Shown here piece after piece: positions 1-64,000 of a DNA stretch of 64,000 nt. Origin of the DNA: Pedobacter hartonius (lineage in GTDB: Bacteria; Bacteroidota; Bacteroidia; Sphingobacteriales; Sphingobacteriaceae); NCBI RefSeq assembly GCF_900107535.1, contig NZ_FNRA01000006.1, positions 124,001 through 188,000 of the forward strand, in the 5' to 3' direction. Below the pieces are notes generated by a model. It made no database searches and was not told the origin of the DNA. It worked only from the letters and a program-made list of their open reading frames with translations. The position numbers and the translations under genes are program-made. The first letter of the stretch is position 1; every line of letters begins with the position of its first letter.

Positions 1-234
1 GATGGTAATAACGATATCTTCTATGTCTACGGAAGTTCGCTGCTGAGTGCCAATATGCGGATATATGATCAATGGGGACATGTGATCTATATCTCTCAGC
101 AAATGCAGAACGGATGGGACGGGACATACAGGGGCCAGCCACAGCCGAATGGGGTATATGTATATGTCATAGATGTAGTAACGAAAGATGGAACCAAAAT
201 GATGAAAAAAGGAACCGTAACACTTTTAAAATAA
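1..234 (+). CDS. T9SS type B sorting domain protein, C-terminal fragment (CHU_C)
   Basis: Frame 1 is open from the window edge to TAA at 232-234, giving the last 77 residues of a larger protein. The sequence has the look of the gliding-motility-associated C-terminal (CHU_C, type B sorting) domain: it contains NMRIYDQWGHVIY, then NGWDGTYRGQPQPNGVYVY, and ends in a short basic beta strand. In this family the domain targets very large secreted adhesin-like proteins to the type IX secretion system. The gene directly downstream encodes a PorP/SprF protein, the usual partner of type B substrates, so the assignment is well supported by context. The passenger part of the protein lies outside the window, so its function cannot be stated. 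Confidence 0.85.
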   Translation, partial: DGNNDIFYVYGSSLLSANMRIYDQWGHVIYISQQMQNGWDGTYRGQPQPNGVYVYVIDVVTKDGTKMMKKGTVTLLK

Positions 235-258
235 GATCCGTAACCTGAAATCAAGAAT

Positions 259-1251
259 ATGAAGAAACTTATAAAAATCGTCTCATTTGGCATATTATGC
301 ATGTTGGGAGCTACAAGGGTTAATGCACAGATTGATCCTCACTTTTCTCAGTATTATGCAAATCCCCTATGGCTCAACCCGGGTCTTACCGGAGTAATCA
401 ATGGAGATTACCGGGTGACCATCAATGCAAAGCAGCAATGGAGTTCCATCTCCAATTCATACCTTACAGCAGGCGCTTCATTTGATACGGCGCCTACTAA
501 GAACCTTTCCTTTGGCGGAATGGTTCTCAACCAGCGTGCCGGTGCAGTCAGTTATAATTACCTGAATGCGCTGGCCTCTGCCGCCTACCGTGTCCGCTTC
601 GGGCAGGCAGGTTTGAATATTGTCAACTTTGGTATCCAGGCCGGAATCCTGAACAAGAGTTTTGATCCCTCGAAGATCACTACCGGTAGCCAGTTCTCAG
701 GTGGGGAATTTGATGGCATGCTGCCCACAAATGAAACGTTCAATTCTTCAAATACACTTGCCCCTGATGTAAATTTCGGGGTCGTGTATTTTGACGCAAA
801 TGACAATAAGCAAGTGAATATCTTTGCGGGAGCAGCGGCCAATCACCTCACCAGGCCAATAGACCGTTTCCTGGGCAATGACGTAAGAATACCCATCAGG
901 TCTACTTTTCATGGCGGTGCACGCATCAAGATCAGTGATGCGCTCGATATTACCCCGAATGGGCTGTACATGAGGCAGGGTACTGCCAGGGAGACCTCTC
1001 TGGGTGCCTATGCACAGTATTTTGTCAATCCCGAGACGAACCTTTTGTTTGGCTCAAACTACAGAAAGGATGATGCCGCCATCGCTTATTTTGGTATGCA
1101 GCTGAAAAACATTGCCTTTGGCCTGAGTTATGATTTTAACACTTCCAACCTCAGCCGTGCAACAGGCAGCAGGGGAGGCCTGGAGATATCAGTCTCCTTC
1201 ACCAGCCGTAAGGGAATTATAGGCCCCAACTTTTTTTGTCCACGATTATAA
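259..1251 (+). CDS. PorP/SprF family type IX secretion system membrane protein
   Basis: A 330-residue protein with a signal peptide (MKKLIKIVSFGILCMLGATRVNAQ) of about 24 residues. It is followed by the family hallmark IDPHFSQYYANPLWLNPGLTG and then a series of amphipathic beta strands fitting an outer-membrane barrel. PorP/SprF proteins anchor or help export type B T9SS substrates; each large CHU_C protein commonly has its own copy. Here the gene starts 24 bp after a CHU_C gene and 11 bp before an OmpA/PD40 gene on the same strand, so the three are probably co-transcribed as a dedicated substrate-export set. The length is normal for the family and the reading frame is intact. Confidence 0.92.
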   Translation: MKKLIKIVSFGILCMLGATRVNAQIDPHFSQYYANPLWLNPGLTGVINGDYRVTINAKQQWSSISNSYLTAGASFDTAPTKNLSFGGMVLNQRAGAVSYNYLNALASAAYRVRFGQAGLNIVNFGIQAGILNKSFDPSKITTGSQFSGGEFDGMLPTNETFNSSNTLAPDVNFGVVYFDANDNKQVNIFAGAAANHLTRPIDRFLGNDVRIPIRSTFHGGARIKISDALDITPNGLYMRQGTARETSLGAYAQYFVNPETNLLFGSNYRKDDAAIAYFGMQLKNIAFGLSYDFNTSNLSRATGSRGGLEISVSFTSRKGIIGPNFFCPRL

Positions 1252-1262
1252 CCTGACACTTT

Positions 1263-3278
1263 ATGAAACCGCTTAGAATATTACTGTTATTATGCCTGTT
1301 CAGTTCCGGCATAAAAGCACAGTCATCATACGTATCCAGCAATAAAAAAATTGCTGATCTGTACTTTAAAAATAAAGACTATTATGCCGCAGCCGAATAC
1401 TATAAAAGGGCCTTACAGATATCAAGTGATACGGTTGGATTCGTGGTGCCTTATGCCTTCGAGAATAAGATGCAAAGCGAAAGCCCTAAACTGGCAGACT
1501 ATGAATACTGTGTTTTCCAGCTGGCATCTTCCTTACGGTTTTACAAAGATTACCGGGCTGCTGAAGCCTGGTATGCGCTGGCAAAGAATTTCACCGAACC
1601 CGGATATGCGCTTAGCGGGTTTTATTATGCAGAGTGCCTGCGCTCCAATCAGAAATTCCAGGAGGCTATTGCTGCGTTTCAGGATTTTATGAATAAGTAT
1701 AAGACTGCTGATTCATCCAGGGATAAAGCAAAAATTGAGATTGCTTCCTGTAATTTCGCCCTGTATGAAATGCGTTATCCGCGTTTGTACAGGTTTAGTA
1801 AGCTCTTCAACCAGATCAACGACAAGGGCTCCAACTATACGCCTCTTCAGCTGAATAACAATTTTTATTTTACATCATCCCGCCCGGTAGCGATAGGCAA
1901 AGGCGGAAAGGATGAAGTACTGGAAGATAAACAAACAAAATTAAAGGCCGTAAAAAAAGAAAGCCCCTATATCAATGCCATCTATGAAGCATCCGGCAAC
2001 CCACAGGATGCAGGCACTGTAGTAAAGAGGATCGGAGCGGTAGAAACAGGCAAAGAATTCGCTGCTCCGGCTTTTCATCCCAATGGCAGACTGATGTACC
2101 TTACCAGCTGGACAGCAAAAGGAAACAGAAAGATCCTTACAGTAAATATTTCCGAAGGAAATGGCGCTACCTGGTCGGCACCAAAAGAACTGGGTGCAGA
2201 GGTGAACATCAACGGCTTTAACGCCATGCAGCCCTTCGTCACCAAGGATGGAAGGTATTTGATATTCTCTTCTGACAGACCGGGCGGACTGGGTAAATAT
2301 GACCTTTGGTATTGTACCCTGAGGGCAGACGGATCAATGAGCCAGGCCATTAACATGGGAAATACGATCAATACCAAAGAAGATGAGCAGGCACCCTATT
2401 ATAACTATAAAACAAGGAAACTGCTGTACAGCAGTGCCGGAAAAGTAGGGATAGGGGGGCTCGACTTCTATGAGAGCGAAGGTGATTTTGCAGACTGGAC
2501 TGAACCCAGGAACCTCGGATACCCTTTTAACTCATCAAAAGATGATGCCTATTTTACACCGCTGAATGACGCAGATACTGAAGGATATATCAGCTCAGAC
2601 CGGGAATCTGTCTGCTGCCTGGAAATTTTCCATGTGAAAAAGGAATTTCTCACCGTGCAGGGTACAGTACTGGACTGCCAGACGGACAAGCCATTGAATG
2701 GTGCGGTAGTTACCCTGAGTGATTCTTCCCAGGAGTTAAGGATGACTGTCGGTATGGATGGAAAATATACATTCAGGATCAACTCTAACCGTGCGCTAAA
2801 GATTACTGCCGAAAAACATGATTATTTAAAAAAGATGCTCAGTTATAACTACGATGAATTGGCCAAAGCCGATACACTGGTAAACGCCAAATTATGCCTG
2901 AAGCCTTTTACCATTGGTAAGCCGGTGGTGCTCAAAGACATTCTGTATGATTTTAACAGTGCGGAACTTAATCCGGGATCAGAGCGGATACTGGATCAGT
3001 TATATGCCCTCCTGACGGATAACCCGACAATGGAAATTGAGTTAAGTGCACATACGGATAACGTAGGTACAAAAAACTATAACCAGGGCTTATCTGACAA
3101 AAGGGCTCGGTCCTGTGTAGATTACCTGATCAGCAAGGGTATTCCTGCAGAGCGTATGAAAAGCAAAGGATATGGTTTCAGCAAACCTGTTGCACCGAAC
3201 AAGTTTCCGAACGGAAAAGATAACTTCCTGGGGCGCCAGCAAAACAGGAGGACAGAGTTTAAGGTTACCAAAATATAA
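1263..3278 (+). CDS. OmpA family protein with TPR, PD40 and regulatory-like domains (PorE-like)
   Basis: A 671-residue envelope protein beginning with a signal peptide that ends near SSGIKAQ. Residues about 25-160 form TPR-like helices (for example YFKNKDYYAAAEYYKRAL). Residues about 190-450 hold PD40/WD-like beta-propeller repeats (FSSDRPGGLGKYDLWY). Residues about 460-540 resemble a carboxypeptidase-regulatory fold (VQGTVLDCQTDKPLNGAVVT). The C-terminus is an OmpA domain with DILYDFNSAELNPGS and LSAHTDNVGTKNYN, expected to bind peptidoglycan. The architecture matches the PorE/SprE-associated lipoprotein-like partners of type IX secretion, although no lipobox cysteine is evident. It is the last gene of the CHU_C-PorP-OmpA set and ends 2 bp from a convergent gene. 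Confidence 0.9.
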   Translation: MKPLRILLLLCLFSSGIKAQSSYVSSNKKIADLYFKNKDYYAAAEYYKRALQISSDTVGFVVPYAFENKMQSESPKLADYEYCVFQLASSLRFYKDYRAAEAWYALAKNFTEPGYALSGFYYAECLRSNQKFQEAIAAFQDFMNKYKTADSSRDKAKIEIASCNFALYEMRYPRLYRFSKLFNQINDKGSNYTPLQLNNNFYFTSSRPVAIGKGGKDEVLEDKQTKLKAVKKESPYINAIYEASGNPQDAGTVVKRIGAVETGKEFAAPAFHPNGRLMYLTSWTAKGNRKILTVNISEGNGATWSAPKELGAEVNINGFNAMQPFVTKDGRYLIFSSDRPGGLGKYDLWYCTLRADGSMSQAINMGNTINTKEDEQAPYYNYKTRKLLYSSAGKVGIGGLDFYESEGDFADWTEPRNLGYPFNSSKDDAYFTPLNDADTEGYISSDRESVCCLEIFHVKKEFLTVQGTVLDCQTDKPLNGAVVTLSDSSQELRMTVGMDGKYTFRINSNRALKITAEKHDYLKKMLSYNYDELAKADTLVNAKLCLKPFTIGKPVVLKDILYDFNSAELNPGSERILDQLYALLTDNPTMEIELSAHTDNVGTKNYNQGLSDKRARSCVDYLISKGIPAERMKSKGYGFSKPVAPNKFPNGKDNFLGRQQNRRTEFKVTKI

Positions 3279-3279
3279 G

Positions 3280-3636
3280 CTAGAGCAGTCTTTCGATCTT
3301 CTTCAGCATGACAGACATTTCGAAGGGTTTTTCCAGGTAGTCGTCTGAGAGTAAACTCTCTCTCATGATATAATCCTCAGAGAACCCACCCGAAGTTAAG
3401 ATTACCGGGAGGTGTGCCGTCATCTCCCGGGTCCTTATTTCTTTAAATATCGCCCTTCCATCCATTCCGTCGAGTCTGATGTCCATCAGGATGAGATCAG
3501 GTTTAAATTCGTCTATTATTCTAAAGATCGGCCTTCCGGTCATCAAAGGGAAGACCTTATAATTATTCTCTTCTAAAATCAACTGCACAACTTCCAGCAG
3601 ATCCGGATCATCCTCAACAACAAGTATTCTATTCAT
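3280..3636 (-). CDS. Single-domain response regulator
   Basis: A stand-alone receiver (REC) domain of 118 residues starting MNRILVVEDDPDLLEVV. The acidic pair is in VVEDD, the phosphoacceptor Asp is in PDLILMDIRLDGMDG near residue 52, the conserved Ser/Thr is in VILTSGG, and the conserved Lys is in YLEKPFE. There is no output domain, so it probably acts by protein contact, as CheY/Spo0F-type proteins do. An upstream in-frame ATG at 3708 would add 24 hydrophobic residues; the start at 3636 is preferred because it places the first beta strand at the normal position. No histidine kinase lies nearby, so the partner is unknown. Confidence 0.85.
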   Translation of the reverse strand: MNRILVVEDDPDLLEVVQLILEENNYKVFPLMTGRPIFRIIDEFKPDLILMDIRLDGMDGRAIFKEIRTREMTAHLPVILTSGGFSEDYIMRESLLSDDYLEKPFEMSVMLKKIERLL

Positions 3637-3688
3637 GGTCGGAACCTGCTGAACAACTATAATGCCATGAAGTAGCAGAAAGATTTGA

Positions 3689-3696
3689 TACTTTTG
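3689..3696 (+). promoter_or_regulatory. Candidate -7 promoter element (TACTTTTG)
   Basis: TACTTTTG matches the Bacteroidota -7 consensus TAnnTTTG and lies 22 bp before the start of the small gene at 3719. No good TTTG was found 19-21 bp upstream, so only half of the promoter is supported. Confidence 0.35.
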
Positions 3697-3718
3697 TTTT
3701 AACATCATAAAAAAATAT

Positions 3719-3907
3719 ATGCAGTTAAACGAACAGATCGCAGCGATAGCTAATACCTTACTGCCCAGCTTTATACCTAAAGACCAAACTGAAACAACCT
3801 TATCTTTTCATTTTACCTTACCTCCGGATTCGAGTTATAAAGTTTTTTTTGAAAAGGATGCCAAAGCAAAATGGCAGTTCCTCCGATACGAAGAGGTATT
3901 GCGTTAA
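3719..3907 (+). CDS. Small hypothetical protein (62 aa)
   Basis: A 62-residue soluble protein beginning MQLNEQIAAIANTLLPSF with no signal peptide, membrane segment or recognised motif. It is rich in Phe, Lys and acidic residues (FHFTLPPDSSYKVFFEKDAK). Reasons to believe it: it fills an intergenic space between the divergent response regulator gene and the GAF gene, and a TAnnTTTG element sits just upstream. Its amino-acid composition also looks like a folded protein rather than a shadow frame. I do not recognise the family; it could be a small partner of the neighbouring signalling proteins, but that is only position-based inference. Confidence 0.5.
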   Translation: MQLNEQIAAIANTLLPSFIPKDQTETTLSFHFTLPPDSSYKVFFEKDAKAKWQFLRYEEVLR

Positions 3908-4036
3908 TCTTATTTCAGTGTGTTAAGACGCGATATTCTTATAGTGTTTGTGAATTTTCGCATCCTTTTTTTCAAAAGGAATAGTAATTGCATACTTATG
4001 TATTAAACAAAATACTGAAACCAATTATCGCAGAAT

Positions 4037-4546
4037 TTGGAAAATACGTTTGGAAGGAATATAATTCCGCAAAATGAAAAAGAGCGTCTGGAAAATCTTC
4101 AGAAGTATAAAATTTTATACACCAGGTCTGAACCGGTTTTTGATCAGCTGGCGGCTCTTGCAGCTTCGATGCTTGATATGCCTGTTGCCATGATCAATTT
4201 TGTTGATAAGAATAATGTATGGACAAAAGCCAGCCAGGAGGGGGAGACAGGGTTTAACATTGAGCGGGGGACAAGCCTTTGTTCCCTGGCTATACTAAAG
4301 GAACAGGTTACAGTTTTTGAAGACACCCTGCAGGAACCGTGTTTATTATCTAACCCTTTGATAGCAGGCGAACACGGGTTCCGTTTTTATGCGGCAGCGC
4401 CAGTTACTACCAAAGAAGGATTTAATATCGGGGTGGTTTGCATCATCGACAGAAAACCAAGGGTTTTTGAGCTGGAAGACCAGCGTCAACTGGAATGGGT
4501 AGCCCGAATGGTGGAATCGGAAATAGAGAAGAGGCTCAGCGAGTGA
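4037..4546 (+). CDS. GAF domain-containing protein
   Basis: A 169-residue protein that is essentially one GAF domain. Visible family features are FDQLAALAASMLDMPVAMINFVDKN in the first helix and strand, the conserved SLCSLAI segment, and the strand FYAAAPVTTKEGFNIGVVCIID. GAF domains bind small ligands or chromophores and usually regulate kinases or cyclases; here no effector domain is attached. The frame opens with TTG at 4037, and no in-frame ATG precedes the domain, so TTG is the probable start. A single-domain GAF protein near a single-domain response regulator suggests they might serve a split signalling pathway, which is inference from position only. Confidence 0.8.
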   Translation: MENTFGRNIIPQNEKERLENLQKYKILYTRSEPVFDQLAALAASMLDMPVAMINFVDKNNVWTKASQEGETGFNIERGTSLCSLAILKEQVTVFEDTLQEPCLLSNPLIAGEHGFRFYAAAPVTTKEGFNIGVVCIIDRKPRVFELEDQRQLEWVARMVESEIEKRLSE

Positions 4547-4550
4547 TCTG

Positions 4551-6620
4551 TTATTTATTGCAGATGAATTTTTTTGTGTACGATTTGTTCCCTGCCTTGA
4601 GTACAATAAAATATACCCCGCTTGGGTAAGGCGAGATATTTAACTGGTTTTGATAGAGGCCTGAAAAATTATTTTTATTCTCCCTGTACAATACCTGTCC
4701 CGATAAATTGACCAGGCTTAGCTGAATGGGCGAGGCCTCGGAAATACTAAAAATGATATTGAGCTCATTTTTTGCCGGGACAGGATATATGCTCATCTCC
4801 AGATCATCATCTCCGACTTTATTAGTGCCAAATGACGCATTGCCGTTTATCCCGGTCAGTACGATCGAGTAGGCCTGAGGGCCTCTTTTCAGCACTTCTT
4901 TATGGGATATCTTAAACCGGTAGGTTGCGCCCGCAACCGGATCAGTGATCAGTACCTGTTCTACATTGTCCAGGGTATTGTCGCCTTTTGTGGCCGCTGC
5001 AGACGGATTTGCAGAATCGAGCACCCAGGGGTTATACGTTGAGGAAGCCTGTGTGGCACGGAGGTCCAGGTCGTTGACGAGCCTTGGCGTGGTGTTATTT
5101 AGCCCGCTGACTGAACTGACAGGTGTTGCTTCCGGATCTGTCCAGCAGATTGTCCCTGTCAGCGGCCCCTTTCCGGAGGCTATCACATCTATGAATTGCT
5201 GCTCTCCCTGTGACAATATGTTTTCTGCAATCTTTGCCGCTGAGCCATTGTCCAGTATGGCCTGCGCTGCGGCCTCCATATTGAGCAGTCCCCATCCGTA
5301 ACTGTAGTCCGGCCCTTCTGCTGTACCTGCATCCGTTGCCGTTCCAATAGCGAGGGCTTTCAGGGTTGCAGCCCGCATGAAACTATGTTCATTCTCCCGG
5401 CTGTACAATTCCTGCAGCAGAATCAGCGAACCGCTTACATTCGGGGTAGACATCGAAGTTCCTGAAAGAGATGCATAAATGTCGTTGCCGGCATTACTGG
5501 TGGAAATTACCCGTACCCCGTCTGCTACCAGGTCCGGCTTAATCCTGCCATCATCAGTAGGGCCCCAGCTGCTGAATGCAGTTATCCTGATATTAGCGGC
5601 AGTATACGGCCCGCTGCCCAGTGGATTGACGGCACCAATGGTCAGGATGTTTTTCGCGGTGCCATAGGTGGAAATATTGTCGTATCCGTCGTTACTGCTG
5701 ATCCCTACAGGGCGCGGCCCGGCATTGGTCATGACCCGGCTGGCATTAAACCGGTAATAAACTTCCCCAATAGCAGGGCCATTCACGGTTCTGCTGTTGC
5801 CTGCTGATTTTACCGGAAGGTAGTAGGGGGCATTGTAACAAATTTTGTCCCACTCTGCAGACTCGGTATCATAATAGCCGAATTTATAATCTTCATTTTC
5901 TCCCGGGGCACCTAGAAATTCCCATTGTTCGGGGGTTATGCCGGTATTTAACGACCAGCCTGCGGCGGTTCCGTAGGAGTGGTTGGAAATCAGGAGCGTT
6001 GCTGCATTGGCCGACATTTCGGGGATATCATTATCAAAATTAAAAGCGTAAAGTTTTGGCAGGCCAAAGGCCATTCCTCTTGCTATGGTATTGATGCCTG
6101 CAGCAATCATTGTTCCTGCAACATGTGTAGAATGCAGCGCCGTGGCAGTAGTTTTATCCTTGATTTCAATCCGTCCGCCTGCAAATTCCACATGGCTGGC
6201 AAGAGCGGCATCGCTGTCCCATATAGCTACTTTGCCGGCAGAAATACCGCTCCCGTTAAGCGAAAGCCCCATTCCGCCTCCTGTATATAATTTATTGGTG
6301 CGGGTAGTGCCTGCCGCAATTACATTATTTGTGGTAATATAGTAGACCGGCATCCCCAGGTCATCGGTACGCTGTAACCTGAATACATTTCCATTACGGT
6401 CAGTACCTGCGGTTGGCCATCCTTTTTCTTTTGCCATTGCGAAAGCATTTAACCTGTTTGTGTGGGTAATACTAAATAATGCAGTTCCATTTTCTTTTAA
6501 GAATGCAGAATTTGTTACATTCGGCTTTATGATTTCCTGCGCCTGAAGTGTGTGGCCGGTTAGCCCGGTATAACACAGGATGAAAAACCCAAATTTTGTA
6601 AAGCTGCAATAATTAATCAT
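4551..6620 (-). CDS. Secreted S8 subtilisin-like serine peptidase with T9SS type A sorting domain
   Basis: The preferred start is ATG at 6620 (689 residues), because it places a signal peptide ending near HTLQAQ at the N-terminus; an upstream Met would add 15 residues before it. The catalytic triad is visible: Asp in KVAIWDSDA (about residue 135), His in ALHSTHVAGTM (about 163) and Ser in SLSGTSMSTPNVSG (about 389), with the oxyanion Asn in KSAGNS (about 275). A beta-rich domain as in KP-43-type subtilases follows (WTDPEATPV, VNDLDLR). The last ~80 residues form a type A sorting domain (IYPVPAKNELNI to SGVYFIVLKAGNKSYTKKF). It should be exported by T9SS and released or anchored at the cell surface as a protein-degrading enzyme. 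Confidence 0.93.
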   Translation of the reverse strand: MINYCSFTKFGFFILCYTGLTGHTLQAQEIIKPNVTNSAFLKENGTALFSITHTNRLNAFAMAKEKGWPTAGTDRNGNVFRLQRTDDLGMPVYYITTNNVIAAGTTRTNKLYTGGGMGLSLNGSGISAGKVAIWDSDAALASHVEFAGGRIEIKDKTTATALHSTHVAGTMIAAGINTIARGMAFGLPKLYAFNFDNDIPEMSANAATLLISNHSYGTAAGWSLNTGITPEQWEFLGAPGENEDYKFGYYDTESAEWDKICYNAPYYLPVKSAGNSRTVNGPAIGEVYYRFNASRVMTNAGPRPVGISSNDGYDNISTYGTAKNILTIGAVNPLGSGPYTAANIRITAFSSWGPTDDGRIKPDLVADGVRVISTSNAGNDIYASLSGTSMSTPNVSGSLILLQELYSRENEHSFMRAATLKALAIGTATDAGTAEGPDYSYGWGLLNMEAAAQAILDNGSAAKIAENILSQGEQQFIDVIASGKGPLTGTICWTDPEATPVSSVSGLNNTTPRLVNDLDLRATQASSTYNPWVLDSANPSAAATKGDNTLDNVEQVLITDPVAGATYRFKISHKEVLKRGPQAYSIVLTGINGNASFGTNKVGDDDLEMSIYPVPAKNELNIIFSISEASPIQLSLVNLSGQVLYRENKNNFSGLYQNQLNISPYPSGVYFIVLKAGNKSYTKKFICNK

Positions 6621-6688
6621 AAATGGCTGATAATTTGCATGAACAGGAGTTTGGCATATTCCCAAATTTAACTTTTATACCTATACAG

Positions 6689-7150
6689 ATGAAATTTTAT
6701 AAAGCTTTTTTATGTGCAGCGGCACTAATCGTACCTTTTGCCTGTACGGTAAGAAATACACAGCAGACTGGATTAAAAGAAGGAATTTCCGGGCAGGTTA
6801 CCTTCGCTGAAGGAAATATGATGCCGGGGCCCGGGCAGACAGGAATGAAGGCCAGGGGAGTACAGCGTAAGGTGTACATCTATAAAGTTGCGGCTGCTGC
6901 CGATGCGGAAGGGCAGGCACCTTTATTTAAAGCGGTACGTACTAAGCTAGTGGCTACGGTGAGTACTGATACTGCAGGTTACTATTCGTGTAAACTCAAA
7001 CCGGGCAGATATTCAGTGCTTACGGGAGAAGAAAACGGACAGCTATTCTCCTCTCTTTCAAATGATAAGGGAGAAATCAGCCCCGCCGAAGTTCTCCCAA
7101 ATGAAGTTTTATTGTATAATATACTGCTGAATTACAAAGCAGCGTACTGA
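6689..7150 (+). CDS. Hypothetical lipoprotein with carboxypeptidase-regulatory-like fold
   Basis: A 153-residue protein beginning MKFYKAFLCAAALIVPFACT. This is a short signal peptide whose lipobox (VPFAC) puts the lipidated Cys near residue 18, so export to an envelope membrane is expected. The remaining ~130 residues are beta-rich and end in a segment (TAGYYSCKLKPGRYSVLTGEE) typical of carboxypeptidase-regulatory-like beta sandwiches. An upstream in-frame Met at 6623 would put 22 residues ahead of the signal peptide and overlap the divergent subtilase leader, so 6689 is preferred. The function is unknown. The gene is divergent from the subtilase with only 68 bp between start codons. Confidence 0.72.
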   Translation: MKFYKAFLCAAALIVPFACTVRNTQQTGLKEGISGQVTFAEGNMMPGPGQTGMKARGVQRKVYIYKVAAAADAEGQAPLFKAVRTKLVATVSTDTAGYYSCKLKPGRYSVLTGEENGQLFSSLSNDKGEISPAEVLPNEVLLYNILLNYKAAY

Positions 7151-7154
7151 TCGA

Positions 7155-8015
7155 TTACATCGTAATACCTTCTTTTTTAAGGATGTAATTGAAGATTCCT
7201 TCGATAGGTTTTTGAAGAACTTTGCCAACACGGATTCCATTCCTTTCGCAAACTCTTTTCAGGATATCCTGGTAATAGAAAGAGATGGAGCCTACGAAAT
7301 GACAGGCAATGGTTTTATAATCTTTAAAATCTTTGATATTGATATTGATAAACTCCTGGAAGCCGTCTTCAAGAACCTGAAGGATATAAGGATGGTCCCT
7401 GTTCTCATACATGAATCGGCTGAAACCTGCAAGATAGGTGTTTGGCAGTGGCCTTTGATAAACGTTGGTAATGACAGTCTCTTTATCGATATCATAATCC
7501 TCTGCAAAAAGAACCCTCAGGTCTTCCGGCATTTGCTGATATAAATAGGAAGTGATCATTTTTCTTCCAAAGAAGGTTCCGGAACCTTCATCCCCGAGAA
7601 TGTAACCCAGGCCATAATTGCTGTCATAGGTAGAGGCGCCGTCAAAATAAGAAACATTTGAACCTGTGCCTAAGATGCAGATCAGCCCTTTTTCGTCGCC
7701 ACAGGTAGCATAAGCAGAACCGATCAGATCGTTTTCAACACTGATGAAGGCTTTTGGGAAGAAGAGGGACAGACCATTGGAAATAATTTCATGTTTATCT
7801 GGTGTAGAACAGCCTGCGCCGTAAAAATAGATCTCCTTCACTTCTTCAGCAAACTCACTCAGCATTTGTACTTTAGACAGGACCTTGTAGATGTCCTGTG
7901 CATTTAAAAAATAAGGGTTGATGCCCTGTGTGTTGAAACTAATCGTTTTCCCGGAGTTGTACCCTAACCAATCTGTTTTGGTCGACCCGCTATCTGCTAC
8001 TAAAATCATATACAA
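7155..8015 (-). CDS. BadF/BadG/BcrA/BcrD ATPase family protein, N-acetylglucosamine-kinase-like
   Basis: A 286-residue member of the ASKHA (actin/hexokinase) superfamily. The phosphate-1 loop VADSGSTKTDW is at residues 6-16, the catalytic-Asp region follows (SVENDLIGSAYA), the phosphate-2 loop is LGTGSNVSYFDG, and the adenosine motif is FVGSISFYYQDIL. Relatives include eukaryotic-type N-acetylglucosamine kinase and BadF/BadG activator ATPases; a sugar kinase is most likely, but the substrate cannot be read from sequence. ATG codons at 8015 and 8009 are both possible. The gene starts 11 bp after the TolC stop codon and is likely transcribed at the tail of the RND efflux operon, with no obvious functional link. 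Confidence 0.85.
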   Translation of the reverse strand: MYMILVADSGSTKTDWLGYNSGKTISFNTQGINPYFLNAQDIYKVLSKVQMLSEFAEEVKEIYFYGAGCSTPDKHEIISNGLSLFFPKAFISVENDLIGSAYATCGDEKGLICILGTGSNVSYFDGASTYDSNYGLGYILGDEGSGTFFGRKMITSYLYQQMPEDLRVLFAEDYDIDKETVITNVYQRPLPNTYLAGFSRFMYENRDHPYILQVLEDGFQEFININIKDFKDYKTIACHFVGSISFYYQDILKRVCERNGIRVGKVLQKPIEGIFNYILKKEGITM

Positions 8016-8026
8016 AAGTAACGACT

Positions 8027-9340
8027 TTATTGAACTTTTAATGTGCCGCTTACCTCTTTAAGATTGATTTCTGTTAGTTTAGCCTGATACTCTGCATCCA
8101 GAAAACGGATGATCGCATTAATGGAGTTTCTTTGCGCCTCCCTCAATTCCAGTGGACTGATGCTTCCCAGGCGGTATTTTTCAAAAGTGATTTCCAGATT
8201 TTCTCTGGCAAGGTCTACGTTGCCGGTCTCCACTTTCAGCAGGTCGAGATTGGTCAGATAGTTATGATAGGTTGATATCAGCAATGCCGTTACATCCTGT
8301 TTTGTTTTGTCGAGCGTAACTGCAGAAGAGTTGATCTCTACCTTGGCATTCCTTTCATTTTGGCGTTGCAGGAATCCGTTGAAAACATTCAGGTTGGCCG
8401 TCAGACCATAGGTAAGGCCATTAGCCCGCTGTGTTGTGGTAAACCCTGTCGGGCTGTTGCTTCGTGAATACTGGTACCCGCCATTCAGGGCTACCACGGG
8501 ATAGCGCTGTCCTTTAACTGCTTTCAGGTTCAGGTCAGCCAGTCTTTTACTGATGATTGCATATTGCAGGTCCGGGTTGAGCTGCATGGTCTGTGCTTCC
8601 AGTTCGGCCAGTTTCAGGTCGTTCTCAATTTTTACATTTTCATCTGCAGCGAATACGATGTTCAGGTCCCGTGCCATCAGCTGGTTTAAAGTGATTCTGG
8701 AGGTGTTGAGGATGTTCTTCTGCTGGAGGTATGTTGTAGTATCAGTATTGAAGTCTACCCTGGCCGTAACCACGTCCAGTTTAGAGCCCCTTCCGATTTG
8801 CAGTTTATTATTGGCGATGACCACCCGCAGGCGCGAAACCACCATCGCACTGTCGGTAGCCCGCACCAGTTTTTGTTGCCTCACTATCGCATAATAAGCA
8901 GATACAACGTTTGAAACCGTGGTCAGAATAGTAGATTTAGCTGCTGCTTCCCCCTGTTTTTGCAATTCTTTAAGGCGGTCATAATTGGTAAACATCTGGA
9001 GTCCGTCAAAGATTGTCCAGTCCAGTGCCGCTCCGTAGCTCATATTGGTATTGCGAACCCCGTTTGCTTCCACCTGGGCGCCGGTAGAACGTGTTTGCCT
9101 TGTATCCTGCCTGCTTCCGCCGTCGCTGAAGGTTCCTCCCAATGTAGGCAGCATACCTGCATTTCCTACATTCACATTGTTTTTCGCAATGGTAATGTCA
9201 TTGTTTACGAGCCGGATATCATAATTGTTTTTCAGTGCAATAGTAATAGCATCTTCCAGCCGGAGTGTGTCCTGCCCTTTTACCATTTGTGTACAGCAGA
9301 CAATCAGTACGGCTAACGAATAAAATAAATGTTTGTTCAT
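8027..9340 (-). CDS. TolC family outer-membrane efflux protein
   Basis: A 437-residue protein with a signal peptide ending near MVKGQ. Two repeated long helical halves are typical of TolC/OprM trimers: DTLRLEDAITIALKNNYDI opens the first and ATMQLNP-type coiled segments open the second. The C-terminal half includes LRLGSISPLELREAQ-like family sequence (YRLGSISPLELREAQRNS). TolC proteins form the outer-membrane duct of tripartite pumps. It lies 11 bp downstream of the RND permease gene and is the third member of the adaptor-permease-duct operon. Length is normal and the frame intact. Confidence 0.93.
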   Translation of the reverse strand: MNKHLFYSLAVLIVCCTQMVKGQDTLRLEDAITIALKNNYDIRLVNNDITIAKNNVNVGNAGMLPTLGGTFSDGGSRQDTRQTRSTGAQVEANGVRNTNMSYGAALDWTIFDGLQMFTNYDRLKELQKQGEAAAKSTILTTVSNVVSAYYAIVRQQKLVRATDSAMVVSRLRVVIANNKLQIGRGSKLDVVTARVDFNTDTTTYLQQKNILNTSRITLNQLMARDLNIVFAADENVKIENDLKLAELEAQTMQLNPDLQYAIISKRLADLNLKAVKGQRYPVVALNGGYQYSRSNSPTGFTTTQRANGLTYGLTANLNVFNGFLQRQNERNAKVEINSSAVTLDKTKQDVTALLISTYHNYLTNLDLLKVETGNVDLARENLEITFEKYRLGSISPLELREAQRNSINAIIRFLDAEYQAKLTEINLKEVSGTLKVQ

Positions 9341-9351
9341 TTGTCGGTATT

Positions 9352-12300
9352 TTAGGCTGTTACAGGTTTTTCTGTTTTTTCTTCAGCCAGTGCTGCTTTA
9401 AGAGAGTTTTCTAATTCGGTATTTTCTTTGTGTTCTTTAGACCAGTAGGAATAAATGGAAGGAATAACAAAAAGGGTAAGTACCAGCGAGAACGTTGTTC
9501 CGCCTACGATCACAATACCCATACCCATCCGGCTTTTTGCCGCTGCACCCAGTGCCATAGCGATAGGAAGTGCGCCTATGGCAATGGCCAGACTGGTCAT
9601 TAAAATAGGGCGCAGACGTGAAACAGAAGCTTCCCTGATGGCATCATGTACACTTTTGCCTTCCTCTTTCAGCTGATTGGCAAACTCCACGATCAGGATA
9701 CCATTTTTTGTGACCAGCCCGATCAGCATGATCGTACCGATCTGGCTGAATATATTCCAGCTCTGCCCAAATAGCCAGAGGGAAAGGAATGCCCCTGCAA
9801 CAGCCATGGGTACGGTAAGAATGATAATGACAGGATCTTTGAAACTCTCAAACTGTGCAGAGAGGATCAGGTATACCAGCAGCAGGGCCAGCCCGAAAGC
9901 AAAAAGGGTATTGGAAGAACTTTCTTTAAAATCCCTGGATTCCCCGCTCAGATCGGTAGAGAATGATTCATCCAGCACCTTCGCACTGATCCTGTCCATC
10001 GCTTCAATTCCGTCGCCGATGCTTTTCCCTGGGGATAGGCCTGCGGAGACTGTCGCTGCGGTAAAACGGTTATTTCTGAACAGCTGAGGAGGGCTGCTTT
10101 CTTCTTTGGCGGTTACGAGGTTGTCAATCTGAATCAGTTCACCTCTGTCACTGCGTACATACACCGAGCTCAGGTCTAAGGGGTCTTTACGGTTGCCGCG
10201 GTCAAACTGACCGATGACCTGGTATTGTTTTCCGTTCATGAAAAAGTAGGAGAAACGCTGACCACTGAGGCCCAGCTGCAGCGTTTGTGCAATTGCAGAA
10301 ACGGAAACACCCAGGTTTTTTGCCTTATCCCTGTCGATCGTCAGGTTGATCTCCGGTTTGTTAAATTTAAGGTTCACGTCTGACACGGTGAACGTAGGGT
10401 CTTTACTTACTTCATCCATAAACAGGGGTACTTTTTCTCTCAGCTTTTCGAAATTCTGTGCCTGGATGATATAGCTGATCGGTAAGCCCCCGCGGCGGCC
10501 TACAGAGATTGTTGGCTGCTGGGTCACTACAACCTTACCTTCTGAATATTTTTTGGTGATCCTGGTCAGCTGTGCGGCAATCTCCTCCTGGGAGCGGTCG
10601 CGTTCTTCGGGATCAGTAAGTCCCATCCTGATAATTCCGCTGTTGACAGAGCCTGAGCCTCCGAAACTTGGTGAACTGATCGTAATCAGGACTGCTTTCT
10701 CAGGAACAGAATCCTGGATCATTTTACCGATTTTCAGCATGAAGGCATCCGTATAATCAAAAGAAGAACCTTCAGGAGTAGTGATGTTCATATTGATTAA
10801 ACTTCTGTCATCATAGGGCGCAGTTTCTTTCGGCAGGATGTTCCAGAATAAAACGATCAGTCCAACGCAAACCGCTATGATAGGAATGGCCAGCCACTTT
10901 TTATTCAGAAACTTATTCAGGTTTTCTGCATAATTATCGTTTAGTGCTATAAAGTAGGGTTCAGACCAATTATAAAAACGTGATTTGGTGTGTCCTGTGC
11001 TCTTCATCAGGTAAGCATTCAGCATCGGTGTAAGCGTTAGCGATACAAATGCCGAAATGAGTACCGCAGCACCGATTACAATCCCAAACTCACGGAACAG
11101 GCGCCCCACAAATCCCTGCAGGAATACTACCGGCAGGAATACTGCTGCAAGGGTAATGGAGATTGAAATAACCGCAAAAAAGATCTCATTCGAACCCTTG
11201 ATGGCTGCTTCAAAAGGAGAGTAGCCCTCTTCCACTTTTTTAAAGATATTTTCTGTGACCACGATCCCATCATCCACTACCAAACCTGTGGCAAGCACGA
11301 TAGCCAGCAAACTGAGTACGTTGATAGAAAACCCACAGACATACATAATAAAGAATGTAAACACCAGGGACACCGGAATATCAATCAGAGGCCGTACAGC
11401 AATCGCCCAGTCGCGGAAAAACAGGTAAATGATAATAATCACGAGCACCAGCGAAAGGATGATCGTTTCTGCTACTTCTGTTACAGAGGTTTTTATAAAT
11501 CTGCTGTTATCCAGAGATATGTTTAACTGCATATCCTTTGGGATATCTTTTTTCAGCTGCTCAAATCTCTTGTCAAATTCCTTTGAAATCTCCAGGTAAT
11601 TTGCACCGGGAAGTGGAATCAGCGCTACGGATACCATCGGTCTGGCCGATTCTCTCAGGATAGTTTCTTCATTTTCAGGGCCAAGTTCTGCATAACCTAC
11701 ATCTTTAAGCTTGATCACGTTGTTTACATCATTTTTCAGGATCAGGTTGTTAAACTGCTCTTCATTGGTGAGTTTGCCCAGGGTTTTTACGGTTAGCTCA
11801 GTACTGGCACCTGTGATTTTACCGGAAGGAAGTTCCACATTCTCATTGTCCAGTGCCGTCACGATGTCCTGTGAGGTCAGGCCATATGCTGCCAGTTTAT
11901 TAGGGTCTATACGGATACGCATAGAATACTTCTTCTGCCCCTGAATCTGCACACCGCTCACACCTGCAATGGTCTGTATCCGCTCCGCGATCACGTTTTC
12001 GGCGTAATCACTCAGTTCAAGCGCATTTCTTTTATCGCTCTGCACAGTCATGGTAATGATCGGATCTGAATTGGCATCTGCTTTACTCACTACCGGGTTA
12101 CCGTCGATATCCTTGGGTAAGCTCCTGGCAGCCTGTGACACTTTATCACGCACATCATTTGCGGCCTCTTCAATATTCTTATCGAGGTTAAACTCAATGG
12201 TAATGTTACTGCTTCCCTGATTACTGGATGAAGTGATGTTCCTGATTCCGTCTATCCCGTTAATGGATTTCTCCAGTGGCTCGGTAATCTGCGATTCAAT

Positions 12301-12474
12301 AATGTCTGAGTTGGCTCCCGGATAGGAGGTACGTACAGATACTACTGTTGGATCTATATTTGGAAATTCCCTGACACCCAGAAAAGTGTATCCGATTACC
12401 CCAAAGAGCAGGATCATCAGGTTCATGACTATCGCCAGAACAGGCCTTTTTATACTCGTGGTTGATATACTCAT
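9352..12474 (-). CDS. RND efflux transporter permease subunit (HAE1 type)
   Basis: A 1040-residue inner-membrane proton-driven transporter. It has the twelve-helix RND plan with two large periplasmic loops: helix 1 near residues 10-30 (VLAIVMNLMILLFGVIGYTF) and a central helix cluster around residues 340-480. The proton-relay Asp pair is in LATGLVVDDGIVVTENIFKK, and a second helix cluster starts after about residue 860 (LFAFGLALLLVYLILSAQFES). The motif SFKDPVIIILTVPMAVAGA is typical of AcrB/MexB-like HAE1 members. It should export hydrophobic or amphiphilic compounds through the adaptor and TolC partners encoded 10-11 bp either side. The substrate is not predictable. Confidence 0.95.
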   Translation of the reverse strand: MSISTTSIKRPVLAIVMNLMILLFGVIGYTFLGVREFPNIDPTVVSVRTSYPGANSDIIESQITEPLEKSINGIDGIRNITSSSNQGSSNITIEFNLDKNIEEAANDVRDKVSQAARSLPKDIDGNPVVSKADANSDPIITMTVQSDKRNALELSDYAENVIAERIQTIAGVSGVQIQGQKKYSMRIRIDPNKLAAYGLTSQDIVTALDNENVELPSGKITGASTELTVKTLGKLTNEEQFNNLILKNDVNNVIKLKDVGYAELGPENEETILRESARPMVSVALIPLPGANYLEISKEFDKRFEQLKKDIPKDMQLNISLDNSRFIKTSVTEVAETIILSLVLVIIIIYLFFRDWAIAVRPLIDIPVSLVFTFFIMYVCGFSINVLSLLAIVLATGLVVDDGIVVTENIFKKVEEGYSPFEAAIKGSNEIFFAVISISITLAAVFLPVVFLQGFVGRLFREFGIVIGAAVLISAFVSLTLTPMLNAYLMKSTGHTKSRFYNWSEPYFIALNDNYAENLNKFLNKKWLAIPIIAVCVGLIVLFWNILPKETAPYDDRSLINMNITTPEGSSFDYTDAFMLKIGKMIQDSVPEKAVLITISSPSFGGSGSVNSGIIRMGLTDPEERDRSQEEIAAQLTRITKKYSEGKVVVTQQPTISVGRRGGLPISYIIQAQNFEKLREKVPLFMDEVSKDPTFTVSDVNLKFNKPEINLTIDRDKAKNLGVSVSAIAQTLQLGLSGQRFSYFFMNGKQYQVIGQFDRGNRKDPLDLSSVYVRSDRGELIQIDNLVTAKEESSPPQLFRNNRFTAATVSAGLSPGKSIGDGIEAMDRISAKVLDESFSTDLSGESRDFKESSSNTLFAFGLALLLVYLILSAQFESFKDPVIIILTVPMAVAGAFLSLWLFGQSWNIFSQIGTIMLIGLVTKNGILIVEFANQLKEEGKSVHDAIREASVSRLRPILMTSLAIAIGALPIAMALGAAAKSRMGMGIVIVGGTTFSLVLTLFVIPSIYSYWSKEHKENTELENSLKAALAEEKTEKPVTA

Positions 12475-12484
12475 TTCGGCATGT

Positions 12485-13558
12485 TTAGTTTTTAACCACA
12501 GAAACTTTTACTGGTGCATCCTCTTTCAGGGACATCGCACCGGTAGTTAAAACTGTATCTCCGACAGACAATCCAGAGGTAATAACGATGTTCTCATCCG
12601 TCCGTGTACCGGAATGAACCTCAACCTGTTTTGCCTTTCCATTTTTGCTGATAAATACAGTTTTTCCTTTTAATACAGGAATGATTGCCTGATTGGGAAC
12701 GAGGATTGCATTTTCAACATTGCTCAGCACCAGGGATACTTTGGCGAATGAGCCGGGGAGTAATTCGTTTTTTTCATTTTGTGCCAGTGCTTTGATCTGT
12801 AAAGTCCTGGTTTGTGCATTTATTCCGGGCTCGATCGCGAAGACCTTTCCGGTATAGATTTGATTTGAACCGTCAGTACGGAAAGTGATACCGGAATTTA
12901 ACTTGATCTGCCCCATATATTTCTCCGGTACAGAAAAATTAATTTTAAGAGGGTTTGTGCTCAGCAAGTTTGCAATTACCGTAGTAGGAGTAATATATAC
13001 GCCTACAGAGATGGACCGCAGGCCGATCTTACCGCTGAAAGGGGCAATGATCGATGTTTTTGCCAGCTGGGCCCTGATCAGCTGTCCCTGTGCTTTGAGT
13101 GATTTCAGGTCTGCCAGTGAAGCATCATATTCTTCCTGGCTGATCGCACCTTTTGCAAGCAGCTGCCTGGCGCGGTTTTCATTGCTGGCAGACAAATTCT
13201 GCTTGGTTAATGCTTCCTGCAGCTGTGCCTGGATATCGCGGTCATTGATTTTTACCAGCACGCTTCCTTTGGTCACGTTGCTGCCTTCTTTAAAGAAAAT
13301 GCCGGTAACCAAACCGGAAACCTCGCTTTGCAAAGCTACCTGCTCATTGGCCTCAATTGTCCCGGTCACGTCCAGGTTACTGGCGAAAGAGCTGGGTTTA
13401 ATCACGATGCCATTGACAGTAAAACTTTGTGTTTTTCCGCCTTTGGATCCACCTCCGGCACCTGCTCCTTCGATCTGTTTGTTCGCAGTAATGCGGTGAT
13501 AAATAAGATAAACAATACCCGCAAAAATAAGGGCGTAAACGACGTATTTCAGTTTCAT
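12485..13558 (-). CDS. RND efflux periplasmic adaptor subunit (membrane fusion protein)
   Basis: A 357-residue adaptor with one N-terminal membrane segment (KYVVYALIFAGIVYLIYH). A lipoyl-like half follows (NEQVALQSEVSGLVTGIFFKEGSNV), then a short alpha-hairpin (NENRARQLLAKGAISQEEYD), the second lipoyl half (IIAPFSGKIGLRSISVG), and a beta-barrel and membrane-proximal domain. It bridges the RND permease and TolC. It is the first gene of the minus-strand operon adaptor-permease-TolC-kinase, with gaps of 10-11 bp. A candidate -7 element lies 29 bp upstream of the start. Confidence 0.94.
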   Translation of the reverse strand: MKLKYVVYALIFAGIVYLIYHRITANKQIEGAGAGGGSKGGKTQSFTVNGIVIKPSSFASNLDVTGTIEANEQVALQSEVSGLVTGIFFKEGSNVTKGSVLVKINDRDIQAQLQEALTKQNLSASNENRARQLLAKGAISQEEYDASLADLKSLKAQGQLIRAQLAKTSIIAPFSGKIGLRSISVGVYITPTTVIANLLSTNPLKINFSVPEKYMGQIKLNSGITFRTDGSNQIYTGKVFAIEPGINAQTRTLQIKALAQNEKNELLPGSFAKVSLVLSNVENAILVPNQAIIPVLKGKTVFISKNGKAKQVEVHSGTRTDENIVITSGLSVGDTVLTTGAMSLKEDAPVKVSVVKN

Positions 13559-13586
13559 ATAGGGCTATGGGAGCGATTAGTAGAGA

Positions 13587-13594
13587 CAAAAATA
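13587..13594 (-). promoter_or_regulatory. Candidate -7 element for the RND operon (TATTTTTG)
   Basis: On the minus strand the bases read TATTTTTG, a match to TAnnTTTG, 29 bp upstream of the adaptor start at 13558. A convincing -33 TTTG was not found at the usual distance. Confidence 0.4.
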
Positions 13595-13678
13595 TTCAAA
13601 TAAGTTCTTGAACGGTACTTGTATTAAGGATGTTACAGCTAATTTATTATTTTAAACCCCACCAAATGTCAGATGTTT

Positions 13679-13686
13679 TAAATTTG
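13679..13686 (+). promoter_or_regulatory. Candidate -7 element for the M61 peptidase gene (TAAATTTG)
   Basis: TAAATTTG matches TAnnTTTG and lies 16 bp before the ATG at 13703. The predicted transcript would have a very short leader. No TTTG lies exactly 19-21 bp upstream; a TTTA is present 24 bp away. Confidence 0.4.
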
Positions 13687-13702
13687 CCGCAAAAAAAAAT
13701 AT

Positions 13703-15499
13703 ATGAATATAAAAAAAATAGTGTGGACGCTGCTGGTCCTTATTTTGCCTTTTCTAGCAGCTGAAGCACAGGTTAAAATCAGTTATGAGGTCAGTTTCAA
13801 AGAGCCACAGGCACATTATGCCGTTGTTAAGATGGATTTGTCAGGATTGTCAAAAACATATATTGATGTTAAAATGCCTGTTTGGGCACCCGGATCATAC
13901 CTGATCAGGGAGTTTTCAAAAAGTGTGGAAGGTTTTACTGCATCTGCAGGAAAAACACCTTTGAAAGTTGAAAAGCTGAAAAAGAATACCTGGAGAATCT
14001 ACAGCGGGAAGGAAAAAGCGATAAAAATAAATTACAGCGTTTATGCTTTCGAAGTATCTATCCGTACCCCTTTTGTTGATGCCAGCCATGCATTTTTATC
14101 GCCTACCGGCATATTTATGTATCCTGATGACCAGCTTGCACTGGGCAGTACCGTGAAAATCGTTCCGTTTAAAGGCTGGGATAAAGTGTCTACCGGATTA
14201 GAGCCTGTAGCAGGCAGGTTGTTCACCTACACAGCGAAGAATTTCGATATCTTGTACGATAGCCCTATTGAAGTTGGTAACCAGGATGTTTTTGAGTTTA
14301 TGGCTGCCGGGGTAAAACATGAGGTAGCGATGTACGGTGGCGGTAACTACAATGCGGAGCAGTTAAAGGCAGATATGCCCAAAATTGTGGAGCAGATAAC
14401 AGCAATGTATGGAGAGAACCCGAATCGGCACTATACTTTTATCGTCCATAATCTGTCAAAGGGAAGCGGTGGGCTGGAGCATTTGAATTCTACTGTATTG
14501 GGTGTTGCAAGAGATAGTTATGGTACAGAAGCGGGTTATAATGGTTTTCTTGGTTTAGTTGCGCATGAATACCATCACCTTTGGAACGTAAAGCGTTTGC
14601 GCCCTGTTGCTTTAGGGCCATTTGATTATGAGAATGAGAATTACACTACGGATCTCTGGATCGCCGAGGGATTCACTTCCTACTATAAAAATAAGTTCAT
14701 GCTGCGTGCAGGATATGTTACGCCTGACGAGTTCGCCGGCGCTTTAATCAGTAGCGTTGCAGGTATTCTGAATACTCCCGGTGCAAAGATAGAATCTGCA
14801 GCGGCATCCAGCTTTGACGCCTGGATTAAGTATTACAGGCCAACTGAGAACTCCAATAACTCAACTATTTCTTATTACAGCAAGGGAGAAGTGATCGGGC
14901 TGCTGCTTGACCTGGAGATCTTGCATGCTACAAAGGGCAGCAAAAGTTTAGATGATGTCATGAAAGCGATGTACCTGCAGTGTAAAACCACAGGCAAGGG
15001 ATATACTGATGCAGAATTCAAGGCGAAAGCAGAAAGTATCAGCGGCATTGATCTTAGCGGCTTTTGGGCGAAATATGTGAATGGGGTAACTCCTGTGGAG
15101 TATGCAAAATATTTTGGATTTGCCGGAATTAAGGTTCAGGATGAGAATGCAGGAAATAATACGCCGTATCTGGGCACCGCAACGAAGGAAATCAACGGGC
15201 ATGTGGTGATCACTGCCGTATCACGTGACTCCGGCGCCTGGACAGATGGCCTGAATGTGGGTGACGAAGTGATCAGTGTAGACGGTGTAAGTGCTGAGCC
15301 TGCCCTTGAAAGGATGTCTGCAGTGCTGGACAAAAAAGTTGGGGATGCCATTACATTCAAGGTCAAAAGGGATTTCCTGGATAAGGAAATTAAAGTAACC
15401 CTGAAGGCTAATCCTAACGTAAAACTGGTTCCTTCAGTGGACAGCAGTATTACTGAAGATCAGCGGATGGTGTTAAAGAGCTGGATGGGGTTGAAGTAA
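13703..15499 (+). CDS. M61 family metallopeptidase with PDZ domain (glycyl aminopeptidase-like)
   Basis: A 598-residue secreted zinc peptidase. The signal peptide ends near FLAAEAQ (residue 23). An N-terminal beta domain with the family segment VWAPGSYLIREFSKSVEGF precedes the catalytic domain. The zinc site is VAHEYHHLWNVKRLRP, with HExxH at about residues 288-292, and the third ligand is probably the Glu in DLWIAEGFTSYY. A PDZ domain occupies about residues 485-570 (VITAVSRDSGAWTDGLNVG). M61 enzymes remove N-terminal Gly or Ala or act as periplasmic endopeptidases. The gene is divergent from the RND operon and stands alone. Length and motifs are complete. Confidence 0.93.
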   Translation: MNIKKIVWTLLVLILPFLAAEAQVKISYEVSFKEPQAHYAVVKMDLSGLSKTYIDVKMPVWAPGSYLIREFSKSVEGFTASAGKTPLKVEKLKKNTWRIYSGKEKAIKINYSVYAFEVSIRTPFVDASHAFLSPTGIFMYPDDQLALGSTVKIVPFKGWDKVSTGLEPVAGRLFTYTAKNFDILYDSPIEVGNQDVFEFMAAGVKHEVAMYGGGNYNAEQLKADMPKIVEQITAMYGENPNRHYTFIVHNLSKGSGGLEHLNSTVLGVARDSYGTEAGYNGFLGLVAHEYHHLWNVKRLRPVALGPFDYENENYTTDLWIAEGFTSYYKNKFMLRAGYVTPDEFAGALISSVAGILNTPGAKIESAAASSFDAWIKYYRPTENSNNSTISYYSKGEVIGLLLDLEILHATKGSKSLDDVMKAMYLQCKTTGKGYTDAEFKAKAESISGIDLSGFWAKYVNGVTPVEYAKYFGFAGIKVQDENAGNNTPYLGTATKEINGHVVITAVSRDSGAWTDGLNVGDEVISVDGVSAEPALERMSAVLDKKVGDAITFKVKRDFLDKEIKVTLKANPNVKLVPSVDSSITEDQRMVLKSWMGLK

Positions 15500-15565
15500 T
15501 TCAGATATAACATCTGGACTTGGTTCGGGTCTGATATTGTGATGTTGAAAAATAAATTGTATCCC

Positions 15566-15616
15566 CAAAAAATATCACCATTCAAGGTGCCAAAATGGCT
15601 CCTTGAATGGTGATAT
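15566..15616 (-). terminator. Rho-independent terminator of the minus-strand barrel protein gene
   Basis: A 16-bp perfect stem (15572-15587 with 15601-15616), with an inner GCCA/TGGC pairing in the loop. Read on the minus strand it is followed by six T residues (plus-strand A run at 15567-15572). It lies 57 bp beyond the stop of the gene ending at 15674. Confidence 0.8.
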
Positions 15617-15673
15617 TCAATGAATTTATCAGTGAAGCCAGCTCATCTCTGAGCTGCGGCGGGAAGTTCCTGA

Positions 15674-16153
15674 CTAGAAAGTGAAACGCAGTGACAGACC
15701 TAAGCCTGAAGCATCAAAGTCAGTGTCAGGAGCCAGCTGGATAGCAGGTTTCCAGTCTAAAGACAAGTTGATCGGCGCATCAGCGAATTTATAGTCTAAA
15801 CCTAATACACCATCAACGGATAAGTAAAGATCACTAGAGTCATATGGTTTATATTTTACAGAACCAATACTTGCACCACCACCATAATACCAGTTTAAGC
15901 CTTTGGCTTCAGGAATAGGCAGATAGACTTCATACAAACCTGTCACTCTAAAATAATTATAATTTCGGTTAGATCTATAATTAGCAATTAGATCTACCAT
16001 TTTGTTGTCTCCAAGGGTAGTTTTGAAGGTGATACCATTGGCCGCGCCGAACCGTCCGCCGATTGCATTGTCATAACCCTGGGCTTTTGAAGAAGAATGG
16101 ATGGCGAGTGTTGCGATGAACGCTAAACAGAGTATAGTAAATACTTTTTTCAT
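15674..16153 (-). CDS. Small outer-membrane beta-barrel protein (hypothetical)
   Basis: A 159-residue protein with a signal peptide of about 24 residues (MKKVFTILCLAFIATLAIHS, cleavage near SKAQ). The rest is alternating-hydrophobic strands ending in an aromatic residue (GLGLSLRFTF), the usual signature for a barrel inserted by the Bam complex. About eight strands can be counted, so a small OmpX/OmpW-sized barrel is plausible. It has no recognised catalytic motif. The gene is monocistronic, divergent from the acyl-CoA synthetase gene and followed by a strong terminator. Its role is unknown. Confidence 0.75.
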   Translation of the reverse strand: MKKVFTILCLAFIATLAIHSSSKAQGYDNAIGGRFGAANGITFKTTLGDNKMVDLIANYRSNRNYNYFRVTGLYEVYLPIPEAKGLNWYYGGGASIGSVKYKPYDSSDLYLSVDGVLGLDYKFADAPINLSLDWKPAIQLAPDTDFDASGLGLSLRFTF

Positions 16154-16355
16154 ATATAATTTGATAAGTTTGTTTGTGGTTTTCTTCTTAACAATTATTA
16201 TGCCGCGTGTTTTATTTAAGTCATATTATTTGAAAGAAAAATGATGGCTGATAGTAAAATTCGTGTTTCTGATTAGGTTTTTGGCGTGTTTTCTGAATTT
16301 GTAAAAAGAAAGCGTTTCGGGGTTGAAATTGGTTTTATTACAATAATTAATTCGT

Positions 16356-16363
16356 TAGATTTG
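16356..16363 (+). promoter_or_regulatory. Candidate -7 element upstream of the acyl-CoA synthetase gene (TAGATTTG)
   Basis: TAGATTTG fits TAnnTTTG and lies 88 bp before the ATG at 16451, in the 297-bp gap between divergent genes. No consensus -33 is properly spaced. The rest of the gap shows no gene or strong repeat. Confidence 0.3.
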
Positions 16364-16450
16364 ATAATAGGCGTTTCAACGGAGATCCGTATTTATTGAT
16401 GATCACCGCTGATCCGGACGGAATAACTAACCAAATTTAAATCTAAATGT

Positions 16451-18229
16451 ATGCCCCAAACGATAACAAGAGTATTTGATCTGCTCAAATATAATTTAGA
16501 AAAGTATCCCAAAGACGAATTTATCAGCGGTAAGATCAAGGGAGTGTGGAAGAAATACAGCACCCGGCAATTTTGCGATACAGTAGATAATCTCAGCAGA
16601 GGCCTGATCAGGCTGGGAGCGGGGAAGGGCTCCAGAATTGCGGTGATGTCTCACAACAGGCCCGAGTGGAACATTACGGATTTTGCAATTATCCAGATTG
16701 GGGCTTACCAGATTCCGCTTTATCCTACATTGCCCGAGCATGATATTAAGTTTATACTGGAAGATGCGGAGGTAAGTATCCTGTTTGTTTCTGATGATGC
16801 TTTGTATCAGAAGGTCTGGTCGGTGATGCAAACAATGAATTCCGGTATTAAGCTTTACACTTTCGAAGAAATCACTAACGCCGTTAACTGGATGGATGTG
16901 GTGAACGATGGTGCAGCAAATACAGCAACTGACCTTGAACCTTATCGCCTTGCTATAGATCCGCAGGATATACTGACATTAATTTATACCTCCGGAACTA
17001 CCGGCACACCAAAAGGCGTGATGTTAACCCATAATAACCTGATCATGAATTTTAAGAGCGGAGCGGTTTTAATTCCTAAAGAGGTTAAAAAAGGGCTGAG
17101 CTTTTTGCCATTATGCCATGTGTATGAACGCATGATTATCTACATGTATATCTACAGGGATGTTTCGGTATACTATGCGGAAAGTATGGAAACGATTGTT
17201 GCGGATATCCAGTTTGTGAAACCCCATATTTTTTGTACAGTACCCCGGCTGCTTGAAAAAGTATATGATAGGATCATTGAGAAAGGTAAGGCACTTACGG
17301 GGATAAAAAAGCGTATTTTCTTTTGGGCGCTGGAGCTTGGAGAACAGTTTGAGCTCCAAAAAGACTGGTTATACCATTTCAAACTTGGAATCGCCAGAAA
17401 GCTGGTGTTCAGCAAATGGAAGGCTGCCCTTGGTGGTGAGATCGTTGTCATCGTATCAGGCGGAGCTGCGCTGAACCCGCGTTTAAACAGGATTTTCTGG
17501 GCAGCGGGAATGTGTGTGGTTGAGGGCTACGGATTAACTGAAACCTCCCCGGTGATCAGTTCCAATTACCTTGGCAAGATGATGTTTGGCACCGTCGGCC
17601 ATCCGCTGGAAGGTGTCGAGGTTAAGATCGCTGCCGATGGTGAAGTACTGACAAGAGGCCCGCATGTGATGAAAGGGTATTATAAAAGAGATGATCTTAC
17701 CGCTGAAACCATAGATACTGAAGGCTGGTTTCATACCGGTGATATCGGTGAACTGGTAGGGGACGGTTTTCTGAAAATTACAGACCGCAAAAAGGAGATC
17801 TTTAAAACCGCAGGCGGTAAATATATTGCACCGCAACTGCTGGAGAATAAATATAAAGAATCTGTACTGATCGAACAGATTATGGTACTTGGAGAAAACC
17901 GCAAGTTCCCGGCTGCATTGATTGTTCCTAATTTTGCTGCACTGAAATCATGGTGTGAGCATAAGGGGATGACATACACCACGAATGAAGAAATGCTGAA
18001 AGATCCGCAGGTGATTGAAAAATTTAATCAGGAGATTATCAATGGGTCAGTGGAGTTTGGTAAATGGGAGCAGGTGAAGCGGTTTGCATTGCTGAGTAAA
18101 GAGTGGAGCATTGAAGGCGGGGAATTTAGTCCTAAACTGAGCCTGAAGCGAAAAGTGATCTTAGAAAAGAACAAAGATGTGATTGAGAAATTGTATAAGG
18201 ATGCTGAAGATTATAAAGGTGTACACTGA
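16451..18229 (+). CDS. fadD: Long-chain fatty acid--CoA ligase (AMP-forming)
   Basis: A 592-residue member of the ANL adenylating superfamily. The P-loop-like motif LIYTSGTTGTPKGVMLTH is near residues 178-195, the A5 motif VEGYGLTETSPVIS near 357, and the hinge and A8 region GWFHTGDIGELVGDGFLKI followed by DRKKEIFKTAGGKYIAP near 430-460. These residues bind ATP and activate a fatty acid to an acyl-adenylate, then to acyl-CoA. The sequence is of the FadD15/long-chain synthetase type found widely in Bacteroidota. It stands alone on the plus strand with its own terminator, 2.5 kb upstream of the beta-oxidation operon that would consume its product. The precise chain-length preference is not predictable. 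Confidence 0.92.
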   Translation: MPQTITRVFDLLKYNLEKYPKDEFISGKIKGVWKKYSTRQFCDTVDNLSRGLIRLGAGKGSRIAVMSHNRPEWNITDFAIIQIGAYQIPLYPTLPEHDIKFILEDAEVSILFVSDDALYQKVWSVMQTMNSGIKLYTFEEITNAVNWMDVVNDGAANTATDLEPYRLAIDPQDILTLIYTSGTTGTPKGVMLTHNNLIMNFKSGAVLIPKEVKKGLSFLPLCHVYERMIIYMYIYRDVSVYYAESMETIVADIQFVKPHIFCTVPRLLEKVYDRIIEKGKALTGIKKRIFFWALELGEQFELQKDWLYHFKLGIARKLVFSKWKAALGGEIVVIVSGGAALNPRLNRIFWAAGMCVVEGYGLTETSPVISSNYLGKMMFGTVGHPLEGVEVKIAADGEVLTRGPHVMKGYYKRDDLTAETIDTEGWFHTGDIGELVGDGFLKITDRKKEIFKTAGGKYIAPQLLENKYKESVLIEQIMVLGENRKFPAALIVPNFAALKSWCEHKGMTYTTNEEMLKDPQVIEKFNQEIINGSVEFGKWEQVKRFALLSKEWSIEGGEFSPKLSLKRKVILEKNKDVIEKLYKDAEDYKGVH

Positions 18230-18283
18230 TTTTTAGGGAGTTTACAGCAGCTCAGGCTGATTACAAAATTTCCTGTTTGTTTT

Positions 18284-18325
18284 AAAATATGGGAGGTCAT
18301 GAGAAATGGCCTCCCATATTTTTTT
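18284..18325 (+). terminator. Rho-independent terminator after the acyl-CoA synthetase gene
   Basis: A 13-bp stem (18284-18296 with 18310-18322, core ATATGGGAGG/CCTCCCATAT) runs into a T tract, 55 bp after the stop codon. Confidence 0.85.
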
Positions 18326-18380
18326 GCGCTTTTTTCTAACTAAACCCTGGATTGGCCCTGATGAAGTTCTGAAATGGCTG

Positions 18381-18578
18381 TAGATAAAAGCATATTAAAA
18401 CTATAATGAGCGTATATTGAAACTATCTTCAATAAACCTTTTATAAGCTTTTAATAAGCAGTTGATAAGGTAAATTTGCTTACCGAAGCCTTATCAACCC
18501 CTTACCAAAACCTTATCATTGCCTTATCAGTAATACGTTCAATATAGCTTCAATATACGTTTAATATGTGTTTATCTA
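18381..18578. repeat. About 200-bp inverted-arm array of ~11-nt degenerate repeats
   Basis: The outer arms are near-perfect inverted copies (18381-18399 with 18560-18578, 17 of 19 positions). Further in, CGTATATTGAA at 18411-18421 pairs with its complement at 18549-18559, and GTTGATAAGG at 18461-18470 pairs with CCTTATCAAC at 18489-18498. Each half is itself a run of roughly 11-nt units, for example TTCAATATAGC, TTCAATATACG, TTTAATATGTG on the right and CTTTTATAAG, CTTTTAATAAG, CAGTTGATAAG on the left. No gene is present. It may be a non-autonomous mobile remnant, a protein-binding array phased with the helix, or a long RNA hairpin; none can be decided from sequence. Confidence 0.75.
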
Positions 18579-18586
18579 TACTTTTG
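18579..18586 (+). promoter_or_regulatory. Orphan -7-like element (TACTTTTG)
   Basis: TACTTTTG matches TAnnTTTG directly at the right end of the repeat array and 20 bp before the perfect palindrome at 18606. No gene follows for 230 bp and no -33 TTTG is properly spaced, so this may be chance. Confidence 0.25.
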
Positions 18587-18605
18587 TAATAATACACCCT
18601 GAATG

Positions 18606-18647
18606 GACCAACAGGTAATCCGGCTGCAGCCGGATTACCTGTTGGTC
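18606..18647. repeat. Perfect 42-bp palindrome
   Basis: Every base of 18606-18626 pairs with 18627-18647; the centre is CCGGCTGCAGCCGG and the ends are GACCAACAGG/CCTGTTGGTC. It is far more G+C-rich than the flanking DNA. No T run follows on either strand, so it is not a canonical terminator. It could form a 21-bp hairpin in RNA or a cruciform in DNA, or be a binding site for a dimeric protein. Confidence 0.9.
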
Positions 18648-18819
18648 ATTTCTGTCTATCACTCCGACCATTTAATCAGGAATACAGTAGTTATTTTGAC
18701 TACAGTCATTAGTGTAAAAATAGGCTCATTGGCAATTTGAGCGGTATTTTTCAACTTGGTACAGATATTGCGTACTTCAGGAAAAAATAAGAGAACCAAA
18801 TTAACATTAGACTCATATT

Positions 18820-20154
18820 ATGAAACAAAAACTATTTAAATGTCTGCCGGTAGCCTTGGCTGCCCTATTTGTTGGCGGTGCTGCGCAAGCACAAACACAA
18901 ACGCCAGCGGGTACTTCTGCTGTTCAGCAGTTCAGCACCTGGTCTGTCGGTGTAAATGCGGGAGTGCTTTCTCCTATCTCTCCGCTTGGCGGGAAGAATG
19001 ACTTCTCAAACTGGAAGTCAAGTTTGGGTTATGGTCTGTTCATCAAAAAACAATTCACTCCGTATTTCTCCCTGAAACTGGACGGAATAAGAGGTAAATT
19101 AAAAGGTGATAACGCCGAAGCTTTTGACAGTGGTGCAACGATCACTGACGGAAATAGTGCTTATGAAACTGATCTTTCTTATGCAGGAACATTAAGTGCA
19201 CAGGTGAATATGTTCAATATTGATCTGTTCAAAAAACAAGATGTTTTACAACTGTATGTATCGGCAGGTGCTGGTTTAGCAGGTTACAAACCTACAATTA
19301 CATCAAGCGGAGGCGTTACTTCAGATTATGCAGATGGTAAAACGATCAGTGAACTGGTAATCCCGGTTGGAATTGGTGCTAAATTCAGAGTTTCTGAAAG
19401 AATCAACTTTGATTTAGGATGGTCAGTTTATTTTGTTGATGGTGATAATCTTGATGGTACTTACCGTAACAATAACAGTGACAGGTTCAATTATGCACAC
19501 GCAGGTTTAGAATTTGCTTTGGGTAAAGGGCCACAACTGGCTTATTACAACCCGGTAGCAGCAAGTTACGACGAAGCTGTACAGGCTAAACAACTGGCCG
19601 GTTCACTGAAAAGTGATTTAGACAATCAAAAAGCTGAAAACGCTAAATTGAGATCTGACATGGAAGATCTGTTGAAAGATACAGATGGTGACGGTGTTGC
19701 TGATAAACTGGATAAATGTCCTGGAACTCCATCAGGTACTGTAGTTGACGGAGCCGGATGTCCTTTAGTTACGCCTAAACCTGTTGAAAAAGTAATTATT
19801 ACTGAAGAAGACAGACGTGTGGTTAGGGATGCCATCAGGAACTTAGAATTTGATCTTGGTAAATCTACGATCAGGTCTAAATCTTATCCAACGTTAAACC
19901 GTGTTGCCAACCTGCTGGTAACTAAAAACTTTAGCCTGAAACTGGCTGGTCATACAGATAACACAGGTTCAGCAGAACTGAACATGAGATTATCTAAAGA
20001 CAGAGCTGAGTCAGTTAAAGCTTACCTGGTTTCTCAGGGTGTAAATGCATCGAGGGTTGAAGCTACAGGTTATGGTTTGACACAACCGATTGCATCAAAC
20101 AAAACTGCAGCCGGACGTCAGAAAAACAGACGTGTAGAGTTTACGCTTTACTAG
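18820..20154 (+). CDS. OmpA family outer-membrane protein with TSP3 calcium-binding-like repeat
   Basis: A 444-residue protein with a signal peptide ending near GGAAQAQ (residue 25). An N-terminal beta-barrel spans residues about 40-235 (WSVGVNAGVLSPISP onward). A short coiled stretch follows (VQAKQLAGSLKSDLDNQKAE), then a thrombospondin type 3-like segment DTDGDGVADKLDKCPGTP, and a C-terminal OmpA domain (LEFDLGKSTIRSKSYPTL; LAGHTDNTGSAELNMRLS). The OmpA domain should bind peptidoglycan and tie the outer membrane to the wall. It is the major-porin type abundant in Sphingobacteriaceae. It stands alone, preceded by the repeat-rich gap and followed by a strong terminator. Confidence 0.93.
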   Translation: MKQKLFKCLPVALAALFVGGAAQAQTQTPAGTSAVQQFSTWSVGVNAGVLSPISPLGGKNDFSNWKSSLGYGLFIKKQFTPYFSLKLDGIRGKLKGDNAEAFDSGATITDGNSAYETDLSYAGTLSAQVNMFNIDLFKKQDVLQLYVSAGAGLAGYKPTITSSGGVTSDYADGKTISELVIPVGIGAKFRVSERINFDLGWSVYFVDGDNLDGTYRNNNSDRFNYAHAGLEFALGKGPQLAYYNPVAASYDEAVQAKQLAGSLKSDLDNQKAENAKLRSDMEDLLKDTDGDGVADKLDKCPGTPSGTVVDGAGCPLVTPKPVEKVIITEEDRRVVRDAIRNLEFDLGKSTIRSKSYPTLNRVANLLVTKNFSLKLAGHTDNTGSAELNMRLSKDRAESVKAYLVSQGVNASRVEATGYGLTQPIASNKTAAGRQKNRRVEFTLY

Positions 20155-20174
20155 TAGGTAAATTGAATTCATAC

Positions 20175-20206
20175 AGCCGCCGGATAATCCCGGCGGCTTT
20201 TTTTTT
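20175..20206 (+). terminator. Rho-independent terminator of the OmpA gene
   Basis: A G+C-rich 9-bp stem AGCCGCCGG/CCGGCGGCT (20175-20183 with 20190-20198) is followed by nine T residues, 20 bp after the stop codon. Confidence 0.92.
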
Positions 20207-20218
20207 GCTCTTTTTTTA

Positions 20219-20250
20219 CTTGCATCCTACTATTATATTATTTAGCTTTG
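20219..20250 (+). promoter_or_regulatory. Promoter of the MarR-fad operon (TTG-N20-TAGCTTTG)
   Basis: TTG at 20220-20222 and TAGCTTTG at 20243-20250 are 20 bp apart, in agreement with the Bacteroidota sigma factor consensus. Transcription would start close to 20257, inside the inverted repeat at 20252-20263. Confidence 0.6.
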
Positions 20251-20251
20251 T

Positions 20252-20263
20252 TATGCAAGCATA
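20252..20263. promoter_or_regulatory. Candidate MarR operator (TATGC-AA-GCATA)
   Basis: A perfect inverted repeat, TATGC then AA then GCATA, directly after the -7 element and 7 bp before the marR start codon. Its position over the predicted transcription start fits autorepression by the MarR protein; binding is inferred, not shown. Confidence 0.45.
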
Positions 20264-20270
20264 GCAATTA

Positions 20271-20729
20271 ATGAGACACGAAGAAACTATAGATTATTTA
20301 TTGAAGGTAGTTTGGCAGAATATGTCGAACACCTATAACCAGATTGCTTCAGGCTTCGGCATCACCCAAGCTATTGGATATGTGCTGATTAATATTGACA
20401 AGGAAGGTACGGCTGTTTCGCAGCTGGCCGGGTTGCTGGGGGTAAAGGCCACAAGCCTTTCACGCATACTCAGCAATATGGAAGAGAGCGGGCTGATCTA
20501 CAGGGAAGCCGCGCCATCAGATAAACGTTCTGTGAAGGTATTCCTTACCGACTACGGGAGGGAGAAGAGGCAGCTGGCAAAGGGAGTAGTACGGTCTTTC
20601 AATGAATACCTGAATACGCACCTTACGGTTCAGGAAAAAGACAGCATCGTACAAACCTTGCAGAAATTGAATAAACTCACTTTAGCATATACAGTAACTA
20701 CAGGAAATGATGAACAAAAAGATAAATAA
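20271..20729 (+). CDS. MarR family transcriptional regulator
   Basis: A 152-residue winged-helix regulator. The recognition region is TAVSQLAGLLGVKATSLSRILSNMEESGLIYREAA (helix-turn-helix about residues 45-80), followed by the wing SDKRSVKVFLTDYGRE. MarR proteins bind as dimers to short inverted repeats and are released by small ligands. It is the first gene of the fad operon and its end overlaps the start of fadN by about 23 bp, so the two are translationally linked. By context it probably controls beta-oxidation in response to an acyl-CoA or fatty acid; that ligand assignment is inference. Confidence 0.9.
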   Translation: MRHEETIDYLLKVVWQNMSNTYNQIASGFGITQAIGYVLINIDKEGTAVSQLAGLLGVKATSLSRILSNMEESGLIYREAAPSDKRSVKVFLTDYGREKRQLAKGVVRSFNEYLNTHLTVQEKDSIVQTLQKLNKLTLAYTVTTGNDEQKDK

Positions 20730-23115
20730 AGTAGCGGTATTGGGTTCCGGAATAATGGGCTCACGCATTGCTTGTCACTTTGCGAATATAGGAGTAGAAG
20801 TATTGTTGTTGGATATTGCAGCAAAGGAGCTGCTTCCGGAGGAGCAGGCGAAGGGCTTAACTTTGGATCATCCTCTGGTAAAAAACCGTGTTGTTAATCA
20901 TGCTTTACAGAATGCCATTAAAACCAATCCTTCTCCGGTTTACACCAAAAAAGCCATTGCTAAGATCAGCACAGGCAATTTTGACGATGATATGCAGAAG
21001 ATTGGGACTGCAGACTGGATCATCGAGGTCGTGGTGGAAAATCTTGAGATCAAGAAAAAGGTCTTCGAACAGGTGGAGCAGTTCCGCAAGGCAGGAACCC
21101 TGGTCAGCTCCAATACATCCGGAATCCCGATTCATCTGATGGCTGAAGGCAGAACTGAAGATTTTAAAGCAAATTTCTGCGGGACACATTTCTTTAACCC
21201 GCCCCGTTACCTGCGTTTACTGGAAGTTATCCCTACGCCGGATACCAGGCCTGAGATCGTAGATTTCTTACTATTTTATGGAGATAAGTTCCTTGGTAAA
21301 ACCACTGTTCTGTGTAAAGATACTCCCGCTTTTATTGCAAACAGGGTAGGTGTGTATGCGATTATGGCACTGCTGCACCTGGTGGAAAAATTAGACCTCA
21401 CAGTGGAGGAAGTGGATAAGTTCACCGGCCCTGCGCTGGGCAGGCCCAAGTCGGCCACCTTCCGCACTTCTGACGTGGTGGGACTGGATACGATGATCAA
21501 GGTGTCAAAAGGACTATACGATAACTGTCCTGATGATAAAGCGCATGACCTGTTTAAACTTCCCGCCTATGTAGTGAAAATGGAAGAAAATAAATGGCTG
21601 GGCGATAAAACACAGCAGGGCTTCTACAAAAAAACAAAGACTGCAGACGGTAAAACAGAAATACTGGCGCTGGACCTGAAAACAATGGAATACCGTCCCC
21701 AGGAAAAGGTAAAATCTGCTACCCTGGAACTGACGAAACCTATTGAAAATGTAAGGGACAGGATGAAAGTTTTTGCCGCAGGCAAAGATAAAGCGGCGGA
21801 AGTATTCAGATCTTCCTTTTTCGGTCTTTTTGAATATGTGTCAGACCGCATCCCGGAGATCTCAGACGAGCTGTTCAGAATTGATGATGCCATGCGTGCC
21901 GGTTTCGGCTGGGAGCTTGGGCCATTTGAAGTATGGGATGCAGTGGGCATAACAGACTCGCTGGAAGGGATGAAAACGTATGGGCACGAGGCTGCACCAT
22001 GGGTACATGAAATGCTTGCCGCAGGAAATACATCCTTCTATAAGGTGGAAGATGGGATAAAAAAATATTATGATATCCCTTCGAAAAGTTATCAGGCGCT
22101 TCCCGGTGCCGGTTCATTTATTATACTGGACAACATCAGGGCCGCTAAAACGGTATGGAAAAATTCCGGGGCTTCTATCATTGACCTTGGGGACGGGATC
22201 CTCAATGTGGAGTTTCATTCCAAAATGAATACCATCGGAGGGGATACGCTGCAGGCAATTAATAGAGCGATAGACCTTGCCGAAAAGGAATACAGGGGCC
22301 TGGTCATCGGTAACGATGGGGCAAATTTCTCTGCCGGGGCAAACGTGGGGATGATCTTTATGATGGCTGTGGAACAGGATTGGGATGAGCTGAATATGGC
22401 AGTCAGGTCCTTTCAGAATACTTCAATGAGGATCAGGTACTCTTCCATTCCCGTGGTGGTGGCTCCTCATCACCTGGCCCTGGGTGGCGGATGTGAGTTT
22501 AGCCTGCACGCCGATCATGTACAGCTGAATGCAGAAACCTATATGGGGCTGGTGGAATTTGGCGTAGGCCTGATTCCCGGCGGGGGCGGTTCCAAGGAAT
22601 TTGCCTTACGCGCTTCGGATGAATATAAAGAAGATCAGATCGTTCAGAATGTGCTGAAAGACCGTTTCCTCACGGTAGCTATGGCCAAAGTATCAACTTC
22701 AGCCGAAGAAGCCTTTGAACTGGGTTATCTGCAAAAGGATAAATATTCGGTATCGATGAACGGCAGCAGGCTGATTGCAGATGCAAAAGCAAAGGCGATT
22801 GAACTGGCAGATGCCGGTTATACAAAACCAGTACCCAGAAAGGATATCAGGGTGCTGGGCAAACAAGGGTTAGGAATCGTTTATGCAGGCGCCAATACGA
22901 TGTATTCTGGTCATTATATTTCAGAACATGATAAAAAGATCTCAGAGAAACTGGGTTATGTCATGTGCGGGGGTGATCTGTCTGCTCCCACAGAAGTTAC
23001 CGAACAGTACCTGCTGGATCTGGAAAGGGAAGTTTTTCTTTCGCTTTGCGGCGAAAGAAAAACACTGGAGCGTATCCAGAGTATCGTAACCAAGGGTAAA
23101 CCGTTGCGCAACTAA
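20707..23115 (+). CDS. fadN: 3-hydroxyacyl-CoA dehydrogenase / enoyl-CoA hydratase (FadN type)
   Basis: An 802-residue bifunctional beta-oxidation enzyme. The N-terminal Rossmann domain starts VAVLGSGIMGSRIACHFAN (NAD-binding GxGxxG), with the catalytic-His segment GTHFFNPPRYLRLLEVIP near residue 160 and the two 3HCDH C-terminal domains after it. The C-terminal third is a crotonase domain: ANFSAGANVGMIF, then LALGGGCEFSLHADH and GLVEFGVGLIPGGGGSKE, with catalytic Glu residues in GGGCE and LVEFG. The domain order (dehydrogenase first) is that of Bacillus FadN, opposite to E. coli FadB. ATG at 20707 and 20710 are both possible. It overlaps marR and is followed at 29 bp by fadA. Confidence 0.94.
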   Translation: MMNKKINKVAVLGSGIMGSRIACHFANIGVEVLLLDIAAKELLPEEQAKGLTLDHPLVKNRVVNHALQNAIKTNPSPVYTKKAIAKISTGNFDDDMQKIGTADWIIEVVVENLEIKKKVFEQVEQFRKAGTLVSSNTSGIPIHLMAEGRTEDFKANFCGTHFFNPPRYLRLLEVIPTPDTRPEIVDFLLFYGDKFLGKTTVLCKDTPAFIANRVGVYAIMALLHLVEKLDLTVEEVDKFTGPALGRPKSATFRTSDVVGLDTMIKVSKGLYDNCPDDKAHDLFKLPAYVVKMEENKWLGDKTQQGFYKKTKTADGKTEILALDLKTMEYRPQEKVKSATLELTKPIENVRDRMKVFAAGKDKAAEVFRSSFFGLFEYVSDRIPEISDELFRIDDAMRAGFGWELGPFEVWDAVGITDSLEGMKTYGHEAAPWVHEMLAAGNTSFYKVEDGIKKYYDIPSKSYQALPGAGSFIILDNIRAAKTVWKNSGASIIDLGDGILNVEFHSKMNTIGGDTLQAINRAIDLAEKEYRGLVIGNDGANFSAGANVGMIFMMAVEQDWDELNMAVRSFQNTSMRIRYSSIPVVVAPHHLALGGGCEFSLHADHVQLNAETYMGLVEFGVGLIPGGGGSKEFALRASDEYKEDQIVQNVLKDRFLTVAMAKVSTSAEEAFELGYLQKDKYSVSMNGSRLIADAKAKAIELADAGYTKPVPRKDIRVLGKQGLGIVYAGANTMYSGHYISEHDKKISEKLGYVMCGGDLSAPTEVTEQYLLDLEREVFLSLCGERKTLERIQSIVTKGKPLRN

Positions 23116-23144
23116 TTCATCAGTCATTTTAATTACAGGAAATC

Positions 23145-24323
23145 ATGCAGGAAGCATATATCATAGCAGGTTTACGTACAGCAGTGGGCAAAGCCCCGCG
23201 CGGCGTATTTCGTTTTACCAGGGCCGATGATCTGGCTGCGGAAGTGATCAGACAGCTGGTAGCCCAGGTTCCCAATCTGGACAAAGAGCAAATAGATGAT
23301 GTGATCGTCGGGAACGCTACGCCGGAGGCCGAACAGGGGCTGAATATCGGGAGAATGATCTCCCTGATGGGCCTGGATACGGATAAGGTTCCGGGAGTAA
23401 CGCTGAACAGGTACTGTGCCTCGGGTTTGGACACGATCGCTACGGCAGTGGCGAGGATCAAAAGCGGAATGGCCGACTGTATCATTGCAGGAGGTGTGGA
23501 GGTCATGTCGGGCATGCCTTTTGGCGGCTGGAAAGTGGTGCCTAATGCGGATGTGGCTAAAAAGAACCCGGACTGGTACTGGGGAATGGGTCTTACAGCT
23601 GAGGCTGTAGCCAGTGAATATAAAGTAAGCCGTGAGGACCAGGATGAGTTCGCGTATCAGTCGCACATGAAAGCAATAGAGGCCATCAAAAACGGCCATC
23701 TGAAAGCCGGGATTGCAGCAATTACGGTTACAGAAAATTACCTGGACGGCCAGATGAAGAAAAAGACCAGGACCTATGTGGTGGATACCGATGAAGGGCC
23801 GCGTGAAGATACCAGCCCGGAGAAGCTGGCTAAACTGAAGCCGGTATTTGCTGCCGGCGGGAGCGTTACTGCGGGGAATTCTTCACAGACGTCGGACGGG
23901 GCGGCATTTGTACTGGTGGTTTCAGAAGCTAAAATGAAGGAACTGGGAGTTGACCCGATTGCAAGGCTGGTTGGCTATGGTGTGGTGGGAGTGTCTCCAA
24001 GGATTATGGGCATAGGGCCTATTGATGCCATTCCGCTGGCGCTGAAAAGAGCAGGCCTGAAACTGGAACAGATGGACCTGATTGAGCTTAATGAAGCCTT
24101 CGCCTCCCAATCACTCGCTGTGATCAGGGCCCTGGATATCAATACCGAAAAGCTGAATGTGAATGGAGGGGCAATCGCTCTTGGCCATCCGCTGGGCTGC
24201 ACGGGCGCAAAACTCTCTGTGCAGCTGTTCAATGAACTCAAACGCAGGGAAGGGAAATATGGAATGGTAACGATGTGTGTGGGCAGCGGACAGGGTGCTG
24301 CCGGTATTTTTGAAATGTTATAA
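23145..24323 (+). CDS. fadA: Acetyl-CoA C-acyltransferase (3-ketoacyl-CoA thiolase)
   Basis: A 392-residue thiolase. The nucleophilic Cys is in [16 protein letters not shown] (about residue 90), the general-base His in [17 protein letters not shown] (about 348), and the second Cys in [13 protein letters not shown] (about 378). The [11 protein letters not shown] motif is present. It cleaves 3-ketoacyl-CoA with CoA to give acetyl-CoA and a shortened acyl-CoA, the last step of a beta-oxidation round. It follows fadN by 29 bp and precedes the acyl-CoA dehydrogenase by 22 bp. Length and motifs are complete. Confidence 0.95.
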
Positions 24324-24345
24324 TATAACCTAAATATAAACCGAT

Positions 24346-26136
24346 ATGGAAACTACAGATAAAACGATAGTAAAGGGGGGCGAGTTCCTGATCAGGGAAA
24401 CCGCTTTTCAGGATGTATTTATCCCTGAAGAATTTGATGAGGAACAGCGGATGATCGCTCAGACCTGCCGTGATTTCCTGGCATCGGAGGTGTATCCTAA
24501 CCTGGACCGGATTGACCGGCAGGAGGAGGGTTTGATGCCATCGCTGATGACTAAAGCAGGAGAACTCGGTATCCTTGGGGTTTCAATTCCCGAAGAATAC
24601 GGAGGCTTTGGAAAGAATTTCAATACCTCGATGCTTGTTGCAGATGTGATCGGTGCAGGGCATTCTTTCGCTGTAGCTTTATCTGCACATACGGGCATCG
24701 GTACTTTACCTATTCTCTACTATGGAAACGACGCACAGAAGGAAAAGTATATTCCTAAACTGGGAACAGGTGAATGGAAAGCAGCCTATTGTTTGACGGA
24801 ACCTAATTCAGGTTCCGATGCAAATTCGGCCAGAACGAAAGCCAAATTAACTGAAGACGGTAAACATTACCTGATCAACGGACAGAAGATGTGGATCACA
24901 AACGGAGGTTTTGCTGACGTATTTATTGTGTTTGCCAAGATCGATGAGGATAAAAACCTGACTGCATTTATTGTGGAACGCGAATTTGGGGGCATCACCA
25001 TGAACCCTGAAGAGCATAAAATGGGCATCAAGGGTTCATCAACCCGCCAGGTGTTCTTCAATGATTGTCCTGTACCTGTTGAAAATATGCTTTCTGAACG
25101 CCAGAATGGTTTTAAGATCGCAGTTAATATCTTAAATATCGGCAGGATCAAACTCGCAGCGGCAGCGATCGGTGCTTCCAGACAGGTAATCAATACTGCT
25201 GTAAATTATTCCAATGAGCGCATCCAGTTTGAAAGACAGATTTCAAAATATGGTGCTATCCGGTTTAAGCTTGCTGAAATGGCCACTAAAGTATATGCGG
25301 TTGAATCTGCCAATTACCGGGCCGGGCAGAATATTGATGATGCCTATGAAGCACTCGTTGCCGGGGGGATGGAGCAAAATAAGGCCAAGCTGAAATCTAC
25401 AGAACAGTTTGCTGTAGAATGTGCCATTCTAAAGGTATGGGGATCGGAAGTGCTGGATTATGTGGTGGATGAAGGCGTGCAGATCTATGGCGGGATGGGC
25501 TTTTCGGCCGATGCACCAATGGACAGGGCATACCGCGATGCGCGGATCAACAGGATATTTGAGGGAACGAATGAAATCAACAGGCTGCTCACTGTGGATA
25601 TGATGCTGAAAAGGGCAATGAAAGGCGAACTGGACCTGATGACACCGGCTACGGCCGTAGCTGCAGAGCTGATGTCTATCCCTGATTTCGGGGAAGAAGA
25701 TGATACCTTGTTTGCTGCGGAGAAGAAAATCATCAGCAATCTTAAAAAAGCTACCCTGATGGTTGCCGGAGCTGCTGTGCAGAAGCTGATGTTAAGCCTG
25801 TCCAAGGAACAGGAAGTACTGATGAACATAGCCGATATGGCGAGTTATGTATATGTGGCAGAATCAGTACTGTTAAGAACAGAAAAACTGGTGAGTCTGA
25901 GAGGGTTTGAAGCCTGTGAAGGACAGCTGAATATGATGAAGATCTATTTTGTTGAAGCCGTAGACGCGTTACAAAAAGCCGGTAAGGAAGCTTTATGGGC
26001 TTTTGCAGAAGGAGATGAGCAGCGGATGATGCTGGTAGGATTAAAAAGGTTCACAAAAATGGACGCATTCAATGTAAAGGATGCGCGCCAGAAAGTTGCA
26101 CAACAGCTGATCGCGGCAAATAAATATTGTTTCTAG
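24346..26136 (+). CDS. fadE: Acyl-CoA dehydrogenase (FadE-like, ~600 aa type)
   Basis: A 596-residue flavoenzyme longer than the usual 380-residue type, with an extra C-terminal helical domain as in Bacillus FadE. FAD and substrate motifs are [19 protein letters not shown] and [19 protein letters not shown]. The C-terminal motif is [20 protein letters not shown], followed by [16 protein letters not shown], where the Glu of FEGT is the expected catalytic base. It introduces the trans-2 double bond in the first beta-oxidation step and would pass electrons to electron-transfer flavoprotein, whose genes are not in this window. It ends the marR-fadN-fadA-fadE operon and is followed by a terminator. 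Confidence 0.94.
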
Positions 26137-26156
26137 TTTCACAATTTCTTTGATGG

Positions 26157-26187
26157 AAACGCCCTCATTTACCGGGGGGCGTTTTTT
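26157..26187 (+). terminator. Rho-independent terminator of the fad operon
   Basis: Stem AAACGCCC/GGGCGTTT (26157-26164 with 26177-26184) followed by a T tract, 20 bp after the fadE stop. Confidence 0.85.
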
Positions 26188-26210
26188 GTATTTGTTAAAA
26201 TTGGTTAAAT

Positions 26211-26242
26211 ATTGTGCCGTCCCTAATAAAAGACTATTTTTG
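26211..26242 (+). promoter_or_regulatory. Promoter of the FKBP lipoprotein pair (ATTG-N20-TATTTTTG)
   Basis: TTG at 26212-26214 and TATTTTTG at 26235-26242 are separated by 20 bp. The -7 element ends only 6 bp before the ATG at 26249, so the transcript may start at or within a few bases of the start codon. Confidence 0.6.
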
Positions 26243-26248
26243 TGCAAT

Positions 26249-26788
26249 ATGTTAAAAAGTAAAATTCTATTGCTGCTTGTTTTAGCTGCTTGTTTCTTCG
26301 CCGCCTGTAAAACGGATCCGGCGTATGACAGAGTTGCGCAACTGGCTATAGATGACGACATTATCAGAAAACAGCTGACAGCTAATGGTACGCTTAGCGG
26401 CTTTACCAAAACTGGTGACGGATTATATTATTTTATTTCGAAGGCCGGGGAGGGCCGCGCGCCGGTAGATACAGATATGGTAGGCATCCATTTTGTTGGA
26501 AGACTGTTCTTAAACCAGCAAGTCATATTTGATTCTACTTTTAGCAATACAGATACAACCAAGTTTCTTTTGTCAGATGGGATCGAAGGCTGGGAGAAAG
26601 GAATACCCCTGATTAAACCGGGCGGCCGGATCAGGCTGATCGTTCCATCTACCCTGGCTTATCAGAACCAGGAAATCCGGCAGACAGGGCTGACAGATAC
26701 TACACTCGCAAAAAACTCAATTTTAGATTTTGACATTCAGTTACTAAAGATAATACCACCGGTTACAACAACAGTTACAACAAATTAA
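26249..26788 (+). CDS. FKBP-type peptidyl-prolyl isomerase lipoprotein
   Basis: A 179-residue lipoprotein starting MLKSKILLLLVLAACFFAAC, with the lipobox FAAC giving a lipidated Cys near residue 20. Residues about 65-170 form one FKBP domain (DTDMVGIHFVGRLFLNQQVI; GWEKGIPLIKPGGRIRLIVP; TLAYQNQE). FKBP proteins catalyse cis-trans isomerisation of prolyl bonds and assist folding of envelope proteins. An upstream in-frame ATG at 26150 lies inside the preceding terminator and would bury the signal peptide, so 26249 is chosen. It forms an operon with the next FKBP gene, 3 bp downstream. Confidence 0.9.
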   Translation: MLKSKILLLLVLAACFFAACKTDPAYDRVAQLAIDDDIIRKQLTANGTLSGFTKTGDGLYYFISKAGEGRAPVDTDMVGIHFVGRLFLNQQVIFDSTFSNTDTTKFLLSDGIEGWEKGIPLIKPGGRIRLIVPSTLAYQNQEIRQTGLTDTTLAKNSILDFDIQLLKIIPPVTTTVTTN

Positions 26789-26791
26789 ATA

Positions 26792-27703
26792 ATGCTTAAA
26801 AAGTTATCAGGATATATCCTAGCCTTCGCCGGCCTAACCCTCATTTTTACATCGTGTAAGAAAGACTATGAATCCATACAAAGTGTAGATTCGAAAAAGA
26901 TCACAGACTACATCGCAGCCAATAACCTTACCGGAATGGTGGAAGATTCTGCGAAAACAGGATATTACTATCAGATCGTGACTCAAGGTACCGGAGAGTT
27001 TCTGAAAAACACGGACTCTATTTTATATGACGGTTTGGCAAAGGGAATGGAAAATGGCGTGACTTACCTGTCTACACCTTCCTATGCTAACTTAGGGACC
27101 TTTGTTGGTTATACAGGTTCACTGGCTTACCAGTCTGTAGGATACAGTATTCCTGCAATACATGATGTCATGCTGAAAATGAGACGTGGCGCCACTGCCA
27201 GGATCCTGCTGCCTTCCTATCTTGCCTTTGGCAAAAACGGAGCCGGTGATGTTCCTTCCAATGAGAATATTGATTTAACGATCACTACTTATCCGGATAT
27301 TTCACAAACAGCACTTGATGACAGACTGATACAGGCATTTATCACGAGCAAAGGCTTAAGCATGATTAAAGATCCTTCTGGTGTGTGGTACAGCGTATCT
27401 GCAGCAGGAAGCGCTACTGATCCGGTTACGGTGAACTCTACTATAACCGTGAATTATACAGGGCGATATACAGATGGAACTGTTTTTGATTCAAGTACAG
27501 ATGCTACGGCTGTGTTTAATTTGAGCCCTGGTTCAGGAATCATAGAAGGATGGACTAAAACCCTTCCCGGCAAACTGGGAAAAGGTGGTAAAATACGGAT
27601 GCTGATTCCTTCACGTCTGGGTTATGGAACCTCAGGTACAGGCACACTGCCCGGGAATGCTATTTTAGATTTTGATGTAGAGGTTACCTCTGTAACCCCA
27701 TAA
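26792..27703 (+). CDS. FKBP-type peptidyl-prolyl isomerase lipoprotein with two FKBP-like domains
   Basis: A 303-residue lipoprotein with signal sequence and lipobox (LTLIFTSC, Cys near residue 21). Residues about 55-165 form a first, more divergent FKBP-like domain (ILYDGLAKGMENGVTYLST; MLKMRRGATARILLPSYLAF). Residues about 190-303 form a clear FKBP domain (TITVNYTGRYTDGTVFDSST; GWTKTLPGKLGKGGKIRMLI; GYGTSGTGTLPGNAILDFD). It likely acts as a foldase or chaperone facing the periplasm. It is co-transcribed with the preceding gene and ends 2 bp before the convergent photolyase gene, with no terminator between them. Confidence 0.9.
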   Translation: MLKKLSGYILAFAGLTLIFTSCKKDYESIQSVDSKKITDYIAANNLTGMVEDSAKTGYYYQIVTQGTGEFLKNTDSILYDGLAKGMENGVTYLSTPSYANLGTFVGYTGSLAYQSVGYSIPAIHDVMLKMRRGATARILLPSYLAFGKNGAGDVPSNENIDLTITTYPDISQTALDDRLIQAFITSKGLSMIKDPSGVWYSVSAAGSATDPVTVNSTITVNYTGRYTDGTVFDSSTDATAVFNLSPGSGIIEGWTKTLPGKLGKGGKIRMLIPSRLGYGTSGTGTLPGNAILDFDVEVTSVTP

Positions 27704-27705
27704 CA

Positions 27706-29010
27706 TCACTGCGCCAGTGCTTCTTTAAAAACTTTGAGAATTCTTTCTCTTGCAAAAGCATGTTCAACTATAGGTTGGACATGCTTTTCTTCTTTGTACT
27801 CCGGGGCCCATTTGTAGATATATTTGTTTTGCGGATCAAATTTCTTTGCCTGCAGTTCCGGGTTGAACACCCTGAAATAAGGAGCAGCATCGTTACCACA
27901 GCCGCAGGCCCACTGCCATCCGCCTACGTTACTGGCCATTTCATAATCCAGTAGTTTCTCCGCAAAGTAAGCTTCGCCCCACCGCCAGTCGATCAGCAGG
28001 TGCTTTGTTAAAAAGCTGCCCACGATCATCCTTACCCGGTTGTGCATATACCCGGTCTGGTTTAACTGGTTCATACCGGCATCCACGATAGGATAACCTG
28101 TTTTACCGTTCTTCCAGGCTTTGAAATCCTTCTCGCTGTTAATCCATTTGATATTGTCGTATGCCGCTTTAAAGGATTGCGTTGCCGTGTGTGGAAAATG
28201 CCATAAGATCATCATATAGAAGTCTCTCCAGGCCAGTTCTGAAAGCCATTTATTTGCTTTTGCATCCTGTGCTGCGGATGCGGCTTCCCTGATGCTGATG
28301 GTGCCGAATCTTAAATGCAGGCCAATGCGGGTAGTGGCATCGTCAAAAGGGAAGTCCCTGCGTTCTTCATAAGAGGCCAGTTTCTTTTCGAAGTTTTTAG
28401 ATGGAAACTCCTGCCGGCCCTCTTCGAAGCCTAATTCCGATAGCGAAGGAAATGCAAGCGGTTTGGTTTGAAACAGGTGTTCCATGTATTTTTCTACCGG
28501 ATAGGCCTTCAGATAAAAATTATTTAGCTTCAGCATCCATTGCCTGAAATAAGGAGTGAAAACCGTATAGGGTTTACCATCAGCTTTGGTGACTTCATCT
28601 TTTTCAAAGATCACCTGGTCTTTAAATGTCTGCAGGGCGATCGACTCGGAGCGGAGAAACTCCCCTAATGAATCATCACGCTCTGCGGCATAGGGTTCAT
28701 AATCGTGATTGGTATATACACCTTTGACAGTGTAACTGCCGGTTACTTCCTGCCATGCCTGTTCAGGAGTGCCATGCTTGATGAGCAGCGAAGATCCATT
28801 TTGCTGCAGTTCCTTTTCGATGCGCTGAAGCTGCTGGTAAATGAATGTTACCCTGGCATCTTTTTTATCATTCAGGTCATCCAGGATGTTGCTGTCAAAT
28901 ATGAACAGCAGCAGCACCGGAAAATCCCCTTTTAGTGCATGGTATAGGGCAGCATTGTCATTTAACCTCAAATCCCTTCTTAGCCAGCAGATGTTAACTT
29001 CCTGTTTCAT
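27706..29010 (-). CDS. phrB: Deoxyribodipyrimidine photolyase (class I CPD type)
   Basis: A 434-residue cryptochrome/photolyase family protein. The N-terminal antenna domain starts NICWLRRDLRLNDNAALYHA. The FAD-binding helical domain includes ELAWRDFYMMILWHFP, TGYPIVDAGMNQLNQTGYMH and RVRMIVGSFLTKHLLIDWR. The C-terminal signature is NVGGWQWACGCGNDAAPYF followed by RVFNPELQAKKFDPQ, close to E. coli PhrB. It repairs cyclobutane pyrimidine dimers using blue light and reduced FAD. It is on the same strand as, and 99 bp downstream of, a TIGR01777 oxidoreductase, and lies near a DASH cryptochrome and a CarH-like photoreceptor. Confidence 0.93.
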   Translation of the reverse strand: MKQEVNICWLRRDLRLNDNAALYHALKGDFPVLLLFIFDSNILDDLNDKKDARVTFIYQQLQRIEKELQQNGSSLLIKHGTPEQAWQEVTGSYTVKGVYTNHDYEPYAAERDDSLGEFLRSESIALQTFKDQVIFEKDEVTKADGKPYTVFTPYFRQWMLKLNNFYLKAYPVEKYMEHLFQTKPLAFPSLSELGFEEGRQEFPSKNFEKKLASYEERRDFPFDDATTRIGLHLRFGTISIREAASAAQDAKANKWLSELAWRDFYMMILWHFPHTATQSFKAAYDNIKWINSEKDFKAWKNGKTGYPIVDAGMNQLNQTGYMHNRVRMIVGSFLTKHLLIDWRWGEAYFAEKLLDYEMASNVGGWQWACGCGNDAAPYFRVFNPELQAKKFDPQNKYIYKWAPEYKEEKHVQPIVEHAFARERILKVFKEALAQ

Positions 29011-29058
29011 CTATTTATTTTATTGTTTTTTATAGTTGTCAGATAGAGCCTTTGACGA

Positions 29059-29098
29059 TTAAATAATTATTGACCTGTGTGCTTAATAATTATTTTAA
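29059..29098. repeat. A+T-rich inverted repeat upstream of the photolyase gene
   Basis: AAATAATTATT at 29061-29071 is the exact inverted copy of AATAATTATTT at 29085-29095, with a 13-bp spacer. It sits between the stop of the TIGR01777 gene and the photolyase start and could be an operator or a weak hairpin. Confidence 0.5.
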
Positions 29099-29109
29099 TC
29101 CTATCGGGT

Positions 29110-30018
29110 TCATGAACCGTAAATATCAGTTAAAGCATCATCAAGATGGGTATATTTAAAGATAAAACCTGCATCCAGTATCTTTTGTGCGGAGGTATTA
29201 GTGCTGTTGAGCACTACTGCACTCATTTCGCCCAATATCAGCTTCATGACTGCTTCCGGTACGCTGAAAGGCCATACCGGACGGTGCAATGCACCGGCAA
29301 CTGCCTTTGTTAATGTTTTATTGGTGACAGGAAAAGGGGCGCAGGCGTTGTATACACCTTCTGCCGGCTGATTCTTAACAAAATGCATGTAAATCTCGTT
29401 CATGTCTTCATAGTGGATCCAGGGTACCCATTGATTGCCAGTCCCAAGCGGGGCTCCAACAAATAACTGGATAGGTTTGGCCATTTGCGGCAAGGCGCCG
29501 CCATCCTTGCTCAGCACTACGCCCGTACGTATTTTAACCACGCTGAGGCCCAGTTTTTTACCCTCGTCTGCAGCATGTTCCCATGCAACGCAGCATTCAG
29601 ACATGAAATCATTTCCGGCAGGGCTGTTTTCGGTGAGGATTTCATCGCCGCGGTTCCCATAGTAACCTACTGCAGCGGCAGACATAAACACCCTGACTTG
29701 ATTTTTGTATGCTGACAGGGTCTTAAATAAAAGTTCGGCAGATATGACCCTGCTATCAATAATTTCCTTCTTTCGCTTCTCAGTCCATTTTTCACCGGCT
29801 ATATTTTCTCCGGCAAGATGGATGATCGTATCCACACCTTCCATGCAGCCTGGATCTATCTGTCCCTTTTCCACATCCCACAGAAATACAGTTACCTGAC
29901 TGATAGTCTGAGGTTTCCTGCTCAGGATAGAGACCCTGTGCCCTGCATTTAGCAGCGATTGTATCAGGTATTTGCCGAGCATGCCGGTAGCTCCTGTGAG
30001 TAAAATGTGCTGGTTCAT
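29110..30018 (-). CDS. TIGR01777 family oxidoreductase (SDR epimerase-like)
   Basis: A 302-residue extended short-chain dehydrogenase. The NAD(P)-binding loop is ILLTGATGMLGKYLIQSLL (GxxGxxG, residues 5-23). The family segment TIIHLAGENIAGEKWTEKRK follows, then SAAAVGYYGNRGDEILTE with the YYG catalytic-type Tyr, and a C-terminal DUF1731-like tail (RPVWPFSVPEAVMKLILGEM). The family includes E. coli YfcH and its substrate is not established. In Bacteroidota such genes are often found with photolyases; here it is flanked by a CPD photolyase downstream and a divergent DASH cryptochrome upstream, suggesting co-regulation by light (inference). Confidence 0.9.
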   Translation of the reverse strand: MNQHILLTGATGMLGKYLIQSLLNAGHRVSILSRKPQTISQVTVFLWDVEKGQIDPGCMEGVDTIIHLAGENIAGEKWTEKRKKEIIDSRVISAELLFKTLSAYKNQVRVFMSAAAVGYYGNRGDEILTENSPAGNDFMSECCVAWEHAADEGKKLGLSVVKIRTGVVLSKDGGALPQMAKPIQLFVGAPLGTGNQWVPWIHYEDMNEIYMHFVKNQPAEGVYNACAPFPVTNKTLTKAVAGALHRPVWPFSVPEAVMKLILGEMSAVVLNSTNTSAQKILDAGFIFKYTHLDDALTDIYGS

Positions 30019-30134
30019 CTGTTTATATACCTTAAATGTGTCATTTTGGTTTTAAATCAGTAATTTTTAACCGAACATTTGTTTTGCTTATGTAAATATT
30101 ACTTCTCGTATTAGATGTTAGCCTAAAAATGCTA

Positions 30135-30142
30135 TATTTTTG
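30135..30142 (+). promoter_or_regulatory. Candidate -7 element of the DASH cryptochrome gene (TATTTTTG)
   Basis: TATTTTTG matches TAnnTTTG and lies 31 bp before the ATG at 30174, in the 155-bp gap between divergent light-related genes. TTAG occupies the -33 position, a weak match. Confidence 0.4.
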
Positions 30143-30173
30143 ATCTTTATAACTGAAATTTAGTAATAATCAA

Positions 30174-31427
30174 ATGAAATCTAAGAAAATACTCGTTTGG
30201 TTTAGAAATGATCTGCGTTTACACGACAATGAAATGTTGGTGGAAGCGATCGCCAAGTCAGACAGTATTCTGCCGGTATATTTCTTTGACCCGGGTCATT
30301 TTGAGTACGATGCCGAGGGAAAGATTAAGGAAGGAAACAGCGGTGTCCAATTTTTGATAGAAAGTGTTTATGCTCTCCGTGAATCGCTGAAAAAAGTAGG
30401 CGGTAATCTCCTGGTGGTGAATGGCAGACCGGAAGATTATATGCCCGGACTGGTTGAGCAATATGAAATCTCAGAAGTTTATCACCACAGGGAAGTAGCC
30501 ACAAAAGAAACAACCGTTTCTTCAAACGTTGAAGACCTGTTATGGAAATTAAAGGTTAACCTGAAGCATTTTATAGGACACACGCTTTACAATAAAGAAG
30601 ATCTTCCTTTTCCTATTAAGGATATCCCTGATATTTTTGCGCAGTTTAAAAAGAAAACAGAGCGCGACGCTATCGTAAAAGCCTGTTTTCTCTCTCCAAA
30701 GGAGATCAGCCTGGTAGAAGTTGAGGACTGGGGCGAACTGGCGGAATATCAATCAGTTTCAACAGGGCCTTCAGGCGGGGAAGAAGAAGGGATCAAACAT
30801 TTAAACGGATTATTTAAAGAAGGAGCAGAAATATACGCGAAGACAAATAACAGGGCAGGTGCAGATAAATTTGTCTACTCTTCAAAACTATCTCCATGGC
30901 TGGCCTTAGGTTGCCTGTCGCCACGGAAAGTTTACTGGGCCGTAAAGGATGCGGAACGGAGGTTTGGTACCAACACCAATTTTAATCACCTGATCCTGGG
31001 GTTATTATGGAGGGACTATTTCAGGTTCATGTTCAAAAAACATACGATCCACTTTTTTACTGATATTGTCACTGATGTGGAAACCTCTTCCGGTGCTGAA
31101 CAGGATGAGATTCATTTACAGCAATGGAAAGATGGAAATACAGGGCACCTGCTGGTAGACAAGTACATGACTGAATTAAATCTTTCAGGTTTTATTTCCC
31201 ATGCAGGCAGGTTAGTGGTGGCTACTTTTCTGATCTACGTACTGAAACTGAACTGGCTGGACGGGGCAGGTTATTTTGAACAAAAATTAATAGATTATTC
31301 TCCTGCAAGCAATTGGGGCAACTGGGCAAATGTAGCAATGGGCGGTAAAGATCCCCGTTCCAAAAACAGCTTTGACCTGGATAAACAAATTAAAATGCTG
31401 GACCTGGAGATTTACGCTCCTTCATAG
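30174..31427 (+). CDS. DASH family cryptochrome
   Basis: A 417-residue photolyase-family flavoprotein. The antenna domain starts KILVWFRNDLRLHDNEMLVE. The FAD domain carries KLSPWLALGCLSPRKVYWAV, LLWRDYFRFMFKKH, WKDGNTGHLLVDKYMTELN and SPASNWGNWANVAMGGKDPR, close to the DASH signature in which NDPR and KQ follow the Trp-rich loop. DASH proteins bind FAD and a pterin, repair dimers in single-stranded DNA and may signal. The protein stops soon after the KQIKMLDLEIY segment and so lacks the longer C-terminal tail of some family members. It is followed on the same strand by a CarH-like regulator. Confidence 0.9.
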   Translation: MKSKKILVWFRNDLRLHDNEMLVEAIAKSDSILPVYFFDPGHFEYDAEGKIKEGNSGVQFLIESVYALRESLKKVGGNLLVVNGRPEDYMPGLVEQYEISEVYHHREVATKETTVSSNVEDLLWKLKVNLKHFIGHTLYNKEDLPFPIKDIPDIFAQFKKKTERDAIVKACFLSPKEISLVEVEDWGELAEYQSVSTGPSGGEEEGIKHLNGLFKEGAEIYAKTNNRAGADKFVYSSKLSPWLALGCLSPRKVYWAVKDAERRFGTNTNFNHLILGLLWRDYFRFMFKKHTIHFFTDIVTDVETSSGAEQDEIHLQQWKDGNTGHLLVDKYMTELNLSGFISHAGRLVVATFLIYVLKLNWLDGAGYFEQKLIDYSPASNWGNWANVAMGGKDPRSKNSFDLDKQIKMLDLEIYAPS

Positions 31428-31529
31428 CTGTCTCTAACAGTTTAAGACGGATTGAAAGATATTTTTTTGTTATGTTAGACAAAAAAATACAGGGAGAACA
31501 ATTTTGTTTAATATTTGTTAACGACTTAC

Positions 31530-32408
31530 GTGAAAAAATTTTCAATCAGTGATATAGAGGGCCTTATCAGTATTAAAGCGCATACTATCAGAGCGTGGGA
31601 GGCCAGGTATAATCTGGTGCCACCGAAAAGGACGCCCACCAATATCAGATTCTACGATGAAGACGACCTGAAACTTTTGCTGAATATTGTTACACTGAAT
31701 GAAAAAGGTTACAAGATCAGCCGGATAGCAAAAATGTCTAAAGAGCAGATCGCCGACCTGGTTATGCAGTTCCAGTCGGACTGGAATAATGATACTGTTC
31801 AGGTGCTGCGTCTTTCAGATGCGACGCTTCATTATGATGAAACCGCTTTTGCCGAAATTCTTTCGGGCTGCATCGAAGAACTCGGACTGACTAAAACGAT
31901 GGACCTGGTGCTTTTTCCTTTTATGAAAAAAGTAGGGATGCTTTGGCAAACCGGGGCTATAGATCCTTCACAGGAACATTTTGCTTCCAATCTGATCAGG
32001 GACAGGATCATCGTCGAAATTGACAAACTTGAAAAACCCGTCCGGGAAAACCCCAAAAGATTTTTATTATTCCTTCCGGAAGCGGAAATGCACGAAACTG
32101 GATTGCTTTTTGCTCGTTACCTGTTGAAAAGCTGTGGAATGGATACGCTTTACCTGGGACAGGAAATTCCCTATACTGACGTTAAAAAGGTAATCGTTAC
32201 TTACAAACCAGACTATGCTTTTATAGTATTAACTTCATTGAATCTGGGAAAGGATGTCAACAAAATAATCGGTAAAGTGATGGAACATCTGGATGTTCCG
32301 CTACTGGTAGCCGGGAGTTTGATCTCGGAATTCGATATTCTTGTTCATAATCAGCTCACACCATTGAAAAACGTTTGTGACATCACCGATTTTCTTGAAG
32401 AATTATAA
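31530..32408 (+). CDS. MerR-type regulator with B12-binding domain (CarH/LitR-like photoreceptor)
   Basis: About 292 residues from GTG at 31530; an alternative TTG at 31515 adds five residues. The N-terminal MerR helix-turn-helix is FSISDIEGLISIKAHTIRAW followed by EARYNLVPPKR. A helical cap holds the signature LWQTGAIDPSQEH, i.e. W (about residue 139), nine residues, then Glu-His (149-150): the Wx9EH motif that shields adenosylcobalamin in CarH. The cobalamin domain has EMHETG (His about 188), fitting the E/DxHxxG axial-ligand motif. CarH proteins repress light-inducible genes in the dark and dissociate on photolysis of the cofactor. Lying next to DASH, photolyase and TIGR01777 genes, it is their likely regulator (inference). 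Confidence 0.88.
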   Translation: MKKFSISDIEGLISIKAHTIRAWEARYNLVPPKRTPTNIRFYDEDDLKLLLNIVTLNEKGYKISRIAKMSKEQIADLVMQFQSDWNNDTVQVLRLSDATLHYDETAFAEILSGCIEELGLTKTMDLVLFPFMKKVGMLWQTGAIDPSQEHFASNLIRDRIIVEIDKLEKPVRENPKRFLLFLPEAEMHETGLLFARYLLKSCGMDTLYLGQEIPYTDVKKVIVTYKPDYAFIVLTSLNLGKDVNKIIGKVMEHLDVPLLVAGSLISEFDILVHNQLTPLKNVCDITDFLEEL

Positions 32409-32429
32409 CCGTTTTACGAGGTAAAATCC

Positions 32430-32437
32430 TAATTTTG
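32430..32437 (+). promoter_or_regulatory. Candidate -7 element of sucA (TAATTTTG)
   Basis: TAATTTTG matches TAnnTTTG, 25 bp before the sucA ATG at 32463. No TTG is found at the -33 position. Confidence 0.4.
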
Positions 32438-32462
32438 CCGTACTTATATCAATTCATAAACA

Positions 32463-35258
32463 ATGGATAATTTATCTTATCTCAACGGCCCAAACGCCGA
32501 ATACGTCGATTCTATCTATCAAACTTATAAAGAGGACCCTAGTGCAGTCGAATTCGGCTGGCAGAAGTTTTTTGAGGGTTTTGATTTTGGGAGGGGAGCA
32601 GAAACCGGACAAGTTAGTGAAGTAGCGCCTGAGCAATTCTTAAAAGAAGTTAATGTCCTTAACATGATCAATGGCTATCGTCAGCGTGGGCATCTATTCA
32701 CACATACGAACCCTGTAAGGGAAAGAAGGCACCATTTGCCAACCCTGAACATCGAAAATTTCGGTTTGTCTGAGGCTGACCTCGACACTCCGTTTAATTC
32801 TGGTGTTGAATTGGGTATCGGTACAGCTAAACTTCGTGATATCGTTGCTTTTCTGCAAAAGACCTACTGCAGGTCTATCGGTGCAGAATATAAATTTGTG
32901 CGGACGCCTGAGGTACTGAGCTGGATTGAGAATAAAATGGAGAGCGTGCAAAACACACCAAGCTTTTCAATTGAGGAAAAAAGAAGGATCCTGAAAAAGT
33001 TAAATGAGGCCGTGAGCTTCGAAAACTTTTTAGGTACTAAATTCCTGGGACAAAAAAGGTTCTCACTGGAAGGTGCAGAAGCGATGATCCCTGCCCTGGA
33101 TTCGGTAATTGAAAAAGGTGCTGACTTGGGAATTGAAGAATTTGTAATTGGTATGGCACACAGGGGGCGTTTAAATGTTCTTGCCAATATCATGCAAAAG
33201 ACCTATAAGGATATATTTGCTGAATTTGAAGGTAAAGGTTACAGTGCAGAATCTCCTTTCGGAGGTGATGTGAAATACCATTTGGGTTATTCTACCGATG
33301 TGACTACGGAGGACGGAAAAAATGTCCACCTGAGCCTATGTCCTAATCCATCTCACCTGGAAACAGTGAATGGAGTGGTGGAAGGAATGACCCGTTCCAA
33401 AATTGATTTCAAATACGGTGGTGATAATTCACGTATCGCTCCTATACTTATCCATGGTGATGCATCAGTTGCAGGACAGGGTATAGTTTATGAGGTGATA
33501 CAGATGGCCGGCCTGGACGGTTATAAAACCGGTGGTACGATCCACCTGGTGATCAATAACCAGATCGGGTTCACTACCAATTATAAAGACGGACGTACAA
33601 GTACTTACTGTACAGATATTGCTAAAGTGACACTTTCTCCTGTATTCCACGTGAACGGCGATGATGTTGAGGCTTTGGTTTATGCCATCAACCTGGCTAT
33701 GGAATACCGTCAGAAATATAAAAATGATGTGTTCATTGATATCCTTTGCTACCGCAGATTTGGTCATAATGAATCGGATGAGCCAAAATTTACCCAGCCA
33801 CTGTTGTATAAAACCATTGAGCAGCATGCTAACCCAAGGGATATCTATATTCAGCAACTGATTACTGAAGGTAAAATGGAGGCCAGTCTGGCCAAAGAAA
33901 TGGAAGTTGAATTCCGTGGCATCTTACAGGAAAGGCTGAACGAAGCCAAAGAGGTTACATCTACCTACCAGGCAGTTAAATTTGCAGGTGCATGGGCAGA
34001 TATGAGGATTGCAAGTGCGGAAGATTTTGTGACTTCCCCTGATACTTCTGTAAAAAAATCTACCCTGCTGGAGATCGCTAAAAGGATCAGTACTTTACCG
34101 GCCGACAAAAAGTTCTTCAAGAAGATTGAGAAACTGTTTGCTGAAAGGAATAAAATGGCTACGTCAACATATGTGTTCGACTGGGCAATGGGAGAGCAGA
34201 TGGCATACGCTACTTTGCTGTCCGAAGGAAAAAGAGTGCGTTTAAGTGGCCAGGATGTTGAGCGTGGTACTTTCTCCCACCGTCATGCTGTTTTAACACT
34301 GGAAGATTCTGAAGAGGAGTATATCCCTTTGTGTAACCTTTCGGATCAGCAGGCCCCTTTTGATATTTATAACTCGCATTTATCTGAATATGGCGTACTT
34401 GGATTTGAATACGGCTATGCCATGGCCAATCCGAATGCACTGACGATTTGGGAAGCGCAGTTTGGCGACTTCTTTAACGGTGCACAGATTGTGGTTGACC
34501 AGTATATTGCCAGTGCAGAAACCAAATGGCAGCGTGAAAACGGTCTGGTAATGTTATTGCCGCATGGTTATGAAGGACAGGGACCTGAGCACTCATCTGC
34601 AAGGATTGAACGTTTCATGGAGCTTTGTGCTGATTACAACATGCAGGTAACGAACTGTACTACCCCGGCTAACTTTTTCCATGCTATCCGCCGTCAGTTT
34701 AAACGTGACTTCAGAAAACCTCTGATCGTTTTTACACCAAAGAGCCTGTTGCGCCATCCGATGTGCGTTTCGCCGCTTGAAGATTTTACTGACGGTAAAT
34801 TCAAAGAGGTGATCGATGATGCAAACGTAAAAGCAAACGAAGTAAAAAGGGTGTTGTTCTGCAGCGGCAAGATCTATTACGAGTTACTGGAAAAACAACA
34901 GAAAGAGAACATCAAAAATGTAGCTATTGTTCGTGTAGAACAATTGTATCCTACACCTCTGGCACAAATGGAAACTGTTTACAAGGGTTATAAAAATGCA
35001 AACGAAGCTGTCTGGGTGCAGGAAGAACCTGAGAACATGGGCGCATGGCCTTATTTCCTTCGTAAAACAAGGAAAACAGCTTTTGCAGATATTGAAGTGA
35101 TTTCAAGAAAAGAAAGTAGCAGTACCGCTACAGGATTTGCAAAACAACATGCAGACCAGCAGGCTTTTATTTTAGCTAAGGCTTTCGAAATGAAGATTAC
35201 GGAAGCAGATAAAAAAATCGCCAAAAAATCAGTGAATAAAGTATATAACGTAGATTAG
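32463..35258 (+). CDS. sucA: 2-oxoglutarate dehydrogenase E1 component
   Basis: A 931-residue thiamine-diphosphate decarboxylase. The N-terminal motif [20 protein letters not shown] is typical of SucA. The E1 core has [19 protein letters not shown], the ThDP-Mg region [18 protein letters not shown] with [11 protein letters not shown], and [18 protein letters not shown]. The transketolase-like C-terminal half includes [15 protein letters not shown] and [20 protein letters not shown]. It decarboxylates 2-oxoglutarate and reductively succinylates the lipoyl group of SucB in the TCA cycle. It is followed at 19 bp by sucB; the third component, lpd, is 7.8 kb downstream. Complete and of normal length. 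Confidence 0.97.
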
Positions 35259-35277
35259 AAAATATAATACATCAATT

Positions 35278-36504
35278 ATGAGTCTAGAAATAAAAGTTCC
35301 GCCAGTAGGGGAGTCGATTACTGAAGTTGTTCTTTCCCGATGGGTAAAAAATGATGGTGATGCAGTGGAGATGGATGAAGTAATAGCCGAATTAGAATCT
35401 GATAAAGCGACTTTTGAGTTAACTGCTGAACAAGCCGGAACTTTGAAAATAGTGGCAAGCGAAGGGGATACATTGGCGATAGGAGCTGTAGTTTGTAGTA
35501 TTGAAGATGGTGGTGCTGCTGCACCGAAAGCGGCACCTGAGGCACCGGCGGAAGCTGCTGCCCAGGCAGATAAGCAGGCTCCTGCCCCGGTTGCGGAAAG
35601 AGCTGGTGACAGTTACGCCACAGGCACGCCTTCACCGGCAGCAGGCAAGATCCTTGCCGAAAAAGGTGTGGATGCTGCAGCTGTAAAAGGCTCTGGCGTT
35701 GATGGAAGGATTACTAAAGAAGACGCACTTAAGGCAGAGAAACCAGCAGCTGTGCCTGCTAAGGCTCCTGAAAAAGCTGCCTCAGCTCCTGCAGTGGCAG
35801 GGTCAAGAAACGAACGCAGGGAGAAAATGTCGCCATTGCGCAAAACGGTTGCAAAACGTTTGGTAGCAGTGAAAAATGAGACAGCCATGCTGACTACGTT
35901 TAACGAGGTGAACATGAAGCCGATCATGGACCTGCGCGGAAAATATAAAGATCAGTTTAAAGAAAAATATGGTGTAGGATTAGGTTTCATGAGCTTCTTC
36001 ACAAAAGCAGTTTGTGAGGCAATGAAAGACTTTCCTGCGGTAAATGCACGTATCGATGGTGATGCTGTGATTTTTAACGATTTCGTAGATATCTCTATCG
36101 CAGTTTCTGCACCTAAAGGGTTGGTAGTGCCGATCATCAGAAATGCAGAAAGCCTGAGCCTTGCACAAATTGAAAAATCTGTGATTGAACTGGCAACCAA
36201 AGCGCGCGACAGCAAATTGACAATTGAAGAAATGACCGGCGGAACATTTACAATCACTAACGGTGGTGTATTCGGTTCAATGATGTCTACTCCGATTATC
36301 AATGCCCCACAGTCTGCAATTTTAGGTATGCACAATATTATAGAACGCCCTATCGCTGAGAAAGGTGAAGTGGTTGTTCGCCCGATGATGTACCTGGCTT
36401 TATCATATGATCACCGTATCATTGATGGAAGGGAGTCTGTTGGATTCTTAGTAAGAGTTAAACAACTGCTGGAAGATCCTGCACGTTTGCTGCTGGGAAT
36501 ATAA
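35278..36504 (+). CDS. sucB: Dihydrolipoyllysine-residue succinyltransferase (2-oxoglutarate dehydrogenase E2)
   Basis: A 408-residue E2 protein with one lipoyl domain at residues 1-78, the lipoylated Lys in [18 protein letters not shown] (about residue 43), and an Ala/Pro/Lys-rich linker. The peripheral subunit-binding domain is at about residues 118-155 ([20 protein letters not shown]). The catalytic acyltransferase domain ends with [20 protein letters not shown], where His and Asp of DHRxxDG are the active-site residues. It transfers succinyl from E1 to CoA and forms the core of the complex. It is in an operon with sucA and is closed by a strong terminator. Confidence 0.96.
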
Positions 36505-36542
36505 AGGTTAAACTGCCGGTTGATGAAGGTTATTCGGCTTCC

Positions 36543-36584
36543 AAAAAAATGGTATTGCATGGAAATGCAATACCATTTTTTTTT
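36543..36584 (+). terminator. Rho-independent terminator of sucAB
   Basis: A 17-bp stem (36544-36560 with 36565-36581) around a GGAA tetraloop, with A-rich and T-rich flanks, 39 bp after the sucB stop. Confidence 0.92.
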
Positions 36585-36676
36585 GCCCTTTTACTATTGA
36601 AATTAATCCTTTTTTAATGCATTAAACATCCCACCGTCATATAAAGGGCGAAAAGGCGTTTTAACAAGTAATTGAT

Positions 36677-36684
36677 TATTTTTG
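36677..36684 (+). promoter_or_regulatory. Candidate -7 element (TATTTTTG) abutting a GTG start
   Basis: TATTTTTG fits TAnnTTTG and ends 4 bp before the GTG start at 36689, so transcription would begin at or inside the first codons. No spaced TTTG at -33 was seen. Confidence 0.4.
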
Positions 36685-36688
36685 CCGG

Positions 36689-37576
36689 GTGAAAAAACGC
36701 TGCTTATTACTTCTCTTACTCATTTTTTGTAAAATATCAACTCAGGCTCAAAACTATAATACGGATGTACCGGCAGACCTCGGGAAGAGTATTTTCGGAA
36801 ATGAAGTCAAAAGAAATTTCTCCAGGAAAGGAGACTTTTATTTTCACTGGGGGTATAACCATTCATGGTATGGTAAAAGTGATATCAGGTTTCAGGGGCC
36901 AGGTTACGATTTCAAATTAAAAGATGTAGAAGCACATGACAGGCAATCTAAATTATCCTGGGATTATTTAAATCCGGGCTTGATCACCGTTCCGCAGTAT
37001 AACATTCGTTTCGGTTACTTCTTTGCTGACAACTGGAGCGTTTCCCTCGCCTGGGACCACATGAAATATGTAGTGGATATTCCGCAGACAGTGGCGATCA
37101 CAGGAACAATTGGTCCCAATATCTCTGAACCAGGCGTACCCACCGGCGCCTATGCGGGAACGTATCATGGAGAAATGATTAATCTGACACCTGAAGTGCT
37201 GACATTTGAACATACAGATGGCTTTAACTATGCCAATATAGAAATTGAACGTTATGACGATATCTGGGTAGCACCTTCAAGGGAAACCTCACTTACCCTG
37301 GAAACAGGTCTGGGAGGAGGATTGCTGGTTCCACGGTCTGATGTGCGTTTATTCACACAGGGAAGAAATAACCACTGGAACGTTTCCGGTTATGGTTTCT
37401 CTGTGAAAGCGGGATTGAAATTCTATATCACCAAATTCCTGTACCTGCAAAACACAACTAAACTGGGTACAACGAACCTGAAGAATATTCATACTACAGG
37501 ACGTGATGACCTGGATAAAGCGAGTCAGAAGATCAAATACGCAGAAAATCTCTGGGTATTGGGTTACCAGTTTTAG
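36689..37576 (+). CDS. Hypothetical outer-membrane protein
   Basis: A 295-residue protein opening with GTG and a clear signal peptide (KKRCLLLLLLIFCKISTQAQ). The mature part has many aromatic, alternating beta strands (GDFYFHWGYNHSWYGKSDIR; YNIRFGYFFADNWSVSLAWD) and ends ENLWVLGYQF with a terminal Phe, so an outer-membrane barrel of roughly 10-12 strands is likely. No enzyme motif was recognised. It is a single gene with its own -7 element right before the start and ends 10 bp from a convergent gene. Confidence 0.75.
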   Translation: MKKRCLLLLLLIFCKISTQAQNYNTDVPADLGKSIFGNEVKRNFSRKGDFYFHWGYNHSWYGKSDIRFQGPGYDFKLKDVEAHDRQSKLSWDYLNPGLITVPQYNIRFGYFFADNWSVSLAWDHMKYVVDIPQTVAITGTIGPNISEPGVPTGAYAGTYHGEMINLTPEVLTFEHTDGFNYANIEIERYDDIWVAPSRETSLTLETGLGGGLLVPRSDVRLFTQGRNNHWNVSGYGFSVKAGLKFYITKFLYLQNTTKLGTTNLKNIHTTGRDDLDKASQKIKYAENLWVLGYQF

Positions 37577-37586
37577 TCCTGGAGAT

Positions 37587-38435
37587 TTAACGTTTCCTGA
37601 AAAAAGAAAAAATCCATTTGAAGGCCCTTATAATAGCTTGCTCCATTTTGATCCAGCGTTCTTCAGGTGAAACGAATGAATTCTTGTCATAGGAAAAACG
37701 GGTGGAGTTTTCCGATGAATAGCGGGGATAAGAAAGTATGATTCTTACATCACCAAGCTTCTCCAGCCCTGGAAGATGTGTTTCTGCCGCTGATATTGTT
37801 TCCGTAACGTTGATTTCTGTTACATATTTATTTCTTGCCATAACCTGCTTTTTATCTAAATTAATAATATCCTTTAAATTAACAATCTCTATCTTTTTGA
37901 TTTTATAGTCATCTTTAGTTAAATGAAATGCGGTGCATATCAGATAAGGAATCAATGAAACAAGGCCTAATGTGAGTGCATTGTGGTAGAAGGAACGCTT
38001 TCGATGAAATATCGCGTAATTTTCCTCCACGGCCCGTTCCAGTTCGCTCACATAAGACGTTTTGATCATACTGTCTATTTCATCATGATCCAATTCCGGA
38101 TTAGCGGTTTCATAGATATTACGAATGTTGTTATAGAATTTGGCGGGAAAGTCCAAATTGGGAGCCTTTACCGGCAGAATTAATTTTATGGTATAAAAGC
38201 TGGACATAGTAAATACCAAAATTAACAGTCCAAAAGCTACGTATAACCATATGTTTTTGACCTCCTGCCTAAGATTATCCTGAATGACTGGTATAAAATA
38301 AATTGAAATGCCGGAGTAGATAATTATAATATTGGTTAATTGCTCCTGTACCCTTTGATATGCAGAAGAATATTCTTCTGCCCTTTTGGTATTAAGGTCA
38401 ATAATATAATCCAGATCGTAAAATTTATTATCCAT
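37587..38435 (-). CDS. Hypothetical membrane protein, three TM segments
   Basis: A 282-residue protein not recognised. An amphipathic N-terminal helix (DYIIDLNTKRAEEYSSAYQR) precedes two membrane segments near residues 34-52 (NIIIIYSGISIYFIPVI) and 63-85 (LYVAFGLLILVFTMSSFYTI). A helical soluble loop and a third membrane segment near 155-170 (LTLGLVSLIPYLICTAFHL) follow. The charged C-terminal ~110 residues should face the cytoplasm and end in a basic patch (FKWIFSFFRKR). The layout recalls membrane-anchored sensor or effector proteins, but no catalytic motif is visible. A 19-bp inverted repeat lies 4 bp upstream of its start codon. It is monocistronic. Confidence 0.7.
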   Translation of the reverse strand: MDNKFYDLDYIIDLNTKRAEEYSSAYQRVQEQLTNIIIIYSGISIYFIPVIQDNLRQEVKNIWLYVAFGLLILVFTMSSFYTIKLILPVKAPNLDFPAKFYNNIRNIYETANPELDHDEIDSMIKTSYVSELERAVEENYAIFHRKRSFYHNALTLGLVSLIPYLICTAFHLTKDDYKIKKIEIVNLKDIINLDKKQVMARNKYVTEINVTETISAAETHLPGLEKLGDVRIILSYPRYSSENSTRFSYDKNSFVSPEERWIKMEQAIIRAFKWIFSFFRKR

Positions 38436-38439
38436 AAAC

Positions 38440-38458
38440 GCACTAATTAGATTAGTGC
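38440..38458. promoter_or_regulatory. Inverted repeat next to the start of the 3-TM protein gene
   Basis: GCACTAAT-TAG-ATTAGTGC is a perfect 8-bp-arm inverted repeat ending 4 bp before the minus-strand start codon at 38435. It may be an operator or an mRNA hairpin over the ribosome-binding region. Confidence 0.5.
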
Positions 38459-38571
38459 TAATATGGAAAATAAATATTTAATAAGTTAACTTTTGGGTAA
38501 TTTTATTTTTATTAGTTAATTTATCGTGTAAACGCCATTGCTGTGAATATTCTGGCAAAAAACCAAAGCCA

Positions 38572-39294
38572 TTAATTCTTTGAAACGCTGCCTGATCCGA
38601 TAATCGTTTTTTTAACCGTAGCATCACCGCTATAAATGATGCTGCCTGAACCGCTGATCACTGCATCAATATGCTGTGAAGCCCGGATGTAAGCGTCAGC
38701 TGAGCCGCTGATCTGTACTTCTACCTTATTTACTGAAAAACTTTTGCCCCTGAAGCTTCCGGACCCGCTGATCGTAAGATTGGCATCATCGGATTTACCT
38801 GCCAGGTTGATATTCCCTGAACCACTCAGCACGCCGCTGAATGATTTGACATTAGCACTGGCCCTGATGCTTCCGGAACCGCTGAGCGTAGCCACCAGTT
38901 CCGAACCATTGATCGTGTTGCTTACCTCCAGATTCCCTGATCCGCTCATGGTTAATGATGATAACCTTTTGGCACTGATATAAACAGTAACATCGGGTTT
39001 GCTGTATCTCCGAGACCAGTCATTCCATTTAGTCTTTGGTTTAATCGTTAAGATACCGCTGTTTACTTCCGTTACTAATTCTGCGATGGCATCCTTATTC
39101 CCTTCAAAACGGATAGATTCCGTATTGCCCAGCGTCACTTTCACATTCAGGGGCCCACCGGCAGCAATGCCTTTAAAGCTGCCTGTTGTCCTTTCATCCT
39201 GCATCACAGGAATGGTCTGTTTTGTTAAATGAGAGTTGGCATTATAGCTGAAAGTCAGCAAAGCCAGTACCAGCAGCATGTTCAGTTTTTTCAT
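38572..39294 (-). CDS. Head GIN domain protein (DUF2807)
   Basis: A 240-residue secreted protein with a signal peptide of about 20 residues (MKKLNMLLVLALLTFSYNAN). The mature part is the DUF2807 beta-helix: it opens with FKGIAAGGPLNVKVTLG and then repeats the GSG motif many times (LTMSGSGNLEVSN; ATLSGSGSIRAS; GVLSGSGNINLAG; LTISGSGSFRG). Such domains are described as putative auto-transporter adhesin heads and are common in Bacteroidota, but a biochemical role is not settled. It lies 73 bp downstream of the end-to-start junction with the M1 peptidase region on another minus-strand unit. Confidence 0.88.
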   Translation of the reverse strand: MKKLNMLLVLALLTFSYNANSHLTKQTIPVMQDERTTGSFKGIAAGGPLNVKVTLGNTESIRFEGNKDAIAELVTEVNSGILTIKPKTKWNDWSRRYSKPDVTVYISAKRLSSLTMSGSGNLEVSNTINGSELVATLSGSGSIRASANVKSFSGVLSGSGNINLAGKSDDANLTISGSGSFRGKSFSVNKVEVQISGSADAYIRASQHIDAVISGSGSIIYSGDATVKKTIIGSGSVSKN

Positions 39295-39367
39295 TAATTA
39301 GTATTTATAAGTCAGGTTATACAGATAAGACGTCCGTTCATTGTATTCGTTGCATGGCTGTAGTATA

Positions 39368-41020
39368 TTATTTCATTTTTAACTCGATATAGAAATTCGG
39401 GTCAGCTTTAAAGGTGTCGGCTGTGATCTCAGTTACTCCCGCTTCTTTCCACTGGCTGGTGGGATAGATAAAGGTAAATGCACCTGGTTTTAAAGTCACT
39501 TTAACCGGCATCTCAAAACCTTCAACCACATTATCCCAGCGGTACGAAAGTTTCCCTCCGGCAATTTGATAACTGAGGACGGGAATTTTTGTTGTTCTCA
39601 GGTACTGATCAAACACTTTATCCAGGGTAAGCCCACTTTTTTCCGACATGTACTTTTCAACCTGTGCAGTAGTAACGGTCTGGTGATAGAATGTCTTGCT
39701 CAGCCCCCTCAGTACGGACCTGAACTTTTCATCATCATTGATGATCTGTCTGATCGTATGGATCATATTTGCCCCTTTGGGGTACATGTCTCCTGATCCT
39801 TCTTTGTTGACATTATAGGGGCCAATGATAGGGATGTCATTCCTGATGATCTTTCTGATGCCCTGAACATAGGCTGAGGAAGCCTCTTTGCCATATTCAG
39901 ACTCAACGAACAGGGGTTCGGAATAATTTGTAAAGCTCTCATGGATCCACATGTCTCCTATATCTTTAGCCGTGATGCTGTTACCAAACCATTCGTGCCC
40001 GCTTTCATGGACGGTGATGAAATCGAACTTTAAGCCCCATCCTGTGCCGGACAGATCCCTGCCCAGATAGCCCATTTTGAATTTATTCCCATATGCCACT
40101 GCGCTCTGGTGTTCCATTCCCAGGTGCGGGGCCTGTACGAGTTTATACCCGTCTTTGTAGAAAGGATAGGGGCCAAACCAATGCTCAAAAGATTTTAACA
40201 TCCGCTTTACATCGGCATCCCAGTGTGGCCTGGCGGCAAGACTGTCCTCCTTTAGCGACCAGAAATCGAGACTCAGCTCTCCGTCCTCTCCTTTGTACTG
40301 ATCGGTCCAGTGTGCATAATTTCCGATATAAAATGTAACGTCGTAGTTATTAATAGGGTTGCTTACGAACCAGTTGTACTGGCGGTAACCATCCGGCTGA
40401 TCTTTGATGCTGCGCAAGCGGCCGTTGGATATTTCTTTCAATGCTTTGGGCACGCTGATGCTGATCAGCATACTGTCTGCCTCATCACTGAGATGGTCTT
40501 TATTCGGCCACCATGAGCTTGCCCCCAAGCCCTCACAGGCAACAGATACAAAAGGTGCACCCGCTATATCTTTGCTGAAAATAAATCCGCCATCCCAGGG
40601 TGGTTTAACGGCAATGACCGGTTTGCCGGAATAATATACCTCAAAACTGGCTTTCGTTCCTTTCTTTACCATGCCTGGAAAAGTAACGAACACCGCATTG
40701 AACTCCCTTTTATAGGGTAACTTCTGCCCTTTGTAAACGATTTTATCTATGTTCAGGTTACTGAAGAGATCGAACTGAAGCCTGGAGAAATCTGACACTG
40801 CTGTAAAATTGAATGTGTTGCTGCCACTAATGCTCTTCTGGTCTATATCTATTTTCACATCGAGATGATAATAGTTAATATCATAACAGGTACGCAATGG
40901 CGTAAGCATGCCCCTTAAACTATCGGCAAGGGAGAAGTTACTCTGGGGTTTTAGCAATTGTGCATGCCCTGAAAGAAAGGTGCAGCAAATAATTATGGCA
41001 CTATACAGCAATCTTTTCAT
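39368..41020 (-). CDS. M1 family metallopeptidase
   Basis: The preferred start is ATG at 41020 (550 residues), which begins MKRLLYSAIIICCTFLSGHAQ, a clean signal peptide; an upstream ATG would add 16 residues before it. The zinc site is ITVHESGHEWFGNSITAKD (HExxH), with the third ligand Glu in MWIHESFTNYSE, at the M1 spacing. The exopeptidase motif reads HLGMEHQSAVAYG in place of the textbook GAMEN. The N-terminal beta domain includes YHLDVKIDIDQKSISG. It probably trims peptides in the periplasm or at the surface. It lacks the ERAP-like C-terminal helical repeats of long aminopeptidase N, as do other ~550-residue members. Confidence 0.92.
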   Translation of the reverse strand: MKRLLYSAIIICCTFLSGHAQLLKPQSNFSLADSLRGMLTPLRTCYDINYYHLDVKIDIDQKSISGSNTFNFTAVSDFSRLQFDLFSNLNIDKIVYKGQKLPYKREFNAVFVTFPGMVKKGTKASFEVYYSGKPVIAVKPPWDGGFIFSKDIAGAPFVSVACEGLGASSWWPNKDHLSDEADSMLISISVPKALKEISNGRLRSIKDQPDGYRQYNWFVSNPINNYDVTFYIGNYAHWTDQYKGEDGELSLDFWSLKEDSLAARPHWDADVKRMLKSFEHWFGPYPFYKDGYKLVQAPHLGMEHQSAVAYGNKFKMGYLGRDLSGTGWGLKFDFITVHESGHEWFGNSITAKDIGDMWIHESFTNYSEPLFVESEYGKEASSAYVQGIRKIIRNDIPIIGPYNVNKEGSGDMYPKGANMIHTIRQIINDDEKFRSVLRGLSKTFYHQTVTTAQVEKYMSEKSGLTLDKVFDQYLRTTKIPVLSYQIAGGKLSYRWDNVVEGFEMPVKVTLKPGAFTFIYPTSQWKEAGVTEITADTFKADPNFYIELKMK

Positions 41021-41263
41021 TGTAGTTTTAAGATACAATAGGGTAGCGGGACGTTTAGAAAAAGTCATAGGTTTAATTAATAATCCTTAAATATAGGATT
41101 TGCACTGCTTTTTCTACCGAGATCGGAAATTTTTTTATTTAACAATCAAAAACTAGGATAGGTGAGCGCTTAATAACAACTAAAAGAACAATATTTGCTA
41201 ATAAAAATGATTGTACCTTTATCTGGCATCTTATCGCCGTATGGGATGCAAAATTGAGATTGC

Positions 41264-42931
41264 ATGGAAAAAATATCTGCCGAACAACACACAAGATGGT
41301 TATATTTTTTTATCGGTATTGCCGTACTGATAAATTTCACCGGACTATTTGTGACCATCATGGGACCTGACGGAGCCTTATATGGTTCCGTAGCCAAAAC
41401 CATGGCACAGCATAACAACTTTACAGACCTGTATGCGCAGGGGAAAGACTGGCTCGATAAACCCCATTTTCCATTTTGGGTTACCGCTGTTTTCTTTAAA
41501 CTGTTTGGTGCAACTACCTGGGCTTACAAGTTGCCCGGTATCTTCTTTATCCTTCTGGCTGCTTTTTATACGTACATTCTGGCCAGGGACCTGTATAGTA
41601 AAATTACAGGTCTGTGGGCGGCATTGATCCTGCTTACTGCCCAGCATGTGATCATCTGCACGATGGACGTACGTGCGGAGCCTTTTCTCACCGCGCTGAT
41701 CATTGCCAGTGTATACCATTTTTATAAATGTATGGGCGAAAAATGGTTTTTAAACCTGGTAGCGGCCTCTGTATTTGCCGCTTGCGCAGTGATGACCAAG
41801 GGTATATTCGCACTGATCCCTATTGCAGGGGCTGTTGGAGGGCAGTTGCTGATGACGGGAAACTGGAAAATGGTGTTTAACTTCCGCTGGCTGCTCGCCG
41901 CTGTGTTCATACTGATCTTTATCCTGCCGGAATTGTATACTTTATACGTTCAGTTTGATCTTCATCCGGAAAAGGTGGTTTTTGGACACCAGCAAACATC
42001 AGGGATCAGGTTCTTCTTCTGGGACAGCCAGTTTGGCCGTTTTTTTAATACCGGGCCGATCAAGAAGAGCAGCGGTGACCCCACCTTCTTTTTGCATACC
42101 ATCCTCTGGGCTTACCTGCCCTGGTGCCTTATATTCTATACTGCAATGTACCAGTTCTTCCGTCAGCATTTCAGGCAGCGAAAACTTGCCGAGTGGTATT
42201 GTGTATCTGGTTCACTGTTAACATTGCTGGTTTTCTCTGTATCTAAGTTCCAGCTTCCGTTTTATATTGTGATCGTATTTCCGTTTTTTTCTATTATCTG
42301 CGCCCAGTACCTGTTGAATGTGAAACTGGAAAGCTCTGTAAAGGCAATCCGTATTGCACAGACGGTTGTAGGCAGCCTGATGGTGCTGCTGGTGATCGTG
42401 CTTCATTATTTTTTCCGTCCCGGGAACCTGAATGTGCTGACGGTGCTGTTGCTGATCCTTACTGTTGTCCTGTTTATTGCGGTCAGCAAAACTGCTGTTA
42501 ACGGCAGGTTTAAGATATTCTTTCAATGCTGCACAGTTGTGTTCCTGGTCAACCTCTATTTCAATCTGGCCTATTATCCTGCCTTATTAAAATACCAGGC
42601 AGACAGTGAGGCTGCTTTCTGGATCAATACCCATAACCCGCAGCATCTGCCGGTGGTACAAACACGTATAGCTTTTGGATACGGACTGGATTTCTATATG
42701 AATGGCCCGCTGTATTTTTTACATCCGGGAGAGGAGAAGCTGCTTCCGCCAAAGCCTTATCTGCTGTATGGGGAGAAAGAATTCCTGGATCAGAATATCC
42801 CTGGTGCAGCCAGTATAGCACCCCTGAAAACCTTTGACAGTTATCGGATCAGCAGGCTAAAAGCTAAGTTTTTAAACTATGCTACACGCAAAGAAACCTT
42901 GTTCAAAACCGAGTTTTTACTGGTAAAATAA
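41264..42931 (+). CDS. ArnT-like glycosyltransferase family 39 protein
   Basis: A 555-residue polytopic membrane protein with about ten or more hydrophobic helices. The first periplasmic loop has MGPDGALYGSVAKTMAQHNN, then KDWLDKPHFPFWVTAVFFKL; the Asp and the KPHFPFW-type segment match the catalytic loop of ArnT/PMT-like GT-C enzymes, which use polyprenyl-phosphate sugars. A periplasmic C-terminal domain follows after about residue 430. It likely adds a sugar to lipid A, a glycan or a protein, but the acceptor is unknown. It is divergent from the M1 peptidase gene and followed by lpd with its own candidate promoter. Confidence 0.88.
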   Translation: MEKISAEQHTRWLYFFIGIAVLINFTGLFVTIMGPDGALYGSVAKTMAQHNNFTDLYAQGKDWLDKPHFPFWVTAVFFKLFGATTWAYKLPGIFFILLAAFYTYILARDLYSKITGLWAALILLTAQHVIICTMDVRAEPFLTALIIASVYHFYKCMGEKWFLNLVAASVFAACAVMTKGIFALIPIAGAVGGQLLMTGNWKMVFNFRWLLAAVFILIFILPELYTLYVQFDLHPEKVVFGHQQTSGIRFFFWDSQFGRFFNTGPIKKSSGDPTFFLHTILWAYLPWCLIFYTAMYQFFRQHFRQRKLAEWYCVSGSLLTLLVFSVSKFQLPFYIVIVFPFFSIICAQYLLNVKLESSVKAIRIAQTVVGSLMVLLVIVLHYFFRPGNLNVLTVLLLILTVVLFIAVSKTAVNGRFKIFFQCCTVVFLVNLYFNLAYYPALLKYQADSEAAFWINTHNPQHLPVVQTRIAFGYGLDFYMNGPLYFLHPGEEKLLPPKPYLLYGEKEFLDQNIPGAASIAPLKTFDSYRISRLKAKFLNYATRKETLFKTEFLLVK

Positions 42932-42980
42932 CAGATTTACATTAAACCCTTTTTGATGCTTTATTTGTTAGGTGGTTTGT

Positions 42981-42988
42981 TAACTTTG
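42981..42988 (+). promoter_or_regulatory. Candidate -7 element of lpd (TAACTTTG)
   Basis: TAACTTTG matches TAnnTTTG, 20 bp before the ATG at 43009. TTTG copies lie 13 and 25 bp upstream, neither at the usual 19-21. Confidence 0.4.
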
Positions 42989-43008
42989 CTCAACAAAATT
43001 TTATCATT

Positions 43009-44415
43009 ATGCAATACGACGTCGTTATTATTGGTTCTGGTCCTGGTGGTTATGTTAGCGCAATAAGATGTGCACAATTAGGCTTAAAGACAGCGGTTAT
43101 AGAAAAATATAAAACTTTTGGCGGTACCTGCTTAAACGTAGGCTGTATCCCTTCAAAAGCATTGTTGGATTCTTCAGAGCATTACCACAATGCGGCCCAT
43201 ACTTTTACTACTCATGGTATAGAGCTTAAAAATCTGAGTGTGAATATGCCACAGATGATTGCCCGTAAAAATGATGTGGTTGCACAAAATACAGCAGGGA
43301 TTACTTACCTGTTTAAAAAGAATAAAATTGACAGTTTCGAAGGTCTAGGGTCATTTGTGGACAAAAACACAATTAAGATCACTAAAGCAGACGGAACTAC
43401 AGAAGATATCACCGCGAAAAATGTAGTAATAGCATCCGGGTCGAAACCAACAGCATTACCATTTTTGCCAATAGATAAAAAACGTATCATTACTTCTACT
43501 GAAGCCCTGAATATTACTGAAGTACCAAAAACAATGATCGTGATCGGCGGTGGTGTGATTGGCCTTGAGCTGGGTTCAGTGTATGCACGTTTGGGTACCA
43601 AAGTTTCAGTGGTTGAATTCCTTCCTTCAATCATTGCAACCATGGATGCCGGCCTGGGTAAGGAATTACAGCGCGTGCTGAAAAAATCATTGGGCATGGA
43701 GTTCTTTATGGGACATAAAGTGACCGGTGCAACTACCAAAGGCAAAACAGTAACAGTTACTGCACAAAATGCCAAAGGCGAAGATGTAAAACTGGAAGCT
43801 GATTACTGTATCGTAGCAGTTGGACGTACAGCCTACACTGCAGGTTTAGGCCTGGAAAATATCGGTATCAAAACTGAAGAACGCGGTAATAAGATCCCTG
43901 TAAATGCACACCTGGAAACTTCTGTTCCCGGCGTATATGCAATTGGTGATGTGATCACCGGTGCCATGCTTGCACACAAAGCAGAGGACGAGGGCGTATA
44001 TGTAGCGGAGACAATTGCAGGACAAAAACCACATATCAACTACAACCTTATTCCCGGAGTGGTTTATACCTGGCCTGAAGTGGCCTCTGTAGGCCTTACT
44101 GAAGAGCAGTTAAAAGAAAAGGGAACGAAATATAAAGTTGGATCTTTCCCGTTCAAAGCCAGCGGACGTGCCAAAGCAAGTATGGACACTGATGGTTTTG
44201 TAAAGGTTCTGGCGGATGAAACTACTGACGAGATCCTGGGTATTCATATGATCGGGCCGCGTGCTGCGGATATGATCGCGGAAGCGGTTGTTGCAATGGA
44301 ATATCGTGCTTCGGCTGAGGATATTGCAAGGATCTGCCATGCGCACCCAACTTATACAGAAGCATTAAAGGAAGCTGCTATGGCGGCTACTGCCAACCGG
44401 GCGATTCATATTTAG
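43009..44415 (+). CDS. lpdA: Dihydrolipoyl dehydrogenase (E3)
   Basis: A 468-residue FAD disulfide oxidoreductase. The FAD loop is VVIIGSGPGGYVSAIRCAQL, the redox-active pair is in FGGTCLNVGCIPSKALL (Cys about 41 and 46), and the NAD loop is IVIGGGVIGLELGSVYARLG. The FAD-ribityl motif is VPGVYAIGDVITGAMLAHKA, and the catalytic His-Glu is in ICHAHPTYTEALKEAA. It reoxidises dihydrolipoyl groups of the 2-oxoglutarate, pyruvate and branched-chain complexes. It stands alone, 6.5 kb from sucAB, in keeping with service to several complexes. A long perfect hairpin terminator follows. Confidence 0.97.
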   Translation: MQYDVVIIGSGPGGYVSAIRCAQLGLKTAVIEKYKTFGGTCLNVGCIPSKALLDSSEHYHNAAHTFTTHGIELKNLSVNMPQMIARKNDVVAQNTAGITYLFKKNKIDSFEGLGSFVDKNTIKITKADGTTEDITAKNVVIASGSKPTALPFLPIDKKRIITSTEALNITEVPKTMIVIGGGVIGLELGSVYARLGTKVSVVEFLPSIIATMDAGLGKELQRVLKKSLGMEFFMGHKVTGATTKGKTVTVTAQNAKGEDVKLEADYCIVAVGRTAYTAGLGLENIGIKTEERGNKIPVNAHLETSVPGVYAIGDVITGAMLAHKAEDEGVYVAETIAGQKPHINYNLIPGVVYTWPEVASVGLTEEQLKEKGTKYKVGSFPFKASGRAKASMDTDGFVKVLADETTDEILGIHMIGPRAADMIAEAVVAMEYRASAEDIARICHAHPTYTEALKEAAMAATANRAIHI

Positions 44416-44486
44416 ATGATCTCCTGTAGATGCCTGAAGGCTTATCTATGGCATAGCGCTTAAAGGAGTTTCTCCTTGCTTCGCTG

Positions 44487-44564
44487 AAAAAACAGCGTAC
44501 TGTATTGATGCTGCCTGCCGCTGAAGCGCGTCAGAAGGTATCAATACAGTACGCTGTTTTTTTT
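44487..44564. terminator. Strong bidirectional terminator with a 23-bp perfect stem
   Basis: 44487-44509 pairs perfectly with 44540-44562 (core CAGCGTACTGTATTGAT); the left arm starts with six A and the right ends in a T run. It lies between convergent genes lpd and the metallohydrolase candidate and can stop transcription from both sides. Confidence 0.88.
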
Positions 44565-44649
44565 GAGATGATCCGTAGCACGGTGGCATAGAAGATCTTA
44601 AACACTAAGACTTCCTGAATCACTAAATGCGAGCGAGACTGATAAGCTG

Positions 44650-45474
44650 CTAATCCGGTATACTCTCCTTGATACCCAGTGAAGGATAAAGCTGTGCGAG
44701 CACTTTTGCACCTGCTTTAATCAGCCGGAGGTGTTCATCAATATGACCGTGTTGAACCTCAACATTGATATACGGAATATTGTTCTGCATGGCATAGATG
44801 GAAAGAGAGCCATCGTCGACAGCATTTTTGGACTGCAATACCACATTTATGTTTTCTTTCTTCAGGAGGTTAAATACAGGAAGCTCTGTTACCAACATCA
44901 TGTCATCCGCGTCCATCTCGAAGTTGATATAAACGGAATCAGCTGTGGCCTCCAGCTCGTATCCGGGAAGGTAACTGCTGATGCCGAAGCCGCCGTCACC
45001 GTTATTGTGCAGGGTAAAGATATAGCCCATTTTTTTTGGATTGTAAGTATTCAGGATGGCCTTTCCTGCTTTTTCCAGCTCCAGGATCACATTGTCGTCC
45101 CAGATGCCATATTTCTCCAATCCGGCTTTGATCCCCTTTTTTGTGTAGATACTGTTGGGGTCGGTTTGGTAGATCTCATCCTCATAGGTGAATTTGAAAT
45201 TTCTTACGCCACCATACTGGCAGTCGAGAATGGTTCCTCCATTGTCGCTGATATACCTGAATGCCGCTTTTACGCCGGTATCTTCATCGTCATGAATAGC
45301 CAGGAAGTGAATATTCCGGTCGCTGTATTTATAATTAACAAGATTGATATCGAGGTCGCCCAAAACAACGTAAGAACTATCAGCGGTCATTCCCTCAAAT
45401 ACAGGGGGATGCTGCGCTTTCAGGTTCAATGCAAAACAGCATAAAAATAAAAGGGTTAAAGATTTAGCTACCAT
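44650..45474 (-). CDS. Secreted protein of unknown function, possible M14/AstE-like metallohydrolase
   Basis: The preferred start is ATG at 45474 (274 residues), which begins with a signal peptide MVAKSLTLLFLCCFALNLKA; an upstream ATG would add 32 residues. I do not recognise the family with certainty. The arrangement FLAIHDDEDTG (His about 61, Glu about 64, HxxE), FTLHNNGDGG (His about 156) and INVEVQHGH (Glu about 239) resembles the HxxE...H...E zinc and catalytic layout of carboxypeptidase/AstE-type enzymes. On that basis an amidase or carboxypeptidase acting on cell-wall or peptide material is possible. It could also be a non-enzymatic secreted protein. It is monocistronic with hairpins on both sides. 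Confidence 0.65.
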   Translation of the reverse strand: MVAKSLTLLFLCCFALNLKAQHPPVFEGMTADSSYVVLGDLDINLVNYKYSDRNIHFLAIHDDEDTGVKAAFRYISDNGGTILDCQYGGVRNFKFTYEDEIYQTDPNSIYTKKGIKAGLEKYGIWDDNVILELEKAGKAILNTYNPKKMGYIFTLHNNGDGGFGISSYLPGYELEATADSVYINFEMDADDMMLVTELPVFNLLKKENINVVLQSKNAVDDGSLSIYAMQNNIPYINVEVQHGHIDEHLRLIKAGAKVLAQLYPSLGIKESIPD

Positions 45475-45503
45475 AACACTAAAAGGATTTTTTTTTAGTA
45501 TAC

Positions 45504-45583
45504 AAAAAAGGAACCACAATGTGGTGGCTGCATAACATATTTGACCGAACTGTTGTACAAGAGCCACCAATGGGTTCCTTTTT
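45504..45583 (-). terminator. Long hairpin terminator of the second RND operon
   Basis: AAAAAGGAACC (45505-45515) pairs with GGTTCCTTTTT (45573-45583), and TGGTGGCT (45522-45529) with AGCCACCA (45562-45569). Read on the minus strand the stem is followed by a T run, about 20-100 bp beyond the permease stop at 45603. Confidence 0.75.
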
Positions 45584-45602
45584 GCAATAAAATTAAATCA
45601 GC

Positions 45603-48600
45603 TTAGTGCTGATGATCTAAATCGTATTCTTTAACTTCTTTATGATTATAAGGCTGTACCATCAATTCATCTATCGTAATGCCCTTTTTGTTAAATCCAA
45701 AGCGATCCAGCATACGGTCGAAGATCTGGTACATCACCGGAACCACAATTAAGGTAAGGAACAGAGAACTGAGCAAGCCACCAATAATTACCCAGGCCAG
45801 ACCGTTTTTCCATTCTGCACCGGCACCGCTGGCAAGGGCAATAGGCGTCATTCCAATGACCATGGCGATGGTAGTCATCAGAATGGGGCGCAAACGCGCG
45901 TGGTTGGCCAGTATCAGGGCCTCATGGGTAGATTTTCCCTCAGCTTTCATCTGGTTGGTAAAATCGACCAGGATGATCGCATTTTTTGCTACCAGCCCGA
46001 TCAGCATGATCAGCCCCAGGATGGTAAAGATGTTCAGCGCATTATTGGTCAGTGCCAGTGCAAGCAAGGCCCCGATCACCGAAAGCGGGATAGAGAACAT
46101 GACAACGAAAGGATAAACAAAACTATCGTACAGCGCAACCATGATCAGGTACACCAGTACAATCGAAGCCATCAATGCAATGCCCAGGGTACCAAATCCG
46201 TCCCCCTGGTTTTCTGCATCACCTGCCCATACGTAACTCACGCCTACGGGTTTTCTGAGTTTGCCAGATTTCTCCAGGTCAAGCAATTGCTGCTGGAATT
46301 CGGCAACGATCGTACCTGTAGGCCTTCCGATGGATTGTGCCCTTACGGAGACTGAAGTACTTTTATCTCTTCTTTCCAGCTGACTTGGGCCGGAGCCTTC
46401 CTTAATCTCAGCAAATTGCGAAAGTTTAACCTGCTTGCCTTCGCTGTTCACGAAGATCAGGTTTCTGACATCATCAATGTTCTGACGGTTGAAATCCTGG
46501 TAGCGGATATTGATATCATATTCGTATTCCCCTTTCCGGAATTTACCGTCAGTATTGCCGCTATAGGCAGTTTGCATCGTGGCACCCACGGTTTGCAGGG
46601 TTAGGCCGAGGGAGGCCATTTTATCGCGGTCTACCTGTACGTTAATTTCGGGACTTCCGCCTTCTACGGAGAGTTTCAGCTCGGCAGATCCCCTGATCTT
46701 TGCGAGTACGGCTTTTGCACCTTCAGCATATTTCATGGCACTGTCCAGGTCGGAACCCATTACTACCAGTTCTATGGGCGCATTTTCAGCGATTCCGAGG
46801 ATACTGATCGGAACGGTCTTTACTTTGGCGCCTACCAGGTATTTGGCAAGTTCACGACTCACCTTGGTAGCGTAGATACTGGAGTTGTCTGCACGCTGAT
46901 TGCGTTCCACCAGTTTTACGTTGATCTCAGATTTATAAGCCGTTGCCTGGGTTCCTCCAAAGTCACCGCTGGACTGGCCTACAGTAGTGATCAGCTGGAT
47001 GATCTCTGGTTTCTTTGTTAAAAAGGCTTCAGCCTTTTGTGTGATCAGGTTCGTTTGTTCTATAGAGGCATCTTTAGGCAGCTCAACCTGCACCAGGAAT
47101 TCTCCTTTATCACTCTTAGGGAAAAACTCAGTACCGATATAACCTGCCGGAATCAATCCGCAGGATCCTAAAAACAGGACAACTACCAGCAGGATGGTTT
47201 TTCCTTTATTGGCGAGCGACCAGGTAAGGATGCCGGTGATCCAGATCGTAAACCTGCGCAGCTGGCTTTCAAACCAGAGAATGAATTTTCCGAATATGTT
47301 TTTGCCCTCTATTTTTTCCAGTTTACCAAAACGGGATGACAACAGGGGGACGATTGTAAAGGACGAGAGCAGGGAAAGCAGGGTAGCAATGATCACCACT
47401 ACGCAGAACTGGCGCAGGATGTTGGAAACCAGTCCGGTACTGATCGCGATAGGGAAGAACACCACCACAATTACCAGGGTAATGGACACTACGGTAAAAC
47501 CGATCTCGCTGGTGGCATCATAAGCCGCACGGACCTTATTTTTGCCCATCTCCATATGCCGGTAGATATTTTCCAGTACCACGATCGCATCATCCACCAG
47601 GATACCCACCACCAGTGACAGCCCCAGCAGTGACAGCAGGTTCAGGGTATACCCCAGCAGGCTCATGCCAATGAAAGTAGCGATCAGGGATGCTGGAATG
47701 GAGACCATTACGATCAGTGCATTCCGGATACTGTGCAGGAAGAAAAGCATCACAAAGGCAACCAGGATGATTGCCAGCACAAGATCATGGATTACGGCAT
47801 CGGCAGATTCAAGCGTAAAGATAGAGCTGTCATTTGCAATGATGATCTTCAGGTTATTGGACCGGTAATCCTGCATCAGTTTATCAATCGCTTTGTGCAC
47901 GCCTTTACTGACCTCTACGGCATTGGCGTCCGACTGTTTAATGACCTGTATGGCGATTGCCCCTTTACGGTCGATACGCGCCAGTTTGTCTACCTCTTTT
48001 TGTGCATCCCTTACATCAGCAATGTCTCCCAGACGGATCTGGGCACCCTCTTTTCCGTTGCTGACCACCAGGTTACGGAGTTCATCAATGTTTTTGTATT
48101 TACCGGACAGACGGATCAGGATATCCTGATCCTGTGTTTTTACGCTACCGGTAGGGAAGTCGAGGTTGGAAGTAAGGATGGATTGCTGCACCTGCGGAAC
48201 GGATAATCCGTAACCCTGCAGTTTATTGGCATCCAGCGAAACTTCAATTTCCCTTTCCTGCCCACCTACAAGGTTCACCTTTGCAACGCCCGTTACCCTG
48301 GAAATGATCGGCGCGATGCGCTTATCGATCAGGTCATAAAAGGCGGCGTCATCCATCTTTGCCGAGGCAGACATGGTGATCACCGGAAGGTCATCCAGTG
48401 AGAATTTATTCAGGGAAGGTGTTTTTACATCGACAGGCAGATCTGCCAGGATAGAGTTTACCTTACGCTGTGCCTCATTCAGAGAGAGGTCTACGTTCGC
48501 CTTATTGTTCAGCGTGATGGTTACCACGGACAGGCTTTCGTATGATACGGCGTTCAGCTTTTTGATATTCTCCATGGAGGATACCGCATCCTCGATTTTC

Positions 48601-48794
48601 TTGGTTACGGTATTCTCCACCTCATTGGGCGAAGCACCGGGATAAATGGTGGAGATAGAGACCACGTTATTGGAGAATTTGGGCAACAGCTCATAACTGA
48701 GAGAGAAGTAGCTCAATAATCCCATCAATGTAAGCACGGTAAAAACCACGATGACAAGTGAGGGTCTTTTGATGGATATTTCTGTTAATTTCAT
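45603..48794 (-). CDS. RND efflux transporter permease subunit (second system)
   Basis: A 1063-residue inner-membrane RND transporter. Helix 1 is near residues 11-30 (LVIVVFTVLTLMGLLSYFSL). The periplasmic porter segment has IYPGASPNEVENTVTKKIED, and the proton-relay Asp pair is in LVVGILVDDAIVVLENIYRH. The second helix cluster includes SFVYPFVVMFSIPLSVIGA and GLIMLIGLVAKNAIILVDFT. The C-terminus is His-rich (YDLDHQH). It is the last gene of the TetR-TolC-adaptor-permease operon, 40 bp after the adaptor. Like the first system it should export hydrophobic compounds, but the substrate is not predictable. Confidence 0.95.
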   Translation of the reverse strand: MKLTEISIKRPSLVIVVFTVLTLMGLLSYFSLSYELLPKFSNNVVSISTIYPGASPNEVENTVTKKIEDAVSSMENIKKLNAVSYESLSVVTITLNNKANVDLSLNEAQRKVNSILADLPVDVKTPSLNKFSLDDLPVITMSASAKMDDAAFYDLIDKRIAPIISRVTGVAKVNLVGGQEREIEVSLDANKLQGYGLSVPQVQQSILTSNLDFPTGSVKTQDQDILIRLSGKYKNIDELRNLVVSNGKEGAQIRLGDIADVRDAQKEVDKLARIDRKGAIAIQVIKQSDANAVEVSKGVHKAIDKLMQDYRSNNLKIIIANDSSIFTLESADAVIHDLVLAIILVAFVMLFFLHSIRNALIVMVSIPASLIATFIGMSLLGYTLNLLSLLGLSLVVGILVDDAIVVLENIYRHMEMGKNKVRAAYDATSEIGFTVVSITLVIVVVFFPIAISTGLVSNILRQFCVVVIIATLLSLLSSFTIVPLLSSRFGKLEKIEGKNIFGKFILWFESQLRRFTIWITGILTWSLANKGKTILLVVVLFLGSCGLIPAGYIGTEFFPKSDKGEFLVQVELPKDASIEQTNLITQKAEAFLTKKPEIIQLITTVGQSSGDFGGTQATAYKSEINVKLVERNQRADNSSIYATKVSRELAKYLVGAKVKTVPISILGIAENAPIELVVMGSDLDSAMKYAEGAKAVLAKIRGSAELKLSVEGGSPEINVQVDRDKMASLGLTLQTVGATMQTAYSGNTDGKFRKGEYEYDINIRYQDFNRQNIDDVRNLIFVNSEGKQVKLSQFAEIKEGSGPSQLERRDKSTSVSVRAQSIGRPTGTIVAEFQQQLLDLEKSGKLRKPVGVSYVWAGDAENQGDGFGTLGIALMASIVLVYLIMVALYDSFVYPFVVMFSIPLSVIGALLALALTNNALNIFTILGLIMLIGLVAKNAIILVDFTNQMKAEGKSTHEALILANHARLRPILMTTIAMVIGMTPIALASGAGAEWKNGLAWVIIGGLLSSLFLTLIVVPVMYQIFDRMLDRFGFNKKGITIDELMVQPYNHKEVKEYDLDHQH

Positions 48795-48834
48795 CTAGAT
48801 CTTTTTTATGTTTTCGGCTGGCCTTTAGGCTGCA

Positions 48835-49899
48835 TTATTTAATTGTTGCAACAGGACTTCCGTCCACCAGGTTGATTTGTCCGCTGATGATGGCGGTTTC
48901 GCCTTCTTTCAGTCCTTCAATAATTTCCACCTGGTCATTGATCGTTCTTCCGGCAATCACCTTGCGGATTTTCGCTGTATTTCCATTTTCAAGCACAAAG
49001 ATCTGGTTGCTGCTCACGCTGCCTACAAAGGCACCGCGCGGAATAGTGATCGTTGCTGCCCGGGCAGGGAATTTGAAGATCGCGGTGCCATACATACCTG
49101 CTTTAATGGTATTCTTATGGTTGTTCTCTACCTCGATCTCGATAGGGAAGTTTAACGTCCCATCTGCTTTTGGGGCAATGAAGTTGATCTTTCCGGAGAA
49201 ATTATCTGCAGGAAAAACATTCGATTTGATCTGGACCCTGTCGCCAACGTTCAGGTTTGCCACCTGGCTTTCATTGACATTCACTTTCAGCTTCAGTTTG
49301 GAAACATCTACCAGTTCAAACATCTGCGTACCCTGGGTATTCACGAAAGCACCTACCTCTATATATCTTTTATTTACTATACCATCAATCGGCGATTTGA
49401 CATTCGCGTCACTGACCCTTCTTGCAGCGCTCTGCAGCCTCATCCTTGCGTTCTTTGTGTTCAATTTTGCCTGATCCAGCTGTTGCTGTGTCACACCGCC
49501 GGTACTAAAAGAACTGTTATATCTTGCTTCATCCTTGATGGCATTGGCTAAGGTGGCCTGTGCAGTTTCCCTATCCGTATTAATGATCTCTGCATCAATA
49601 CGGGCGAGTATCTGTCCTTTTTTAACATGATCGCCTTCGTCCACATAGATCGCATTCACGCGGCCTGCGTTTTCTGATAAGAAATTCAATTCCTGCTTAG
49701 CGGCGAAATTGCCATTCGCAGTAAAGTCTAAATCCACGGCTTCTTTTTTCACTGTTGCTATGCGGACGCTGACTGCGCCGCCTCCCTGAGAAACCAATGC
49801 TGTCTGTGCGTCATTTTTCTTTTTGTTGCTGTTCAGTACCCAGGCGATAGCCCCAATAACAACGATAATTAGAACGACTGTTATAATTCCTCTTTTCAT
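48835..49899 (-). CDS. RND efflux periplasmic adaptor subunit (second system)
   Basis: A 354-residue membrane-fusion protein with an N-terminal membrane anchor (MKRGIITVVLIIVVIGAIAW). The first lipoyl half is LNFLSENAGRVNAIYVDEGD, an alpha-hairpin follows (ETAQATLANAIKDEARYNSS), then the second lipoyl half (VKSPIDGIVNKRYIEVGAFV) and a beta-barrel and membrane-proximal domain (PIEIEVENNHKNTIKAGMYG). The start codon overlaps the TolC stop by 4 bp, so translation is probably coupled. Confidence 0.94.
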   Translation of the reverse strand: MKRGIITVVLIIVVIGAIAWVLNSNKKKNDAQTALVSQGGGAVSVRIATVKKEAVDLDFTANGNFAAKQELNFLSENAGRVNAIYVDEGDHVKKGQILARIDAEIINTDRETAQATLANAIKDEARYNSSFSTGGVTQQQLDQAKLNTKNARMRLQSAARRVSDANVKSPIDGIVNKRYIEVGAFVNTQGTQMFELVDVSKLKLKVNVNESQVANLNVGDRVQIKSNVFPADNFSGKINFIAPKADGTLNFPIEIEVENNHKNTIKAGMYGTAIFKFPARAATITIPRGAFVGSVSSNQIFVLENGNTAKIRKVIAGRTINDQVEIIEGLKEGETAIISGQINLVDGSPVATIK

Positions 49900-51218
49900 T
49901 TTAATAGTGATTTTATATTTCCGTTAGATTTGATTAATTGTATTTCGGCAATCTTGTAGTTTAATAATGCCTGGGTATAACTGTTCTGTGCTTCTGTAAG
50001 CGCATTTTCGGTATCCAGCAGATCTGTTAATGCGGCTAGTCCGTTGTTGTAATTGTTTTGGGTACTGTTGTATATTTCCTGTGCCAGGGTTACATTCTGG
50101 CGTTGCGATCTGATCGTATTGATATTGTTCCTCAGCTGTATCTTTGCATTTTCATAGGCCAGGTTGAGGGAGTTTGCCCTTTCCCTGATATCCTCGTCGG
50201 ATTTCTTAATATCTACTTCCGACTGGCGGATCCTGGAGCGGGTGGCGAAACCATTGAATATCGGGACCCTCAGCGTCAGTCCGATGGCCGAAGCGTTATA
50301 ATAAAATGCCGATCCGTTTTTGTTGAACAGGTCGAACTTATCGCTCTGCCCGGTAACGGAAAGGTTTCCGGTAAGGGAAAGGGTAGGGTAGTATTCTGCT
50401 ATATAGGCTTTACGCTGCAGGCCATACAGTTCCCGCTGGATGTTTAACAGCCGCATCTCGGTTCTTCCGGCAATGTTGATCGTGTCGGACATCTCAGGGA
50501 GATTCTCGACCCTTTTAAGTTCATTTGGCGGGAGAACGATAGGGGTAGTCACTGGCATTCCCATCGAGAACTTCAGCTGGTTCTCCAGTTGTACAACGGC
50601 ATTGATCGTTTGTTCGCGCTGCGTCTGCAGGTTCGTGAGGTTGACTTTAATACGGTCTACGTCGATCTTTTTGGCCAGTCCGTTTGAGTACTGGTTGGCA
50701 ATGATCTTTTCAACCACTTTCACATTTTTGATATTGGTATCAATCACATTGAGCTGCTGCCTGCTCACCAGTACCTGGTAATAATTATTGGCTACCTGTT
50801 CAATGACCTGCTCCTCGGTCAGGTTTGCGGAGAGGCTGTAAAAACTCTCACTTGTTTTTGCTGCTTTCAGTCCGGTAAAGACGGTTTGGTTAAACAACTG
50901 CTGACTCACCTGCAGACCGGCATTGTCGTTCCATTTTCTTCCCAGCTGGAATGCCTGATCGCCAAAAACCAGCTGCCCGATAATGGCATTGTAGGTCATG
51001 GAAGCATTTCCTGTAAGCTGTGGCAGGGCCTCTGAGCGTACCTCCTGGGTTTTGAATTTGCCACCGTCGATATCCAGCCTCGACTTTCTTGCAGCGGCGT
51101 TATTTTCGATTGCAAAATTTAGCGCATCTTTTAGCGTAAGCGGCTGTTGGGCATGTACGATGGTGGACACCAACAGGCATAGCCATAAGATGGGAATTGA
51201 TTTTACTGGTTTAATCAT
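49896..51218 (-). CDS. TolC family outer-membrane efflux protein (second system)
   Basis: A 440-residue protein with a signal peptide ending near STIVHAQ. Long helical hairpins follow (LTLKDALNFAIENNAAARKS; ALTDLLDTENALTEAQNSYT), as in trimeric TolC ducts. It lies between a TetR gene (31 bp upstream) and the adaptor gene (4-bp overlap), the second gene of this operon. It supplies the outer-membrane channel of the pump. Confidence 0.93.
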   Translation of the reverse strand: MIKPVKSIPILWLCLLVSTIVHAQQPLTLKDALNFAIENNAAARKSRLDIDGGKFKTQEVRSEALPQLTGNASMTYNAIIGQLVFGDQAFQLGRKWNDNAGLQVSQQLFNQTVFTGLKAAKTSESFYSLSANLTEEQVIEQVANNYYQVLVSRQQLNVIDTNIKNVKVVEKIIANQYSNGLAKKIDVDRIKVNLTNLQTQREQTINAVVQLENQLKFSMGMPVTTPIVLPPNELKRVENLPEMSDTINIAGRTEMRLLNIQRELYGLQRKAYIAEYYPTLSLTGNLSVTGQSDKFDLFNKNGSAFYYNASAIGLTLRVPIFNGFATRSRIRQSEVDIKKSDEDIRERANSLNLAYENAKIQLRNNINTIRSQRQNVTLAQEIYNSTQNNYNNGLAALTDLLDTENALTEAQNSYTQALLNYKIAEIQLIKSNGNIKSLLK

Positions 51219-51249
51219 AATCTGGGTTTTCTGGTAATAGGGAGCTGTT

Positions 51250-51861
51250 TTAATTTTTAAGTCCTTTGATAAATATTTTTGACAGACTGATCTGTTTATC
51301 TTTCATAATTTTTAGCTCTTTTTTACCAGGGAAGAGTTCTTTATTGCCATGCATAATGCATAAAGAGGTGAGTCCTGACTGACAGGACAAGTATAACTCC
51401 GCTATTTTTGGGATATCTTCCTGCGGGGCAAGCTCTTTATTTGCTACGGCAAGTTCAAACACACTCTCGTGGAACTTCAGGTTTTTTGCAACCATTGTTT
51501 CCAGGTATGCTTTTAGTTCTGCTGAACTCAGCGAAGAATCCGGATTTCCGTAAGAAAGGTGGAGCATGTAATAGCGAAGAAAGAACTTGTGTTTGATCTC
51601 AATGATATTCAGGAGCGTGACCTCTATTGGGGTACCCAGCTTCTGGTCTCTGTATAATACGTCAAAATAATCATTAAAGATTTTTTCTACCACCCCCAGA
51701 ACAAGGCTGGACTTATCGGGAAAATAGTAATACAATGATGGTTTGGATACAGAAAGGTCTTCTGCAATCTCATTCATTGTTGTTTTGTGAATACCGAAAT
51801 GTATAAAACGCTTGATCGCACCCTCTATAATTAAGTCTCTTTTTCTGTCAGTTTCTAACAT
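51250..51861 (-). CDS. TetR/AcrR family regulator (first gene of RND operon)
   Basis: A 203-residue helical regulator. The N-terminal helix-turn-helix is IKRFIHFGIHKTTMNEIAED followed by LSVSKPSLYYYFPDKSSLV; the ligand-binding half is helical without recognisable motif. It is transcribed with the downstream TolC-adaptor-permease genes (31-bp gap) and probably represses them. An 8-bp-arm inverted repeat overlapping a -7 element lies just upstream (51876-51907) and is a good operator candidate. The inducer is unknown. Confidence 0.9.
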   Translation of the reverse strand: MLETDRKRDLIIEGAIKRFIHFGIHKTTMNEIAEDLSVSKPSLYYYFPDKSSLVLGVVEKIFNDYFDVLYRDQKLGTPIEVTLLNIIEIKHKFFLRYYMLHLSYGNPDSSLSSAELKAYLETMVAKNLKFHESVFELAVANKELAPQEDIPKIAELYLSCQSGLTSLCIMHGNKELFPGKKELKIMKDKQISLSKIFIKGLKN

Positions 51862-51875
51862 TCTACCTTTTTACC

Positions 51876-51907
51876 TTTTGACTTTATTGATTCTATAGTC
51901 AAAAATA
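51876..51907 (-). promoter_or_regulatory. Promoter -7 element overlapping an inverted-repeat operator
   Basis: TTTTGACT (51876-51883) and AGTCAAAA (51897-51904) are perfect inverted arms with a 13-bp spacer. On the minus strand TATTTTTG (51907 to 51900) matches TAnnTTTG and overlaps the right arm, 39 bp from the TetR start at 51861. A repressor bound here would block transcription. Confidence 0.55.
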
Positions 51908-51981
51908 TACCAAGCATTCTGCATAAAAAAACTTTATCCCCGGAATTGGGGATATGAATTTTTAAATGACAATTTTGTGAC

Positions 51982-52590
51982 TTATTTAACTGTCTTTAAA
52001 CCAGCTAAAAAGATTTCGGCAAAGCGCTTTTCTTTTAGGAAAATTAATCTGAATTCCTCTTTTCCGGGGAAGAGATGTTTGGCTCTTTTGAGGATATTGA
52101 AGTGAATTCCGGAGATGGCTTCAACAAATATTTCTGTGGTAAAGGCGATGTCTTCCACGGCCAGTTCTCCGGTTGAATTGCCTTTACTCAGGAGTTCGGT
52201 AATGATCTTCAGCTCAAAGGCCCTTGCGCGTGTGAATTTTTCATAGAGTGCTTCCGGCAGTTCGGGGCCAATCATCTGGGTGTATTCGATCAGTTTATAG
52301 TACTTCTGTAAAAAAGTCTGTCTTTTCTGCAGCAGCATCAGGATCCCCTCTGTTGCGGTAGAGGTTTTGTCTACGGATTTGATCAGGTCCCTGCTCAGGG
52401 TATGCATCATGTTTTCAATGACGCTTACATAGAGGCTCAGTTTGTCCGGAAAGTAATAATAAAGTAAGGCCTTTGAAAAAGAGATGTCTTTTGCGATCTC
52501 CGTCATGGTGGTTTTCGCCAGGCCATAGTGTGCGAACCTTTTTAGAGCTGCATCTATGATTAAAAGTCTTTTTTTATCTTGATTTTCCAT
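51982..52590 (-). CDS. TetR/AcrR family regulator (second copy)
   Basis: A 202-residue regulator with helix-turn-helix LKRFAHYGLAKTTMTEIAKD followed by ISFSKALLYYYFPDKLSLY. It resembles the neighbouring TetR closely at the N-terminus (both have the R-F-x-H-x-G-x-x-K-T-T-M-x-E-I-A pattern), which suggests an old duplication. It ends 121 bp before the start of the other regulator on the same strand and may be transcribed separately, since a promoter-operator lies in between. Whether it also acts on the pump genes is unknown. Confidence 0.9.
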   Translation of the reverse strand: MENQDKKRLLIIDAALKRFAHYGLAKTTMTEIAKDISFSKALLYYYFPDKLSLYVSVIENMMHTLSRDLIKSVDKTSTATEGILMLLQKRQTFLQKYYKLIEYTQMIGPELPEALYEKFTRARAFELKIITELLSKGNSTGELAVEDIAFTTEIFVEAISGIHFNILKRAKHLFPGKEEFRLIFLKEKRFAEIFLAGLKTVK

Positions 52591-52717
52591 GTGAATCAGC
52601 TTGCTTTTTTTGCAATTGGGGTATCGGCTTAAATGCGCTTATAATCGGACGTAAAATATGGAAAATAATTAAATAATTTACTTAAGATGTTTATTACCGG
52701 ATAGCGGCGAATATCTA

Positions 52718-52725
52718 TACATTTG
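52718..52725 (+). promoter_or_regulatory. Candidate -7 element of murB (TACATTTG)
   Basis: TACATTTG matches TAnnTTTG, 25 bp before the murB ATG. The -33 position is weak. Confidence 0.4.
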
Positions 52726-52750
52726 CCGTAAATAATCCTATTACCTCTAT

Positions 52751-53776
52751 ATGTATTCACTACAGGAAAATTTATCCCTTAAGCCATATAACACTTTTGG
52801 TATCGATGTAAAAACACTTTTTTTTGCGGAGATATTTACTGAAGAAGACCTGAGGGAGCTCAGCCTTCAGCCTGTTTTTAAAGAGAACAGCTTGCTGGTG
52901 TTAGGTGGCGGAAGCAATATGCTTTTTACCAGGGATTATGAAGGGCTGGTGCTGAAGATCAGCATACCAGGAATTACGGCTGTACGCTCTGCTGAAAATG
53001 AAGATCAGGTACTGGTTACTGCAGGTGCCGGCATTGTCTGGAATGACCTTGTCAATTACTGTGTGGAACAGGACTTTGCAGGTCTGGAGAATTTAAGCCT
53101 CATCCCCGGAACAGTAGGAGCGTCGCCGATACAGAATATAGGTGCCTACGGGGTAGAATTAAAGGATGTGTTTGAATCCTGTACTGCATTTGAGATCGCT
53201 ACCGGCGAAATCAGGGGGTTTGACTTTGCTGACTGCCAGTTTGCATACAGGGACAGCATCTTTAAGAATGAGCTCAGGGGGCAGTATATCATTACGGAGG
53301 TAACGTTCAGGTTGAACACCCAGGCCAGGATCAATTCGCAATATGGAGCGATACAGGCTGTACTGGCCGAACGAAATATCAGGCGTCCTACCATTGCAGA
53401 TATCTCTGAGATCGTTGCTAAGATCAGGGTAAGCAAATTGCCGGATCCTTCAACTATAGGTAATGCGGGAAGCTTTTTTAAGAATCCTATTGTTAAAAAA
53501 TCTGAATATGAGCGGATTGCTAAAGCCTTTCCGGAGCTGATCAGTTATCCTGCGGGAAAAGATAAAGTTAAGCTGGCTGCCGGGTGGCTGATAGAATCCT
53601 GTGGTTTCAAGGGGGTGGTTGAAGGGCATACCGGTACCTGGAAAAACCAGGCCCTGGTACTCGTAAACCATGGTGGTGCTACCGGTTTGGAAGTGTATAG
53701 TTTTTCAGATAAGATAATAGACACTGTGCAGGCCAAATTTGGGGTCAACCTGGAACGGGAAGTAAATATTTTGTGA
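52751..53776 (+). CDS. murB: UDP-N-acetylmuramate dehydrogenase
   Basis: A 341-residue FAD-dependent reductase of peptidoglycan synthesis. The N-terminal LKPYNTFGIDVKTLFFAEI, the FAD loop LLVLGGGSNMLFTRDYEGLV, and the core LENLSLIPGTVGASPIQNIG followed by AYGVELKD are typical. The catalytic Ser is in DPSTIGNAGSFFKNPIV, and the C-terminal Glu region is LVNHGGATGLEVYSFSDKII. It reduces UDP-GlcNAc-enolpyruvate to UDP-MurNAc with NADPH in the cytoplasm. The absence of an insertion between Tyr-loop elements fits the type I (E. coli-like) enzyme. It is a single gene. Confidence 0.95.
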   Translation: MYSLQENLSLKPYNTFGIDVKTLFFAEIFTEEDLRELSLQPVFKENSLLVLGGGSNMLFTRDYEGLVLKISIPGITAVRSAENEDQVLVTAGAGIVWNDLVNYCVEQDFAGLENLSLIPGTVGASPIQNIGAYGVELKDVFESCTAFEIATGEIRGFDFADCQFAYRDSIFKNELRGQYIITEVTFRLNTQARINSQYGAIQAVLAERNIRRPTIADISEIVAKIRVSKLPDPSTIGNAGSFFKNPIVKKSEYERIAKAFPELISYPAGKDKVKLAAGWLIESCGFKGVVEGHTGTWKNQALVLVNHGGATGLEVYSFSDKIIDTVQAKFGVNLEREVNIL

Positions 53777-53876
53777 CAAATGATCGATATATAATGTTAA
53801 ACTAATAATTTTTTTCTTAATCTGCCGAATCGGTTTTTTGGTACATATGTTGTATAAAGCTTAATATACAGGATTG

Positions 53877-53914
53877 AATAAACAGGGAACGCCACTCTTA
53901 TCCACCTGTTTATT
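53877..53914. repeat. Inverted repeat in the leader of the sigma factor gene
   Basis: AATAAACAGG (53877-53886) and CCTGTTTATT (53905-53914) are perfect arms with an 18-bp spacer, 30 bp before the ATG at 53944. It could be an operator, a leader hairpin or a weak terminator of murB. Confidence 0.5.
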
Positions 53915-53943
53915 TGCTCTTTAACCTTAAAACTTTAAACACT

Positions 53944-54474
53944 ATGACAAAAAATGAATTTAACCTCCAGCTCCACAACCACTCGGTTTCTTTGCAGTCA
54001 TTCGCTTTAAATTTTACTAAAGATATTGAAGATGCTAACGATCTTGTTCAGGATACAATGTTAAAGGCCGTAACTTATTATAGCAAATTTAAAGAAGGTA
54101 CCAATCTTAAAGGATGGTTGTTTACTATCATGAAAAATACCTTCATTAACAACTACAGGCGTTTGGTTAAAACAAATGCACTGATCACAAAATCTGAAGA
54201 TATATCATCTGCCAATCTTCACTACAGTGCTACAAAAAATACAATCGACAGTAAGTTTGTTATCGGAGACATCAATAAGGCTTTAGCTACCCTGCAGCCT
54301 GAGTATTATATTCCTTTTGTGAAATACTTTGAGGGATATAAATACCATGAAATTGCAGATATGCTGGATATTCCTATCGGAACGGTAAAGACAAGGATCC
54401 ATGTGGCGCGTCAGATACTGAAAAAATATCTGAAGACGTATTCAAAAGAAATTTTAGGAACAGAGGTCGTTTAA
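53944..54474 (+). CDS. RNA polymerase sigma-70 factor, ECF type
   Basis: A 176-residue sigma factor with only regions 2 and 4. Region 2 is FTKDIEDANDLVQDTMLKAV then NLKGWLFTIMKNTFINNYRR; region 4 is YHEIADMLDIPIGTVKTRIH. ATG at 53944 is preferred to one 30 bp upstream because it is preceded by a normal A-rich leader and gives the usual length. No anti-sigma gene is adjacent. In Sphingobacteriaceae sigma factors of this kind often head carotenoid loci (established observation as I recall it), and here a lycopene-cyclase-domain gene follows, which suggests a role in light or stress control of pigment genes. A terminator separates the two. Confidence 0.88.
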   Translation: MTKNEFNLQLHNHSVSLQSFALNFTKDIEDANDLVQDTMLKAVTYYSKFKEGTNLKGWLFTIMKNTFINNYRRLVKTNALITKSEDISSANLHYSATKNTIDSKFVIGDINKALATLQPEYYIPFVKYFEGYKYHEIADMLDIPIGTVKTRIHVARQILKKYLKTYSKEILGTEVV

Positions 54475-54489
54475 TACGTCTCCATCCTT

Positions 54490-54527
54490 AAAAAAGCGTT
54501 TGATCCAAAAGATCAGGCGCTTTTTTT
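54490..54527 (+). terminator. Rho-independent terminator of the sigma factor gene
   Basis: Stem GCGTTTGATC/GATCAGGCGC (54496-54505 with 54511-54520, two G-T pairs) with an A6 lead and T7 tail, 21 bp after the stop. Confidence 0.85.
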
Positions 54528-54564
54528 ATTTAAGCCGCCGGCCTGAATACTAAGATCAAAAGTT

Positions 54565-54572
54565 TATTTTTG
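54565..54572 (+). promoter_or_regulatory. Candidate -7 element of the lycopene cyclase gene (TATTTTTG)
   Basis: TATTTTTG matches TAnnTTTG, 21 bp before the ATG at 54594. No consensus TTTG was found at -33, which might reflect use of an alternative or activated sigma factor. Confidence 0.4.
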
Positions 54573-54593
54573 GCGATCAGCATACGATCATCA

Positions 54594-55271
54594 ATGAACT
54601 ACACCTATCTGTTTGTAGACCTGGGGCTGTTATTAATCCCGGTTCTATTATTCTCTAATAAGCGATTGAACTTTGCAAACCAGAGTAAATTCATCATTCT
54701 GGCCGTTCTGATAAACGTTTTTGCTTTTTCGGTTCCAACGGAATTTTTAACACAGCTGAAAGTCATCGTTTATAACCCTCCATACCTCAGCGGAGTGACC
54801 TTATGGGAATTACCTGTTGAGGAGCTGCTGCTATCCATGGTCTTATCCCTGTGCGGTTTAGCAATTTACCTGTTCCTGAACATCCGCTTCCCCGGTAACG
54901 GGCCGGAAAAATACAGCCTTGCCCTGAGTAACCTGTTACTGGGCATTTGTATTGCCATGTTATATTTCGGCCATCAGAAGCTGTATACTGTTTTTACCTT
55001 CTCCATTTTAATAGTTTTCCTGGTATATATTGAATATGTAAACAAGATCAGGTTCATGTACCGGTTCTACAGGGCATACATGGTTTCCCTGATTCCGTTT
55101 TATATTGCTTATGGTGTGCTGACAACGGCTCCGGCCATCCAGTATACCGAAGAGGAAACCCTTAATTTTAACCTGGTACATATTCCTTTCGAAAGCCATT
55201 TTTATTTTATGGCAATGCTGCTGCTGAGCATTTATCTTTTTGAACTCTTCAAAAGCCGGGCACGCAGCTAA
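54594..55271 (+). CDS. Lycopene cyclase domain-containing membrane protein (CrtYc/CrtYd fusion-like)
   Basis: A 225-residue protein with six or seven hydrophobic helices starting MNYTYLFVDLGLLLIPVLLF. Two similar three-helix halves are visible, each with a glutamate-bearing loop: LWELPVEELLLSMVLSLCG in the first and HIPFESHFYFMAMLLLSIY in the second. The P-x-E-E motif matches the heterodimeric CrtYc/CrtYd lycopene beta-cyclases, here fused. These enzymes form beta-ionone rings on lycopene to give beta-carotene. No phytoene synthase, desaturase or hydroxylase gene is in the window. It overlaps the cytochrome b5 gene by 1 bp (TAATG), so translation is coupled. Confidence 0.86.
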   Translation: MNYTYLFVDLGLLLIPVLLFSNKRLNFANQSKFIILAVLINVFAFSVPTEFLTQLKVIVYNPPYLSGVTLWELPVEELLLSMVLSLCGLAIYLFLNIRFPGNGPEKYSLALSNLLLGICIAMLYFGHQKLYTVFTFSILIVFLVYIEYVNKIRFMYRFYRAYMVSLIPFYIAYGVLTTAPAIQYTEEETLNFNLVHIPFESHFYFMAMLLLSIYLFELFKSRARS

Positions 55272-55510
55272 TGGATTTACCTGAATATACCAAACAGCAG
55301 CTGGCCTTGCGTAACGGGCAGGACAAACCACAGATCTGGGTAGCCTATCGGGGTTTGATCTATGACGTTAGTGAGAGCAGGTTATGGAGAAACGGAAAAC
55401 ACTATGAGCACTGGGCGGGGCAGGACCTGACGGAGGAGCTGGCTGATGCGCCCCATACCGAAGCGGTATTTGAGAAATTTAAGCCTGTTGGTAAATTATT
55501 AAAGCCATAA
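55271..55510 (+). CDS. Cytochrome b5 domain-containing protein
   Basis: A 79-residue protein matching the short bacterial cytochrome b5/steroid-binding-like fold. PQIWVAYRGLIYDVSESRLW corresponds to the VAVNGKVYDVT strand of the family, and NGKHYEHWAGQDLTEELADA to the His-bearing heme segment (H-Y-x-H-W-A-G-x-D). No membrane anchor is present. The ATG overlaps the stop of the lycopene cyclase gene, so the two are an operon. An electron-transfer role in carotenoid modification (for example feeding a hydroxylase or ketolase encoded elsewhere) is plausible but inferred from context. Confidence 0.82.
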   Translation: MDLPEYTKQQLALRNGQDKPQIWVAYRGLIYDVSESRLWRNGKHYEHWAGQDLTEELADAPHTEAVFEKFKPVGKLLKP

Positions 55511-55521
55511 TCCGCGGCAAC

Positions 55522-55560
55522 ATAAAATGCCGGTCTTCAAAAAGACCGGCATTTTATATT
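55522..55560. terminator. Bidirectional terminator between convergent genes
   Basis: A 16-bp perfect stem (55522-55537 with 55542-55557, core AATGCCGGTCTT) with a CAAA loop, A-rich on the left and T-rich on the right, between the cytochrome b5 gene and the PfkB gene. Confidence 0.88.
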
Positions 55561-55599
55561 TAAGTTATCCCGCGTTTTGGGATTCATCACCGATGATGA

Positions 55600-56520
55600 T
55601 TAAGCTTCGATAGTGAAGGTACTAAGGTTCACGAATTGCTGAACCCGCGCAGCCACTTCCTGTTCTGTTAAGTTAATGATCTTTTCTGTACCGAATTTCT
55701 CCACACAGAATGAAGCCAGCGCTGAGCCAAAGATAATTGCGTTTTTCATGTTATTGAAATTCACTGTGCCTACTTTTGCCAGGTAACCGATAAATCCACC
55801 GGCAAACGTATCTCCTGCGCCCGTTGGGTCAAATACCTCCGCCAGTGGCAATGCCGGGGCAGAAAAGACTTTGTCTTCATGGAACAGTAAGGCGCCATGT
55901 TCGCCTTTTTTTATGATCAGGTATTTAGGGCCCATTGCAAGGATCTTCCTGGAGGCCTTAACCAGTGAATATTCGCCTGACAGTTGTCTGGCTTCCTCAT
56001 CATTGATTGTTAGTACATCTACTAATTTAAGCGTTTCCAGTAAATCATCCATCGCTACGTCCATCCAGAAGTTCATGGTGTCCAGAACAATCAGTTTAGG
56101 CCTGTTTTTAAGACGTTTGATCACTGTTTGCTGTACCTGAGGAGTCAGATTGCCCAACATCAGGAATTCGCAGTCCTGATAGCTCTCAGGGATAATAGGA
56201 TCGAAGTCGGCCAGTACATTTAATTCCGTGATCAGCGTATCCCTGCTGTTCATGTCGTTATGGTATTTACCGGACCAGAAAAATGATTTTTCACCCTTTT
56301 TTATTTGCAGGCCTTCTGTGTTGATACCGTGTTTTGTAAAAGTATCAATGTCATCCTGATGGAAATCGTCACCAACTACACCTACTATTTTTACCTTTTT
56401 ATAGAAGTAAGATGCAGCTAAACTTGCATAGGTGGCAGCGCCACCAACGATTTTATCAGTCTTTCCGAAGGGAGTTTCAATAGCGTCGAATGCTACAGTC
56501 CCTATGATTATCAGGCTCAT
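55600..56520 (-). CDS. PfkB family carbohydrate kinase
   Basis: A 306-residue ribokinase-type kinase. The N-terminal substrate region is KIVGGAATYASLAASYFYKK, the middle has MNFWMDVAMDDLLETLKLVD and then VLTINDEEARQLSGEYSLVK, and the C-terminal ATP/anion-hole signature is EVFDPTGAGDTFAGGFIGYL with the catalytic Asp in GAGD. The substrate may be a sugar or nucleoside; it cannot be assigned. The gene is single, read towards the cytochrome b5 gene, and its promoter region borders the tRNA-Asn cluster. Confidence 0.9.
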   Translation of the reverse strand: MSLIIIGTVAFDAIETPFGKTDKIVGGAATYASLAASYFYKKVKIVGVVGDDFHQDDIDTFTKHGINTEGLQIKKGEKSFFWSGKYHNDMNSRDTLITELNVLADFDPIIPESYQDCEFLMLGNLTPQVQQTVIKRLKNRPKLIVLDTMNFWMDVAMDDLLETLKLVDVLTINDEEARQLSGEYSLVKASRKILAMGPKYLIIKKGEHGALLFHEDKVFSAPALPLAEVFDPTGAGDTFAGGFIGYLAKVGTVNFNNMKNAIIFGSALASFCVEKFGTEKIINLTEQEVAARVQQFVNLSTFTIEA

Positions 56521-56665
56521 ACGTTTTATTTTAATTTTTTTTTGATATTTTTCTCTACAAATATTGCATAAATAATTTAAAAGCCCTAATATTGCATTCC
56601 CAAAACGAACAAGACTTTATATTATTTATTAAAGCAGAAAGCCGTTTTTAGGATAACCAGAGTAC

Positions 56666-56739
56666 TCCTTCTTAGCTCAGCTGGTTAGAGCATCTGACTG
56701 TTAATCAGAGGGTCGCTGGTTCGAGCCCAGCAGAGGGAG
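56666..56739 (+). tRNA. tRNA-Asn (anticodon GTT), copy 1
   Basis: A 74-nt cloverleaf: acceptor TCCTTCT/AGAGGGA with one G-T pair, D-arm TAGCTCAGCTGGTTAGAGC, anticodon stem TCTGA/TCAGA around CTGTTAA (anticodon GTT), T-arm with GGTTCGAGCCC, discriminator G. CCA is not encoded in full (GCA follows). A hairpin terminator follows 7 bp later. Confidence 0.95.
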
Positions 56740-57041
56740 CAGATTGAAAGCCTTTCAGCATAACGCTGAGAGGCTTTTTCAATTTGAACTACCACATAGT
56801 TGCCGGAACTTTTTCTATAATGAATTGTCTGCCTTAACCAAATAGCTGCAGTATTTCCATAATGGCTTTCTGATTAGTGTTCAAAAAGTTAGCTGCGGGT
56901 TTGTGTCCGGGAACTCCTATTATGCCGGATTTTATCTTTATTTTTGTGATATAATTTGATGGTTAAGCTCAAAAGTCGTAACATTGCACCACTAAATAAA
57001 TACGGGTTTAAAAACCTGGGTTTATTGGTAATGACCAGTAC
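56740..57041. other. Gap between the tRNA-Asn genes with no gene seen
   Basis: About 300 bp between the tRNA copies. Apart from the terminator at its start I see no open frame, promoter pair or repeat with support. Confidence 0.6.
56747..56779 (+). terminator. Terminator of tRNA-Asn copy 1
   Basis: AAAGCCTTTCAGC (56747-56759) pairs with GCTGAGAGGCTTT (56765-56777, one G-T pair), followed by T residues. Confidence 0.85.
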
Positions 57042-57115
57042 TCCTTCTTAGCTCAGCTGGTTAGAGCATCTGACTGTTAATCAGAGGGTCGCTGGTTCGA
57101 GCCCAGCAGAGGGAG
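57042..57115 (+). tRNA. tRNA-Asn (anticodon GTT), copy 2
   Basis: 74 nt, identical in sequence to copy 1 over the whole cloverleaf, with the same anticodon loop CTGTTAA. The downstream flank (GCAAAGATTTTT) differs from copy 1 (GCAGATTGAA). Its 3' half is repeated at 59406-59447, which makes it the probable left end of the AbiE islet. Confidence 0.95.
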
Positions 57116-57143
57116 CAAAGATTTTTAAGTCTGAAAATCGCAT

Positions 57144-57179
57144 AAAAACCCCATTTCTAGCTAATAGGATGGGGTTTTT
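57144..57179 (+). terminator. Terminator of tRNA-Asn copy 2
   Basis: AAAAACCCCAT (57144-57154) pairs with ATGGGGTTTTT (57169-57179), giving an 11-bp stem and T tail. Confidence 0.85.
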
Positions 57180-57621
57180 ATTTCTATAATAGAAAGTTTC
57201 CTACTCTATTTTGTCTTTTCAATAGCCAAGTAAAGAGCGCATTGGATTATTCGATGTCACGGTTTGAGATGCATATTGACACTGATTTTGCTGATGGCGT
57301 CTGTTAAAGCAGAGGCTCCTCTTACCTTAGCAGGCCAGTTATTGCAATTCCAGTTCTGCATAGTAGTGTAATATCCGTGTGGCTATAAGGACTGATTGCA
57401 GCACTACAACAAAGACTAATTTTAGCACATCAATAAAAACTAGTTTTATCCCGCATATATTAGAATTAACTAATGGTGAGATGTTATAAATACGTCAGTT
57501 TGGATAAGGAGAAATCGCAACTGCGTTATGATCTCTCTTAATACTTTGGAGTTTCAATTGTATTCGAAAGAACATAGAATAGCTTCTATCTTTTAATTCA
57601 ATGCTCCTGTTGAAATAACAT
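57180..57621. other. Non-coding stretch upstream of abiE
   Basis: About 440 bp with no credible gene. The only structure noticed is a set of three degenerate ~24-nt units at 57388-57458, described separately. Confidence 0.55.
57388..57458. repeat. Three degenerate ~24-nt tandem units
   Basis: The units start AGGACTGATTGCAGCAC (57388), AGACTAATTTTAGCAC (57413) and AAACTAGTTTTATCCC (57437). They share the pattern A-x-ACT-A/G-x-TTx-A-x-C and a 24-25-nt spacing. They may be protein-binding half sites or chance in A+T-rich DNA. Confidence 0.35.
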
Positions 57622-57650
57622 AAGATAAACGAGTATTATCCGTTTATCTT
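57622..57650. promoter_or_regulatory. AbiEi operator candidate, upstream inverted repeat (IR1)
   Basis: AAGATAAACG (57622-57631) and CGTTTATCTT (57641-57650) are perfect 10-bp arms with a 9-bp spacer. The same arms and spacer length recur at 57694-57722. It lies just upstream of the -33 box. Confidence 0.75.
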
Positions 57651-57658
57651 GTTGAAAT

Positions 57659-57689
57659 TTTGCATATTTAAATGATTTATGTATTTTTG
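57659..57689 (+). promoter_or_regulatory. abiE promoter (TTTG-N19-TATTTTTG)
   Basis: TTTG at 57659-57662 and TATTTTTG at 57682-57689 with exactly 19 bp between them: a full match to the Bacteroidota consensus. It is flanked on both sides by identical-arm inverted repeats. Confidence 0.8.
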
Positions 57690-57691
57690 AT

Positions 57692-57724
57692 ATAAGATAA
57701 ACGAAATTAAACCGTTTATCTTAT
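57692..57724. promoter_or_regulatory. AbiEi operator candidate, downstream inverted repeat (IR2)
   Basis: ATAAGATAAACG (57692-57703) and CGTTTATCTTAT (57713-57724) are 12-bp arms with a 9-bp spacer, covering the expected transcription start. Its inner 10-bp arms are identical to IR1; centre-to-centre distance is 72 bp. Confidence 0.8.
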
Positions 57725-57746
57725 TGATATTTTACAATGATTTACA

Positions 57747-58385
57747 ATGGATATTCGAACAGCACTAAGAGAACTATCTAACCAACCGCTGACCCACCAG
57801 CTTCTGGCCGGCCTTTTGAAAGAATATAAACGGCCAAACGATAAAATATTATCTTTAAAAGCGGATGGCCTGATCGAACCGATCAAAAAAGGACTTTATA
57901 TAGCGGGTAGGTCTCTTGGCGCTGAACGACCTGAAAGTGCACTGCTTGCCAACCATATACTCGGACCAAGCTATCTTTCAATGGAGAGTGCACTCGCCCA
58001 TTACGGGCTAATTCCAGAGAAGGTTTTTGCGGTCACTTCAATGACTACAAAAGCCTCTAGGAAATTTCAGACCAACATTGGTCTATATACCTATACCAAC
58101 CTGCCATTGCCTTATTACGCATTCGGTCTTGCTACCGTGAGCCTGTCTAAAGACCAGCAAGCCATAATGGCAATCCCTGAAAAGGCACTATGCGATAAAA
58201 TAGCTACAACAGCGGGCATAACCTTAAGAAGCCAATCTTCTGCAAGGGACTATGTTTTTGGAAACCTGAGAATGGAGGAAGAAGATCTAGCTGAGTTTGA
58301 TCTAAATGCTATGTTAAGCTGGCTGGAAAATGCACCTAAAAGGGAAAGCCTGGAAATGTTAATCAAAATGATCGAAAAAATATGA
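57747..58385 (+). CDS. abiEi: AbiEi antitoxin / autoregulator (type IV toxin-antitoxin)
   Basis: A 212-residue protein with an N-terminal winged helix (LTHQLLAGLLKEYKRPNDKI to LKADGLIEPIKKGLYIAG). The family core then follows: ALLANHILGPSYLSMESALA, HYGLIPEKVFAVTSMTTKAS, and a C-terminal AbiEi-type domain (MAIPEKALCDKIATTAGITL). AbiEi both counteracts AbiEii and represses its own operon by binding two inverted repeats. Exactly such a pair surrounds the promoter here. The stop overlaps the abiEii start by 4 bp (ATGA). The system is known for growth arrest, abortive phage infection and stabilising mobile DNA, in line with its place in a tRNA-bounded islet. Confidence 0.93.
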   Translation: MDIRTALRELSNQPLTHQLLAGLLKEYKRPNDKILSLKADGLIEPIKKGLYIAGRSLGAERPESALLANHILGPSYLSMESALAHYGLIPEKVFAVTSMTTKASRKFQTNIGLYTYTNLPLPYYAFGLATVSLSKDQQAIMAIPEKALCDKIATTAGITLRSQSSARDYVFGNLRMEEEDLAEFDLNAMLSWLENAPKRESLEMLIKMIEKI

Positions 58386-59242
58386 TAAAGGAGTGGCTCG
58401 AAGATTATCATCCCGCAAACAGGGAGGAAGCTAAAGATGCATTGAGGGAAATCATGCAGGAGATTACCCTGGCTGGACTTAACCGTGCCGGTTTTTTTGA
58501 AAAGGCGGCATTCTATGGGGGAACTGCGCTCAGGATATTCTACGGGCTAGACCGATTTTCAGAGGATCTGGATTTTTCGCTGCTTGCCGTTGACCCGGAT
58601 TTTTCACTTGAGAAATACCAGGAGGCCATCATAAACGAATTCGCCGCCCTAGGGATGCAGGTATCGATTTCGGAAAAACAGAAGGCAGTGAAGAGCAACA
58701 TCAACTCAGCCTTTCTAAAATCGGAAACTATTTGGAAGGAACTTGTGTTGGAAGGTGTCATCCCACAGAACGGACTTAAGGAAGTAGCTAGTATCAAGAT
58801 CAAGATAGAAGTGGATAAAGAGCCGCCATTGGGGTTTTCTACTGAGGAAAAGTTATTGCTCAAGCCTTTTTCGTTTTACGTGAAGTGCCTGTCGCTTCCC
58901 GACCTTTTTGCCGGAAAGATGCATGCATTGCTTTTTCGCAAGTGGGGCACGAATGTAAAGGGGCGGGACTGGTATGATATGGAATGGTACATCAAAAAAG
59001 GATATCCTCTCAATCTCGATCATTTCTTGCTAAGGGCGATAGATAGCGGTGACTGGAAAGAAGAGACCATCAACGAAGAAGAGTTCAGGAAATTATTGAG
59101 CGAAAAGATCGAAAATGTTAAAATGGATTTTGTTAAAGCTGACATTTCCAGATTTATAAAGAATCCAAAGGTACTTGAAATATGGTCTCCAAGTTATTTC
59201 CACGACCTGAGTGCAAAACTAAAAATCAATACATCAAATTAA
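58382..59242 (+). CDS. abiEii: AbiEii toxin, nucleotidyltransferase (type IV toxin-antitoxin)
   Basis: A 286-residue DUF1814-type nucleotidyltransferase. The active-site motif is FYGGTALRIFYGLDRFSEDL followed by DFSL (GGTALR at about 46-51, the metal-binding Asp pair in SEDLDF at about 62 and 64). A Lys-rich segment ASIKIKIEVDKEPP and the C-terminal KMHALLFRKWGTNVKGRDWY with D-M-E-W complete the family pattern. The toxin transfers nucleotides to tRNA or other targets in characterised members. Its frame is intact, so it should be active unless held by AbiEi, whose gene it overlaps by 4 bp. It could confer phage defence. Confidence 0.93.
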   Translation: MIKEWLEDYHPANREEAKDALREIMQEITLAGLNRAGFFEKAAFYGGTALRIFYGLDRFSEDLDFSLLAVDPDFSLEKYQEAIINEFAALGMQVSISEKQKAVKSNINSAFLKSETIWKELVLEGVIPQNGLKEVASIKIKIEVDKEPPLGFSTEEKLLLKPFSFYVKCLSLPDLFAGKMHALLFRKWGTNVKGRDWYDMEWYIKKGYPLNLDHFLLRAIDSGDWKEETINEEEFRKLLSEKIENVKMDFVKADISRFIKNPKVLEIWSPSYFHDLSAKLKINTSN

Positions 59243-59405
59243 GTTTTAGACCTTGGCTTTGGAAAAATTAAAACCAGAAGCTATGTATTCAAAAGAATGT
59301 CCTAAATTCGTTAATAATTAAAAGCCGTTACAAATATTTAACGGGATTTCTTTGATAGCTTGTAATCGATTGATTAAGAAATAATTATAAATGGGCAACC
59401 TCTGT

Positions 59406-59447
59406 CTGTTAATCAGAGGGTCGCTGGTTCGAGCCCAGCAGAGGGAG
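59406..59447 (+). pseudogene. tRNA-Asn 3' fragment (attachment-site remnant)
   Basis: Bases 59406-59447 repeat the tRNA-Asn sequence from the anticodon loop to the discriminator base. The 5' half (acceptor, D-arm) is missing, so it cannot make a tRNA. Identity with copy 1 continues past the gene to 59456 (GCAGATTGAA), whereas identity with copy 2 ends at 59449. Confidence 0.9.
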
Positions 59448-59454
59448 CAGATTG

Positions 59455-59487
59455 AACCCCCATTTTCTATTCGGAAATGGGGGGTTT
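59455..59487 (+). terminator. Terminator downstream of the tRNA-Asn fragment
   Basis: AACCCCCATTT (59455-59465) pairs with AAATGGGGGGTT (59475-59486), probably the terminator of the tRNA gene that originally ended here. Confidence 0.7.
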
Positions 59488-59653
59488 ATATGTATGTCCA
59501 TTTCCACTCACTCATCATATAAGATTAACTTTCTGCTCTGCTGCTTCCGGAATTGAATAGGCCGGTCGAATATCAGTCCATTCCGACAGCATCTCAAATC
59601 ATATTCAATTCTATCGTCAATATTTAATAAGCCACTATATATTGGAAGTTGAT

Positions 59654-59689
59654 TACAAAAAGATGAGAATTGCGTCAAATCTTTTTGTA
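59654..59689. promoter_or_regulatory. Inverted repeat upstream of the ECF sigma gene
   Basis: TACAAAAAGAT (59654-59664) and ATCTTTTTGTA (59679-59689) are perfect 11-bp arms, spacer 14 bp, ending 19 bp before the start codon at 59709. Operator or leader hairpin. Confidence 0.55.
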
Positions 59690-59708
59690 GATTGGGCTTG
59701 AATACTAC

Positions 59709-60287
59709 ATGTCGGCCTTTCATCAATATACGGATCGGGAATTGGTTTCCCTTATTAAGCAAGATAATCGGGGTGCTTTTGAAGAAATTTATGAGCGTTA
59801 TAAATTTCTGTTGCTCAGTCATGCGCTAAATAAATTACGCAACCGTGAAGAGGCCCGTGATATACTGCAGGAAGCCTTTGTTTACCTCTGGAACAAGCGC
59901 TTGACGCTATCTGACGAAAACCTTGGCGGTTATCTGTATACGGTAGTCCGCCATATGATCTTAAACCGTCTAACAAAAGAGAGATACCGTAAGCAGTATT
60001 TCGACGCACTGTATCAGTTCGCAGATCATGGTTCCGTTGAGTCTGATTATAGAATCAGGGAACAACAACTTCAATCACATATAGAAGCAGAGATTGCCGC
60101 ATTGCCAACTAAAATGAGGGAAGTATTTGAATTAAGCCGGAAAAAGCATCTCAGTCACCGGGAAATTGCCGGCAAACTGGGCATTAGCGAGCAAACTGTA
60201 AGTAAACAGGTTACAAATGCATTGAAAATTTTAAGAACGAGGCTAGGCTTCTTCGCTTATCTGTATTTGTTGTTGTATCTTAAATAG
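59709..60287 (+). CDS. ECF RNA polymerase sigma factor (FecI-like)
   Basis: A 192-residue sigma-70 family protein of the Bacteroidota ECF type. Region 2 is DNRGAFEEIYERYKFLLLSH followed by REEARDILQEAFVYLWNKR and GGYLYTVVRHMILNRLTKER. Region 4 is LPTKMREVFELSRKKHLSHR followed by EIAGKLGISEQTVSKQVTNA. A hydrophobic C-terminal tail (LGFFAYLYLLLYLK) is usual in this group. It is followed by a FecR anti-sigma gene and a SusC receptor gene, the standard surface-signalling order, so it should direct transcription of the receptor operon when the receptor is occupied. Confidence 0.93.
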   Translation: MSAFHQYTDRELVSLIKQDNRGAFEEIYERYKFLLLSHALNKLRNREEARDILQEAFVYLWNKRLTLSDENLGGYLYTVVRHMILNRLTKERYRKQYFDALYQFADHGSVESDYRIREQQLQSHIEAEIAALPTKMREVFELSRKKHLSHREIAGKLGISEQTVSKQVTNALKILRTRLGFFAYLYLLLYLK

Positions 60288-60377
60288 CTTTTAAGAAAAA
60301 AGATTCATTCCATCTACCTGTACCACTCATTTTGATTGCTTTACATGTAATTAAGGTTTAAATTACCTGAACTTAAC

Positions 60378-61490
60378 ATGGATCAGAAAGATATAGCGGA
60401 AAAACACAAAAGATTTATCAGCGGGGAAGGCACAACGGAGGATATCGCCTTTTTCGAAAGCTTTTACATACAGTACAATCAGAAGCACTTCCAAACGACT
60501 GAAGCTGAACAATCAGAGGATATTGAGGAAGCCTGGAAGCAGATCAATGCTGTCATCCGGACACCCAAACGAAAGCTTTCGCTGTCCTGGTTGGCTGCGG
60601 CAGCAGTCTTGCTGATCGTTTCGACCATATTTATATATGTAGCCCGCCATCATTCAGATCCGGCAACAACTTCCGTTTATGCCAATGATATTCCCCCGGG
60701 TTCACACAAAGCAATACTGACCCTTTCTGACGGACGGAAAATAAATCTCGATGACCGGAACAAGGGTTTGGTAACCAGTGACGCCAATGCCACTATCCGC
60801 AAAACCAATACCGGTGAGATCATATACGAGTCATCCCGGCCAACTGCTCAAATTGCTTATAACAGGATGAGCACACCGGTTGGGGGAAAATATGAGCTCA
60901 GATTGTCTGATGGAACGTTAGCTGTCCTTGATGCAGGTTCGTCCATTGAATATCCGGTATCCTTTATCGGGGAACAGCGGCAGGTTGAGGTGAGCGGGCA
61001 GGTTTATTTTGAAGTATCCCACGATCCCAAAAGGCCCTTTCTTGTAAAATTCAATGATCAGGTGGTGAAGGTCTTAGGCACACGCTTTAATATCAATGCA
61101 CATGCCGATGAACCTGATAGCAGGACGACGCTTCTTCAGGGGTGTATCGCCTTGCAGAGCGGAGGAACGGAAACGCTGCTTAAGCCGGGCCAACAGGGCA
61201 TTCTGCAAAAGGGTCAGGACCAGGTGAGCGTTGTCAATGTCAACGCGGACAAAGTGGTATCATGGAAAGATAACTATTTTCATTTTGAAAAAGAAAACAT
61301 CCGGGAAATCATGCGCCAGCTTTCCCGCTGGTATAATATCGAGGTAGTTTTCGAAGGAGCGTTTAAAGAAGAAGAATTCAGCGGGGATATTTCCCGCAAT
61401 AAAAATATAAGCCAGGTACTCCGTATGCTGGAATATTCCCAGGCTGTTCATTTCAAAATATCGGGAAGGAGGGTGATCGTTATGCCGTAG
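60378..61490 (+). CDS. FecR family anti-sigma factor
   Basis: A 370-residue single-pass inner-membrane protein. The cytoplasmic N-terminal ~70 residues should hold the sigma factor. One membrane segment lies near residues 70-90 (LSWLAAAAVLLIVSTIFIYV). The periplasmic FecR domain includes DIPPGSHKAILTLSDGRKIN and LSDGTLAVLDAGSSIEYPVS, with VEVSGQVYFEVSHDPKRPFL. The C-terminal DUF4974 domain (FHFEKENIREIMRQLSRWYN to SQVLRMLEYSQAVHFKISGR) contacts the STN domain of the receptor. It lies 90 bp after the sigma gene and 157 bp before the SusC gene. Confidence 0.93.
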   Translation: MDQKDIAEKHKRFISGEGTTEDIAFFESFYIQYNQKHFQTTEAEQSEDIEEAWKQINAVIRTPKRKLSLSWLAAAAVLLIVSTIFIYVARHHSDPATTSVYANDIPPGSHKAILTLSDGRKINLDDRNKGLVTSDANATIRKTNTGEIIYESSRPTAQIAYNRMSTPVGGKYELRLSDGTLAVLDAGSSIEYPVSFIGEQRQVEVSGQVYFEVSHDPKRPFLVKFNDQVVKVLGTRFNINAHADEPDSRTTLLQGCIALQSGGTETLLKPGQQGILQKGQDQVSVVNVNADKVVSWKDNYFHFEKENIREIMRQLSRWYNIEVVFEGAFKEEEFSGDISRNKNISQVLRMLEYSQAVHFKISGRRVIVMP

Positions 61491-61508
61491 CGTTACTGCA
61501 ACCGGCCA

Positions 61509-61558
61509 CTTTCAAAAAAACCAGGGACTGATGGCCATCAGTCCGCTGGCGTTGAAAG
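61509..61558. repeat. Hairpin in the FecR-SusC intergenic region
   Basis: A perfect 20-bp palindrome GGACTGATGGCCATCAGTCC (61525-61544) is extended by CCAG/CTGG (one bulge) and, further out, CTTTCAA/TTGAAAG (61509-61515 with 61552-61558). No T tail follows. It could be an attenuator, mRNA processing site or operator. Confidence 0.7.
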
Positions 61559-61647
61559 GGCATCTTATCATATTAATGCGATTATAAAACCGCGATGTGC
61601 CTGCCACTTGCAATGATCAGGGCACACCGATTAATCCCTAATTACAA

Positions 61648-64000
61648 ATGTACAAACTTTACCCAAAAATGTTTGTGCGGCGTTACTGCCGCGCCCAAAA
61701 ATTACTATTGATGATGAAACTCACTGTGCTGATCATATTGGTGGCTATGCTCCATGTCAGCGCTAAAACCTTTGGACAGAAGATCACATTGTCCGAAAAA
61801 AATGCGTCGCTGACCGAGCTGTTTGATGCCATCAGGCAACAGAGCGGTTATGATTTTATGGTCACAAAAAGCATTCTTGAAAAAGCACACCCGGTTACGA
61901 TCAATGTGACCAATGCTGAGCTGAAAACTGTATTAGAACAGATTTTTGAAAACCAGCCACTGGAATACCAGCTCACCGATAAAGCCGTTTATATCAGGTT
62001 AAAAACACCGACGCTGCTGGACCGGTTAAAGAGGATCCTGACAGGTATTGATATTACCGGGCGCGTTCTCGACAGCCAGGGCATCCCCCTGGAGGGTGCT
62101 GTTGTCCGGTTACGCGACGGGAGGCACGCTACTACCACCGATGGGTATGGTATTTTCAGCCTAAAGGACGTTGACAGAACAGATGTGATCATCATCAGTA
62201 TGATCGGATTTGATAAAAAAGAAGTTGCTGTTGCCCCGGTAATGGGCAACATCCGCCTTGCGCCTGCAACCTCCAAACTTGACGAGGTACAGGTCATCGC
62301 TTATGGTAAATCCACACAGCGTTTTGCGGTTGGAGCGGTAAACAAAGTTTCGGCCGAGGAAATTTCTTCGCAGCCGGTGGCGAACCCCCTGCAGGCACTT
62401 GAAGGCCGGGTGCCAGGCTTATTGGTCACATCAACAAATGGTTTGCCCGGCTCATCAGTAAAGATCCAGGTAAGAGGACAAAATACAATAGGCTCGACAG
62501 CTACCAGCAGGCTCCAGCTTGATAACCCTTTATTCATTATCGATGGGATTCCGTTTGCACCACAGAACGCGCTGATCAACAAGCAGCAAAATGCGAACAG
62601 TTCTATTTACGGCGATCCTAATGCCGGCATGAGCCCCTTCTCGCTGATTGACCCGGCCAGTATTGAAAGTATAGAGGTTCTGAAAGATGCAGATGCAACG
62701 TCGATCTACGGCGCAAGAGGCGCGAACGGTGTTATTTTGATCACGACCAAACAGGGCAAACCGGGAAAAACAACCCTGACGGGAAGGTATTATACTGCCT
62801 ATAATACCTTGACCCGGACGCTGCCCTTATTAAATACAAGTGAATATCTCGCCATGCGCCGGGAAGCATTCAAGAACGATAATATCACCCCAAATACTAT
62901 CCCGGGCAGCCCGGGTTTTGCACCTGATCTGTTGTTGTTTGATGGTAACCGCAATGAAGACTATTTAAAGACATTTTTTGGAGAACATGCACAATCGCAA
63001 CGGTTCAACCTGATGCTGAGTGGGGGAGATGCGCTCAATACCTTCAGTCTGGGCATCAATTATGGTCGCCAGCGTTATCTAATGCCGGGCGACTTTGCGC
63101 AAAATACATTAAACGGGTCAGCAAGGCTCCATCATAACTCTGCCAATCGAAGGCTGAATATCGATTTTTCAACAGGTTATGCATTTGACCAGAACAACGT
63201 ACCCGGATCTCCCAGTATTTTGAATGCATTTACGTTGCCGCCAAATTTCCCCGCGCTGCGAAATCCGGACGGATCACTCAGCTGGACCTACCAGGGGCTT
63301 AATTTTTCATCGCTTATCAATTCCGGGATCAACCCGTATGCGTATCTGAAACAAACGGACCGTGTTTCGTCAAAAAGCTTCCTTTCCAGTATGCTGATTA
63401 GTTACCGGCTGTTACCGGGACTCAAGTTCAATACCAATATCGGGTACAATACCCTGACCACTAATGAACTGAGCTTGTATCCTATCGTTGCCCAGAACCC
63501 GGCTGATGCCCCTAAAGGGATATCCAATAAAAGCTCGAATACATTTTACACCTGGAATATTGAACCGCAGTTGAATTATGATAAGCAGTTAGGCCGTCAT
63601 CGTATCAACGTATTGGCAGGCGCGACGCTTCAAAAAACAAACAACAACTATGTAACGGTAACGGGTACCAATTACACGAACGACCTGCTGCTGGGAACTA
63701 TCGCTGCTGCCGGCAATGTCAGTTCTTCGGATGGCGACGTCAACTATAAATACACTGCAGGTTTCGGCAGGATCAATTATATTTATGACGAGAAGTATCT
63801 TCTCAACGCTACCGGAAGAATAGACGGGTCCAGCCGCTTCTCGCCGGGCCGGCAGTTTGGCAAATTTGCTTCGCTCGGCGCCGGCTGGATCTTTACACAA
63901 GAAAATTTTATCAAGGATAGATTTCGGGCTTTAAGCTTTGGAAAACTGCGGGCCAGCTACGGCAGTACGGGTAACGATAACGTCGGAAATTACCTGTATA
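61648..64000 (+). CDS. SusC/RagA family TonB-linked outer-membrane receptor with STN domain, 5' part
   Basis: The frame opens with ATG at 61648 and runs to the window edge (784 codons), so the C-terminus is missing. A signal segment (LLLMMKLTVLIILVAMLHVS) is followed by a secretin/TonB short N-terminal (STN) domain (KITLSEKNASLTELFDAIRQ; TVLEQIFENQPLEYQL). Next come a carboxypeptidase-like domain (ITGRVLDSQGIPLEGAVVRL), a TonB box-like SKLDEVQVIAYGKS, and the plug with LEVLKDADATSIYGARGANG-type sequence (IEVLKDADATSIYGARGANG). The start of the barrel follows. The STN domain marks a transducer that signals through FecR and the sigma factor upstream. A SusD partner would be expected beyond the window; the imported substrate is unknown. 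Confidence 0.94.
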   Translation, partial: MYKLYPKMFVRRYCRAQKLLLMMKLTVLIILVAMLHVSAKTFGQKITLSEKNASLTELFDAIRQQSGYDFMVTKSILEKAHPVTINVTNAELKTVLEQIFENQPLEYQLTDKAVYIRLKTPTLLDRLKRILTGIDITGRVLDSQGIPLEGAVVRLRDGRHATTTDGYGIFSLKDVDRTDVIIISMIGFDKKEVAVAPVMGNIRLAPATSKLDEVQVIAYGKSTQRFAVGAVNKVSAEEISSQPVANPLQALEGRVPGLLVTSTNGLPGSSVKIQVRGQNTIGSTATSRLQLDNPLFIIDGIPFAPQNALINKQQNANSSIYGDPNAGMSPFSLIDPASIESIEVLKDADATSIYGARGANGVILITTKQGKPGKTTLTGRYYTAYNTLTRTLPLLNTSEYLAMRREAFKNDNITPNTIPGSPGFAPDLLLFDGNRNEDYLKTFFGEHAQSQRFNLMLSGGDALNTFSLGINYGRQRYLMPGDFAQNTLNGSARLHHNSANRRLNIDFSTGYAFDQNNVPGSPSILNAFTLPPNFPALRNPDGSLSWTYQGLNFSSLINSGINPYAYLKQTDRVSSKSFLSSMLISYRLLPGLKFNTNIGYNTLTTNELSLYPIVAQNPADAPKGISNKSSNTFYTWNIEPQLNYDKQLGRHRINVLAGATLQKTNNNYVTVTGTNYTNDLLLGTIAAAGNVSSSDGDVNYKYTAGFGRINYIYDEKYLLNATGRIDGSSRFSPGRQFGKFASLGAGWIFTQENFIKDRFRALSFGKLRASYGSTGNDNVGNYLY

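Follow-up and report, generated by a model that had tools for sequence, protein, structure and literature searches.

The 198-nt element described here belongs to a previously undescribed class of inverted arrays, built from 11-nt units in two mirror-image halves, whose home position we place upstream of clade-I genes of the DUF6266 family (PF19781) in Pedobacter-like bacteria. The copy in the window (the whole 64,000-nt stretch analysed, positions 124001–188000 of contig C20 in the 5.19-Mb genome G000) is, judged by its unit and its architecture, an orphan member of this class. We lean, tentatively, towards reading it as a DNA array that offers multiple recognition sites to a DUF6266-linked factor, acting by a mechanism that we infer below. 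No paper on such arrays was found in the open literature searched, and we hold the class to be new since no family with this repeat architecture and partner is known from the libraries and open papers searched.

Architecture of the array in the window

As the first-pass annotation had stated, the array is free of genes; its neighbours are an AMP-ligase gene on the left and an OmpA-family gene on the right (Table 1). Each arm comprises about four outer units of the ATATTGAAACT type and about four inner units of the GGnnTTGATAA type. The two arms (18381–18470 and 18489–18578) are complementary at 72% of positions over 90 nt, without gaps, around an 18-nt centre. A recount of the outermost 19 nt again gave 17 inverted matches, and the other figures of the first-pass annotation are likewise confirmed. 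The units of ~11 nt seen by eye in both halves are equally clear in the statistics. The self-match of the array is 0.57 at lag 11 and 0.47 at lag 22, where every remaining lag between 5 and 30 gives 0.22–0.32, and its lag-11 segment score of 31 is far beyond that of dinucleotide shuffles, where the best score over all lags had a mean of 8.2 and a maximum of 16 (n = 500). The inverted-repeat score is 40 (dinucleotide shuffles: mean 9.9, maximum 15, n = 300). Watson–Crick pairing is 0.68 in register, higher than when the arms are shifted by one unit (0.57) or by unrelated distances (mean 0.29), and the mirror symmetry is thus more than a by-product of the repeats. The mismatched pairs of the left outer block fall at offsets 8–9, 19–20, 30–31 and 41–42. 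A single-phase test of the hairpin mismatches was negative for the array, since the outer and inner blocks are mutually out of phase. When mismatch distances were pooled, z reached only 1.2 at a distance of 11.

Table 1 Features of the array in the window and of its surroundings
Feature	Position	Strand	Composition or context	Basis
Long-chain-fatty-acid AMP-ligase-like gene (PF00501)	16451..18229	+	Conserved within the genus, where it lacks the array	
Terminator-like hairpin and T run	18286..18326	+	3' of the AMP-ligase gene	Sequence, fold
Whole inverted array	18381..18578	.	18 units of 11 nt, 9 per arm	
Left arm, outer block	18381..18424	+	4 units, ATATTGAAACT type	Unit table, mismatch-pair offsets
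Left arm, inner block	18425..18468	+	4 units, nnnnTTnATAA type	Unit table
Centre	18469..18488	.	Left-arm end plus apical region of 18 nt	Inter-arm gap, fold
Right arm, inner block	18489..18534	-	CCTTATCAAnn units, the reverse complement of the left inner block	
Right arm, outer block	18535..18578	-	4 units	
OmpA-family gene	18820..20154	+	Upstream block AACTTGGTACAGATATTGC kept in relatives without the array	

The array is not the transcription terminator of the AMP-ligase gene, since that gene already has its own terminator-like hairpin and T run 5' of the array. Neither the plasmid collection nor Rfam, the latter searched with the whole window at gathering thresholds, gave a match, except for two tRNAs in Rfam; these genes (56666–56739 and 57042–57115) have identical scores and are ~300 nt apart. 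The window holds several other inverted repeats. A perfect palindrome, GACCAACAGGTAATCCGGCTGCAGCCGGATTACCTGTTGGTC, lies at 18606–18647, 28 nt past the array, and a second full copy is absent from the 456 kb of DNA of this genome that were checked. A hairpin, AAAAAACAGCGTACTGTATTGATGC..., occupies 44487–44562; contig C18 of the same genome has further A-run hairpins of this kind, built around a GTACTGTATCGATGC-like core, which are a possible separate REP-like family. At 57620–57724, before a gene at ~57746, two nested inverted repeats with AAGATAAACG/CGTTTATCTT arms have an operator-like appearance.

Arrays elsewhere and the level at which they may be read

A second copy of the window array was found in the same genome at C18:125935–126124, and in a pattern search several other genomes of the genus proved to have 11-nt arrays, built from different units. 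When 84,980 species were scanned for exact matches, 70 loci were obtained, 43 of them in Bacteroidota. A match in G009, inside a SusD-type gene, was dismissed as chance. The first-pass annotation had proposed looking for copies elsewhere, and arrays are indeed present in the same genome, in the genus and in other Bacteroidota, with the 11-nt period and the inverted symmetry as a family trait. The lag was surveyed over 856 kb from two genomes of the genus, comprising the window and the contig that carries the second copy, together with 400 kb from a relative. Among intergenic self-match segments at lags 5–40, lag 11 was the most frequent (15 segments), followed by lag 22 with 10, and no other lag had more than 5. 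All of the longest inverted repeats, with arms of >60 nt, have strongly 11-nt-periodic arms whose sequences are locus-specific, whereas the shorter, terminator-like inverted repeats have no such periodicity. As a further point against a terminator role, none of the nine clear arrays of the survey lies between convergent genes; one orphan array of Bacteroides heparinolyticus does.

The arrays of the window, of C18 and of G018 align over 198 columns without a gap, and the columns that do not vary have a period of 11 (p = 0.015). Both halves thus carry a sequence core at every 11 nt, and these cores are kept as the spacers drift; the pairing of the arms is retained because the cores are (72.6% of positions, against 31–43% when the arms are slid). 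This pattern of conserved cores and variable spacers fits one of the two readings offered at first, that of repeated protein contacts. The other was a structured RNA, which we consider here as a long hairpin of A-form helix, 11 bp to the turn, that would belong to a 5' UTR or be a small RNA. The very stable fold of the window array (−55 kcal/mol, z = −6.7), the 11-bp pitch of A-form RNA and the lack of indels, with arms in register throughout 198 nt, would all agree with it. Covariation did not support it: 7 compensatory changes were counted where 5.5 were expected, as many or more being seen in 112–142 of 500 shuffles (three sequences only), and 37 of the 90 pairs simply break. Moreover, it is the unit sequence and not pairing alone that tracks the protein clade, the promoter-like sites described below lie mostly between array and gene, and a match in Rfam is absent. 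We therefore regard a structured RNA as unlikely. The conserved cores without an excess of compensatory changes, together with the promoter-like sites downstream of most arrays, point to reading at the level of DNA and favour sequence recognition over a selected RNA helix, within the little power that three sequences give.

Linkage of arrays to DUF6266 genes

Several arrays, including that of C18, were found immediately upstream of DUF6266 genes, a family with 23 members in this genome. The first-pass annotation had missed both this home position, in front of clade-I genes, and the orphan status of the window copy. Scoring up to 450 nt upstream of each gene, on the upstream side only, we found a lag-11 array at 19 of 53 DUF6266 genes, unsorted by clade and drawn from several members of the genus, against 17 of 593 control genes. 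A tree of 45 DUF6266 proteins separates into two clades, with arrays at 17/19 genes of clade I and 1/26 of clade II. When the set was enlarged by 37 loci (a few of them array loci already known), the counts became 40 of 52 for clade I and 1 of 30 for clade II. Clade-II genes often take the second place in a gene pair, and the fair comparison is therefore that of non-coding upstream regions only; here the arrays are found at 33 of 41 clade-I and none of 9 clade-II genes (Fisher p = 1e-5), six of the eight clade-I misses being near the threshold. A strong self-match is seen in 40 of the clade-I upstream regions at lag 11 and in 22 of them at lag 22; the remaining lags between 5 and 30 have 0–2 each. 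Sites of the promoter-like form TAnnTTTG are most frequent at −120 to −200 relative to the start codon, which places them downstream of most arrays; the signal is modest (19 sites overall, 11 expected). Arrays of other periods were also seen: four loci in front of DUF6266 genes from the other clade (L219, L221, L228 and L229) have 10-nt units of the GGTCAATTGC type rather than 11-nt ones, and the units at L223 and L234 are of 9 nt.

Comparison of arrays with their proteins shows that the sequence of the unit tracks the DUF6266 phylogeny. The more distant two proteins are, the less alike are their arrays (Mantel r = −0.335, p = 0.0005), and the relationship holds when only pairs separated by more than 1.5 substitutions per site are taken (p = 0.0045), becoming non-significant beyond 2.0. 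By eye, TATACC-type cores mark one subfamily, in which arrays are found at 11 of 12 members, GGTTGATnnGG another and GGGTTTGnnACG a third. Orthologous arrays are only ~70% identical. The correlation would also be expected from mere co-inheritance of array and gene.

These observations bear on the idea that the arrays are a mutational by-product, made by inverted duplication, 11-nt slippage and arm-to-arm gene conversion with no factor to recognise them. Exchange between arms does happen, as the near-perfect hairpins of some arrays (L035/L114) and the flipped orientation of the loop between copies indicate. However, only lags 11 and 22 stand out, and slippage alone leaves unexplained both the restriction to one clade and the cores common to deeply diverged paralogues, which makes this origin improbable.

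Orphan copies and their dispersal

We delimit the class by lag-11 periodicity in two inverted halves, together with either a place directly upstream of a clade-I DUF6266 gene or a unit in common with such an array in the same genome. The window array has the periodic inverted halves and belongs by the second alternative: its copy in C18 lies 53 nt upstream of the DUF6266 gene L206, and these two are the only arrays of this unit in the genome. Its best matches among DUF6266-linked arrays are those of L206 (score 50) and of the relatives of L206 in two other species, L272 (51) and L282 (42), where the median over all is 11. No DUF6266 gene or remnant was recognised within the window by tblastn, which gave weak hits only; the best intergenic hit (E = 0.003, 25% identity to a clade-II protein across the array) was considered as a degenerate gene and taken as chance. 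For three other stand-alone arrays, at 284 kb of C18 and at 29 kb and 80 kb of G019, none of the sampled DUF6266-linked arrays is a match.

The first-pass annotation had proposed to look both for copies in the genus and for conservation at the same intergenic site, and the outcome is split: copies in the genus exist, but the site is free of the array in G143, G141 and G019. Dispersal is evident in other genomes. In G019, an array family of the unit TTTGATACGGG is present at eight sites with mostly different flanks, one of them upstream of a DUF6266 pair, and the number of units varies between sites while being similar in both arms of each. The same genome carries ~25 copies of a dispersed repeat of ~900 bp (L242–L261), with the left end GGATCAAGTCAT, which contains an array and a degenerate reading frame. 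In B. heparinolyticus, which belongs to another order, an array lies upstream of both DUF6266 genes and ~9 orphans with the same unit have end sequences in common; a reversed control pattern gave no matches in this genome. In both G019 and B. heparinolyticus, then, similar arrays that differ in their number of units are dispersed over the genome, which shows that copying to new sites takes place, and the orphans look more like dispersed copies than like targets that evolved independently.

Such copying makes a mobile repeat a strong rival and the main one, which we rate as possible but rather doubtful. The arrays would then be a dispersing palindromic repeat, MITE-like or REP-like, with the DUF6266-linked arrays as the source, orphans spread by an activity in trans and no function for the host; DUF6266 itself may be cargo or a component of the machinery. 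The varied flanks of the TTTGATACGGG family, the ~900-bp repeat, the alike ends of the B. heparinolyticus orphans and the empty window site all speak for it. On the other side, neither a target-site duplication nor a consistent end was found (at the window site no duplication was recognised, the flanks being too diverged from the empty site), DUF6266 has no transposase fold, and only two copies of the window unit are present in its own genome. Compared with the terminal inverted repeats of a MITE, the element in the window is an inverted repeat as a whole. Hitchhiking, furthermore, needs less than the tight, clade-specific upstream placement that is seen.

The DUF6266 protein

The AlphaFold model of DUF6266 (pLDDT 93) predicts a fibronectin-III-like (FN3-like) C-terminal domain with a small N-terminal sheet and helices. 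No DNA-binding protein was among the fold matches found for the model, which has no transposase fold, and the open literature searched does not mention the family. Arrays in more distant genomes have other neighbours. In Paludibacteraceae/Bacteroidales MAGs, arrays of the unit ACTTATCACGC (L055:7256–7687, L057:4222–4650 and L074:816–1187) precede by 56–120 nt a conserved 144-aa protein that has no match in Pfam, and the unit recurs at many other sites; homology of this protein to DUF6266 was unsupported. A Paludibacter array (L044:3920–4726) is 277 nt upstream of a 269-aa protein, for which an hhalign probability of 46 is only suggestive of a distant DUF6266 relative. Searches of PHROGs and NCBIfam gave no family.

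A possible mechanism and its meaning

In the recognition reading that we tentatively prefer, the array would be read as double-stranded DNA. Each 11-nt unit would offer one contact and the next would lie about one helical turn on, on the same face, in two mirror-image halves. The reader would be a sequence-specific factor co-evolving with the array, either DUF6266 itself or a co-inherited partner. The home array would control the DUF6266 gene from upstream of its promoter, and orphans, including the window copy, would have arisen by copying and serve as secondary targets or decoys. DUF6266 is the obvious candidate for the reader; a co-inherited partner, or an activity that spreads the repeat, may take its place.

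More broadly, clade-I DUF6266 and the inverted 11-nt arrays could together be a new system of Bacteroidota that recognises or spreads arrays. Each of the many FN3-fold paralogues in a genome would then have a DNA array of its own, unlike the others, along with the orphans of that array; we put this forward as a possibility about which we have considerable doubt. The arrays would be the first cis partner for an uncharacterised multi-copy family and would provide a testable code, with many natural protein/array pairs of different motifs within one genome. If DUF6266 or its partner reads the array, this would be a new recognition system, and if the array spreads through DUF6266, it would be a repeat-propagating element of a kind not seen before and distinct from RAYT; with an ordinary regulator in that role, the system would fall within a known kind, as a variant.

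Comparison with known systems

Two repeats known from Bacteroidota share some of these features. BrickBuilt, a minisatellite-MITE of Porphyromonas gingivalis, is likewise intergenic and dispersed, with tandem units and inverted-repeat ends, but has a 23-nt unit, a single sequence family in one species and no partner protein (PMC4596501). The TAACTGA heptamer repeats, some of which are in Bacteroidota, are also short, direct and intergenic but have a 7-nt unit without spacer, a single conserved motif, no inverted halves and no partner gene (PMC4679880); the window array, differing in unit and period, was not assigned to them.

Centromeres of ParMRC systems resemble the arrays in genomic organisation. 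They are arrays of short direct repeats upstream of an operon, with family-specific cognate recognition and autoregulation; R1 parC has 11-bp repeats and ParMRC families are described in C. perfringens (PMC9426499). The arrays here are, in contrast, chromosomal, have mirror-image halves and are partnered by DUF6266. ParM and ParR were not among the neighbours read at 14 arrays, nor in Pfam scans of the genes flanking the window array and of the DUF6266 proteins.

The organisation is likewise that of REP/RAYT, in which a protein gene has its own adjacent palindromic repeat, co-evolving with the protein clade, and orphans are dispersed (PMC2817692). Here too the repeat type varies with the protein, as the Mantel test indicates, and orphan copies are dispersed. 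REPs, however, are single palindromes of 20–40 bp with GTAG/CGTC heads that flank the gene on both sides, and RAYTs are HUH nucleases (PMC2817692). The arrays described here consist of 60–200 nt of 11-nt units (198 nt in the window), lie upstream, the only side scored, and are linked to DUF6266, with its predicted FN3-like fold. The view of the first-pass annotation that no standard element has this form is supported, and we file the class under neither REP/RAYT nor ParR/parC since its components differ from both where tested.
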